DNA of 38,096 bases. It comes from a virus. Location: positions 1 through 38,096 of the IMG/VR virus record IMGVR_UViG_3300024356_000018; one strand, written 5' to 3'. Shown here piece by piece: positions 1 to 38,096 of this stretch. The position numbers were made by a program, and so were the translations under genes. The first letter of the stretch is position 1. Every line of letters begins with the position of its first letter. Below the pieces are notes generated by a model, which made no database searches, was not told where the DNA came from, and saw only the letters and a program-made list of their open reading frames with translations.

Positions 1-733
1 GCTCGACACTGAAATTACTAGTAACATCAAGATGCAAATCAGGACTAGGATGCTCTAACACATAGTCGAATACACGGTATGTGTTTTTATCCATCAAGGG
101 CTCGCCACCAGTCATTCGAAAGTGTTTGAGCGTAGGGTATAAACTAGGCCACCATTCCCAAAAGGCATCCACATATGGATTATATTCACGAGCAGGGATA
201 GGTCGTTTACGACCTGTAAAGTGACTGGGGTCATTGTGAGGATTACTAGTGGGATACGCTCCGTGCCTAGTAATTTCGTCAGACCAACTGCTGCTAAACT
301 GAGGGCTGCAATAACTACACTTAAGGTTACAAGCGTGATTAAAATTGACCTCCACATAACTTGGAATTTCATCTTCATCTCCAGTGCTGTTTACAATACG
401 ATCGAAATGTTCTGCTGCCCAGGGTTCGCCACTACGGTAGTGCCTATCACTTAGGTTACCTAAATCTTCTTGTGTCCAACAATAGCTACACTCACCAGGG
501 CGTTCATTACGCAACATAATTCTGCGCTGTTCTTTTTTGTAGGGCGTATTGTGTAGAGCACTGGGATTATCTTTTAATAATGTTTCGTCTATTTTATGAA
601 GTGGAGGATGATAGCAACTATTTGTTAAGCCCGTGGGAAGATGCAGGCTGACCTGCTGCCATTTTGCAAGACATAGTCCCTCACCAAGCTGGGACTTCAT
701 TTTTTCTGCTGCTGTTAAAAACTCGCTGGACAT
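1..733 (-). CDS. Twitch-domain radical SAM protein, 5' part only (runs off window start)
   Basis: The frame opens with ATG at 733 and stays open to base 1, giving about 244 residues of a longer protein. The radical SAM motif CNLKCSYC (C135, C139, C142) would bind the 4Fe-4S cluster that cleaves S-adenosylmethionine, and MTGGEPLMD further on is the SAM-contacting GGEP strand. Before the core there are extra cysteines, C40 in TNSCYHPP and C82/C85 in ECSYCW. This layout matches radical SAM proteins with an N-terminal twitch domain, where they would hold an auxiliary cluster. Such enzymes occur in marine phages but their substrates are unknown to me. The ATG overlaps the stop of the upstream transferase gene by one base (TAATG), so the two are probably translated together. 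The C-terminal end is not in the window. The family call is secure; the reaction is not known. Confidence 0.88.
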   Translation of the reverse strand, partial: MSSEFLTAAEKMKSQLGEGLCLAKWQQVSLHLPTGLTNSCYHPPLHKIDETLLKDNPSALHNTPYKKEQRRIMLRNERPGECSYCWTQEDLGNLSDRHYRSGEPWAAEHFDRIVNSTGDEDEIPSYVEVNFNHACNLKCSYCSPQFSSSWSDEITRHGAYPTSNPHNDPSHFTGRKRPIPAREYNPYVDAFWEWWPSLYPTLKHFRMTGGEPLMDKNTYRVFDYVLEHPSPDLHLDVTSNFSVE

Positions 734-1668
734 TACCAACCTTCTATTCTTCTAATTACGTCCATCTCGGTCATCATAATTTCGGTGTTACGTTGACCTG
801 AACTATAATGATGCTTAAAAAATTTACTTTGATCAGGACTTAACATTGTTATAGGAAGACCCAATCTGTTCGTCAGAGCATCCTGAATATTTGTGCAGCC
901 TAGTACAGGATCTTCTTTACTAAACATATCCCACAATTTTTCTAACATATCAAAGTCTTGTACATAATGATGATCCCAACCTTCAAGCATAATCATAAAT
1001 GTACCTAGTCTTGCACCATACATAGCCCAATAACCGTTTTCTACATCTGCTCCCACACTCTGCCAGATGCAGAGATGATCGTAATTACGATTGTTTACTT
1101 TACGTTCAAATTCTTCAAGGCTAGGTTTTGCGCCGCGATCCAGACACATTTTGACTCCTTCACGGAAACCAGCACGCCAGGCCTGCTTGGGACTACCATT
1201 GGGGTATGTTGTACTGTAGCAATTATGCATTGCGAAATATTTTGGATCAAAACAAAATTCAACAGCAGTTTCTTCTCTCCCATCACTAGCTTCGTGTGTT
1301 CGCATATTATTGACAAAGTCTTTGCTCCAGACACTAAGACCCCCATTGCCGTAACGAAGCCCATTTATGATATTTCTAGCTTTCCATCTAAAGGCTGCAC
1401 CAGCATATTCTGGTTTAATATTCAATTGTAGATTAAAAAATTCCGGGTCTGGTAGATTATCTCCATCTATTAATACAAACCAGTCTGTATCACTTTGCGC
1501 GGCCGCTGCCTTGTGTGCAGCATCGCTACCTTTAATCCCATCAACCCTTTTAGCCCAGGGTATCATATTCTGTATTTTAACCCAAAATTCTTCCTTTTTA
1601 GGTTCATCGTAGGTTAAAAAGACTACATCTAGATCAGCAATATCAAGAGTTTCTGTTTGTATAGTCAT
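733..1668 (-). CDS. Glycosyltransferase-like protein with DGD motif
   Basis: A 311-residue protein starting near DLDVVFLTYDEP, a first beta strand typical of GT-A folds. LIDGDN at about residues 67-71 is a candidate DxD metal and nucleotide-sugar binding motif. The segment WAKRVDGIKGSDAAHKAAA, followed by the DGDN strand, is a pattern I associate with family 2-like transferases in marine T4-type phages. The longer frame begins with TTG at 1677, but ATG at 1668 is preferred; it overlaps the upstream gene by 26 bases. Its stop overlaps the radical SAM start by one base. It belongs to a tightly coupled cassette with two other transferase-like genes. The acceptor is unknown: virion protein, DNA or host surface sugar are all possible. 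No signal peptide or membrane segment is seen, so it should act in the cytoplasm. Confidence 0.68.
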   Translation of the reverse strand: MTIQTETLDIADLDVVFLTYDEPKKEEFWVKIQNMIPWAKRVDGIKGSDAAHKAAAAQSDTDWFVLIDGDNLPDPEFFNLQLNIKPEYAGAAFRWKARNIINGLRYGNGGLSVWSKDFVNNMRTHEASDGREETAVEFCFDPKYFAMHNCYSTTYPNGSPKQAWRAGFREGVKMCLDRGAKPSLEEFERKVNNRNYDHLCIWQSVGADVENGYWAMYGARLGTFMIMLEGWDHHYVQDFDMLEKLWDMFSKEDPVLGCTNIQDALTNRLGLPITMLSPDQSKFFKHHYSSGQRNTEIMMTEMDVIRRIEGW

Positions 1669-2024
1669 AATATTCAATATGTTTAAAGTTTTTTAATTCT
1701 GATTTATCTATTACCAGTGCTGCGTGTCCAGGAATTGTAGGAACACCAGTCTTGGATCTTTTAAGTTTTCTTTTTAATTCAACATTATGCACGATTAGTT
1801 CTGCTACACCATCTCGTATATAATATTGGTGGTAATTGTAAAATATTTCCTTTTCTACTACTATATAAGGTAATTCTGTTGTAGGATGATTTATCATACT
1901 ACACATTTTAATGTCGCCCTGCTTATCGTAGTACCATCTATACTCAGGAACTTCTGGTTTATATGCTAAGTGTTCCTGATAGGCTTCCATCAAAGCTTTA
2001 AATAATTCCTGTTCTGCGTTCATA
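1643..2024 (-). CDS. Small phage protein of unknown function
   Basis: I do not recognise this roughly 126-residue protein. ATG at 2024 is preferred over the TTG eight bases earlier. It is soluble, with an acidic, aromatic N-terminal half (several Tyr and Trp around residues 20-35) and a basic stretch VELKRKLKRSK in the second half. There is no cysteine cluster and no transmembrane segment. It overlaps both neighbours, starting inside the end of the upstream transferase gene and ending inside the start of the downstream one, so it is probably translated with them and expressed as part of the transferase/radical SAM cassette. Its C-terminus contains HIEYYDY, like IEYYER at the end of the upstream protein; this reflects a repeated junction sequence. 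A partner or substrate-handling role is only a guess. Confidence 0.6.
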
Positions 2025-2855
2025 GTATTCAATTAGTTCTGGAGTAGCATACTGTTTATCATAATAGTGTACAGGCCAATATTGGTTAACACTATTAATT
2101 CGTATCATATCTTGATCTCGTTCCGCTAGAACTGCATCGTACCAGGGTATACTGGTATTATAACCATTTATCTCTGGTTTCATATGCACAAATTTAATAA
2201 AATCCAGCGTGGGTAATGTTGTAAGTTCTAGTCCCACTACCTGCGCAGTGACGGCGTAAAGTACATCAGTGCTGGGGGTTTCTTCTCGACAATTTTTTAA
2301 CACCCTTGTTTTTAGTTCATCCCAGTGTTCTCTTATCTCATTAGCTGTACTAAAAAATCTAGCAGATGTCTGGCTATATCTAAAATACATAAGCCCTGTA
2401 TAAATGTCAGGTAGTGCATTACTGTCGAAAAATCTACGGTAGGCTCGACTAGTTGCTGGCTTGCCCTGACTTGTTAAGCAGCCCAGTGGCATAAACACAT
2501 CACGTAATCGAAAACTAGGCAACCAGTGATCTATACTGGAAGTAAAAAGTAAATCACTTTCTAATTTGATAGTTTCTTTAAAAGGAGTAAGACTGAAGGC
2601 CTGGCATTCATTCGCCAATTTCCAGTTCGAGTCTTGATTATTATAATTATTTTGTATTTCTATTACGTAATCAAAAACTTTTTTATGTTTTGCTGTTATT
2701 TGTTTGTTTGTCTCGGCGTCTACTAGGACTGCGTATCTATTATTTTTTTGGGTAGCTTTTATATTAAGTGCTTGCAGATAGGCTAAACTAAGATAGTCAG
2801 TATCTTGCGTGTTTTCAGCTATGGTTAAAAATCCAAGTTGTTCTTTATGCTGCAT
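1998..2855 (-). CDS. GT-A-like nucleotide-sugar transferase, paralogue of 2845-3654
   Basis: A 285-residue protein. LTPFKETIKLESDLLF (residues 89-104) aligns by eye with LTPYDTTILIDSDYLAL in the next gene upstream. In both, an acidic S-D pair (E99-S-D101 here) takes the place of the DxD motif of GT-A transferases. DYLSLAYLQAL near residue 20 also matches DYLEIAARCARL there, so the two genes are probably an old tandem duplication. Expected role: transfer of a sugar from a nucleotide-sugar to an unknown acceptor in the cytoplasm. Replacement of the first Asp by Glu is unusual and may alter metal binding. It begins with ATG inside the last codons of the upstream gene (11-base overlap). No signal peptide or membrane segment. 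The fold assignment is inferred from motifs, not from a profile search. Confidence 0.6.
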   Translation of the reverse strand: MQHKEQLGFLTIAENTQDTDYLSLAYLQALNIKATQKNNRYAVLVDAETNKQITAKHKKVFDYVIEIQNNYNNQDSNWKLANECQAFSLTPFKETIKLESDLLFTSSIDHWLPSFRLRDVFMPLGCLTSQGKPATSRAYRRFFDSNALPDIYTGLMYFRYSQTSARFFSTANEIREHWDELKTRVLKNCREETPSTDVLYAVTAQVVGLELTTLPTLDFIKFVHMKPEINGYNTSIPWYDAVLAERDQDMIRINSVNQYWPVHYYDKQYATPELIEYYERRTGII

Positions 2856-3654
2856 TTATGTACTCTTCTAGAAAGTTTTTATAACTGTCTGATAGTAGAT
2901 ATAATTTATCCATAACGTGTATGTCCTGAACTGGAAGGATATGAGCTTTCTTATCAGTTCGTATAATCAATGATTTGTTTTGTTTTTCTAAACTTTTAAT
3001 TTCTGTATCAAGAGTAAGCATTGGCCAGGGTATACGCCTATTGTTTTCTAAACGGTATCCATTTATTATTAGATCTGCTATAGCAAATGCGTAATCGTTA
3101 CGATAGCTTTGATTAAATATGTTGAACATTGCACAATAGTAACTATATCGATTTTCTATCCTAGCAACCATATCAAATAAATCCTGACTGGCTTTGGTTT
3201 TATTGAACGCCACCACCGTTGCCCATAGGTAATTAATACTACCACGTGCCATTGGTTGTGTTAAAATTTCCTGCGTATTATAACTGTCCTTGACTATTAA
3301 ATAGTCAAAGTTAGTATCAAGAAGTTTAACTAGATTATTAGTAAGCGCAAGGTAATCGGAATCTATTAAAATTGTGGTATCATAGGGTGTAAGCTCGTAT
3401 GCTTTATATCTACTCTTGTTACGCCAGACCCAGGTTGCACTATTATAGTATTTTGTGTTTGTATTATCTAAAGCCGGAATACTAATAATATTTTCAAAAT
3501 TATTATTTTTATAATCAGTTGCATCCGTTATAAGGGTAATTGGTAGACCCAGTGAATGTTTAACTAGTCTTGCGCATCTAGCTGCTATTTCCAAATAGTC
3601 TACTTTGTCAGTATTACTAGCGAATACCACTACCCCCTTAGACTTTTCGGACAC
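2845..3654 (-). CDS. GT-A-like nucleotide-sugar transferase
   Basis: A 269-residue protein starting with GTG at 3654, 17 bases inside the end of the upstream small gene. The N-terminus KGVVVFASNTDKVDYLEIA is a Rossmann-like first strand followed by a helix. LPITLITDATDY is the second strand. ILIDSDYLAL holds the DSD motif (D98-S-D100), which would bind metal and nucleotide-sugar. Similar proteins are frequent next to tail fibre genes in marine T4-like phages, usually without a known function. Position directly downstream of tail fibre genes suggests a role in modifying virion or host glycans, but the cassette has its own early-type promoter, which argues against purely late virion decoration. 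No transmembrane segment. The transferase call rests on motif reading alone. Confidence 0.62.
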   Translation of the reverse strand: MSEKSKGVVVFASNTDKVDYLEIAARCARLVKHSLGLPITLITDATDYKNNNFENIISIPALDNTNTKYYNSATWVWRNKSRYKAYELTPYDTTILIDSDYLALTNNLVKLLDTNFDYLIVKDSYNTQEILTQPMARGSINYLWATVVAFNKTKASQDLFDMVARIENRYSYYCAMFNIFNQSYRNDYAFAIADLIINGYRLENNRRIPWPMLTLDTEIKSLEKQNKSLIIRTDKKAHILPVQDIHVMDKLYLLSDSYKNFLEEYINAA

Positions 3655-3952
3655 GAGCTATTTCCTGATATTGTTGATGCCAGGCGTTCATTTGTACTTG
3701 ATAATGTTGCTTGGCTAGTTCATAAAATTCTTGCCTAGATACTTTTATAGGATTTTCGTAGACGTCTGCTAAAAATAACTCATCATCAGGCCAAGTAGCT
3801 ACGAAAGACAGAAGCTCGGGACTAGCTAAAAACATTCCACCATTATGGGTAAAGTGCAAATTAGTTTTGACTGATTCGCGAAGAAGTTTTTTGTTTATTT
3901 GTATGTCAGTGGCTTGACGCACTGACTCTGCAATTTGACTTATAGAATTCAT
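3638..3952 (-). CDS. Conserved small phage protein, first gene of the transferase cassette
   Basis: A 104-residue soluble protein beginning with ATG at 3952. It contains NLHFTHNGGMF, LASPELLSFVATW and NPIKVSRQEFYELAKQHYQ, a pattern I have seen in small conserved proteins of marine T4-like phages without an assigned function. The second half looks helical and ends in a basic tail. It is the first gene after the sigma-70-type promoter at 3980-4008, leaving a leader of only about 20 bases, and no clear Shine-Dalgarno sequence is visible. It overlaps the following transferase start by 17 bases. Constant association with transferase genes would suggest a partner role; this is inference. Confidence 0.68.
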   Translation of the reverse strand: MNSISQIAESVRQATDIQINKKLLRESVKTNLHFTHNGGMFLASPELLSFVATWPDDELFLADVYENPIKVSRQEFYELAKQHYQVQMNAWHQQYQEIARVRKV

Positions 3953-3966
3953 AGTTTTAATGTAAT

Positions 3967-3997
3967 AAAGGCCTAGAGTATTATACTATAGGCCTTT
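3967..3997 (-). terminator. Dyad centred on the cassette -10: terminator of the tail gene and/or operator
   Basis: A 9-bp perfect arm pair (AAAGGCCTA and TAGGCCTTT), plus an inner AGTA/TACT pair, forms a 31-base hairpin centred at 3982. It lies 29 bases after the stop of the tail gene ending at 4026 and is followed on the minus strand by TTTATTACATT, a moderate U-tract, so it can act as an intrinsic terminator. It is also centred on the TATAAT of the cassette promoter, so it could equally be a repressor site. The sequence alone cannot separate the two roles. Confidence 0.6.
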
Positions 3998-4008
3998 TGG
4001 TTCGTCAA
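3980..4008 (-). promoter_or_regulatory. Sigma-70-type promoter for the transferase/radical SAM cassette
   Basis: On the minus strand, TTGACG (4008 to 4003) and TATAAT (3985 to 3980) are separated by exactly 17 bases. This differs from the consensus at one base of the -35 and none of the -10. Transcription would start near 3973, about 20 bases before the ATG at 3952. The adjoining structural genes instead carry nATAAATA late-type boxes, so this cassette appears to be read by unmodified host RNA polymerase. Confidence 0.68.
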
Positions 4009-4025
4009 TAGGTTTTGGTATTACA

Positions 4026-4976
4026 TTAAGTAACTGTAATACTACCCCAGGTGTTTGCAAGGAAAGTTGTTTCTGGTGGAATAATATCAATTCTGGTAGT
4101 AATAGTTCCAGAGATATCATCACTAGTGGTATCAGCTCCGGCTTCAGCACTCTGGAAACCTTGGTTAATGGTATAGGTAAATGTAATTACGTTACCAACG
4201 TCCTGATAGGTAGCATCTTGTTGACCATTAGTTCTAACTCTCAGTGTCACATTACTGTCTGTGTATTGTGCTGTGGTTGCAGTAGCTTGGAATAAAATTA
4301 CATTAGCTGTAGATAAGTTCCAATAACCCTGTGTAGTATTGTCCGTTACGCTAGCACCGCCTGTTCCTGTTCTAGCTGCGCAATTAGTACCTCTAAGAGT
4401 TTTGGCAGTCATAAATGGTTGGAAGGCAATAAAAGTTGCGCCTCGGCTCGTGGCATCTGTTCTTGTAATAGCTGGAACGTTGAATACAATTTGCCCGCCC
4501 GAATTAAAGAAGAATCGTGCAGCATCTGGACTTGCGAAACTCACTGTTCTTGTTACGTCTACAGTGTACAATGCAGATGTTGTACTGGAATAGGACACGT
4601 TGGCATTAGTACCAGTGATAGTAGTTCCCACTGCTGAGTAATTATTTCTATTTGTAAATCCTGTGGTCAAGTTGCCAGAGACTTGACTATAAAAAGTTAT
4701 AGTATCCCCCGCAACAGGCAGAGTAGTAACAATATTAGCCAAGGCGTCTTGATGCCGACGCATACGGTTAAGATAGTTAAAGAAATCTGACCACTGTGTA
4801 GCAGTTACAGTACTTGCTACTGACACGTTAGCTGGCACTACTTGACCATAACCAGAGTCTCCTCTACCTCTCCCCCACACCGTGGCAAGTTCACCTGATA
4901 CTTTTGCTCCAGCATTACCACCTATAAAATTGTTATAGTCAGTAGCTTGAATTAAACCAGTTTGCGCATAAGTCAT
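4026..4976 (-). CDS. Tail-associated structural protein
   Basis: A 316-residue protein, last gene of the leftward structural block. The N-terminus MTYAQTGLIQATDYNNFIGG, the WGRGRGDSGYGQ segment and TATQWSDFFNYLNRMRRHQDA form a head region that I associate with structural proteins beside tail fibre genes in marine T4-like phages. The remainder is rich in Thr, Ser, Asn and Ala with alternating beta-strand patterns, as expected of a fibre or adhesin shaft, and ends in TFLANTWGSITVT. No signal peptide or membrane segment is seen. A late-type box lies 27 bases upstream, at 5004-5011. It ends just before the hairpin at 3967-3997. Whether it is a fibre, a tip protein or a baseplate decoration cannot be decided here. 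Confidence 0.65.
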   Translation of the reverse strand: MTYAQTGLIQATDYNNFIGGNAGAKVSGELATVWGRGRGDSGYGQVVPANVSVASTVTATQWSDFFNYLNRMRRHQDALANIVTTLPVAGDTITFYSQVSGNLTTGFTNRNNYSAVGTTITGTNANVSYSSTTSALYTVDVTRTVSFASPDAARFFFNSGGQIVFNVPAITRTDATSRGATFIAFQPFMTAKTLRGTNCAARTGTGGASVTDNTTQGYWNLSTANVILFQATATTAQYTDSNVTLRVRTNGQQDATYQDVGNVITFTYTINQGFQSAEAGADTTSDDISGTITTRIDIIPPETTFLANTWGSITVT

Positions 4977-4998
4977 ATATTAATCCCAAAAATCTTTA

Positions 4999-6498
4999 TT
5001 AAATATTTATTCGTACAATAGCTAGCACTGTATTTTCTGAAGGGTCTTTTTTGTCCTCTAGGGATCTACCAATGACATTAAATGGCGTCACTTCATCAGC
5101 AGTTGCAGCTCGAGCTAGTCCATTTCCGGCAGATACTAGACGATCACCTTTAGTAACTGTACCTAGTGTTCTTACTGGTACTCTACCAGAAAGTACAACC
5201 GCTGGGTGAGATTTCTCATTGCCTGCTTCTGCATTCATTAGGTACGCTGGCGCAGTGCTTATTACACCTAGTACGTTTTGGCTCAACTCTTCTGTTTCTA
5301 GAGTTACTTCATAGAAGCCACCCACACGAACTAGAGTACCAGGAGGGTAGACATTATCTGCCGCAAATCGTTCTGCCAAGTCAGCGTACTCTGCTGAACT
5401 AGCTCTACCAATTAAATTCACGGCCGTGACTGAATTTGCAAATACATTACTAAAATATCTTGTGCTACTTCCTATTGTTCCACTAATATTGGATGCAGGA
5501 ACAATATTACTTGTGTTCATTGTTATATTACCTACTACTACACTAGAAGTGGCTGCGTAAGTAGCGGCTTGTACTTGTGTATTAGAGTAGATTCTTAATG
5601 CTTCCACACTAGAGCCGGAATTTACAACGTTGACTGCTATATCACCACTGTTAACTGTGTTTTGTAGTCTTACTAGCGTACTTGAGCCGCCTACGATTCT
5701 AAACTGACTGGCATTACCAAAGCTTACACCTGCTTCATTAGTACTACTAAACTGGATTACACCACTTAATACCTGCGCATTTCCAGTAGTAGTTACATAG
5801 GCGTTGGCGTTTAAGTTTCCTAGTTTATCTGCATTAGTGGCTGTGCCTACTAGTTTAACATTGGCGCTGGCAAACGTGAAACCAGTATATAAATCAGCAT
5901 TAGCGCCAAATGATGTATTGATATCAGTAGCAAGTGTAGTTGCGCTAGAACCCATTTCAAAATCGCTGCCACTTAGTACAGCAACTACATTTCCGTCTAT
6001 ATAAAATGCTGTGACAGTCTTAGTTGAGCCAGTGCTGCTGTCCACAGTTCCAGTAACTGTACCACTAGTACCAGCGTTACTGCTGAATGTGCTTTCGCCT
6101 ACTTTAACCCAGGCGTTGCCGTTATAGATCTTAAGAGCTTTGTTAGCTGGATCTGTAGTTTTATCAAACCAAAGATCGCCTTCTTTTACTGTTGCTGATG
6201 CAGCTACAACATTGCTTGTGGTAAGTTTAGCAATGCTATTAAATCTGGTCCCATCGTAGACTTTAAGGCTTAGGTTAGCTTTATCATACCAAAGCTGCCC
6301 TGTGAGTATGTTTGTGGGGTTTGGTTGTGTCTCACTAGCAAAATTCTCTGTTATTCGTAGGAAATTTTGATTTAATGCTGGCCCGTAATCAGCTGAGTTT
6401 TTACCAATAAACTGAATTACATAGTCAGTTGTTGGGGTAACTAGACCTGCACTAATTGATAGTGGGGTACCGTCTTGTTTATTAATTGTATATGCCAT
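4999..6498 (-). CDS. Tail fibre-like protein with C-terminal YADLAE domain
   Basis: A 499-residue protein. Near the N-terminus are two short repeats, GQLWYDKANLSLKVYDGT (about residue 68) and GDLWFDKTTDP with KALKIYNGNAWVKVG (about residue 106), typical of T4-like marine tail fibres. The middle is a low-complexity Ser/Thr/Asn/Val shaft. From about residue 366, SAEYADLAERFAADN begins a roughly 130-residue C-terminal domain shared with the fibre at 7315-8928 (YADLAE, PAYLMN, then RSLEDK against KSLEDN). It resembles tail-spike C-terminal domains of the Peptidase_G2 or intramolecular-chaperone type, which can cleave themselves; cleavage here is not shown. It should bind the host surface. A late-type box sits 22 bases upstream. 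Confidence 0.75.
   Translation of the reverse strand: MAYTINKQDGTPLSISAGLVTPTTDYVIQFIGKNSADYGPALNQNFLRITENFASETQPNPTNILTGQLWYDKANLSLKVYDGTRFNSIAKLTTSNVVAASATVKEGDLWFDKTTDPANKALKIYNGNAWVKVGESTFSSNAGTSGTVTGTVDSSTGSTKTVTAFYIDGNVVAVLSGSDFEMGSSATTLATDINTSFGANADLYTGFTFASANVKLVGTATNADKLGNLNANAYVTTTGNAQVLSGVIQFSSTNEAGVSFGNASQFRIVGGSSTLVRLQNTVNSGDIAVNVVNSGSSVEALRIYSNTQVQAATYAATSSVVVGNITMNTSNIVPASNISGTIGSSTRYFSNVFANSVTAVNLIGRASSAEYADLAERFAADNVYPPGTLVRVGGFYEVTLETEELSQNVLGVISTAPAYLMNAEAGNEKSHPAVVLSGRVPVRTLGTVTKGDRLVSAGNGLARAATADEVTPFNVIGRSLEDKKDPSENTVLAIVRINI
5004..5011 (-). promoter_or_regulatory. Late-type promoter box AATAAATA
   Basis: The minus strand reads AATAAATATT, 27 bases upstream of the ATG at 4976, followed by GGGATTAATATATG as the ribosome-loading region. 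It matches the T4 late promoter TATAAATA except at the first base. It overlaps the end of the preceding tail fibre gene. Confidence 0.5.
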
Positions 6499-6520
6499 TG
6501 TTCTAATCCAATAATAAGTG

Positions 6521-6528
6521 TATTTATC
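6521..6528 (-). promoter_or_regulatory. Late-type promoter box GATAAATA
   Basis: The minus strand reads GATAAATACA, 22 bases upstream of the ATG at 6498. TTGGATTAG lies between the box and the start, the same arrangement as upstream of 8928. It is in the short gap after the gene at 6537-7169. Confidence 0.55.
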
Positions 6529-6536
6529 CCTGATTC

Positions 6537-7169
6537 TTAAGCAGCATTAGTGAGGTTAGTTAAACTCTGGACTCTAATAGTATAATCTATTTGAATCAAT
6601 CTGTTAAGTGCTTTTTGTACGGGGTGAAATATCACGTGTGTTAACAATCTTCCGGGTTTCTGCACTGAATTTTCTGTATAGGGATCGTTAGACACAATCC
6701 CCAGCTCATCAAATACAAAATCCCCACTTAAAGTTGCGCTGTTATCAAAAGCGGCTTGACCAGCAGGTTCTGAATAATCCAAAAGACAGCTTATAAAAAT
6801 GTCTGTGTAAACTGTGCCATCTGTATGTCTTACTTCTACAAAATTCTTTGTAGTGTCAGTGTTAAGGGCACTAGTATTATCAATAACTTTAAAGTAAGTT
6901 TGATTATAGAGATCAGCGTTTCTACCATCACTGACATTGGTTTTTGTGGGAAGGTAGGTAACTATACCAGTGCTGTCTATAGCGGTTGCGCCATTACCAA
7001 AAACCATTTGATAGATAGTACCTAGAGATTTATTAGAAATACTTTTAGCTAGGGCTTCGCTCATATTTTCAAAATGAATAGCGTTCTTTTTGTCTACAAA
7101 TATTTCCTTGGTTGTAGGATCAAATATTTTAACGTGCCCCACCATAAGGGTGTTATTTTTATCAAACAT
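6537..7169 (-). CDS. Conserved tail-associated structural protein
   Basis: A 210-residue protein whose N-terminus, LMVGHVKIFDPTTKEIFVDK followed by a segment ending in MSEALAKSISNK, is a conserved pattern in structural proteins of marine T4-like phages. Further on, IYQMVFGNGATAIDSTGIVTY and a C-terminal strand-rich segment ending in RLIQIDYTIRVQSL suggest a compact beta domain. No catalytic motif is visible. It starts two bases after the stop of the 48-codon gene at 7172-7318. That small protein ends with LKITDPQTGQTI, similar to VKIFDPTTKEIF at the start of this one, so the pair may be related or interact. It lies between two fibre genes, so a role as fibre connector or baseplate accessory is reasonable but unproven. 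Confidence 0.68.
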   Translation of the reverse strand: MFDKNNTLMVGHVKIFDPTTKEIFVDKKNAIHFENMSEALAKSISNKSLGTIYQMVFGNGATAIDSTGIVTYLPTKTNVSDGRNADLYNQTYFKVIDNTSALNTDTTKNFVEVRHTDGTVYTDIFISCLLDYSEPAGQAAFDNSATLSGDFVFDELGIVSNDPYTENSVQKPGRLLTHVIFHPVQKALNRLIQIDYTIRVQSLTNLTNAA

Positions 7170-7171
7170 TC

Positions 7172-7318
7172 TTAATTTCCAGTTTCTATAATGGTTTGAC
7201 CTGTCTGAGGATCAGTAATTTTTAAAAACCCTCGGATGTAGATACCGTTCAGATCATCAGGTTTAGTTTGTTCCGCCTGTTCGGGGTTTTCTTGTTCGTT
7301 GTTATCTGTATTTATCAT
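7172..7318 (-). CDS. 48-residue protein coupled to the upstream tail fibre gene
   Basis: This short gene starts with ATG at 7318, overlapping the stop of the 537-residue fibre gene in an ATGA arrangement, and ends with TAA two bases before the next ATG. The first half is acidic and Asn/Gln rich (NTDNNEQENPEQAEQ), and the second half contains IYIRGFLKITDPQTGQTI. That segment resembles the N-terminus of the next protein (VKIFDPTTKEIF), which supports real coding. The perfect fit between its neighbours also supports it. Codons 2-4 lie within GATAAATAC, a late-type box; if that box is active, its transcript would begin inside this gene. Function unknown, possibly a small tail accessory protein. 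Confidence 0.68.
   Translation of the reverse strand: MINTDNNEQENPEQAEQTKPDDLNGIYIRGFLKITDPQTGQTIIETGN
7309..7316 (-). promoter_or_regulatory. Late-type box GATAAATA inside the start of the 48-codon gene
   Basis: The minus strand reads ATGATAAATACAG, so the box lies within codons 1-4 of the small gene, with transcription expected a few bases later. It could serve the gene starting at 7169, but could also be a chance match, since the seven-base core is common in AT-rich DNA. Confidence 0.25.
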
Positions 7319-8928
7319 AGTATAACAGCCCATATTTTATGTAGTTCGAGCCCTTGGTTATCTTCCAGGCTCTTGGCAAAGACAGCATTTGGATCATAGG
7401 GTTCTGTTAAATTGCGCACAGAAGTTGCGTAACCAGCTACGTCACTAGTGACTAATAAATCTCCTTTAGACACTGGACCTTTTACATTCACGGGTATTTT
7501 CCCTCTAAGTGCTAGCGGTAGCCCTTGTTCATCCCCGTTCATCAAATAAGCAGGATTAGTTGAGATAGCACCAGCTACTCTTGAGTCTGCATTAATTGTT
7601 GTAACAGTAATTTCTGCTTCTCCGCCAAAAACTACTACAGTGCCAGCATCATAGGGACTGTCAGGTATATAAATTTCCGCTAAGTCAGCATATTGGGCAC
7701 TAGTGGCTTTGGCGTGCAATGTGTTGAATCTGTTATCAATTTGACCAATGTTGCCTACACTGTTGGAACCTGTTTTCCAGATCTGACTTACTACGAGGTT
7801 AGTAGCAAATTCTCCAGTGGGTACAACTACTTTAGTGTTTGCATTAAGATTAGCTACTGTTACATTACCATTGGCACTTATAATACCAGCAGCTACATTA
7901 CTTGATATTAAATTTCCTAGCAAATTAATGTTGGCAGAAACAATGTTTGCAATTACATTAGCTGTTGATCTTACAAATGCAGTATTAAGTGTTGATATAA
8001 ATGAATTACTAAACCATCTAGAAACATTACCTATGTTTCCTACGTTAGTAGTCAAAGGAATTATATTATTGCCTGAAATAATGTAGGAATCTATATAGCC
8101 ATTGTCTACGTAAATACTTCCATAATTATTTGTGCTATTCCCTAAACTTCCTGAATTATTAGTAAGAGGTGATATCTCTCCCAGTGTAGTTACGTTTCCA
8201 GTAAGAGTGCTTGTTGTGTTTACTATTAATTTATCAGCTGTGATATAATTGCTTATAGTTGCAACGGGTGTGACAATAGATGTGTTTACCTGGATATTGT
8301 CAATGTTGCTATTAGTTGCGGTAAGATTGCCCTGAGTTACTATATCGCCCTGTGCGTAGATATTGCCTACGACACCAACACCACCTGCTACCCTTAATGC
8401 ACCAGTTAAACTAGAGTTAGCTGTAGTGGTATTACTTAGAACTATCTCGCCTGTTCTAAAAGTACCCAAAATACTATTTGCACTTATAGAGCCGTTAGCG
8501 TTACCTACATTAGATCCCCACCACGTAAGAAAATTATTTACAGGATTAAAAACTAGTGCGCCTACGTTTGGTACTGAATTAGCCACATAAAAAAGACGCA
8601 GACCCACACGATTGTTATTTGCAATTACTACGTTAGGCAAACTAAGATTGGCGTCAGTTTGTACTTCAATTAGGTTACTAGAAGACGATATTGATGTTAA
8701 TGAAACACTGGTTTGATTGGGGGCAAAAAGAGTACCTACTACTGTTACGTTGCCTGTATATGTAATATCACCAGTGGAAACATAGCTTTTTAAATTAGCT
8801 AAACTTACCTGATAGGTCATTAAATTACCCGTGGCCAGATTGGAAGCAACCACTGGTATCTGGCCCCCGCTATTAATAAGAGTAGCTACTGTTACGTCAT
8901 TGTTAAGTTGACTAATTTTTACTGACAT
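7315..8928 (-). CDS. Tail fibre-like protein, paralogue of 4999-6498
   Basis: A 537-residue protein starting MSVKISQLNNDVTVATLINS, a common head of short fibre proteins. The long middle is an Asn/Ser/Thr/Val-rich shaft with repeated short motifs such as VGNIG and TSNVG-like turns and strand-forming NVTVxG units. From about residue 409, SAQYADLAEIYIPDSPYD begins the C-terminal domain shared with the 499-residue fibre. Loss of the shaft and retention of the end domain between the paralogues suggests the C-terminal part is a folding, trimerisation or self-cleavage unit. Likely role: attachment to the host surface. A late-type box stands 20 bases upstream, with TTGGATTAAAA before the ATG. Its stop overlaps the following 48-codon gene. 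Confidence 0.75.
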   Translation of the reverse strand: MSVKISQLNNDVTVATLINSGGQIPVVASNLATGNLMTYQVSLANLKSYVSTGDITYTGNVTVVGTLFAPNQTSVSLTSISSSSNLIEVQTDANLSLPNVVIANNNRVGLRLFYVANSVPNVGALVFNPVNNFLTWWGSNVGNANGSISANSILGTFRTGEIVLSNTTTANSSLTGALRVAGGVGVVGNIYAQGDIVTQGNLTATNSNIDNIQVNTSIVTPVATISNYITADKLIVNTTSTLTGNVTTLGEISPLTNNSGSLGNSTNNYGSIYVDNGYIDSYIISGNNIIPLTTNVGNIGNVSRWFSNSFISTLNTAFVRSTANVIANIVSANINLLGNLISSNVAAGIISANGNVTVANLNANTKVVVPTGEFATNLVVSQIWKTGSNSVGNIGQIDNRFNTLHAKATSAQYADLAEIYIPDSPYDAGTVVVFGGEAEITVTTINADSRVAGAISTNPAYLMNGDEQGLPLALRGKIPVNVKGPVSKGDLLVTSDVAGYATSVRNLTEPYDPNAVFAKSLEDNQGLELHKIWAVIL

Positions 8929-8948
8929 TTTTAATCCAATCGTTTCTA

Positions 8949-8956
8949 TATTTATT
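8949..8956 (-). promoter_or_regulatory. Late-type promoter box AATAAATA
   Basis: The minus strand reads AATAAATATAG, 20 bases upstream of the ATG at 8928, with GATTGGATTAAAA between. It lies in the 49-base gap after the giant gene, where a new transcript start makes sense. Confidence 0.55.
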
Positions 8957-8977
8957 AAGATTCATAAACTGCATACT

Positions 8978-11900
8978 TTAAGTTTCCAAACCTTTGATAA
9001 ACTTAACGTAAGGTGTGTTACTGTTAAATAAACCAACGTTTGATGCTGGCGATTCAGCTAGTGTTTCAACAAGAATTACTTCTTCACTAAAGTCTGTAAC
9101 AACTACAACATTCGCCTCAGTAAGTATGGGACTTTCAGTTAACCCCTGCTCGTTAAACACCCCGGTCTGTACCGCACGTTCCACAGTGGTAAACGTATAG
9201 GTTATTGGTGGGCCGCTGTTAGGGCCTTCAAATCTCTTGTTAAACACATTGCCATCTACATAGACTCTGCTGAAAGCAATATTAGCTCTATCTGCTTTAT
9301 TGACTCCTTGCACAACATCAACATTTGCACCGAGATCGTAGAGTGTGGTACCAGCAATATGTTCAATCTGGCCTGTTCCCAGCGTTCCACGACGGATGTT
9401 ACTTAATGTATTAGTGCTAGTATCAATATCCCAGAATGTTATACGTTCTCCATTGATATAAATCACCCCAGGTGATCTATTTGTAGGAGTATTAATAGGT
9501 TTAGTTAATACTTGGCTATTTGCCACTATTATAGTGTTAGAGTTAGCTGTTATATTGCTCACTAACGTAGTTCTATCTAAGACATAGTCTGCTCTATAGT
9601 ATCTGTATAAATCTTCTCCGTCCTGAATTTCGTTAAATCTTGGAAGATTTTTATAGGACTGAATAGATTTGAATATTCTATAGCTGAATACGTTGTTGTT
9701 GGCTTCCCAATAGGGTCTTGACAATTTAGGATAGATTATTGCTGGTTTTAAATTACCACCAGTGACCGTAATCACAGGATTTTCTAAATAGCGTAAACCT
9801 GGCTGCGCTATAGAAATACCTACAATACTTCCAAGATTGTTTAAAATAATACCTTCCGGTGTGATGTTAGCAGTAACCGACGAGTTACCACCTGTTATAG
9901 CTATATTAACAGATGAAATACCTGTCTTAGTATAACCTAATCCCCCATCGACTATAGTAACGCCCTCAAGACCCATACCAGTTAAAGTATACCAATTAGT
10001 GTATTCTAACGATGTAGGATCTACGTTAGCTGTAGTGATAGTCATCATTACTGTGTCAAACATCCTACCAGGCACTAGTTCTTCAGGACTATAACTATTG
10101 TAGGGATCTACATAATCGCCACCATCTATTTCAATTACTGCATCGCTGCTTGTAAAGCCTGTATCAAAAGAAGTATTAGCCAGTGGTGGGCCACCGTCAA
10201 TTATTTTATCTAGTAAATCTTCGTCAAATACAAATATACCTTCATTATTTTTGTATAATCCATCAAAGTAATCAAGGTCAAAATCCTGACTTGCTGTGTC
10301 AAATCCACCAGTTTCCGCAAAATTAGGGCTATCATAAATTACTCGTGGATAATTTACACCCTTTTGAACTAGATCTAGATTACGTCCAGGGCTGCCTAAA
10401 TTGGGATTATAGTAGGCAGTGATTCTATCGTTGGCATTGTTGAAATCTCTACTAGAAAGTTCTGATAGATTTATATCACTAAACAAACTATCACTAGTAA
10501 AACTACTACTTACTCTGTAAGCAACATTATTGTAAGTTAATAACTGATTAGGAATATAGAACGTATTAGGTGTCCAGGCAGCAACATTGCTTGTATAAGT
10601 TATTCTGTCGTAGACTAGAGTAGTCTTAATTTTTCTTACAGTATCATTTTTAAGCACAGGATAAAGTCGTGCTGTAACATTACCTGCGCTTATAGTAATA
10701 TTAGGCAATGTATAATAACCACTACCAGTATGAGTAACCACTACACTAACGATAGCGCCATTGGAAACTATGGCTCTTGCCTGAGCATCATCATTAGTAA
10801 AGCTTCCTGTAAAAGTTAATTTTGGCGGGTCAGAGTAGCCTGATCCCCCATCAATTACCCGCACACTTTCCACATAATAATCGTGGTTGTTTTTCCAATC
10901 GGAATAGATTGTCTGATTAAGGGCTTCAGCATCCTGTGGAAAGTCTGATATACCCAGTGCGTTAGTACTTGGACTACGGAAAAGCGCAAGTTCACTGTCA
11001 TAGTAAGGCACAACATCATAATCGCTTATACCTAGATTGGTATTTTCCGATCTTTCATAGTTAAACACGTACTCCCTAATAGTAGATCTATAAGGCTTAA
11101 CTTCCTCCACATATTTTCTATAGTTGTCCTGATTATTTCTACGATATAACGGTAATTGCTCCAATCGTGCAACTTTATGAACAATGTTTATGAAACTTGT
11201 CTTGAACACCCAGTCCACTAGTTTTTGTTCGTTGAACACATAATACACAAACACAAAGAACAATTCTGTGAACTTAGGACTTAGCTCATTAATAAAAATA
11301 TTATTGCGCAGTGCTTCTAAAATACTTCTTATTTCTACGCTTGGAGTTTTATCAAATGCAGTGGATTCTAGGCTACTTGTATCAAAGCTATAACCATATT
11401 TTTCATAATCATAAAGATTATCTTTAAATTGTATCGTACCTAGTTGAATACCCACAATTTTGAGGTCTGTGTCTGTAACTTCTAATAGTATCCACTTGTT
11501 TTGCCCATTATTGTTAATTTTAACCACATCACCGGTAGTTAGGAAACTATTAATATCGTTGAGGTTTAATACCTCCTGAATTGTGTAATTAGGTACAGTA
11601 AGCTCACTGTATCCAGCGGCATACCAATCCACTGCTTCCCAGAATTCAGTTACATCATAACTTTGAATTCTATGTAGGACCCAACCCTCTTGCCTTTTAC
11701 ATTGATAGAGTGTCCATTTATTATTATAATTACTATCGTTTACAACAAGTACTTTGTAGTTAAGAGGGAAATATAAAGGATTCAAAAAACTAAATTCTGT
11801 GCTGTTTTCGCAACGTAGATCGTACTCACCCAGTGTAATATCAGGTAGAGGTTCTCCTGTGTTAATGGACTCTAGATCGAAGCCTCGGGTAACAACAGTA

Positions 11901-14900
11901 TTTTTTAATACTGTGTTAACAAACTTGACCATTTCTTGTATAGCATTTTGCCTGTAAACAAACATAGACTGGCGTGGTCTATTTTCAATACCGTACTTCA
12001 AGTGAGCTGGCAATGAATTATCTGGAACCACATTGTTATAGGCATCCTGACCACTAATACTGTCTAATAACTTGTTATAAATCGATTGTGGTATACTGGT
12101 AGGCTTATCCACGGTGCTAGAAAGTAAAGCATATTCTCTATGAATAATATCTTCGTTAACACCCAGTGAGTAGTCTATGTGTAAAATAATTTTATCAGAA
12201 ACTATATCTTCAAAAACATTAAACAGTGCCACCGCATCCTCACGGATAACTGCCATATACTTTATGCCACTGGCTCTTGGATTAGAAATATAGTTTGCTA
12301 CCGTAAGAGCACTTAATTTTCTTGTAGAAGTACTAGGCACAGATATTTTATTTTTAACCCAGAAATAATATCTTACCACTGCTAGGTTAGTATTAGTGTC
12401 AACATAATTGACAGTAACGTAGGTATCAGTATACTTTACTTGCCCGTCTCCGTTGAGAGTAGCGTATTGATTAGGTGGGTAATTACTCTCAACCCATTCA
12501 TAGACGTCAATACTACTTCCTGGAAACTGTGCTCCCCAGTTATCTGTTCTATACTTTATAGATCCTTTTTCGTAGTCTATATATCTTACACTTCCTAGAT
12601 CCCACCAAAGTTGACCTACCTGCTGTTTACCCCATTGGTAAGTGTCGCTGAAAGTAATGTCGGATCTAGCAGAGTTATTGTAGACTGCAGGATCATAATC
12701 TGTTTTGTATGTAAGTTCTTGTTCGGCCTGTCCTAGTATTTTACCCTTGGCTGGATCAATATAATCAAGATAGTGTATAACCTGATTTGTGTCCTTGTGA
12801 TATAGGTAGGCTTTTAAGACAGTGTTTACATCTACAGAGGCTTGTTGATTTTCTACTAGATCCCAGCCCTTGGCGCCTGTATCGTTATAAAAATGGAATA
12901 CTGCACCGTTATTACTAGATTGTGATTCAACACTAAATTGGTTCGCTCCCACAAAAAGATTATTACCACGCACTGCTACAGCACTACCAAATTTGATATC
13001 TGTAGCAAAATCCTCAATCAAGTCTTTGGGCACTAGTTGTTGTACAAGACTAAATCTTCCTGGATAATTTACATTTTGTCTGCTATCAGCTAGGTATTGC
13101 ATAGTCCATACAGACCCAGTGGAATAGCTATCACTAAATGTTGTAGTCCCATCGTCATAAGTAGTAGCCCGATCAAGTTGACTAGCTTCAGTATTAGTCA
13201 AATATTTGGTGCTAGAGGTAGTATTAGCAAACCCAGGGTATACATCAAAAGTTGTTTGTTTGTAAGTTTTTGCTTCGGGACTCCCAACTACTATGCCATC
13301 ACTGGAGTCTGTGACTACAACACTATATCCAAACTTATCGTAAGAAGTTGCTGTGGGGTTTTCTATAATTTCCACCTCAGCAAAAACGTCCAGGCCTAGA
13401 TATTCCAAAGGACTTGTTCCTGAAGCTTTTGATGGTAGCACTCTTAATTTGTCAGCGGTAATCACTGCATCACTAGTAATGCGCAGATACCCATTTTCAT
13501 TAGTAGCCGTTACTCCAGGTATTCTTTTATTATTAATATCATTTACTACGCTGTTTAAAGATGTCCCTGTAAATTTAACCACCACGTCATTAATTCTAAT
13601 ACTATCATTGACTACAGCAGTTGGATTAGGATTTTTTCCTAGAATAGTGCCATAGACTCTAGATTGATTTAGTAACCTGTAGATTCTACCTACTTCAAAA
13701 TTATTTTCACTACTGTAGTAAGGAACACCTACATATAGGCTACAGTTGTAGGGGCAAATATCTAGACTGTATCCAAATTGATCTTTGGTTGATACATTAT
13801 TAGTGCCGTATTTTTTCTGTATTAATTCCCAGTTGTTAGATTCAATTTGTATGGTGGTACCATTGGCTGGTTCTGTAACAAAGGTAACAGTATTACCACT
13901 TAGTGTGTAGTCCACATTTATAGTTTGTAACTCACTATTGACCCAGACTTTGTTATTTGAGGTAAGATTGTGTAGAGATACAACTGCATAACTTGTATTA
14001 CTTTGAGTTTTATAAAATTTTTCTACACTGCGGTCGTAGATAGAAATACTACCAGCATCAGTTACACCTAGTACATCGTCACCAGGACTACCCACTGCTA
14101 GCTGTCTACCGTCTGAGCTTGTTGCTACACTAAAACCAAATTTAGAGTTTGCGTTACCGGAAACATTGCCCACTAACTGATAGGATGACTTCTGTGTTAC
14201 TACTAGATTACCAAAGTTTCCGGCAGTATTAATGTTAAAGTTAAATGTTAGTACATTGCCTGTCAGAGTATAATGTCTATAGGGTGCGTAAACGTACTGA
14301 TTGTCCTGGACTACAAGAAAATCTTGATGGCTAGGAGTAAAGTTTAAAGTAAAACTGTTGGAACTAGCAGCTACTTGCCCAGCAGTGAATGATTTCTGAT
14401 TATTTGTAACTTCTCTATATTGATAGATATAGACTTTATTTTCCCCAGGTGCACCAATATAGAGCCATTCGTCATTGGAACTTATTGTTATACTATGGCC
14501 AAATTGTGAAGTGGTATTAGTTGGAGATGCTAATACACTGCGTTCTGAAAGTGAACCTCTTGCATCTTGATCGTATATTACAACTATACCACGGTCGTTA
14601 CTAGTGAAAGGCGCCGAGGCAATAACTATTTGATCTCCATTGGCAACGTCGTGTCCTAGACCCGATATATTTTTAACTCGGCTACTTGATGTTGCTGCCT
14701 CAATATAAGAATCAAACTTATTTTTACTGTAATTTACAATATTTCCCTTGGTGTTAACACCGGGTCTACCAGCAGTAAGGAATTTTCCTGTACTGTTAAG
14801 ACTCAAGGAACTTCCAAGATAGGTATTACTTGTAAGAGTAACCTGTGTAAGAGTTTTTTCCCAGACCCAGGGTTCTGACTTTTGATAAATTGCCCAGTTG

Positions 14901-17900
14901 TCCTGTTGCTCAGCATTTTCAATATAAATTTTGCTACCTGGTTGCCAAGATCCCTGTTGTTGAGCTATATCGCTTAGGTAACTTACCTTGATACTACTTA
15001 GCTTTAGTAGTCTTTGATTTTCATATTCTTGACTTACAAATCCCGTTAAATCAACACCTGTTTTTGCTTTTATAATAAAAGTATCATCGTCAGTTACTGA
15101 TAATACTTCATAAACACCGTTAAATTCGTCTCCATTGTTCAGTAAAATTAAATCATTATTGGATAAATTATGTTTATCTGAAGTATTAACTGACAATTGG
15201 CCGCCAAGTATATTTGTTAAACTTAGTACAAATACTTTTGGATTAGTAACTTGATAGATGTCCCAGACAGATTTATAATTTTTTGCACACCATAAAGTAT
15301 TTCCTACATCTAAAAGGTCCAGTTGTTGCTGACTTAAAGTTGTGGTATTAAGATCAAATACTTTGACATCTATTTCATCAATATCAGCAAAGCCCACAGT
15401 CTGAATATCTTCCTCGTAATTACTGTTAGAATTACGATTTGTAAACAATGGCAAACTTAGTTTATTTGTGGATAGTTTATAAATGCTGTCAGGAGCAGTA
15501 TAAGTTTCGCTGTATACTACACTGTTGTTAGCATTTATTACCAAGCTAGAAGGATTATTTTTGGCATATTGTTCTCTTAGCTGTATCTCAATATACCTAT
15601 TGGTGTCAAGACTTCCATATTCACCAACTTTGAAGGCCCAGTCTTCGTGTATAGTAATATCACTGGTATTATCTTCAAAACTTAATTGTTTTAAGGCGTT
15701 AATTGCTCTACGTGTGCCTTTTTCTCTTATAAATCCTTGGTAAAATTTAACCTGAGAGGTATCGTTAATGCCTAAATTATCTAGATAGGTTCTATTTCTA
15801 TAACCTATTAGTCCTAGACTATATTCATCAAAAATATTATCATCAGTGATTGTGTCAATATTATAGTAATTTGCGCTCTGGCTAGCTAGTGTCCCAAAAC
15901 TAGATAGTAGACCTGTTTTAATTCGAGAACTGTCCACAGGCAACCAGTCTGTAAACACAAACTCGTCCGCGGCAACTAAATTAGATTTAGCAGCATAATA
16001 AAAATTCTTATACTCTACTAGATCGCCACGTAGATAATCCTTGCCTGTGATCCAAGTAGGCACTATTTCACTATTGTATACAAAGCCCGGAATATCAAAA
16101 CTACCTGACCACTCCTGTGTTTTGGCACCTACTAATTTAATTCTATATTGTCTCTGCCCTGTAGCTGGCTCATATATCACATCATTAAACTGTGACTTGT
16201 TGTTAAACACCATAATGTGTTCATATTGAACCGTGTTTAGTTTAGCCAATGCTATTAAAGTATTAGGATTATCTAGGAATATTTTACAGTTATTTCCTAT
16301 TCTGCTAATGTTAAAAGCATCGTAATTTAGTACTTTAAAGTTTTGATCTAGAATACGGCTGTTCCAGGGATCGTTAGTAATTTTATCTACCACAGTGGCT
16401 GAGTTTTCAAATTCTAGAGTATTTGATACTGGACTTAGTACTAATATACTCCCCACTGACCAACCCTGTTGCACCCAGAATAAAAATTCTTCTATACTAA
16501 GTGCCCAATCTCCCACTTTACCTAGAGACTCATTAAAGGTATCAAATCGGAATCCCTGGCTTATTAGAGCTCGTTCATAGCCCGCTATAAAATCACTAAA
16601 TTCCTGTAGCGTTTTAAATTCTGTGCCATAAGGTATGTTTTTAACTCTGCTTAAGAATTGGTTAGGGTATAACACAGTTTCTTTAAGCACTCTAATAGGA
16701 AAACTAGAGCTGCTTGGTGTAGGCGAGGCAATAGTAAAATAAGGTTGACTAACATCATAACCTCGTACACTGTAGCCACTGCTAGTACGTTCTACTATAA
16801 CTGCACTATAAACAGGAGTAAGCACAGGCTGTGACTTTGACACAAAAAGTTTGTAATCATCGTCTGGGATCACCACACCTTGATTTATACTATTAGGACT
16901 ATATTGTTCTGCAATAACCTTAAGCTTTGTTTTATCACTGAACCCTGCCATTCTATAACTTAGTTGTATAGAATAATTTTTTATAAAATCCTTTAGTTTA
17001 TTCTTATCTGTAATCCCTAGTCCTGTTTGTCTATCCGCTATCCAGTTTATGTAACCCGTGGCACGTACAACATTGCCGTTACTGTCTAGGCTGCCATTTA
17101 CTAAAATGTCATCTTGAGTAATACAGCGGTTGGTAGAAGCCACAACATATTGGTCAAGATTTTCATCATATCTATAAGTGCTAGTGGAAACTCCTAATCC
17201 AAAATATTGCGCAGGACTTGCAAGAGCAGCTAAAATCTGGCAGGCAAACGGATAGTTTACGCTTTTACGCCAGGCTGTTTCAACTTTACCCCATTCGCCT
17301 GCTACCCAGGGTTTATCAAAGTCTTGATCACTATAGGTGTTGGTCAATAAGCCTAGTGGGTAAATTATTTCGCCTTGATTATTAACAGGTAAGATTTGTG
17401 AAAGCCCTGGTCTTGCAAATCTAGCATCTTGCTTGACAGTTACTCCGTCTCTAATAATTCCTGATTCGAGATCTTCCCAGAGCAATAGGTTGTCTGATGT
17501 ATAAGGAGCAGGGCCATATTGATCTTGCCACCAAAGAGGTTCTTCACTAAATCCCAGCATCTCCCAGGGTCTAAGATTGGGCTGTTCACAATCATAAAAA
17601 TATTGGAAGCAGGCACGCCAACTTCCTGGCAGTGCTTGTCCTGTTAAAATGTCCGGAGCTCCACCATAATTGTAAGTGCGTGGATCATCAACATTGTAAA
17701 TGTCATTGTTACTATAACTTATACCCAGGGAACCTGTCCAGTTAAGGAAAGTTGTGCTTAAAATTTGTTCCAGTTGATCGATAGAATAATCACGGTTAAG
17801 TTCTTGACGGAATCTACCTGGCTTTGTAGAAAATATATCTATATTGTCTTTATTAAATTCTACTTTGATGTTATTGTATATTCTTTTTTCTAATTCTAGT

Positions 17901-20900
17901 AAAAGATCGTCACGGAAATCATCAAATGCCGGAGTAAGGCTACCATCGTGACCTCTTATCATTTTTACAGGACCGTCTATGTAAGAATAGTCGTCGTAGA
18001 TTTCTGGTGTAAATTTAGGCCATAGCCCAAGTTTAGTAGGTGTCTCTGGAACGTAACAGCCGTCTGTATTATCATACTCAAAAATTGTAATTCTATCACC
18101 TACAGTTAAATTGAAATTATCTTTAAATCTAATTGCAGGAGTGGTTGTTAAAAATTCATAATCTCTGTCCAATAATACCTGAGTTTTGTTATAATACACA
18201 ATTACTGCTTTATTTGACAAAGCTTTAGAATTGAAAACGTTGGACAGTAGGTAGCTTTTTCTTTCTGTATCTAGAACATAGTAAGTAATAACGTTTTTGT
18301 TGCTGCCATAGGGTATCATATCGCTGGCAAACCAAGCAAAACTTTCGTTTTTAACTAGATTTATTTGCGCTAGAATTTTATCTACAGCTAGAATAGGACT
18401 ATCTAGATCTAGATAAGGTTCTGTTACTGCTAGACTCAGAAACTTCTTTTTAAATTTACTGTATTCCTGTTCCGCGTATCTAACACTGTCTACGAAATTA
18501 AATTTTTCGCTACTTAAAAATAATGCAGCAAGACTTACAGGACTAGAATGTTGTAAAATTGTACCTACACCGGTATTAAAATCAATGTCTCTACTATTAT
18601 TGACACCAGGAAAACTTCCTGATAATTCTATTGTACTCTGAGCAAGATTGGTTGCGTGTGATCGCATTTGCCCCAGAGTAATTTCATCAACAATAAAATT
18701 CTGCGCATTATAGTTTAAATTATCTGGAATAATATAAAAACCAATCTGACTGGTTTGCTTACTATAAAAGTTTATATCAATTCTATCGCCGGACGTTAAT
18801 AGGTCAGGATTAATAGTTATGTCGTGTTTGCCACCAAGTCTGTCAGTGATAGTATAGTAGCTGCTATCCAGCTCTTTAAAATTCTGTAGTACACGTATGT
18901 TTTTTCTAGTTATACTTTCTTCTATAGGCACATCTACTAGGAAAATATTATCTTGTCCATTATAGATATAGGGTATATTTTGAAACTGTACAGAAATATC
19001 TCTGATCTTTCTCCAAGTTACAAGTTTTTTAAGTTCTCCTGTGCTAAATTCTCTTAGACTACCCAGTCCTATTTTTTGATTATAGGTTACTCCATCAATG
19101 GTATAATCAAAACTCTGATTCTCAAAGGTATTTTCAAAAACTATATCACCTGATGTAGCAAGATTTTTGTATGCTAACGGGAACCCTAGTACAGAGTCGT
19201 TGGTACCAGTGCCTTGTTTGTAGGCAAATATGCTTGAACCCTGAAATGATGTAGCAAGACTTGTGGGTGGATAGATGCTAGTGTCGCTAAAACTTATACC
19301 ATTGCTATCGTATACATCAAACCGCGGCGGTTGATTTATATTGGTTTTTTGTTGTCCTTCATTCCAATTTTCGCCGTCCCACCAAAAATATTTTCCATTG
19401 TTACTGGATTTTTTGGCCCTAACGCTGGTAAAAGGCACCACTACATCGGGCTCTTCTACTAAATTAATAATAGGCGCTGGATTAAAAGAGTTGATGTCTG
19501 TATCTACAAACACTACTCTGAAAACTTTTTTACGTACTTCGGGATCTAGCTCGCGGGTGAATACTACTCGCATTCCGTCTTCGTATTGAGTACCTGCATT
19601 ATCGTAGGCCGAGGGTTGGCCCTGTATTGATATAAATGGTGTTTCGTGAACTTGGTCTATTATGTCCACAGGCTCTATACCAATATAACCAGAGTTATAT
19701 AATTTTATGTCAGAATTAAACTCAATAATGGGTCTTCTTGCCTTGACTGCTTGTGTAAGTTCTATGTTGGTGTTATTATATCTAGCAGTATCAAACAGTA
19801 CTTGTTGATGGAACCAACGATTAGTCTTACTCCAGGGATTATAGTCTAGACTGCTTCTATTAATTGTAATATAATCTGGGAGATTAATATCCACAACGTC
19901 TGTGGGTAATGTATCTAATTTAGTTACATCCGTTAGCCTAATGGACTTACCCACTCCATCAACATAAAATTCTTTGCCCTTGTAGGTGTCTGATCTAGCT
20001 GCGCTATCAAATCTTACTTTTAGGCCATTCGTAAATTTAACACCATTGGGGCTTGTATAATAGGTTCTGCCCAGTATATCATTTTCTACATTAATTACAT
20101 TATTTTCAATATCAATTATTTTAAAATATCCCCAGGCGCCCTCTCTGCTACCGTTCTGATAGTAAAGTCTATCTAGATTAGCAGTAATATTAGGAATCTT
20201 TTCTAGATAGTCCAGAGAATTTTTGTACCAGGAGGTAGATCTCAATGTCTGTCCACCAGTAATTGTCACTTTGTGCTGATTGGGTATGTCAGCATAGTAA
20301 CTTAACTTTATTCTATATTGTCCATCACCAATGCTTATTAGATTAATCTGCCAGACATCGTAGCGAAGCGCCGAGGTTATAACTTCATCATTGCTAATAA
20401 CATCTAGTGTTAGTGGCAGATCATCACTGGGTATATCGTAATTAACTGTGTCAAAACCCACAGCAGTTTCATCAAAGATGCCTGAAGGATTCCAGGCCTG
20501 TACATCGTTATAAAATTTGTTGAATACCAACAAATTGTTATTAAGTTGTTCGGGAGTGGTTATGCCATCTATACCACCAAATCTCTCAACAATATTATCC
20601 AGTGTCTGATTATAAACGTCTGCAAATTCTAAATCCGAGGTGTATAATGTTAAATTATCAGGAAGATCTACAGCGGGCAAATTAAGGAAAAAATCCTGTG
20701 AATTTTTCAGTGGCACATTAAATGTTATTGTGCCATTACTTGTACCATTATTACTTACACCTAGGATATCTCGAGTACTAATAGTGGGGTCAGTCTGCTT
20801 AACTCCCGAAGTTCCTTGTTCAGTTTGAATCCAGAAGCCTTCTCCCACTTGGTCGATTTCAAAAGTATAAGTTCCGCCTCGTGCTAGAGTTATGTCAGGG

Positions 20901-21427
20901 TTTACCTGCGTTTCATCTGTACCAAAAAGATAATAATTTAATGTTGTATTAATATTGGGTGTGAATACTTTTTCTAGATCTACTTCGTTAGCGAATAGGT
21001 CTACTGCGTCGGGGCCGTTGGGTACCCAATAGTATTCATTGAAATTTACAAATGCATCTAGATTAATTTTAGGGTCGTAACTATAGGATTGACTGGAAAA
21101 TAATTTATTAGGATCCTGAGTTATTCCACCATAGTACTGTATTTTTTGTAAGAGTTCAGGATAGGTTACGTGAAAGTCTATACTGTTGTCTTGGGGATTA
21201 GTTACTAATACACTGGGCTCGAGCTGATAATCTGCTCTCTCTACGCTAGGTTCTATCAAATATTCATTTATATTTTTAAAGCCTGGGCTACTCTTGCGAC
21301 CTATATAACCGTTGATAGGCTTTAAATTAGCATCCGTGGTTAATTGATCCAGCGTGGCATTTAAAAACTTTTTATTAGTCTCAGTTTGAAAAACTGATGG
21401 TAAAAAATCCAGTGTTCTAGTTGTCAT
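8978..21427 (-). CDS. Giant 4149-residue baseplate/tail structural protein with a propeller domain
   Basis: One uninterrupted frame of 12.4 kb. It begins TTRTLDFLPSVFQTETNKKF and continues with strand-rich segments and many aromatic residues. Residues about 2200-2830 hold seven units of the FG-GAP type, for example QFGHSITISSNDEWLYIGAPG (near 2307, shown in part), KFGFSVATSSDG (near 2425), KFGYSVVVTDSSDG (near 2695) and KFGSAVAVRGNNLFVGAN (near 2809). Together they predict an integrin-like seven-bladed propeller. A repeated strand module ending in a DYT- or DYE-type turn occurs in and before the propeller. GGSGYSDPP (near 3526) and DGGLGYTKTG (near 3826) mark another repeated domain. It directly follows gp6, the place of gp7 to gp12 in T4. 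It probably forms wedge periphery or a fibre. Assignment to a single T4 protein is not possible here. Confidence 0.72.
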   Translation of the reverse strand: MTTRTLDFLPSVFQTETNKKFLNATLDQLTTDANLKPINGYIGRKSSPGFKNINEYLIEPSVERADYQLEPSVLVTNPQDNSIDFHVTYPELLQKIQYYGGITQDPNKLFSSQSYSYDPKINLDAFVNFNEYYWVPNGPDAVDLFANEVDLEKVFTPNINTTLNYYLFGTDETQVNPDITLARGGTYTFEIDQVGEGFWIQTEQGTSGVKQTDPTISTRDILGVSNNGTSNGTITFNVPLKNSQDFFLNLPAVDLPDNLTLYTSDLEFADVYNQTLDNIVERFGGIDGITTPEQLNNNLLVFNKFYNDVQAWNPSGIFDETAVGFDTVNYDIPSDDLPLTLDVISNDEVITSALRYDVWQINLISIGDGQYRIKLSYYADIPNQHKVTITGGQTLRSTSWYKNSLDYLEKIPNITANLDRLYYQNGSREGAWGYFKIIDIENNVINVENDILGRTYYTSPNGVKFTNGLKVRFDSAARSDTYKGKEFYVDGVGKSIRLTDVTKLDTLPTDVVDINLPDYITINRSSLDYNPWSKTNRWFHQQVLFDTARYNNTNIELTQAVKARRPIIEFNSDIKLYNSGYIGIEPVDIIDQVHETPFISIQGQPSAYDNAGTQYEDGMRVVFTRELDPEVRKKVFRVVFVDTDINSFNPAPIINLVEEPDVVVPFTSVRAKKSSNNGKYFWWDGENWNEGQQKTNINQPPRFDVYDSNGISFSDTSIYPPTSLATSFQGSSIFAYKQGTGTNDSVLGFPLAYKNLATSGDIVFENTFENQSFDYTIDGVTYNQKIGLGSLREFSTGELKKLVTWRKIRDISVQFQNIPYIYNGQDNIFLVDVPIEESITRKNIRVLQNFKELDSSYYTITDRLGGKHDITINPDLLTSGDRIDINFYSKQTSQIGFYIIPDNLNYNAQNFIVDEITLGQMRSHATNLAQSTIELSGSFPGVNNSRDIDFNTGVGTILQHSSPVSLAALFLSSEKFNFVDSVRYAEQEYSKFKKKFLSLAVTEPYLDLDSPILAVDKILAQINLVKNESFAWFASDMIPYGSNKNVITYYVLDTERKSYLLSNVFNSKALSNKAVIVYYNKTQVLLDRDYEFLTTTPAIRFKDNFNLTVGDRITIFEYDNTDGCYVPETPTKLGLWPKFTPEIYDDYSYIDGPVKMIRGHDGSLTPAFDDFRDDLLLELEKRIYNNIKVEFNKDNIDIFSTKPGRFRQELNRDYSIDQLEQILSTTFLNWTGSLGISYSNNDIYNVDDPRTYNYGGAPDILTGQALPGSWRACFQYFYDCEQPNLRPWEMLGFSEEPLWWQDQYGPAPYTSDNLLLWEDLESGIIRDGVTVKQDARFARPGLSQILPVNNQGEIIYPLGLLTNTYSDQDFDKPWVAGEWGKVETAWRKSVNYPFACQILAALASPAQYFGLGVSTSTYRYDENLDQYVVASTNRCITQDDILVNGSLDSNGNVVRATGYINWIADRQTGLGITDKNKLKDFIKNYSIQLSYRMAGFSDKTKLKVIAEQYSPNSINQGVVIPDDDYKLFVSKSQPVLTPVYSAVIVERTSSGYSVRGYDVSQPYFTIASPTPSSSSFPIRVLKETVLYPNQFLSRVKNIPYGTEFKTLQEFSDFIAGYERALISQGFRFDTFNESLGKVGDWALSIEEFLFWVQQGWSVGSILVLSPVSNTLEFENSATVVDKITNDPWNSRILDQNFKVLNYDAFNISRIGNNCKIFLDNPNTLIALAKLNTVQYEHIMVFNNKSQFNDVIYEPATGQRQYRIKLVGAKTQEWSGSFDIPGFVYNSEIVPTWITGKDYLRGDLVEYKNFYYAAKSNLVAADEFVFTDWLPVDSSRIKTGLLSSFGTLASQSANYYNIDTITDDNIFDEYSLGLIGYRNRTYLDNLGINDTSQVKFYQGFIREKGTRRAINALKQLSFEDNTSDITIHEDWAFKVGEYGSLDTNRYIEIQLREQYAKNNPSSLVINANNSVVYSETYTAPDSIYKLSTNKLSLPLFTNRNSNSNYEEDIQTVGFADIDEIDVKVFDLNTTTLSQQQLDLLDVGNTLWCAKNYKSVWDIYQVTNPKVFVLSLTNILGGQLSVNTSDKHNLSNNDLILLNNGDEFNGVYEVLSVTDDDTFIIKAKTGVDLTGFVSQEYENQRLLKLSSIKVSYLSDIAQQQGSWQPGSKIYIENAEQQDNWAIYQKSEPWVWEKTLTQVTLTSNTYLGSSLSLNSTGKFLTAGRPGVNTKGNIVNYSKNKFDSYIEAATSSSRVKNISGLGHDVANGDQIVIASAPFTSNDRGIVVIYDQDARGSLSERSVLASPTNTTSQFGHSITISSNDEWLYIGAPGENKVYIYQYREVTNNQKSFTAGQVAASSNSFTLNFTPSHQDFLVVQDNQYVYAPYRHYTLTGNVLTFNFNINTAGNFGNLVVTQKSSYQLVGNVSGNANSKFGFSVATSSDGRQLAVGSPGDDVLGVTDAGSISIYDRSVEKFYKTQSNTSYAVVSLHNLTSNNKVWVNSELQTINVDYTLSGNTVTFVTEPANGTTIQIESNNWELIQKKYGTNNVSTKDQFGYSLDICPYNCSLYVGVPYYSSENNFEVGRIYRLLNQSRVYGTILGKNPNPTAVVNDSIRINDVVVKFTGTSLNSVVNDINNKRIPGVTATNENGYLRITSDAVITADKLRVLPSKASGTSPLEYLGLDVFAEVEIIENPTATSYDKFGYSVVVTDSSDGIVVGSPEAKTYKQTTFDVYPGFANTTSSTKYLTNTEASQLDRATTYDDGTTTFSDSYSTGSVWTMQYLADSRQNVNYPGRFSLVQQLVPKDLIEDFATDIKFGSAVAVRGNNLFVGANQFSVESQSSNNGAVFHFYNDTGAKGWDLVENQQASVDVNTVLKAYLYHKDTNQVIHYLDYIDPAKGKILGQAEQELTYKTDYDPAVYNNSARSDITFSDTYQWGKQQVGQLWWDLGSVRYIDYEKGSIKYRTDNWGAQFPGSSIDVYEWVESNYPPNQYATLNGDGQVKYTDTYVTVNYVDTNTNLAVVRYYFWVKNKISVPSTSTRKLSALTVANYISNPRASGIKYMAVIREDAVALFNVFEDIVSDKIILHIDYSLGVNEDIIHREYALLSSTVDKPTSIPQSIYNKLLDSISGQDAYNNVVPDNSLPAHLKYGIENRPRQSMFVYRQNAIQEMVKFVNTVLKNTVVTRGFDLESINTGEPLPDITLGEYDLRCENSTEFSFLNPLYFPLNYKVLVVNDSNYNNKWTLYQCKRQEGWVLHRIQSYDVTEFWEAVDWYAAGYSELTVPNYTIQEVLNLNDINSFLTTGDVVKINNNGQNKWILLEVTDTDLKIVGIQLGTIQFKDNLYDYEKYGYSFDTSSLESTAFDKTPSVEIRSILEALRNNIFINELSPKFTELFFVFVYYVFNEQKLVDWVFKTSFINIVHKVARLEQLPLYRRNNQDNYRKYVEEVKPYRSTIREYVFNYERSENTNLGISDYDVVPYYDSELALFRSPSTNALGISDFPQDAEALNQTIYSDWKNNHDYYVESVRVIDGGSGYSDPPKLTFTGSFTNDDAQARAIVSNGAIVSVVVTHTGSGYYTLPNITISAGNVTARLYPVLKNDTVRKIKTTLVYDRITYTSNVAAWTPNTFYIPNQLLTYNNVAYRVSSSFTSDSLFSDINLSELSSRDFNNANDRITAYYNPNLGSPGRNLDLVQKGVNYPRVIYDSPNFAETGGFDTASQDFDLDYFDGLYKNNEGIFVFDEDLLDKIIDGGPPLANTSFDTGFTSSDAVIEIDGGDYVDPYNSYSPEELVPGRMFDTVMMTITTANVDPTSLEYTNWYTLTGMGLEGVTIVDGGLGYTKTGISSVNIAITGGNSSVTANITPEGIILNNLGSIVGISIAQPGLRYLENPVITVTGGNLKPAIIYPKLSRPYWEANNNVFSYRIFKSIQSYKNLPRFNEIQDGEDLYRYYRADYVLDRTTLVSNITANSNTIIVANSQVLTKPINTPTNRSPGVIYINGERITFWDIDTSTNTLSNIRRGTLGTGQIEHIAGTTLYDLGANVDVVQGVNKADRANIAFSRVYVDGNVFNKRFEGPNSGPPITYTFTTVERAVQTGVFNEQGLTESPILTEANVVVVTDFSEEVILVETLAESPASNVGLFNSNTPYVKFIKGLET

Positions 21428-21433
21428 CTTTTA

Positions 21434-24400
21434 CTATGTTATTATTGTATTTACTGCATTAGAATTCGCCCCTAGTTTAGTAGAGGTAATTCCGCTTATA
21501 ACTTCTATGTTGTCAATTGTGGCTACACTAATTAATATTTCATTAGCTTCGCTACCTATTTGTTGTAGGCTACCAAATATTTGATCTGTAGAGTTCGGCA
21601 CTATGATTATACTGCTTATATTAGGTGCCATACTCTGCTGTATGTAGGTGGCAAGTTCAGTAAAGTAAAATGTATCTCCAAAATCCCAGTTGCCACTTGT
21701 AAAGAAATTATTGATATATTTTAATACCTGAGTGCGTATCTCACTGTCGCTTAGATTTATGCCAGTATTTTTCACTACTTTAAATGTAGCCTGAAGCTCG
21801 GGGCTAGCACGACTACCAAACAAAGGTTTGAATTTTGCACTGTTGTAAATCAAGGCATCACTTACGCTTTTATAATCTTCCAGTTTACTAAATTGAAGTC
21901 TTAATTCCTCACTAGTGGGTCTGACAGGTTCATCAATTAAATTATTAGAAGTATTTGTGGCCCAGATTCTATAGTCAGTTTCATAATTTTTAGTAAGAAT
22001 ATAAAGATCTATTAGATTACTTGGGCTAGGGTCTATTCTTCTACTGTTAAGTGCATTGTGCCTATACTGGAAATAAAGATCTCTACGCCCAGTATAAAAC
22101 TTGTACTTATAGAAGCCATTTTGATCTAGTGTAACATTTTCTAGAGATCTTACTCCATTGGAATCTTCTACAATTTGATAAAATTTATAGCCGGTAACGT
22201 CATCAAAATTTGTTGTAAAGAATAGTTGCCCAACCACATATAGATTGATGTCTGGTAGTATGTCAGAACTTACTGCATAGTCTGTGTTAACTGCATCTGT
22301 ATCTAGAATATTATAGTTAATAAAACTTATGTCGCTAGTATCACGTTCAAAAAATATTAGATTGTCTTCTACCACCATATCGAAAATATCGGGATCGTCA
22401 GGAACACCATCATCATTTTTGTCACTATAACTTAAATATACTTTGCCAGAATTTACAAATCCATCCGTGTCTAGTACCTGACCGCGTACCCACCAGTTAA
22501 CATCGTGCGCCAAGAGGCCAGTGCCTTGAGGATTTTTATTGACCTCAAGGATTTTTACTGTATCATTAATTGTGCGTCCCGTGATAGGATCAAATATTTT
22601 AGTAGTGTCATCATAATAAAACTTAGTTGCTCTTAAGCTATCAAAACGATATCTTAGTCCTCTTATCTCTACTGTGTACACGGTGTTTGTTAGTGTGAAA
22701 TTCAATAACCAGCTATTATCCTCGCCCTGTCCTTCTCGAGTTTGAGAAAATACATAATTGCCCTGCGTGTCTACATTGGTTAGCAGATAGGATTTGGGAA
22801 TAATTTTCCAAGAAGTAGTGTTTTGGTCATATCGTAGACCAAATTCACTGTAGTTACTAATTTCACGTATTAGAGAGGTCGTAAACTCAGTACTAAAGGT
22901 GTTATTATAACTAGGTATAACTACACTGGCAATAGCATTATCTGGAATAATTTCACTAACACTGACAGGACCAAGTCCTGTGCTTAATACTCCCTGCCCG
23001 CCATTACCTATAACATTTGTGAGTGTGGCGTATATTTTGTCTTTTCCCCCTTCAGGAATTACTCCTGAACTAGGTATAGTCATAATTTTATTTTGCGCAT
23101 TAAAGTAATTGCCTTCACCAGGCGTAAAAATTATTATACAATTTACGCCAAGATATTTGTTATTACCAGTTACTAAAGAACCGATTTGTTGTGGTGTTTC
23201 GGATGAGTTTTTAAAATACCCAGTGCAACTACTACTACCAGCTGTGACCTGTTCCCAGTAAAGATCCTGTAAACTAAATCTGTTAAAATACTTGTAGTAG
23301 AAGTGTAAAAGTTCCTTGGATTTAATTTTAGGTAAAATTTGATTTTGTATTACCCTATTAATATCCTGGTTAGTGCTAAAACTAAAGGTTATACTGTCAT
23401 CAATAATATCTTCTTTGAGAAGAATACCATCTTCGTTAAAAATATTAGTAGAACTATATCTTCCTGTAGTATCAGCTGTATCTAGGAATCTACTTGTGCC
23501 GCTGCTAGAACGATTAACTGCTTTAATTTTGCTAATACTACTGAAATTTGCATAGGGGAAGGTATTATAATCTTCTCCTGTTACCATACGATTTTGAGTA
23601 TAGTATTGTTGTGGTGCTCGGCTTCTAATTTCTTCTATAGACTCTGCAGCCAAGGCATTGGCCACGGTATACTTTAAGCTCAATACAACTGTTAGGGTCT
23701 CATTTCTTCCTGTAGAACTAACGTAGGGAATATTTAAATTAATATTCTGCATTTCACTTGGCACAATTTTGTAGGTTGTGCCTGCACTTTGTCTATAAAA
23801 AGCTGTAAAATTGCCCTGTGGTACTGAACTAAATGTACCATCTCCAAATACTAAACTTACCTGATCCCCGGCTCTAGTTGTAACCTGATAGCTTTTTTTA
23901 GCGGCGTTGTCGTTATATATAATATTGGGCGCCTGTACTGATAGTACCTGGTTCCATTCGTTGGTCAAGACATTGTTACTATTTCTTTCAAAAAGCCAGA
24001 CATCGTCATTATTAATATTGTCAGCATTTATGTTAAGCAAATTATTAGGAATGCTTTCTGTAATACTAAAATTAATACTGTTTAACACCCCCTGCTTAAA
24101 ATAAACAAAAAAACCGGTGTTGTTGCTAGCATTGCCCTGTCCGTCATTTTTGTATAAAATATTAAACAATTGACCTACTCTAGGACTTGCTTCATAGATA
24201 TAGGTTTTATTTACGCTAGTGGCGCTAACAAATTCAAAGGGTAATTGTGTTCCCTCAACTTCTGCGTCAAAACTAAAAATAGGAAATATATCGCTTGGGG
24301 TGTTTAGGTTGTATTCACTGTTAACTATACCACCAATAGTCTGACTGTTACTAGGTCGTCCAACCTTTTGTCCACTAATAAGTGTAGCATTCAATATTGT

Positions 24401-24871
24401 TATAAACTGTTCGTACCAATTTTCATTTGTACTATCGTTCCAGTTGATGTTTAAATTAGTGAGATCATTGCCATCACTGTCCCTAAGCGGTTGCGTTGTT
24501 CTAAGACTTTCTATTTTCAGAAAGCCCTCAGCACATCTATTTCTCTTTGGTGCATAACTTACTAATTTGGCTAGCTTTAAAACACTCTCTCGACGTTCCG
24601 CGGTGTCAATAAAATTTTCTCTAGCGTTTAAATCCGTACGAAAAGCTAGGCTCTGTCCTAGAAATGCTATCATATCTATCAGTGCTATGTACTCACTGCT
24701 TTCTATGAAATCGTTAAAGTCTTCGGGATAATAGAGCTGTAGATATTCTATCATTGACTTTCTAAGAGTTTGATAATCATAACTCTGAAAATCAGCGTTT
24801 CTAAAACTTTCGTAGACTCTTGTCCAGTCCTGATTTACCAATAGACTATTTTGTCTGGTAGTGTTTGCCAT
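21434..24871 (-). CDS. 6: Baseplate wedge protein gp6-like
   Basis: A 1145-residue protein, larger than the 660-residue T4 gp6. The N-terminus (VNQDWTRVYESFRNADFQSY, then SMIEYLQLYYPEDFNDFIES and LIDMIAFLGQSLAFRTDLNA) is the characteristic start of gp6 proteins, ending in ARENFIDTAERRESVLKLAK. gp6 forms the ring that holds the baseplate wedges together and joins them to the inner tube and sheath. The middle contains strand-rich inserted domains, and the C-terminal part (from FRVVKNTG-like ATFKVVKNTGINLSDSEIRT onward) resembles the gp6 ring-forming region. It follows gp25, which in T4 binds gp6. A late-type box lies 21 bases upstream. The gene name is transferred from T4 by motif and position. 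Confidence 0.85.
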   Translation of the reverse strand: MANTTRQNSLLVNQDWTRVYESFRNADFQSYDYQTLRKSMIEYLQLYYPEDFNDFIESSEYIALIDMIAFLGQSLAFRTDLNARENFIDTAERRESVLKLAKLVSYAPKRNRCAEGFLKIESLRTTQPLRDSDGNDLTNLNINWNDSTNENWYEQFITILNATLISGQKVGRPSNSQTIGGIVNSEYNLNTPSDIFPIFSFDAEVEGTQLPFEFVSATSVNKTYIYEASPRVGQLFNILYKNDGQGNASNNTGFFVYFKQGVLNSINFSITESIPNNLLNINADNINNDDVWLFERNSNNVLTNEWNQVLSVQAPNIIYNDNAAKKSYQVTTRAGDQVSLVFGDGTFSSVPQGNFTAFYRQSAGTTYKIVPSEMQNINLNIPYVSSTGRNETLTVVLSLKYTVANALAAESIEEIRSRAPQQYYTQNRMVTGEDYNTFPYANFSSISKIKAVNRSSSGTSRFLDTADTTGRYSSTNIFNEDGILLKEDIIDDSITFSFSTNQDINRVIQNQILPKIKSKELLHFYYKYFNRFSLQDLYWEQVTAGSSSCTGYFKNSSETPQQIGSLVTGNNKYLGVNCIIIFTPGEGNYFNAQNKIMTIPSSGVIPEGGKDKIYATLTNVIGNGGQGVLSTGLGPVSVSEIIPDNAIASVVIPSYNNTFSTEFTTSLIREISNYSEFGLRYDQNTTSWKIIPKSYLLTNVDTQGNYVFSQTREGQGEDNSWLLNFTLTNTVYTVEIRGLRYRFDSLRATKFYYDDTTKIFDPITGRTINDTVKILEVNKNPQGTGLLAHDVNWWVRGQVLDTDGFVNSGKVYLSYSDKNDDGVPDDPDIFDMVVEDNLIFFERDTSDISFINYNILDTDAVNTDYAVSSDILPDINLYVVGQLFFTTNFDDVTGYKFYQIVEDSNGVRSLENVTLDQNGFYKYKFYTGRRDLYFQYRHNALNSRRIDPSPSNLIDLYILTKNYETDYRIWATNTSNNLIDEPVRPTSEELRLQFSKLEDYKSVSDALIYNSAKFKPLFGSRASPELQATFKVVKNTGINLSDSEIRTQVLKYINNFFTSGNWDFGDTFYFTELATYIQQSMAPNISSIIIVPNSTDQIFGSLQQIGSEANEILISVATIDNIEVISGITSTKLGANSNAVNTIIT
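21448..21455 (-). promoter_or_regulatory. Weak late-type box AGTAAATA upstream of the giant gene
   Basis: The minus strand reads AGTAAATACAATA within the last codons of gp6, 20 bases upstream of the ATG at 21427. Spacing matches the better boxes but two bases differ from TATAAATA. The only other route to expression is read-through from gp6. Confidence 0.3.
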
Positions 24872-24892
24872 ATGAAAATCCAGTTATTAATA

Positions 24893-24900
24893 TATTTATG
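24893..24900 (-). promoter_or_regulatory. Late-type promoter box CATAAATA
   Basis: The minus strand reads CATAAATATATT, 21 bases upstream of the gp6 ATG, with CTGGATTTTCAT between. It immediately follows the hairpin at 24900-24914, so the transcript from gp25 may be weakened just before a new start. Confidence 0.55.
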
Positions 24901-24914
24901 GGTTTAAAAAACCC
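24900..24914 (-). terminator. Short hairpin between gp25 and gp6
   Basis: GGGTTT and AAACCC form a perfect 6-bp stem with a 3-base loop, six bases after the gp25 stop codon. On the minus strand it is followed by ATAAATATATTAA, not a real U-tract, so termination is weak at best. It may instead protect an mRNA end. Confidence 0.35.
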
Positions 24915-24919
24915 AAGAT

Positions 24920-25291
24920 CTAGGCGGTGTCTAGCCCAATTGATCTGTTATATTGTATTTTTAGTGTGTCACGTTCGTTGGTTTTAATATAAATTAAGTC
25001 TAGCTCAATCTGAAAACCCTGCTCGGCCTGAATCACACTGATATTTTCCGCAGCTATCCTTGGATCGCTACTAATTATTCTGTTGATGTCATTAATAATT
25101 TTATTTTTAGTATCAGCATCAAAAGGTTCGAAAACCATATCCTGTATGATTGTGCCATAATCAGGATTCATTAATTTTTCACCTTTACGAATATGAAAGC
25201 TATTATATAGATCCTGTTTTGCCAACTGAAAATCTGTCAGTTTAAATCTCTTTACACGATTTATTGTGCTAAAACCCTTGTACTGTGCCAT
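24920..25291 (-). CDS. 25: Baseplate wedge protein gp25-like
   Basis: A 123-residue protein of the gp25/lysozyme-like family, close in length to T4 gp25 (132). GEKLMNPDYGTIIQDMVFEP carries the family pattern, a Gly-Glu region, PDYG, and a phenylalanine followed by EPF (residues 54-57) where T4 has the EPR motif used in sheath initiation. The C-terminal half is strand-rich with an IELDLIYIKTNERD segment. It links the inner baseplate to the wedge through gp6 and gp53. The start is one base after the stop of gp5. The replacement of Arg by Phe in the EPR position is worth noting, since in T4 and secretion systems that Arg contributes to function. Confidence 0.85.
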   Translation of the reverse strand: MAQYKGFSTINRVKRFKLTDFQLAKQDLYNSFHIRKGEKLMNPDYGTIIQDMVFEPFDADTKNKIINDINRIISSDPRIAAENISVIQAEQGFQIELDLIYIKTNERDTLKIQYNRSIGLDTA

Positions 25292-25292
25292 T

Positions 25293-27542
25293 TTATGCTC
25301 CTAGTTTATTCTTACTTTCTGATGCTGCGGCAAGCTTGGGCGCTGCACCTTGTACAGCATATACACCGTTGGCGTAATAGTTACCAACACCAGTTCCGTA
25401 GGCATCGCTAGCATTGGCCTTGCCATTATAAAACTTTGTGGCGTTGCCTGTGCCACCTAGATGTGATGCAGAAAGTAAACCAGCTACTTCTTCCTTGCTA
25501 GTAGAATCAGTTATTGTGCCATTTTTCTTTAGAGTATTGTAGTTACTCTGTGTGTATTTGTACATTACATCTTCTTGTAATTGTTTGTTATTTAAAAACT
25601 CATCCCTACTAGCTGGTTTCCCAGGCCCGCCAATCCAGACGCTGGGGTCTTTTAATTGAGCTTCCGTGGTTCCTCGTTTGACCAATCCCTGATCTACTAG
25701 GGCTGCTGCGCCCATCTGATATTTGCCAACATAACCCAGTGAGTTAACAGTGTCATATTTTCCCGAACTTTCTGTGAATCCAGTCTGACCAAACAGGGCC
25801 TTAACTTCCGACTGTTCAAGATTTCCTATACCGCCCTTGGGCTCTGGTTGTCTACGTAGGAAGGCTTCAGGAGCTTGTTTTTTAGGATTAGCATATTTTG
25901 AAGGATCGGGTTTCCCACCACCTGTACCACCACCTGTACCTCCACCACTGCCTGTGCCTGAGTTACCGCCGCCACTGGCTGAACTGCTGGCGTTGCCTGA
26001 ACCTGAAGCTGAACCTCCACGTTTAGCTTCCTGTTGATTTTGGTATTCCTCTTGTGGATTCTTAGCAGTAGTAGTACTATTCCCTGCCGCAGCGGCAGCC
26101 TGCGCCTGTGTCTTGCTTAAAGATTCTAATTCGCTTAGTGTTTTTCTTGTATAGGGCTCGTGAGTAGCTATATGTGTATTAATAGACTTTGTTTTGTTAG
26201 GTTGACTTTCCCAGGCATCATTGACATATTCTGTTTCTGCGTGACTATTTTGAGGTAATTTATCAACTATAGGAGCTGAGGCATTACCGCCACTGTTTAT
26301 ATTAACTGGGCCGCCTAGTATATTAAGTGGACCAGTACAGCTAAGTACTCCCTTGCCACTGTTCATAATTAGACTATTTGTATTGGTGGTTATGTAGTCT
26401 TTACCGTAGAGATTAATACTATTATCTCCTCGTATTTTCACACTGGCGGTGCTTTCTATATGTACTCCATTTTTGCCATACATACGAATATAATCTGCAT
26501 TAATGTTCAAACTATTGTCGCTGTGTATCTGTATGGGTCCGTGACTACGCATATTGATACCAAGAGCACTGTAAACTATTACTTCCCCTGCTGGACTTAG
26601 TTCTACCCAGCTGTCGCCACGAGCATTACTGATATAGATAAATTCCTCGTCGTCCTGGTCGTGCATTACTATCTGATGACCCTTGGCGCTGCGCCAGCGT
26701 GTAAGTTTGCTATTACCAAACAAATCACCATCGTCCATAACAAAGCTATGACCGCCACTTCTCACTTGCGTGGCGAAATCTTCGATTTCAAATTCGCCCT
26801 TTTCTATTTGGTCTTTTAGTTGCTTGTTGTTGGCAGGATCAGGGGCTGGTCTGCCTGGCGTGCTTATACCAAACACACCGTTAATAACATCTCTATTAGG
26901 GGTGGAATTTATAGGACCACGAAGTGGATCACGGTCTAGACCTTGGTTAATATATTGTTCTGCAAGATAGGGATTTACAGGTTTAGCATTTTTAAACCAT
27001 CCAGGTGTAAAAGCAGTGTCCTTGCTGTCGTTGTACTCCCCTGTGGGATAGTAACCGTTGGGTTTCATTCGTGACTTAAGATCACTAGGAATACTATCAG
27101 GATCAATACTGGCTAGAGGTTCAGCTGCGTTTGCAGGTATCATACTTTTACCCATAAAATCACTGATACAAGCGAACCAGAAGCCGTCTGAATTTTTACC
27201 ATTGGGGAAGCAGCATAGAACTTTATTGCCTATGTCTGGTGGAGTCATAAACATACCATAACTCTGTCTAGTATTTTCGTAGGTATTTTTACCTGACAAT
27301 ATGTCTATGCCCGTGGTATGCCCCATAAAAGGGCTAGCATATCTTACTGGAAACCAACCCTGTCTATTGTTTGGTGAATGATTTCCCAGTCCATCAATAT
27401 ACACAAACAGGGAACCGTTTCTAGTAAATGTGTCTATATCTTTAACAACCCCCACGTAGATATTGCCTAGATTAAGTGGATTTAATTTAGAATTTAACTG
27501 CTCTATACTGGGTTTAAAGCTGTTTGTTTTATTATTAGCCAT
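25293..27542 (-). CDS. 5: Baseplate hub spike protein gp5-like with C-terminal peptidoglycan hydrolase
   Basis: A 749-residue protein. Residues about 20-90 (GNIYVGVVKDIDTF, then YIDGLGNHSPNNRQGWFPVR) form the gp5/VgrG OB-type domain. SGGHSFVMDDGD (near 262) and repeats such as GINMRSHGPIQIHSDNSLNI to about residue 425 form the triple-stranded spike helix. A Gly/Ser/Ala-rich linker (about 470-560, with GSGGGTGGGTGGGK) leads to a hydrolase-like domain from about 570, with TESSGKYDTVN (candidate catalytic Glu near 588), GYVGKYQMG and LLSASHLGGTG, as in SLT/lysozyme-fold enzymes. In T4 gp5 the lysozyme lies between the OB domain and the helix, so both location and type differ. It punctures the envelope and locally degrades cell wall. 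Confidence 0.82.
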   Translation of the reverse strand: MANNKTNSFKPSIEQLNSKLNPLNLGNIYVGVVKDIDTFTRNGSLFVYIDGLGNHSPNNRQGWFPVRYASPFMGHTTGIDILSGKNTYENTRQSYGMFMTPPDIGNKVLCCFPNGKNSDGFWFACISDFMGKSMIPANAAEPLASIDPDSIPSDLKSRMKPNGYYPTGEYNDSKDTAFTPGWFKNAKPVNPYLAEQYINQGLDRDPLRGPINSTPNRDVINGVFGISTPGRPAPDPANNKQLKDQIEKGEFEIEDFATQVRSGGHSFVMDDGDLFGNSKLTRWRSAKGHQIVMHDQDDEEFIYISNARGDSWVELSPAGEVIVYSALGINMRSHGPIQIHSDNSLNINADYIRMYGKNGVHIESTASVKIRGDNSINLYGKDYITTNTNSLIMNSGKGVLSCTGPLNILGGPVNINSGGNASAPIVDKLPQNSHAETEYVNDAWESQPNKTKSINTHIATHEPYTRKTLSELESLSKTQAQAAAAAGNSTTTAKNPQEEYQNQQEAKRGGSASGSGNASSSASGGGNSGTGSGGGTGGGTGGGKPDPSKYANPKKQAPEAFLRRQPEPKGGIGNLEQSEVKALFGQTGFTESSGKYDTVNSLGYVGKYQMGAAALVDQGLVKRGTTEAQLKDPSVWIGGPGKPASRDEFLNNKQLQEDVMYKYTQSNYNTLKKNGTITDSTSKEEVAGLLSASHLGGTGNATKFYNGKANASDAYGTGVGNYYANGVYAVQGAAPKLAAASESKNKLGA

Positions 27543-27545
27543 AAT

Positions 27546-29696
27546 TTATATTGTAAAAGAAGCTCCTACCCTGGATTTTGTTTCGGGAAGTTCGTTGGCT
27601 TCCTGTGCTCCATCAGGGGATTTCTGCAGTGCCAATGCCTCGGATTCCTGGATAGGTAATCTTACAAGATTAAGAGTTTGTTCAAACTTGCCATTGGCAA
27701 ATACATTTTCTATGTCTACTATGCTGTACTTGCCGGAAAAAGGCACATAGCTGTAAGGTCCTTTCGTAGGATCAGCTAGGCCAGTCTGCTCACTGTAGTC
27801 AGTGGGAGATAGAAAAGTAAGATGCACATAGAGTTCGTGTCCATCCATTGCTAGACTTCCGTTACTAATTGGCACTGTCTGATAGATACCCACATTATCA
27901 AAAATATTATCTTGTTTTATAAATGTGGGGTCTCCCACTATGCGCAATCTAACCTTGATCATATCCCCACGACTATCCATCTGTCTGGCTCGATGGGCAT
28001 CCATTGTTGCAGCACTCTTTCCATCTGCACCAGGAGCTTCAGCATCTCCCTGAATATAGCGTACTGGTATTACCTGTGTGAAACTACTGGGGTTGGTGGT
28101 TTCTCCTGATCGTATTACCTTGGTGGCGTTTGTATCAGCCATATTTTCTGTAGCCAGCCCACGTTCCTTATTGTCAGCACCAGCCATAAAGTTAGTGGTG
28201 TTAAGTATAGTTGATTCGTTGAAGTATAACATATTGAAATCTAAAGCTAATTCAATTATGTCATTATTTTTTCCCGTGTAGATATATTGATAATCTTTTA
28301 CTACACCGGGTATCTGTCCGGCTAGTTCACTAGCTGGATGTGAATTATGCTGAAGCCATTTCTTTACGTGATATTCTACTTCATAGATATAGCTGTTTAT
28401 TTTTGTATCAAAATTTTTAATTTTGACTATGGGAATTATTTTAAATCCTTTAAAGCTATTACTGGAAATAGGATTAGTTTTATCTTTATCTGATTTAATA
28501 TCTTTGACGCTGACCTGGTAGGGCACAACTTGAGTTCTGTAATACTCACTGTTAATAATTAAATCCTCTATTACATTGTCTATTCGAGTCCTGCTAGGTA
28601 TTTTAAATTCGTTACCCTCAAAACTAATCGCAGTAAACTCCTTACCTACAGAACTTTGTATACTAGCCTTTTTTGAGTCTCTTGTATTGTTAACTACAGG
28701 TATGCTATTTTTGTTATTTTGATAGGTAGGGGACTCCCCTATCTCTTTATCCATAATAACTCGGTATTCGTGAGCATATTGCATTTTTCCCAGAGCAACC
28801 TGATCTAGATAGAACTTGTTGACAGCGTCCACAAAGCCTGAAGCCAAAAACTTCTGGCTAGGTTTAGCTGGTTGTATCTCGGGAGCATCTGACTGGGCCG
28901 CCAGGGTTATTGGTTTACTAGCCCCTACGCCTAGAAAATCAATTACATTTTCCCCTTTAATACTAAACGAGGTGGGGGCTTGCGCTATTACTTCTGTAAT
29001 TGCATTTTGATTAAAAGGTACTGCTTCTATAGCATATTCTGTTCCCCTAGTAGAAATTTTAGTTTTCATAGTTATTATACTAATGGGGAGATACTTTGTG
29101 AGCCCGGGAATTAATCCTGGACGTGGCGGGTCGCTGCTATAAAAATCTATTTGCAACATATAGGGAGCTCGAGACCAGTCCCGTATACCCTTTTGTTTGC
29201 ATAAAGCAACCATACGATTTAGCAGCGTAAATCCCACTGGTTCAATTATTGTAAAACTTAAATTAACTAGGTTGCTGTTTTTATTTTGAAATGTCTTGCC
29301 AACAACTGTGCGTATTTTAAGATTGTCCCAATAAAAATCTTCCTGAAAAAAATCATTACGTTTAAAATCTTCCCCGCGGCGCCCAGCGCCAGCAATTAGA
29401 ACATTTTTTGGTGTATATTTTCCCTTGCTAACTACGTCGTTGTAGTCCTGCTGTTCAAGCAGTGCTAGGCTTAGACTATAGGTATAACTAGCAAAATAGT
29501 GTAGAGGATTAACTATAACTTTTTGCTTGATCTCATATTCGCGTTCGGCTACTACTTCCACTGGAGGCAGAGACTTTTCTTCGTACCCAGCGCCACCAGC
29601 TACATCGACCCTTAGTGGTGGCTCTGATATACGTTGCTGTTGTTGAGGATCTGGTGGAGGTGGTGCTGGTTCACGAAATCTTGAAAGTTCAGCCAT
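27546..29696 (-). CDS. Baseplate hub protein, possibly gp27-like
   Basis: A 716-residue protein. The N-terminus is a Pro/Gln-rich tail (EPAPPPPDPQQQQ) before VNPLHYFASYTYSLSLALLE, FYWDNLKIRTVVG and SFTIIEPVGFTLLNRMVALC, which I associate with hub-like structural proteins of marine T4-type phages. The C-terminal half is beta-rich, with IKVRLRIVGDPTFIKQDNIF (residues around 577-596) and a final GKYSIVDIENVFANGKFEQT pattern seen in hub proteins that contact gp5. It sits between gp53 and gp5, three bases before gp5. gp27 (391 residues) is the T4 partner of gp5, so a gp27 role is likely but the size is nearly double. Alternatives: a hub fused to another baseplate part. Confidence 0.55.
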   Translation of the reverse strand: MAELSRFREPAPPPPDPQQQQRISEPPLRVDVAGGAGYEEKSLPPVEVVAEREYEIKQKVIVNPLHYFASYTYSLSLALLEQQDYNDVVSKGKYTPKNVLIAGAGRRGEDFKRNDFFQEDFYWDNLKIRTVVGKTFQNKNSNLVNLSFTIIEPVGFTLLNRMVALCKQKGIRDWSRAPYMLQIDFYSSDPPRPGLIPGLTKYLPISIITMKTKISTRGTEYAIEAVPFNQNAITEVIAQAPTSFSIKGENVIDFLGVGASKPITLAAQSDAPEIQPAKPSQKFLASGFVDAVNKFYLDQVALGKMQYAHEYRVIMDKEIGESPTYQNNKNSIPVVNNTRDSKKASIQSSVGKEFTAISFEGNEFKIPSRTRIDNVIEDLIINSEYYRTQVVPYQVSVKDIKSDKDKTNPISSNSFKGFKIIPIVKIKNFDTKINSYIYEVEYHVKKWLQHNSHPASELAGQIPGVVKDYQYIYTGKNNDIIELALDFNMLYFNESTILNTTNFMAGADNKERGLATENMADTNATKVIRSGETTNPSSFTQVIPVRYIQGDAEAPGADGKSAATMDAHRARQMDSRGDMIKVRLRIVGDPTFIKQDNIFDNVGIYQTVPISNGSLAMDGHELYVHLTFLSPTDYSEQTGLADPTKGPYSYVPFSGKYSIVDIENVFANGKFEQTLNLVRLPIQESEALALQKSPDGAQEANELPETKSRVGASFTI

Positions 29697-29702
29697 TGAT
29701 CG

Positions 29703-30008
29703 TTACCCTAGAATAGAAATTAGGTTAGTCTGTTTTGGTATATAAATTTGAATTCCTGGTACCATATCAAAAACAGGATCTTGAAGTATATTAGGGTTGC
29801 GCATAGCGAACACCCACCAAAGATTTACATCGTCATATAGGTCATAAGCCAAGAGATCCGGACGCCATTTATAGGCTGCTGGCAGAGTGTAGAGCACATC
29901 ATTGGCTAACTTAGGAATAACTGGCAAGTCTAGAACACCTAGATATTTGCCTGTACTGCCAGTGGCAAAATAATAGGGACTATTTTTTTCGTAACTAACT
30001 TTAACCAT
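29703..30008 (-). CDS. 53: Baseplate wedge protein gp53-like
   Basis: A 101-residue protein, shorter than T4 gp53 (196). YKWRPDLLAYDLYDDVNLWW, then VFAMRNPNILQDPVFDMVPG and IQIYIPKQ form the gp53/LysM-like core, with a Trp-Trp pair and a final Gly-x-x-IP turn. gp53 helps join wedges in the T4 baseplate. It starts at ATG 30008, overlapping the stop of the upstream tube-cap gene by one base (TAATG), and ends six bases before the hub gene. The size reduction suggests only the core domain is kept. Confidence 0.82.
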   Translation of the reverse strand: MVKVSYEKNSPYYFATGSTGKYLGVLDLPVIPKLANDVLYTLPAAYKWRPDLLAYDLYDDVNLWWVFAMRNPNILQDPVFDMVPGIQIYIPKQTNLISILG

Positions 30009-30961
30009 TAGATAAATCCTCCACGATTGCTAGTTGGGCCCTTGGTTAATTCGCCCTTGGCATATTTGTCCAGAGTAAAGTTTTCATAGATATTTCTACG
30101 ACTATAAACTGGCTGTAGGGTAACGCTTAGGGAACTCATTGTGGGTAATCTTACTGTGGCTTTGTCAATAGTTGTTATAGGCTCTGTTGGTCCACCACTC
30201 CAGTCATATTTTGGCTGTCTAGTAGTACTGCGTGTCATAGGCACATTTATATAATCTACGTCACTGGGCATAGTATGGCTAAACTGTGTTACCACACAGG
30301 GAACATTGGGCAAATAAGGTGCTCCATAGCCGTTTAAAAATACTAGTGGCGGAGGAGTGCCGGCAATGCTGTCGCCTCCAAAAAACATCTTGGTACAGCT
30401 ACGGAAAAAATGTACAGCAGCCATAAGATATCTACCCTCGGCCATATTTTGTACAGTAAATTCGCCGTTGATAGTTATAGCACCAACCTCGCTGCTCTGA
30501 TAGAACACTATGGGATAATTGCTATGAGTAAGACTTTCCACACCATACTTGGCGGAGTGTGCTATAGACACCTGTGGTGTATAGGGAAATATAACGCCGT
30601 TGGTCTCCTGAAGTGGAGACATAAATATACTATCACTGTACTTAAAATAAGACGAGCTTGCTGGAGCTAGACTAATTCTCACACGCCAATCACTATCTGC
30701 ATTTAATACTTGTGCGCCCCCACTTTTCATATCAATGTTAAGTACTTGCCCCTTGATACTGTCTAGAGCATCACGGCCACCCTTGGCAATAGCACCCCCT
30801 AGTCTAGATGCACCCTCGCCCACATTGTTTAATAATTTTGTGGCGCCCGTGGACACTGATTGTTTAACTTTTTCTAGACTAAATGTACCCATTGTGCCCG
30901 AGGACTGCTTGGCACCAGAAAAGTTTTGTTCTAATTGTTTTTGTTCCCAATATCCAGCCAT
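30008..30961 (-). CDS. Tail tube initiator/cap, gp48- or gp54-like
   Basis: A 317-residue protein, close to T4 gp54 (320) and gp48 (364). After a flexible, Gly/Ser/Ala-rich start (about residues 1-70, with a segment LGGAIAKGGRDALDSIKGQV), the DWRVRISLAPASSSYF strand begins a tube-like beta domain. FPYTPQVSIAHSAKYGVE, NGEFTVQNMAEGRYLMAAVH and LPTMSSLSVTLQPVYSRRN follow. gp48 and gp54 cap the baseplate and start tail tube polymerisation. It is the first gene of the leftward structural block, preceded by a late-type box 25 bases upstream, in the shared divergent region. Which of the two T4 proteins it matches cannot be told here; only one is present in this block. Confidence 0.7.
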   Translation of the reverse strand: MAGYWEQKQLEQNFSGAKQSSGTMGTFSLEKVKQSVSTGATKLLNNVGEGASRLGGAIAKGGRDALDSIKGQVLNIDMKSGGAQVLNADSDWRVRISLAPASSSYFKYSDSIFMSPLQETNGVIFPYTPQVSIAHSAKYGVESLTHSNYPIVFYQSSEVGAITINGEFTVQNMAEGRYLMAAVHFFRSCTKMFFGGDSIAGTPPPLVFLNGYGAPYLPNVPCVVTQFSHTMPSDVDYINVPMTRSTTRQPKYDWSGGPTEPITTIDKATVRLPTMSSLSVTLQPVYSRRNIYENFTLDKYAKGELTKGPTSNRGGFI

Positions 30962-30986
30962 AGCGCGAAGACCCTATAATATTGGG

Positions 30987-30994
30987 TATTTATC
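30987..30994 (-). promoter_or_regulatory. Late-type promoter box GATAAATA for the structural block
   Basis: The minus strand reads GATAAATACCC, 25 bases upstream of the ATG at 30961, followed by ATAGGGTCTTCGCG before the start. It is in the 123-base divergent region facing away from the gp55 promoter. As the first box of the block it is the most likely source of the long baseplate transcript. Confidence 0.55.
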
Positions 30995-31037
30995 AGTAAA
31001 ATTAACTACTATTATTTTAAAAATTATTAACAAGGTA

Positions 31038-31066
31038 TTGACAAAACATTTATTTTTTAGTAATAT
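31038..31066 (+). promoter_or_regulatory. Strong sigma-70-type promoter for gp55, gp47 and gp46
   Basis: TTGACA at 31038-31043 and TAATAT at 31061-31066 are separated by exactly 17 bases. The -35 is perfect and the -10 differs from consensus at two positions. Transcription would start near 31073, just before or within the GAGG ribosome site at 31073-31076, so the leader may be very short. This places the late sigma factor and recombination genes under host polymerase. Confidence 0.65.
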
Positions 31067-31072
31067 TCCATT

Positions 31073-31076
31073 GAGG
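31073..31076 (+). promoter_or_regulatory. Shine-Dalgarno GAGG before gp55
   Basis: GAGG is eight bases before the ATG at 31085. It supports that start. Most other genes here lack such a clear site. Confidence 0.6.
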
Positions 31077-31084
31077 ACCAAAAA

Positions 31085-31969
31085 ATGAAATTTAACTATC
31101 TAAACAACAAAGACATACTGAAGGAAATACATAAAAGCAAAAATAGTTATTGTGTATACAAAGATCAAGACGCAGCTGACTATGACCTCATACTCGCTGA
31201 CGTCTCCAAGATCAATAAAAAGAACATACTACAAGCTAGAAAGAATCGTGCTGAGCGCCTAGCCAAACTTGCACACGACAATGCCGTGGCAGCCACTGGG
31301 CAAAAGCAAAAAATGGAAAACTTTGAAATAAAGTATACCAAGATTCCTCAGACTGATGTAGTGTTCAGAGTGATGACCTGGGAGCATATTCCACTGGATG
31401 ATGCCAAGACGCAGCGAGCCCGTGATGCTGCTCGTGAACTCTACGAGGACGAAGAGGAAGAAGCCTACACTGAATATGACGAGGATGATCCTAAACATAA
31501 CAAATACGTCAAGGTAAACTTCCCACCTTTTCAGCATTTTAGGGTGGATGAAGAAGGGACACCGGTCTTGGTGGGCAAGAGCCACTGGCAGGGTGGCCTA
31601 AAACGTGGAAAGTTTTGCCGTGATCACGGACAGATGACCAACAAGCTGGCTCATATGTTTATTAAATTATGTGAACGTTATGCCACTCGTAGTAACTGGC
31701 GCGGCTACACCTATAACGATGAAATGCGAAGTCAGGCACTGCTACAGCTATCACAAATTGGACTACAATTTGACGAGAGTAAAAGTCAGAATCCCTTTGC
31801 CTACTACACCGCCGCCATCACAAATAGTTTTACTCGAGTACTCAACATCGAAAAACGCAATCAAAATATTCGAGATGATATATTAGAAATGAACGGACTG
31901 AATCCCAGTTACACTCGTCAGGGGGCAGGTAGTTGGTCTGGTGGAGATTCAAATTATTATGACGAGTAA
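31085..31969 (+). CDS. 55: Late transcription sigma factor gp55-like
   Basis: A 294-residue protein. The C-terminal part from about residue 165 carries gp55 features: SHWQGGLKRGKFC, LAHMFIKLCERYATRSNWRG, YTYNDEMRSQAL, SQNPFAYYTAAITNSFTRVL and IEKRNQNIRDDILEMNGLNP. These match sigma region 2 as found in gp55, which binds RNA polymerase and recognises the TATAAATA-type late box. T4 gp55 is 185 residues, so about 110 residues at the N-terminus are extra, including an acidic run EDEEEEAYTEYDEDD (121-135). It has a strong early promoter and a good ribosome site. The nATAAATA boxes upstream of the leftward structural genes are its expected targets. Confidence 0.85.
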   Translation: MKFNYLNNKDILKEIHKSKNSYCVYKDQDAADYDLILADVSKINKKNILQARKNRAERLAKLAHDNAVAATGQKQKMENFEIKYTKIPQTDVVFRVMTWEHIPLDDAKTQRARDAARELYEDEEEEAYTEYDEDDPKHNKYVKVNFPPFQHFRVDEEGTPVLVGKSHWQGGLKRGKFCRDHGQMTNKLAHMFIKLCERYATRSNWRGYTYNDEMRSQALLQLSQIGLQFDESKSQNPFAYYTAAITNSFTRVLNIEKRNQNIRDDILEMNGLNPSYTRQGAGSWSGGDSNYYDE

Positions 31970-31992
31970 ACTTCAGTTAGGTAATCTTGCTA

Positions 31993-32022
31993 TTGCATTT
32001 CAGACAGACTATAAGCTATAAT
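31993..32022 (+). promoter_or_regulatory. Possible sigma-70-type promoter upstream of gp47
   Basis: TTGCAT (31993-31998) and TATAAT (32017-32022) are 18 bases apart. The predicted start would fall at about 32029-32030, on the gp47 ATG, giving a leaderless mRNA while the only ribosome site (AGG at 32023-32025) would be lost. A chance match is therefore quite possible. Confidence 0.25.
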
Positions 32023-32029
32023 AGGTGTT

Positions 32030-33052
32030 ATGTCTACACTTTTTAAACGAGCAGCTATCTGCACTGATATACATTTTGGGTTAAAATCTAATAGTACACA
32101 GCACAATGAAGATTGTCTAAACTTTATCAAGTGGTTTACCGCCAAGGCCCGAGAAGAGGGTTGTGATACAGCCTTGTTCCTGGGCGACTGGCATAACAAT
32201 CGTGCAAGCATCAACATTGTCACGCTTAACTATAGCCTTAGAGCACTGGAGCATCTAAATGACAATTTTAATGCTGTTTATTTTATTCCTGGCAATCACG
32301 ATCTTTATTATCGTGACAAACGTGATGTACAAAGTGTGGAATGGGCACGGCACCTACCTAACGTTCATATATGCAATGATTGGTTTGACAGTGGCGACGT
32401 GGTTATTGCTCCTTGGCTGGTTGGTAATGACCATAAAAGAATTCCCAAATTAAAGGCACGTTATATGTTTGGGCATTTTGAACTACCGCATTTTTATATG
32501 AATGCGATGGTGCAGATGCCCGAACACGGCGAAGTAAAAGCTGACCTATTCAAGAATTTTGATCGTGTCTACACAGGTCATTTTCACAAAAGACAGACAC
32601 GAGGCAATATTACCTACATTGGTAATTGTTTCCCGCACAACTACGCTGATGCTGGTGATGATGAACGTGGTATGCTGGTGTTGGACTGGGACGGAACTGA
32701 AGAATATTTTGCCTGGCCTGATCAACCCAAGTACCGTGTCTATAATCTCGGAGAGCTTCTAGAAGAAGCAGACGCAGCACAAAAATTGCTGGAAAATATG
32801 CACGTAAGAGTCAATCTAGACATTGACATAAGCTACGAAGAAGCTAGCTTTTTACGTGATACCTTTTTAAATCAGTATAAACTCCGTGAAATCAGTCTAC
32901 TGCCCAAGAAAAACACTGACCTCGAACAATACGAGATTCAGGGTAATGTAAAATTTGAAAGCGTAGATCAGATTGTAATTAATCAGCTGACTAATATTGT
33001 AGAAGGACAGTTTGATAAAAAACTATTACTAGACATCTATAGGAATCTTTAA
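32030..33052 (+). CDS. 47: Recombination nuclease subunit gp47-like (SbcD/Mre11 family)
   Basis: A 340-residue metallophosphoesterase, close in length to T4 gp47 (339). It has the motifs DIH (D13, H15), GDWHNNR (D53), GNHD (88-91) and TGHFHKR near residue 182, which bind the two catalytic metal ions. With gp46 it forms the exonuclease complex that resects DNA ends and supports recombination-dependent replication; it also helps degrade host DNA in T4. It follows gp55 and lies five bases before gp46, the T4 gene order. No Shine-Dalgarno beyond AGG at 32023-32025. Confidence 0.92.
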   Translation: MSTLFKRAAICTDIHFGLKSNSTQHNEDCLNFIKWFTAKAREEGCDTALFLGDWHNNRASINIVTLNYSLRALEHLNDNFNAVYFIPGNHDLYYRDKRDVQSVEWARHLPNVHICNDWFDSGDVVIAPWLVGNDHKRIPKLKARYMFGHFELPHFYMNAMVQMPEHGEVKADLFKNFDRVYTGHFHKRQTRGNITYIGNCFPHNYADAGDDERGMLVLDWDGTEEYFAWPDQPKYRVYNLGELLEEADAAQKLLENMHVRVNLDIDISYEEASFLRDTFLNQYKLREISLLPKKNTDLEQYEIQGNVKFESVDQIVINQLTNIVEGQFDKKLLLDIYRNL

Positions 33053-33057
33053 TCTCT

Positions 33058-34830
33058 ATGTTCAAGATTAAGTCGTTAACATTAAAAAACTTTATGAGTG
33101 TGGGTAACGCCACTCAGGGTGTTAATTTTGATCGCGATGATCTCACACTGGTACTGGGAGAGAACGTAGACCTTGGTGGTGATGATGCTGGCGCACGTAA
33201 TGGCACTGGCAAGACCACAATTATTAATGCTCTTTCCTATGCGCTCTATGGCGAAGCATTGACCAAAATTAAAAAAGATAATCTGATTAACCGCACCAAT
33301 GCCAAAAATATGTTGGTGACCATTGACTTTGAGTGTAACGGTCAGGAATATAGAATTGAGCGCGGTCGTAAACCCAATATAATGAAGTTTTTTATTGGTG
33401 GTGACGAGCAAGAGCAGAAGGAAGATGAGAGCCAGGGCGATAGTCGTGAAACACAGGCGGCTATCGAGCATCTTCTTAATATGAGTCCCGATATGTTTAG
33501 ACACATTGTGGCGCTAAACACCTACACAGAGCCTTTCCTGAGTCTCAGGGCTAATGATCAACGAAGTATAATTGAGCAACTACTGGGTATAACCCTACTC
33601 AGCGAAAAAGCTGAAGCTCTCAAAGAACAGCAGAAGTTAACCAAGGAAGCGATTCAGGAAGAAGACTTTAGGATCAAGGCCACACTGGATGCCAACAAAC
33701 GTATTCAGGAACAGATAGCCAGTACTGAACGTAGACAGAAACTTTGGCGTCAGAAACACGATGAAGAACTGGTTGCTATACAATCAGCCTATGACGAGCT
33801 GGCTAAACTGGACATCGAACAAGAATTACTAGCGCATCAGGCCCTTGTTAATCATAGAGAAAAAACACGAACTCTCCAGGAAAGTGAACGCTGGATCAAG
33901 AGCATAGATAGTGATAATGCAAAATTAAACAAGGCTGTAGAAGCTTTACAGCGAGATCTAGATGCTTTGGCCAAGCACGAATGTTATGCCTGTGGTCAAG
34001 CATTGCACGACGACAAACAAGATGAAATACGTAGTGCAAAAAACAAACAATTACAAGAAGCAACCTTACAGATTTTGACTAACGAAACACAACGTCAGGA
34101 ACATCAGCAAATAGTAGAATCTTTGAAAAATCTTGGACCAGCACCCACAACCTTCTACGCCACTGAGAGCGATGCTTTTGAACATCGCAGCAGTATGGCA
34201 GCTCTACTTACACAACTAGTATCTAAACAATCCGAACAAGATCCCTATCAGGATGCCATCATAGAAATGCGTGAGCAGGCACTACAGGAGGTAAGTTATG
34301 ATCTAATTAATGAACTTACTAGTCTAAGAGATCATCAGGAATTTTTACTTAAACTATTGAGCAACAAGGACAGTTTTATACGTAAGCGTATCATTGACCA
34401 AAACTTAAACTATCTAAATGCTCGTCTGGGTTACTATCTAGATAAAATTGGTCTACCACACACGGTTAAATTTAACAACGACCTCACTGTGAGCATTGAA
34501 GAACTTGGTCGTGAACTGGACTTTGACAACCTAAGCCGTGGTGAACGCAACAGATTGATTCTAAGTTTGAGCTGGGCGTTCCGTGATGTCTGGGAAAGCT
34601 TGTATCAGCCTGTGAACTTGTTGTTCATCGATGAGCTTATTGATAGTGGACTGGATAGTTCCGGAGTGGAAAATAGTCTAGCACTGCTCAAGAAGATGAG
34701 CCGTGAGGGTAACAAGAGTGTCTGGTTAGTCAGTCACAAAGACGAACTAATTGGACGAGTAAGTAATATAATGCGTGTGGTCAAGGAAAACGGCTATACT
34801 ATGTATAACACAGACCTGGAGACAGCGTGA
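33058..34830 (+). CDS. 46: Recombination nuclease ATPase subunit gp46-like (SbcC/Rad50 family)
   Basis: A 590-residue ATPase, near T4 gp46 (560). GARNGTGKTT (45-54) is the Walker A site. Long helical arms (about 170-460) flank a zinc hook CYAC (C309, C312). LSRGE (492-496) is the ABC signature, LLFIDELID with D525/E526 is Walker B, and SHKDEL near 560 is the H loop. With gp47 it processes DNA ends using ATP. The signature has Arg in place of the second Gly, as in many phage members. Its stop codon overlaps the GTG start of the SDR gene (GTGA). Confidence 0.93.
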   Translation: MFKIKSLTLKNFMSVGNATQGVNFDRDDLTLVLGENVDLGGDDAGARNGTGKTTIINALSYALYGEALTKIKKDNLINRTNAKNMLVTIDFECNGQEYRIERGRKPNIMKFFIGGDEQEQKEDESQGDSRETQAAIEHLLNMSPDMFRHIVALNTYTEPFLSLRANDQRSIIEQLLGITLLSEKAEALKEQQKLTKEAIQEEDFRIKATLDANKRIQEQIASTERRQKLWRQKHDEELVAIQSAYDELAKLDIEQELLAHQALVNHREKTRTLQESERWIKSIDSDNAKLNKAVEALQRDLDALAKHECYACGQALHDDKQDEIRSAKNKQLQEATLQILTNETQRQEHQQIVESLKNLGPAPTTFYATESDAFEHRSSMAALLTQLVSKQSEQDPYQDAIIEMREQALQEVSYDLINELTSLRDHQEFLLKLLSNKDSFIRKRIIDQNLNYLNARLGYYLDKIGLPHTVKFNNDLTVSIEELGRELDFDNLSRGERNRLILSLSWAFRDVWESLYQPVNLLFIDELIDSGLDSSGVENSLALLKKMSREGNKSVWLVSHKDELIGRVSNIMRVVKENGYTMYNTDLETA

Positions 34831-35345
34831 AGATTTTAATCACGGGCACATCAGGTCTGGCACAAGGACTGCTTAATTTACTGGAACTAGAGCACACAAT
34901 TACCTGTGTGAGTAGATCCACTGGCTACGATATACTGGAAGTTGATACCTGGGCAAGCAATTTTTTAGACTATGATATGGTAATCAATAACGCCTATGAT
35001 GGCCTAGGTCAACTCAAGGTACTGGAATATTTTTATTCTCACTGGCATCTAGATGCCAACAAACACATTATTAATATAGGAAGCAGAGCCAGTTACTTCC
35101 CCCGCAGTGAACAACATCTAGACTCTGAATACTGGCCCTATCGCTTGCACAAACAGGCACTGGAAAAAGCCTGGGAAAAAATGGTTAACAGCCAGTGTGA
35201 TATAAAATTAATCAATCCCGGTCCACTGGACACAGACTTGATTAGAAATTTAGAAATTACCAAGATGCCTGTCACGGAAGCTGCTGAGTGTATGTCTAAG
35301 TTTATATTTGACCCAAGGATTAAGAGAGTGGACCTATGGCTATAA
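34827..35345 (+). CDS. Short SDR-like NAD(P)-binding oxidoreductase
   Basis: A 172-residue protein. MKILITGTSGLAQGL is a nucleotide-binding strand and TGxSGxxxG loop (6-14), INNA (53-56) matches the SDR NNA motif, and S86 with Y105-x3-K109 (YRLHK) could be the catalytic Ser, Tyr and Lys. The protein is shorter than typical SDRs (about 250), so the substrate-binding part is reduced. It starts with GTG inside the gp46 stop and ends ten bases inside the radical SAM gene, so the three are translationally linked. It may act on the same substrate as that enzyme, or produce a modified sugar or cofactor. Substrate unknown. Confidence 0.7.
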   Translation: MKILITGTSGLAQGLLNLLELEHTITCVSRSTGYDILEVDTWASNFLDYDMVINNAYDGLGQLKVLEYFYSHWHLDANKHIINIGSRASYFPRSEQHLDSEYWPYRLHKQALEKAWEKMVNSQCDIKLINPGPLDTDLIRNLEITKMPVTEAAECMSKFIFDPRIKRVDLWL

Positions 35346-36439
35346 ACTGGCAATTCTATCATTGGCATCTGGAACCCAGCGCAGTCTGTGTGGCTCGATG
35401 CCCACGTTGCCCTCGCACAGAGCATCCAGATACTCCCTGGTTGAATAAAAATATGACTCTGGAGTTTGTTAAAAAGTTTTTTACAGTGGATATGTTGACC
35501 AATCAGGTACGTAGAGTTACTATGTGCGGTGATGTTGGTGATCCTATCTACTGTAAAGAATTTTTAGAAATTGTACAATATATTAAACAGACTAATCCCC
35601 TAATTCATTTGTTTATCATAACAAATGGCAGTAGCAGACGACCACAATGGTGGCGCGAGCTAGCAAAACTGCTAGATGCTAGAGATACAATTAATTTTAG
35701 TGTGGATGGCTACGATCAAGCAAGTAATAATTTATATAGAGTAAACACAGACTTTGACAGTATACTAGAGGGAATAAAAAGTATACGTGAAGTTAATAAA
35801 CAAGTACATTTAAACTGGGCCACCATTGTGTTCAGTTTTAATCAGGACAGACTAGATGATATAAAACAGCTAGCTCGAAGCCTGTCTATGGATGGTCTAC
35901 AACTTACTCTAAGCACTAAGTTTGGTAGTAAGTACGGTGAAGCCTACGGTGGTGAACAAGATCCGCTGGAACCACGTGCAGAGTTTATCAGCAGCAGTCA
36001 TCGTTATGAACGTCAGTTAATAAATCTAAGTGGCCGTATCATTGACAATGGTGAATATCTTGCCGTCAATCAGGAAAAATATAGAGCAATTAAAAAACAA
36101 TATGAGAATTATCCCATAGTGCCTATGTGTGAAATAGGTAATCGTGGGGTCTATGTCAATGCCGAGGGAGTTATATTTCCCTGTAGTTGGGTAAGTTTCC
36201 CCTATAATAGTTTGACTTATGCTGATAAGACTATACAATGGCAAGACAGTTTCTTTGCGAAATATCGCGATAGAATGAATTTAAATCATCGTTCCTTTCA
36301 GGAAATTATAGCAGATCCGCTCTGGAGCAAGTGTAGCCAGGGCTGGCAGGATGCCAGTAAGAGCTGGGTGGAATGCAGTCAGAAATGTAGCAGAGAACTG
36401 GTAGATCAGGACTATGCTGTGGGCTGGCTTACCAATTAA
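35336..36439 (+). CDS. Radical SAM protein with SPASM-like C-terminal cysteines
   Basis: A 367-residue protein. CVARCPRC (C18, C22, C25) is the CxxxCxxC radical SAM motif. TMCGDVGDPI is the GGEP-like strand, and NFSVDGYD fits the later barrel strand that contacts SAM. C-terminal cysteines C265, C283, C333, C347 and C351 are arranged as in SPASM auxiliary cluster domains, whose members often modify peptides or sugars. It overlaps the SDR gene by ten bases. It is distinct from the N-twitch enzyme at 1-733, so the window carries two radical SAM genes. The neighbouring SDR and absence of a recognisable peptide precursor leave the substrate open. Confidence 0.85.
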   Translation: MAINWQFYHWHLEPSAVCVARCPRCPRTEHPDTPWLNKNMTLEFVKKFFTVDMLTNQVRRVTMCGDVGDPIYCKEFLEIVQYIKQTNPLIHLFIITNGSSRRPQWWRELAKLLDARDTINFSVDGYDQASNNLYRVNTDFDSILEGIKSIREVNKQVHLNWATIVFSFNQDRLDDIKQLARSLSMDGLQLTLSTKFGSKYGEAYGGEQDPLEPRAEFISSSHRYERQLINLSGRIIDNGEYLAVNQEKYRAIKKQYENYPIVPMCEIGNRGVYVNAEGVIFPCSWVSFPYNSLTYADKTIQWQDSFFAKYRDRMNLNHRSFQEIIADPLWSKCSQGWQDASKSWVECSQKCSRELVDQDYAVGWLTN

Positions 36440-36479
36440 AAAAATAGAATCACTAGAATATTAGATAAGTAAACAGCAT

Positions 36480-37037
36480 ATGACCAGTCCCAGTAAGAAT
36501 AAAGGTAACAGTTTTGAACGCGAGGTAGCTCAATTTCTAACTGCACTCTACGGAGAAACATTTATTCGAGCACCCGGGTCAGGTGCCTATGTGGGAGGTT
36601 CAAACTCCCGACGCAAGGAAGTACTACACGAAGGGCAGATTAGAAGCTTTAAAGGCGATATTGTGCCCGGACAGAGTTTTCCTCGTCTTAATGCCGAATG
36701 CAAGAGTTACGCAGATTTACCTTTTCATCAACTCTTTGCTGGCAGCGTAAAACAGTTGGACAACTGGATAGATCAGTGTTTAGATGCTGGTGATCCCGGT
36801 GACGCCAATATTATTTTTATGAAGTTTAACAGAAAAGGTCGATACATATTATTTCAGATTAATTCTGCAGACACCAAGTCAAGGGATAATTCTCAGGACA
36901 TCACAGACACCACGTCAAATCTTAGTTTTACCAATCATTTTATCTATCAGACTGCCCACAAGGGCACCTGGGTACTAATGTCCCAGGACAAATTTTTTGA
37001 ATTAAACGCTGCACAATTTAAAACATTGTGCGCTTGA
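36480..37037 (+). CDS. Hjc-like Holliday junction resolvase or related PD-(D/E)XK nuclease
   Basis: A 185-residue nuclease. NKGNSFEREVAQFL (E13), GSGAYVGG, KGDIV (D60) and NAECK (E73-x-K75) follow the order of the archaeal Hjc resolvase family, which cuts four-way DNA junctions. It lies after gp46/gp47, so a role resolving recombination or replication branches before packaging is plausible. T4 uses gp49 (endonuclease VII), an unrelated fold, for this. The C-terminal half is longer than Hjc and strand-rich. The start has no clear Shine-Dalgarno sequence. It might instead be a host-DNA nuclease. Confidence 0.75.
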   Translation: MTSPSKNKGNSFEREVAQFLTALYGETFIRAPGSGAYVGGSNSRRKEVLHEGQIRSFKGDIVPGQSFPRLNAECKSYADLPFHQLFAGSVKQLDNWIDQCLDAGDPGDANIIFMKFNRKGRYILFQINSADTKSRDNSQDITDTTSNLSFTNHFIYQTAHKGTWVLMSQDKFFELNAAQFKTLCA

Positions 37038-37039
37038 CA

Positions 37040-37385
37040 GGCCCAGTTGGTAGGAGTGTCCTACCCCCATTGAGCTAGCCGAGGTAAGGCTCGTTGCCAG
37101 CGGATCTTGGGTGCCAGTAAAGTAAGTGCCGCTCTAGGCATAAATGATTCAGGCTCTGTGAAAAAGAGACAACCTGAGCTTTCTCGTTGCAGTATGGTTG
37201 TGACTGAGAAGGTACCGTTGATAGTGCAAAGGCGAGAGTAGTGGGGGTACAGGTCAACCGCCTCCCAGTATATTATACTAGCTCTTCCAACCATAGGCTG
37301 TGTCCGGACTCGTCGGAAGACTCTGCCAATTTGCTCGTATCGGGCAAATTATGGCTGAAGGATCTGTCGGAATACCAAGAGCAAT
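37040..37385. ncRNA. GC-rich hairpin-rich element, candidate structured RNA (strand unknown)
   Basis: Between two convergent genes lies about 345 bases at roughly 50% G+C, clearly above the surrounding coding DNA (mostly mid-30s). No convincing frame is present on either strand. Several hairpins are visible: CAGT and GGTAGGA with TCCTACC and ATTG (about 37045-37073), TCAGG-CTCT with AGAG-CCTGA (37149-37178), TATGGTTG with CAACCATA (37194 with 37288-37295), AGTATA-T-TATACT (37267-37279), AATTTGC with GCAAATT (37327-37350). High G+C in an AT-rich genome is a classic sign of structured RNA. I could not match it to tRNA, tmRNA, RNase P RNA or a group I intron core. If on the plus strand, it would be read through from the nuclease gene. 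Confidence 0.45.
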
Positions 37386-37428
37386 AGGATTAAGAAATAA
37401 ATTAATCTAGAATAAAATCACTGTGATG

Positions 37429-37465
37429 GAATAAAAAGAAGTTATCGAGCGCCAGCGAAGATAAC
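37429..37465 (-). terminator. Intrinsic terminator of the tail chaperone transcript
   Basis: On the minus strand GTTATC and GATAAC form a 6-bp stem enclosing a GC-rich 13-base loop, and TTCTTTTTATTCC follows as a U-tract. It lies 28 bases after the stop at 37493. It would separate the leftward chaperone transcript from the candidate RNA region. Confidence 0.6.
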
Positions 37466-37484
37466 AGACTTGCGTAGCAAGTCT
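37466..37484. repeat. 8-bp inverted repeat hairpin
   Basis: AGACTTGC and GCAAGTCT form a perfect stem with a 3-base loop directly after the chaperone gene stop and next to the terminator stem. It may help termination or protect the mRNA end. Confidence 0.5.
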
Positions 37485-37492
37485 CAAGATGG

Positions 37493-37726
37493 TTAATATA
37501 TAGGTTGTCCTACTTTTTTACTAGCTTCTAGATTTTCGGATATAAGCTTACCTATGAGGTCGCGATCCTGAGGGCTCAGCATATGGGCTTCAGTGTAGCT
37601 GATACTACCTCGCATCCACCAACATATTCTAACAATTTCTTCTTTCAGGGCTTTTGCCTGGCGTTCTAGACTATCAGTGAATTCCTTGATATCTTCAGCC
37701 TGAGTTAACAGCAAAAGCCTTAGCCG
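37493..37726 (-). CDS. Frameshift extension of the tail assembly chaperone (T-like part)
   Basis: A 77-codon frame in the -1 frame relative to the gp26-like gene, entered at the slippery site 37726-37732. Its core KEEIVRICWWMRG and the end ENLEASKKVGQPIY match a small protein I associate with the T4_baseplate-type gene in marine phages. No ATG lies upstream of that core; the only early starts are TTG at 37714 and CTG after it, with AAGG just three bases before TTG, too close for a normal ribosome site. Expression as a -1 fusion, as in the G/GT tail chaperones of long-tailed phages, fits better. A helical, charged protein that would bind tail tube or tape measure protein during assembly. Confidence 0.7.
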   Translation of the reverse strand, partial: RLRLLLLTQAEDIKEFTDSLERQAKALKEEIVRICWWMRGSISYTEAHMLSPQDRDLIGKLISENLEASKKVGQPIY

Positions 37727-37732
37727 AAAAAA
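37649..37732 (-). promoter_or_regulatory. Programmed -1 ribosomal frameshift signal
   Basis: The minus strand reads ACT TTT TTC GGC TAA at the end of the gp26-like gene. T TTT TTC (37732-37726) is a canonical X XXY YYZ slippery heptamer in frame. After a 6-base spacer (GGCTAA), GGCTTTTGC (37719-37711) can pair perfectly with GCAAAAGCC (37657-37649), a 9-bp stem with a 53-base loop. Spacer and stem fit known stimulatory structures. The -1 frame has a stop (TAG) just before the heptamer and is open through 37493. Confidence 0.72.
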
Positions 37733-38096
37733 GTACTATAATCAAACTCCACAGGGGTATCATAGTTGTGTCCACACTCCATACACTGGATTTTCTGATC
37801 AGGAGTTTTACCCTGTTTAGCTAATTCACTGACCAGTTCCTGTACTTCCCGCACAGTATTCATATCTGCATTACGATAAAAATCCATTATTAATTTTGTG
37901 TCACTGACTTCAACTCCCTCGGGAGTGGTTATACTATGTGTGCTACCAGCTAGCATTGTGAGATTTAGATCTACTAATTTTAAAAGATGCTCCTCGGCAA
38001 TTTTTTTCTTTTGATCGTCAGTGATATCATCGTCCTGGAAGGCCTGTGCCACACGAGCTTCACTAAAATTAGCAAGATTTAGTTCGCTTAGACTCT
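37720..38096 (-). CDS. Tail assembly chaperone, gp26/T4_baseplate-like, 3' part (runs off window end)
   Basis: The frame is open from the window end (SLSELNLANFSEARVAQAFQ reads through) to TAA at 37720-37722, so the apparent GTG start at 38052 is internal. The partial protein has VDLNLTMLAGSTHSI, a helical middle and a C-terminal CMECGHNYDTP segment (one CxxC, possible zinc site) before FDYSTFFG. This resembles T4 baseplate hub assembly protein gp26 and the PF12322 family, whose marine members appear to act as tail assembly chaperones. The last codons contain the -1 slippery site, which would add the 77-residue extension in a fraction of products. The N-terminal part lies outside the window. 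Confidence 0.7.
   Translation of the reverse strand, partial: SLSELNLANFSEARVAQAFQDDDITDDQKKKIAEEHLLKLVDLNLTMLAGSTHSITTPEGVEVSDTKLIMDFYRNADMNTVREVQELVSELAKQGKTPDQKIQCMECGHNYDTPVEFDYSTFFG

Follow-up and report, generated by a model that had tools for sequence, protein, structure and literature searches.

The window, by which we mean the whole 38,096-nucleotide stretch of viral DNA analysed here, begins with six overlapping open reading frames (ORFs) on the minus strand (positions 1-3952): u104, GT269, GT285, u129, GT314 and an N-twitch radical SAM (rSAM) enzyme. The coordinates of this cassette and of the features around it are collected in Table 1. Two small proteins without assigned function and an N-twitch rSAM enzyme had been recognized among these overlapping frames from the sequence, and this description holds: the rSAM enzyme, although cut by the window end, scored 211.5 bits against the NCBIfam model N_Twi_rSAM (NF033640; cut-off 170), and it carries the N-terminal motifs CSYCW and CNLKCSYC. 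Searches of Pfam and PHROGs returned almost nothing for the other five cassette ORFs, and searching u104 against PDB profiles gave no identification either. In comparison with the nearest relative (L001), dN/dS ranged from 0.04 to 0.10 in the four cassette genes with estimable dS, while for u104 and GT269 dN was 0.08 and 0.19, respectively, with dS being saturated. On these sequence comparisons, all six cassette ORFs look to be under purifying selection.

Table 1. Features of the cassette and of its upstream region in the window.
Feature	Position	Strand	Description
u104	3638..3952	-	104-aa protein, function not assigned; opens the cassette; as seed recovers the cassette in 57/57 loci
GT269	2845..3654	-	Predicted GT8-like transferase; DSD site; invariant H246/K250; pLDDT 95.3
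GT285	1998..2855	-	Paralogue of GT269; ESD site; invariant H263/K267
u129	1643..2032	-	Small fast-evolving protein, function not assigned
GT314	733..1677	-	Putative GT-A-like transferase; DGD site; most conserved of the cassette transferases
N-twitch radical SAM enzyme	2..739	-	NF033640; 3' end beyond the window; in relatives it heads an ordered array
fib316	4026..4976	-	Short tail fibre gene directly upstream of the cassette; late-type motif at 5011; candidate acceptor
Sigma70-type promoter TTGACG-N17-TATAAT	3980..4008	-	11/12 consensus positions
Inverted repeat AAAGGCCTA..TAGGCCTTT	3967..3997	-	Encloses the -10 box

The original prediction placed the cassette behind a single host-type promoter and regarded it as apparently not late, even though it adjoins tail fibre genes. 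Both points were supported, in the window and among relatives. A T4-type late motif, NATAAATA, is present in six minus-strand copies in the window, five of which lie 28-35 bp upstream of late genes, and it is absent upstream of u104. To describe the same regions in relatives, sigma70-like sites were counted when they agreed with at least 10 of the 12 consensus positions, with a stricter tier of at least 11. Such sites were found upstream of u104 in 31/57 relatives (24/57 at the stricter tier) and the late motif in 5/57, as opposed to 5/56 and 47/56, respectively, upstream of the neighbouring fibre gene fib499. In those five of the 57 relatives, the late-type motif stands before u104 instead of the sigma70 site. 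Internal sigma70-like sites are almost absent, as they numbered 0, 0, 5 and 1 before GT269, GT285, GT314 and the rSAM gene, none of them reaching 11/12. These motif counts support the view that the cassette is not late and that it would show early-type expression from a host sigma70 promoter. Furthermore, a hairpin with arms of at least 7 was found at the cassette promoter in 43/58 sequences, compared to 7.1 expected from shuffles. Its sequence is variable while its place is kept, and it encloses a -10-like box in 24 cases. This hairpin probably ends the tail-fibre transcript right at the point where transcription of the cassette begins, terminator and cassette promoter being fused.

The conservation of the cassette was assessed with several seeds. 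The GT314 seed gave 105 relatives in IMG/VR, of which 80 were kept, and the GT314 set comprises 44 sequences once those above 88% identity are removed. The GT314 and GT269 seeds yielded a set of 81 loci, from which one duplicate contig had been removed and in which some near-identical contigs stay. GT269, GT285 and GT314 were all there, in the same order, in 81/81 of these loci, together with u104 in 79, the rSAM gene in 78 and a recognisable u129 in 66; nearly all loci without a recognisable u129 have an ORF in the same slot. When u104 was used as seed, the three transferases were in place in 57/57 loci with enough downstream sequence; the two sets overlap in contigs and therefore reflect a change of query, not independent sampling. 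The gene-neighbourhood analysis that had been proposed as a check thus showed that the cassette genes co-occur, and chance clustering was rejected because the order is kept throughout both sets. In combination with the shared promoter and the near-absence of internal ones, this conserved order strongly supports a joint function of the cassette genes. Nine GT314 matches originated from bacterial genome bins. Eight of these nine carry u104-GT269-GT285 directly upstream, preceded by tail-like genes; the contigs look like phage, and a bacterial island was therefore rejected.

The best matches of baseplate gene 6 and gp46 were to jumbo T4-like myoviruses of the Atu_ph07, Phosso, SCTP-2 and PA5oct type (34-51% identity), and a search of 50,697 cultured-phage records gave zero matches to GT269, GT285, GT314, u104 or fib316. 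Judged by these matches, the carriers of the cassette are uncultured jumbo T4-like myoviruses. Among the relatives, identity is mostly above 60% for GT314 and the first rSAM enzyme (rSAM1), and goes down to 33-42% for the adjacent fib316. The latter has a C-terminal NTWG-type motif that is conserved in 55/63 relatives.

GT269 and GT285 had been described as tandem paralogues with DSD and ESD motifs, respectively, and profile comparison agrees with this (hhalign probability 98.8, E 5e-17). The motif residues D98/D100 (DSD) and E99/D101 (ESD) are invariant in the GT269 and GT285 families, and at the level of aligned sequences both families share an invariant DxD or ExD plus a C-terminal HxxxK. 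The AlphaFold2 model of GT269 (pLDDT 95.3) aligned over its whole length with glycogenin (Z 16.5, rmsd 4.0, 213 aligned) and also matched LgtC (Z 14.4), with a Foldseek E-value of 1e-6. For GT285, a profile places the ESD motif on the DAD of glycogenin, at an E-value of only 0.004. A GT-A fold of the GT8 kind is thus supported for the pair, by modelling for GT269 and by homology and the profile match for GT285. Since neither GT269 of the window nor any one of 49 GT285 members had a Pfam match, we refer to the pair as GT8-like and do not file it as GT8.

The third proposed transferase, GT314, has an invariant DGD motif in its family, and residues 10-159 of its AlphaFold2 model (pLDDT 87.2) match GT-A transferases (B4GALNT1: Z 9.7, rmsd 3.1, 139 aligned). 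The Foldseek E-values were weak (best 8e-4), nucleotidyltransferases that share the GT-A core scored nearly as high against the model, and the top PDB fold match by Foldseek E-value was the peptide S-glycosyltransferase SunS, with a TM-score of about 0.3 only. The model is also similar to transferases of PBCV-1 and mimivirus. GT314 stayed below the gathering cut-off of PF00535 (Glycosyltransferase family 2; 16.4 versus 23.3 bits), other members of its family reached at best an E-value of 1e-4, to PF13641, and no homology between GT314 and GT269 was detectable by profile comparison. We regard a GT-A-like fold as moderately supported for residues 10-159, and infer transferase activity for GT314. 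Structure prediction, which had been suggested as a check and was run on GT269 and GT314, thus supported the claim of three GT-A-like transferases for GT269 and, through paralogy, for GT285, and to a moderate degree for GT314.

The N-twitch rSAM enzyme of the window is the first of several. Full-length relatives exceeded the NF033640 cut-off in 17/17 records, and whole relative records contain 5-13 NF033640 matches apiece. Downstream of GT314, about 4-5 rSAM paralogues per relative follow each other in a fixed order, with group 1 first, then group 2, two of group 0 and sometimes group 3. In some cases an insert, at most 6 kb long, lies between GT314 and this array. GDSL and c8 genes also occur as inserts within the cassette. 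The CxxxCxxC motif is kept by 169/169 array members; the small group 3 is without the N-terminal CxxC pattern that was searched for, and in a few phages (G016/L046) two adjacent rSAM enzymes are fused in a single frame. Across about 560 proteobacterial genomes the N-twitch family is nearly confined to phage contigs, with one apparently cellular match. Specifically, it was found in 1/289 alphaproteobacterial genomes, which was the seed on its phage-like contigs, and in 2/274 genomes of a second class, one being the seed and the other holding an isolated bacterial gene. The lone bacterial N-twitch rSAM gene outside phage contigs (L199) has neighbours that by eye are methyltransferase-like and housekeeping-like, and these are uninformative. 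To our knowledge, no substrate is known for the N-twitch family. Sugar-acting Twitch/SPASM radical SAM enzymes exist in aminoglycoside pathways (BtrN), which makes a sugar-tailoring role for the N-twitch enzymes reasonable.

The cassette makes up only the beginning of a larger cluster of ~20-25 kb. The genes downstream were examined in nine relatives, with families assigned on relative L084. Most of the nine have c5, GDSL-like proteins, a carbamoyltransferase resembling NodU (Carbam_trans_C, E 5e-51), c8 and a long protein, one part of which is GT314-like. Neither c5 nor c8 could be identified with Pfam and NCBIfam profiles, and PDB profiles gave no identification of c8 either. Convergent to these genes, and likewise present in most of the nine, are those for an aminotransferase of the DegT/DnrJ type (PF01041, E 2e-73) and for an NDP-sugar dehydratase/epimerase (PF01370, E 1e-42), beyond which lie thymidylate synthase and DHFR genes; a dCMP deaminase gene is also close by in relatives. 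A strongly hydrophobic segment was detected in 5/612 cassette ORFs of relatives and in 0/93 ORFs further downstream. With so few membrane-protein candidates, the acceptors are likely to be cytosolic.

The statement that no described system has this composition was too strong. According to the accessible text of a study on pelagimyophages (mSystems 2020, PMC7029224), their host-recognition clusters combine several GT8 transferases with radical SAM cassettes in the tail-fibre region downstream of VrlC. These clusters are like the present one in being carried by T4-like phages, in their place after the tail fibres and in having several GTs together with rSAM genes and sugar enzymes; unlike it, they are described as a hypervariable region, and that text reports no ordered GT triad with an rSAM array. 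LPS gene clusters are carried by the cyanophages P-SSM2 and S-SSM7, and carbamoyltransferases by several cyanophages of the same study (PMC3037559). These LPS clusters are likewise large phage-borne carbohydrate clusters in T4-like genomes, but they are located near hli03/phoH and not after the tail fibres, and the ordered triad with an rSAM array is not reported for them either. No GT285, GT314 or N_Twi_rSAM homologue was found in the genomes of P-SSM2, S-SSM7 and the pelagimyophage HTVC008M. In chloroviruses and mimivirus, virus-encoded transferases and nucleotide-sugar enzymes glycosylate the structural proteins of the virus itself, as described in the accessible part of PMC4691112. They share with the present cluster the combination of viral transferases with nucleotide-sugar enzymes, and the GT314 model resembles their transferases; in contrast, these are eukaryotic viruses, and no radical SAM array is reported in that part of the source. 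In the related jumbo phages Atu_ph07 (Agrobacterium) and Phosso (Sinorhizobium), the corresponding genome position, following the tail fibre, is occupied by several radical SAM genes. Their operon encodes SPASM-type rSAM enzymes and a virion-like protein with a Cys/His-rich, CHxS-repeat C-terminus; unlike the present cluster, its enzymes are of the SPASM type and it has no cassette transferases, as no cassette GT profile gave a match beyond noise. Our literature search found no paper on radical SAM with jumbo phage, nor on carbamoyltransferase with tail fibre. As far as the literature shows, the fixed GT triad with an ordered rSAM array seems to be undescribed.

The presence of a sugar aminotransferase, a dehydratase, a carbamoyltransferase, esterase-like enzymes and several transferases points to a tailored glycan. 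These neighbours strengthen the joint glycan pathway that was originally proposed, and among phage DNA, virion proteins and host surface, which that proposal had left side by side, we modestly favour the virion. From the gene content and order, the co-conservation, the predicted folds and motifs and the promoter type, we infer a shared pathway with a step order, timing and acceptor as follows. Host RNA polymerase would transcribe the cassette early in infection from its own sigma70 promoter. The NDP-sugar dehydratase and the DegT aminotransferase would produce an activated amino/deoxy sugar, from which the three cytosolic GT-A transferases would assemble a short glycan, and the ordered N-twitch rSAM enzymes, the carbamoyltransferase and the GDSL enzymes would modify positions on this glycan. 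The finished glycan would most likely decorate a phage structural protein, with fib316 as the first candidate. We hold this explanation, a phage-run, early and soluble pathway for a rare sugar or glycan that most likely ends up on a phage structural protein, tentatively and with slightly less than even confidence.

With respect to the acceptor alone, a virion protein is the first choice, though one that we would not call probable; host LPS or a surface glycan is a weaker candidate, and phage DNA and something else are, to the same degree, improbable. In favour of the virion, conservation is far higher in the cassette enzymes than in the adjacent fibres, a pattern more in keeping with a constant acceptor carried by the phage than with variable host glycans, and the SPASM rSAM enzymes and virion-like protein that Atu_ph07 and Phosso have at this position suggest that the locus may generally serve tail-protein maturation. 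However, that operon is analogous and not homologous, LPS and glycogen are the settings in which GT8 enzymes are best known, and a late virion protein has no need of an early promoter, which would suit modification of the host surface or of DNA equally well or better. The five relatives with a late-type motif before u104 also count against the explanation. The early-type sigma70 promoter also agrees with a remodelling of the host surface, in which early soluble transferases, acting on the cytoplasmic side, would change the core or the O-chain of the LPS and thereby keep competing phages from adsorbing or progeny from sticking to debris. This idea, which we consider rather unlikely, draws on the GT8-like folds with LgtC among the matches, on the LPS clusters of P-SSM2 and S-SSM7 (PMC3037559), and on the O-chain change that the accessible text of PMC7029224 proposes for the pelagimyophage cluster with GT8 and radical SAM cassettes. 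Against it, the cluster has almost no flippase, polymerase or ligase (membrane-protein) candidates, and its enzymes are far more conserved than expected for host-variable surface glycans.

Conserved soluble enzymes behind an early-type promoter, with thymidylate synthase, DHFR and dCMP deaminase nearby in relatives, would suit a hypermodification of phage DNA, where the transferases and rSAM enzymes decorate a modified base against restriction. We judge this improbable, as the cassette adjoins tail genes and not replication genes, and as exactly one PF00303 gene was present in 8/9 relatives and none in the ninth (the records are possibly incomplete). The one such gene that was compared with NCBIfam scored as a true thymidylate synthase, and a second PF00303 copy, of the T4-type dCMP hydroxymethylase kind, was not found in the nine relatives. 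Least probable of all, in our view, is a maturation of peptides in which the rSAM array would cross-link or modify a virion peptide, for example the C-terminus of fib316, and the transferases would glycosylate it, as in glycosylated RiPPs. The conserved NTWG-type end of fib316, the occurrence in Atu_ph07 and Phosso, at the corresponding position, of SPASM rSAM enzymes together with a Cys/His-rich tail-like protein, and the rank of SunS as the best PDB match of GT314 by Foldseek E-value are all in line with it; in opposition stand the low TM-score of that match, the fact that N_Twi_rSAM does not belong to the SPASM peptide maturase families, and the finding that no short precursor peptide was seen.

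The cluster takes up ~20-25 kb of genome and has a core whose order is fixed across some hundred environmental contigs, which implies that it should matter for infection. Learning the reaction of the rSAM array would give the N-twitch family its first, and the function of the array would show whether phages use radical enzymes for glycan chemistry of their own, on the virion or on the host. In the most specific form of the virion reading, which we regard as a doubtful proposition, the phage uses a dedicated and ordered set of enzymes to make a rare glycan of its own, tailored by radical SAM enzymes, and attaches this glycan to its tail fibre. If this were true, the chemistry of a receptor-binding tip would not be limited to the 20 amino acids.

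The short tail fibre gene directly upstream of the cassette, fib316 (window 4026-4976), and its counterparts in the relatives are variable in overall sequence and conserved at the N-terminus. A C-terminal NTWG-type motif is kept as well, with WG lying within the last 14 residues in 55 of 63 sequences. In the cultured phages Phosso and Atu_ph07, the gene for a virion-like protein lies in the same operon as multiple radical SAM genes of the SPASM type, whose products weakly match peptide maturases, HxsB/HxsC among them. This virion-like protein looks like a tail protein matured by radical SAM enzymes.

Among the relatives, long frames were found in the array of N-twitch radical SAM paralogues that follows the transferase gene GT314. 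The window itself carries a second radical SAM-like gene, unlike that of the cassette, which by eye is preceded on the plus strand by gp46/gp47 and an SDR-like gene.

Coordinates of virion-like, apparently fused and radical SAM-associated genes
Feature	Location	Strand	Remark
Virion-like protein, Phosso	L185:18318-19238		~300 aa; C-terminal end DYCHTSCHASCHSSRSRR
Virion-like protein, Atu_ph07	L186:15089-15979		~300 aa; C-terminal end DFCHSSCHASCHNSRSRR
Long frame	L046:12245-14459		apparent fusion of two adjacent N-twitch radical SAM genes
Long frame	L047:12245-14776		as L046
Long frame	L073:11641-14214		as L046
SDR-like gene	window 34827-35345	+	judged by eye
Second radical SAM-like gene	window 35336-36439	+	judged by eye

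The cassette also lies behind tail-like genes on PBPT01000016.1 (335 kb) and PBPT01000082.1 (153 kb), contigs classed under Candidatus Neomarinimicrobiota. These and the other bin contigs with the cassette are probably misbinned phage.

The -10 box of the sigma70-type cassette promoter is enclosed by a hairpin (window 3967-3997), the structure of which is conserved while its sequence changes (43 of 58, versus 7.1 expected). Directly before the cassette, L058, L066, L075, L077 and L078 have a late-type GATAAATAGCTGC motif in place of the sigma70 site. Because these five relatives carry the late-type motif upstream of the first gene, u104, expression timing of the cassette may differ from lineage to lineage.
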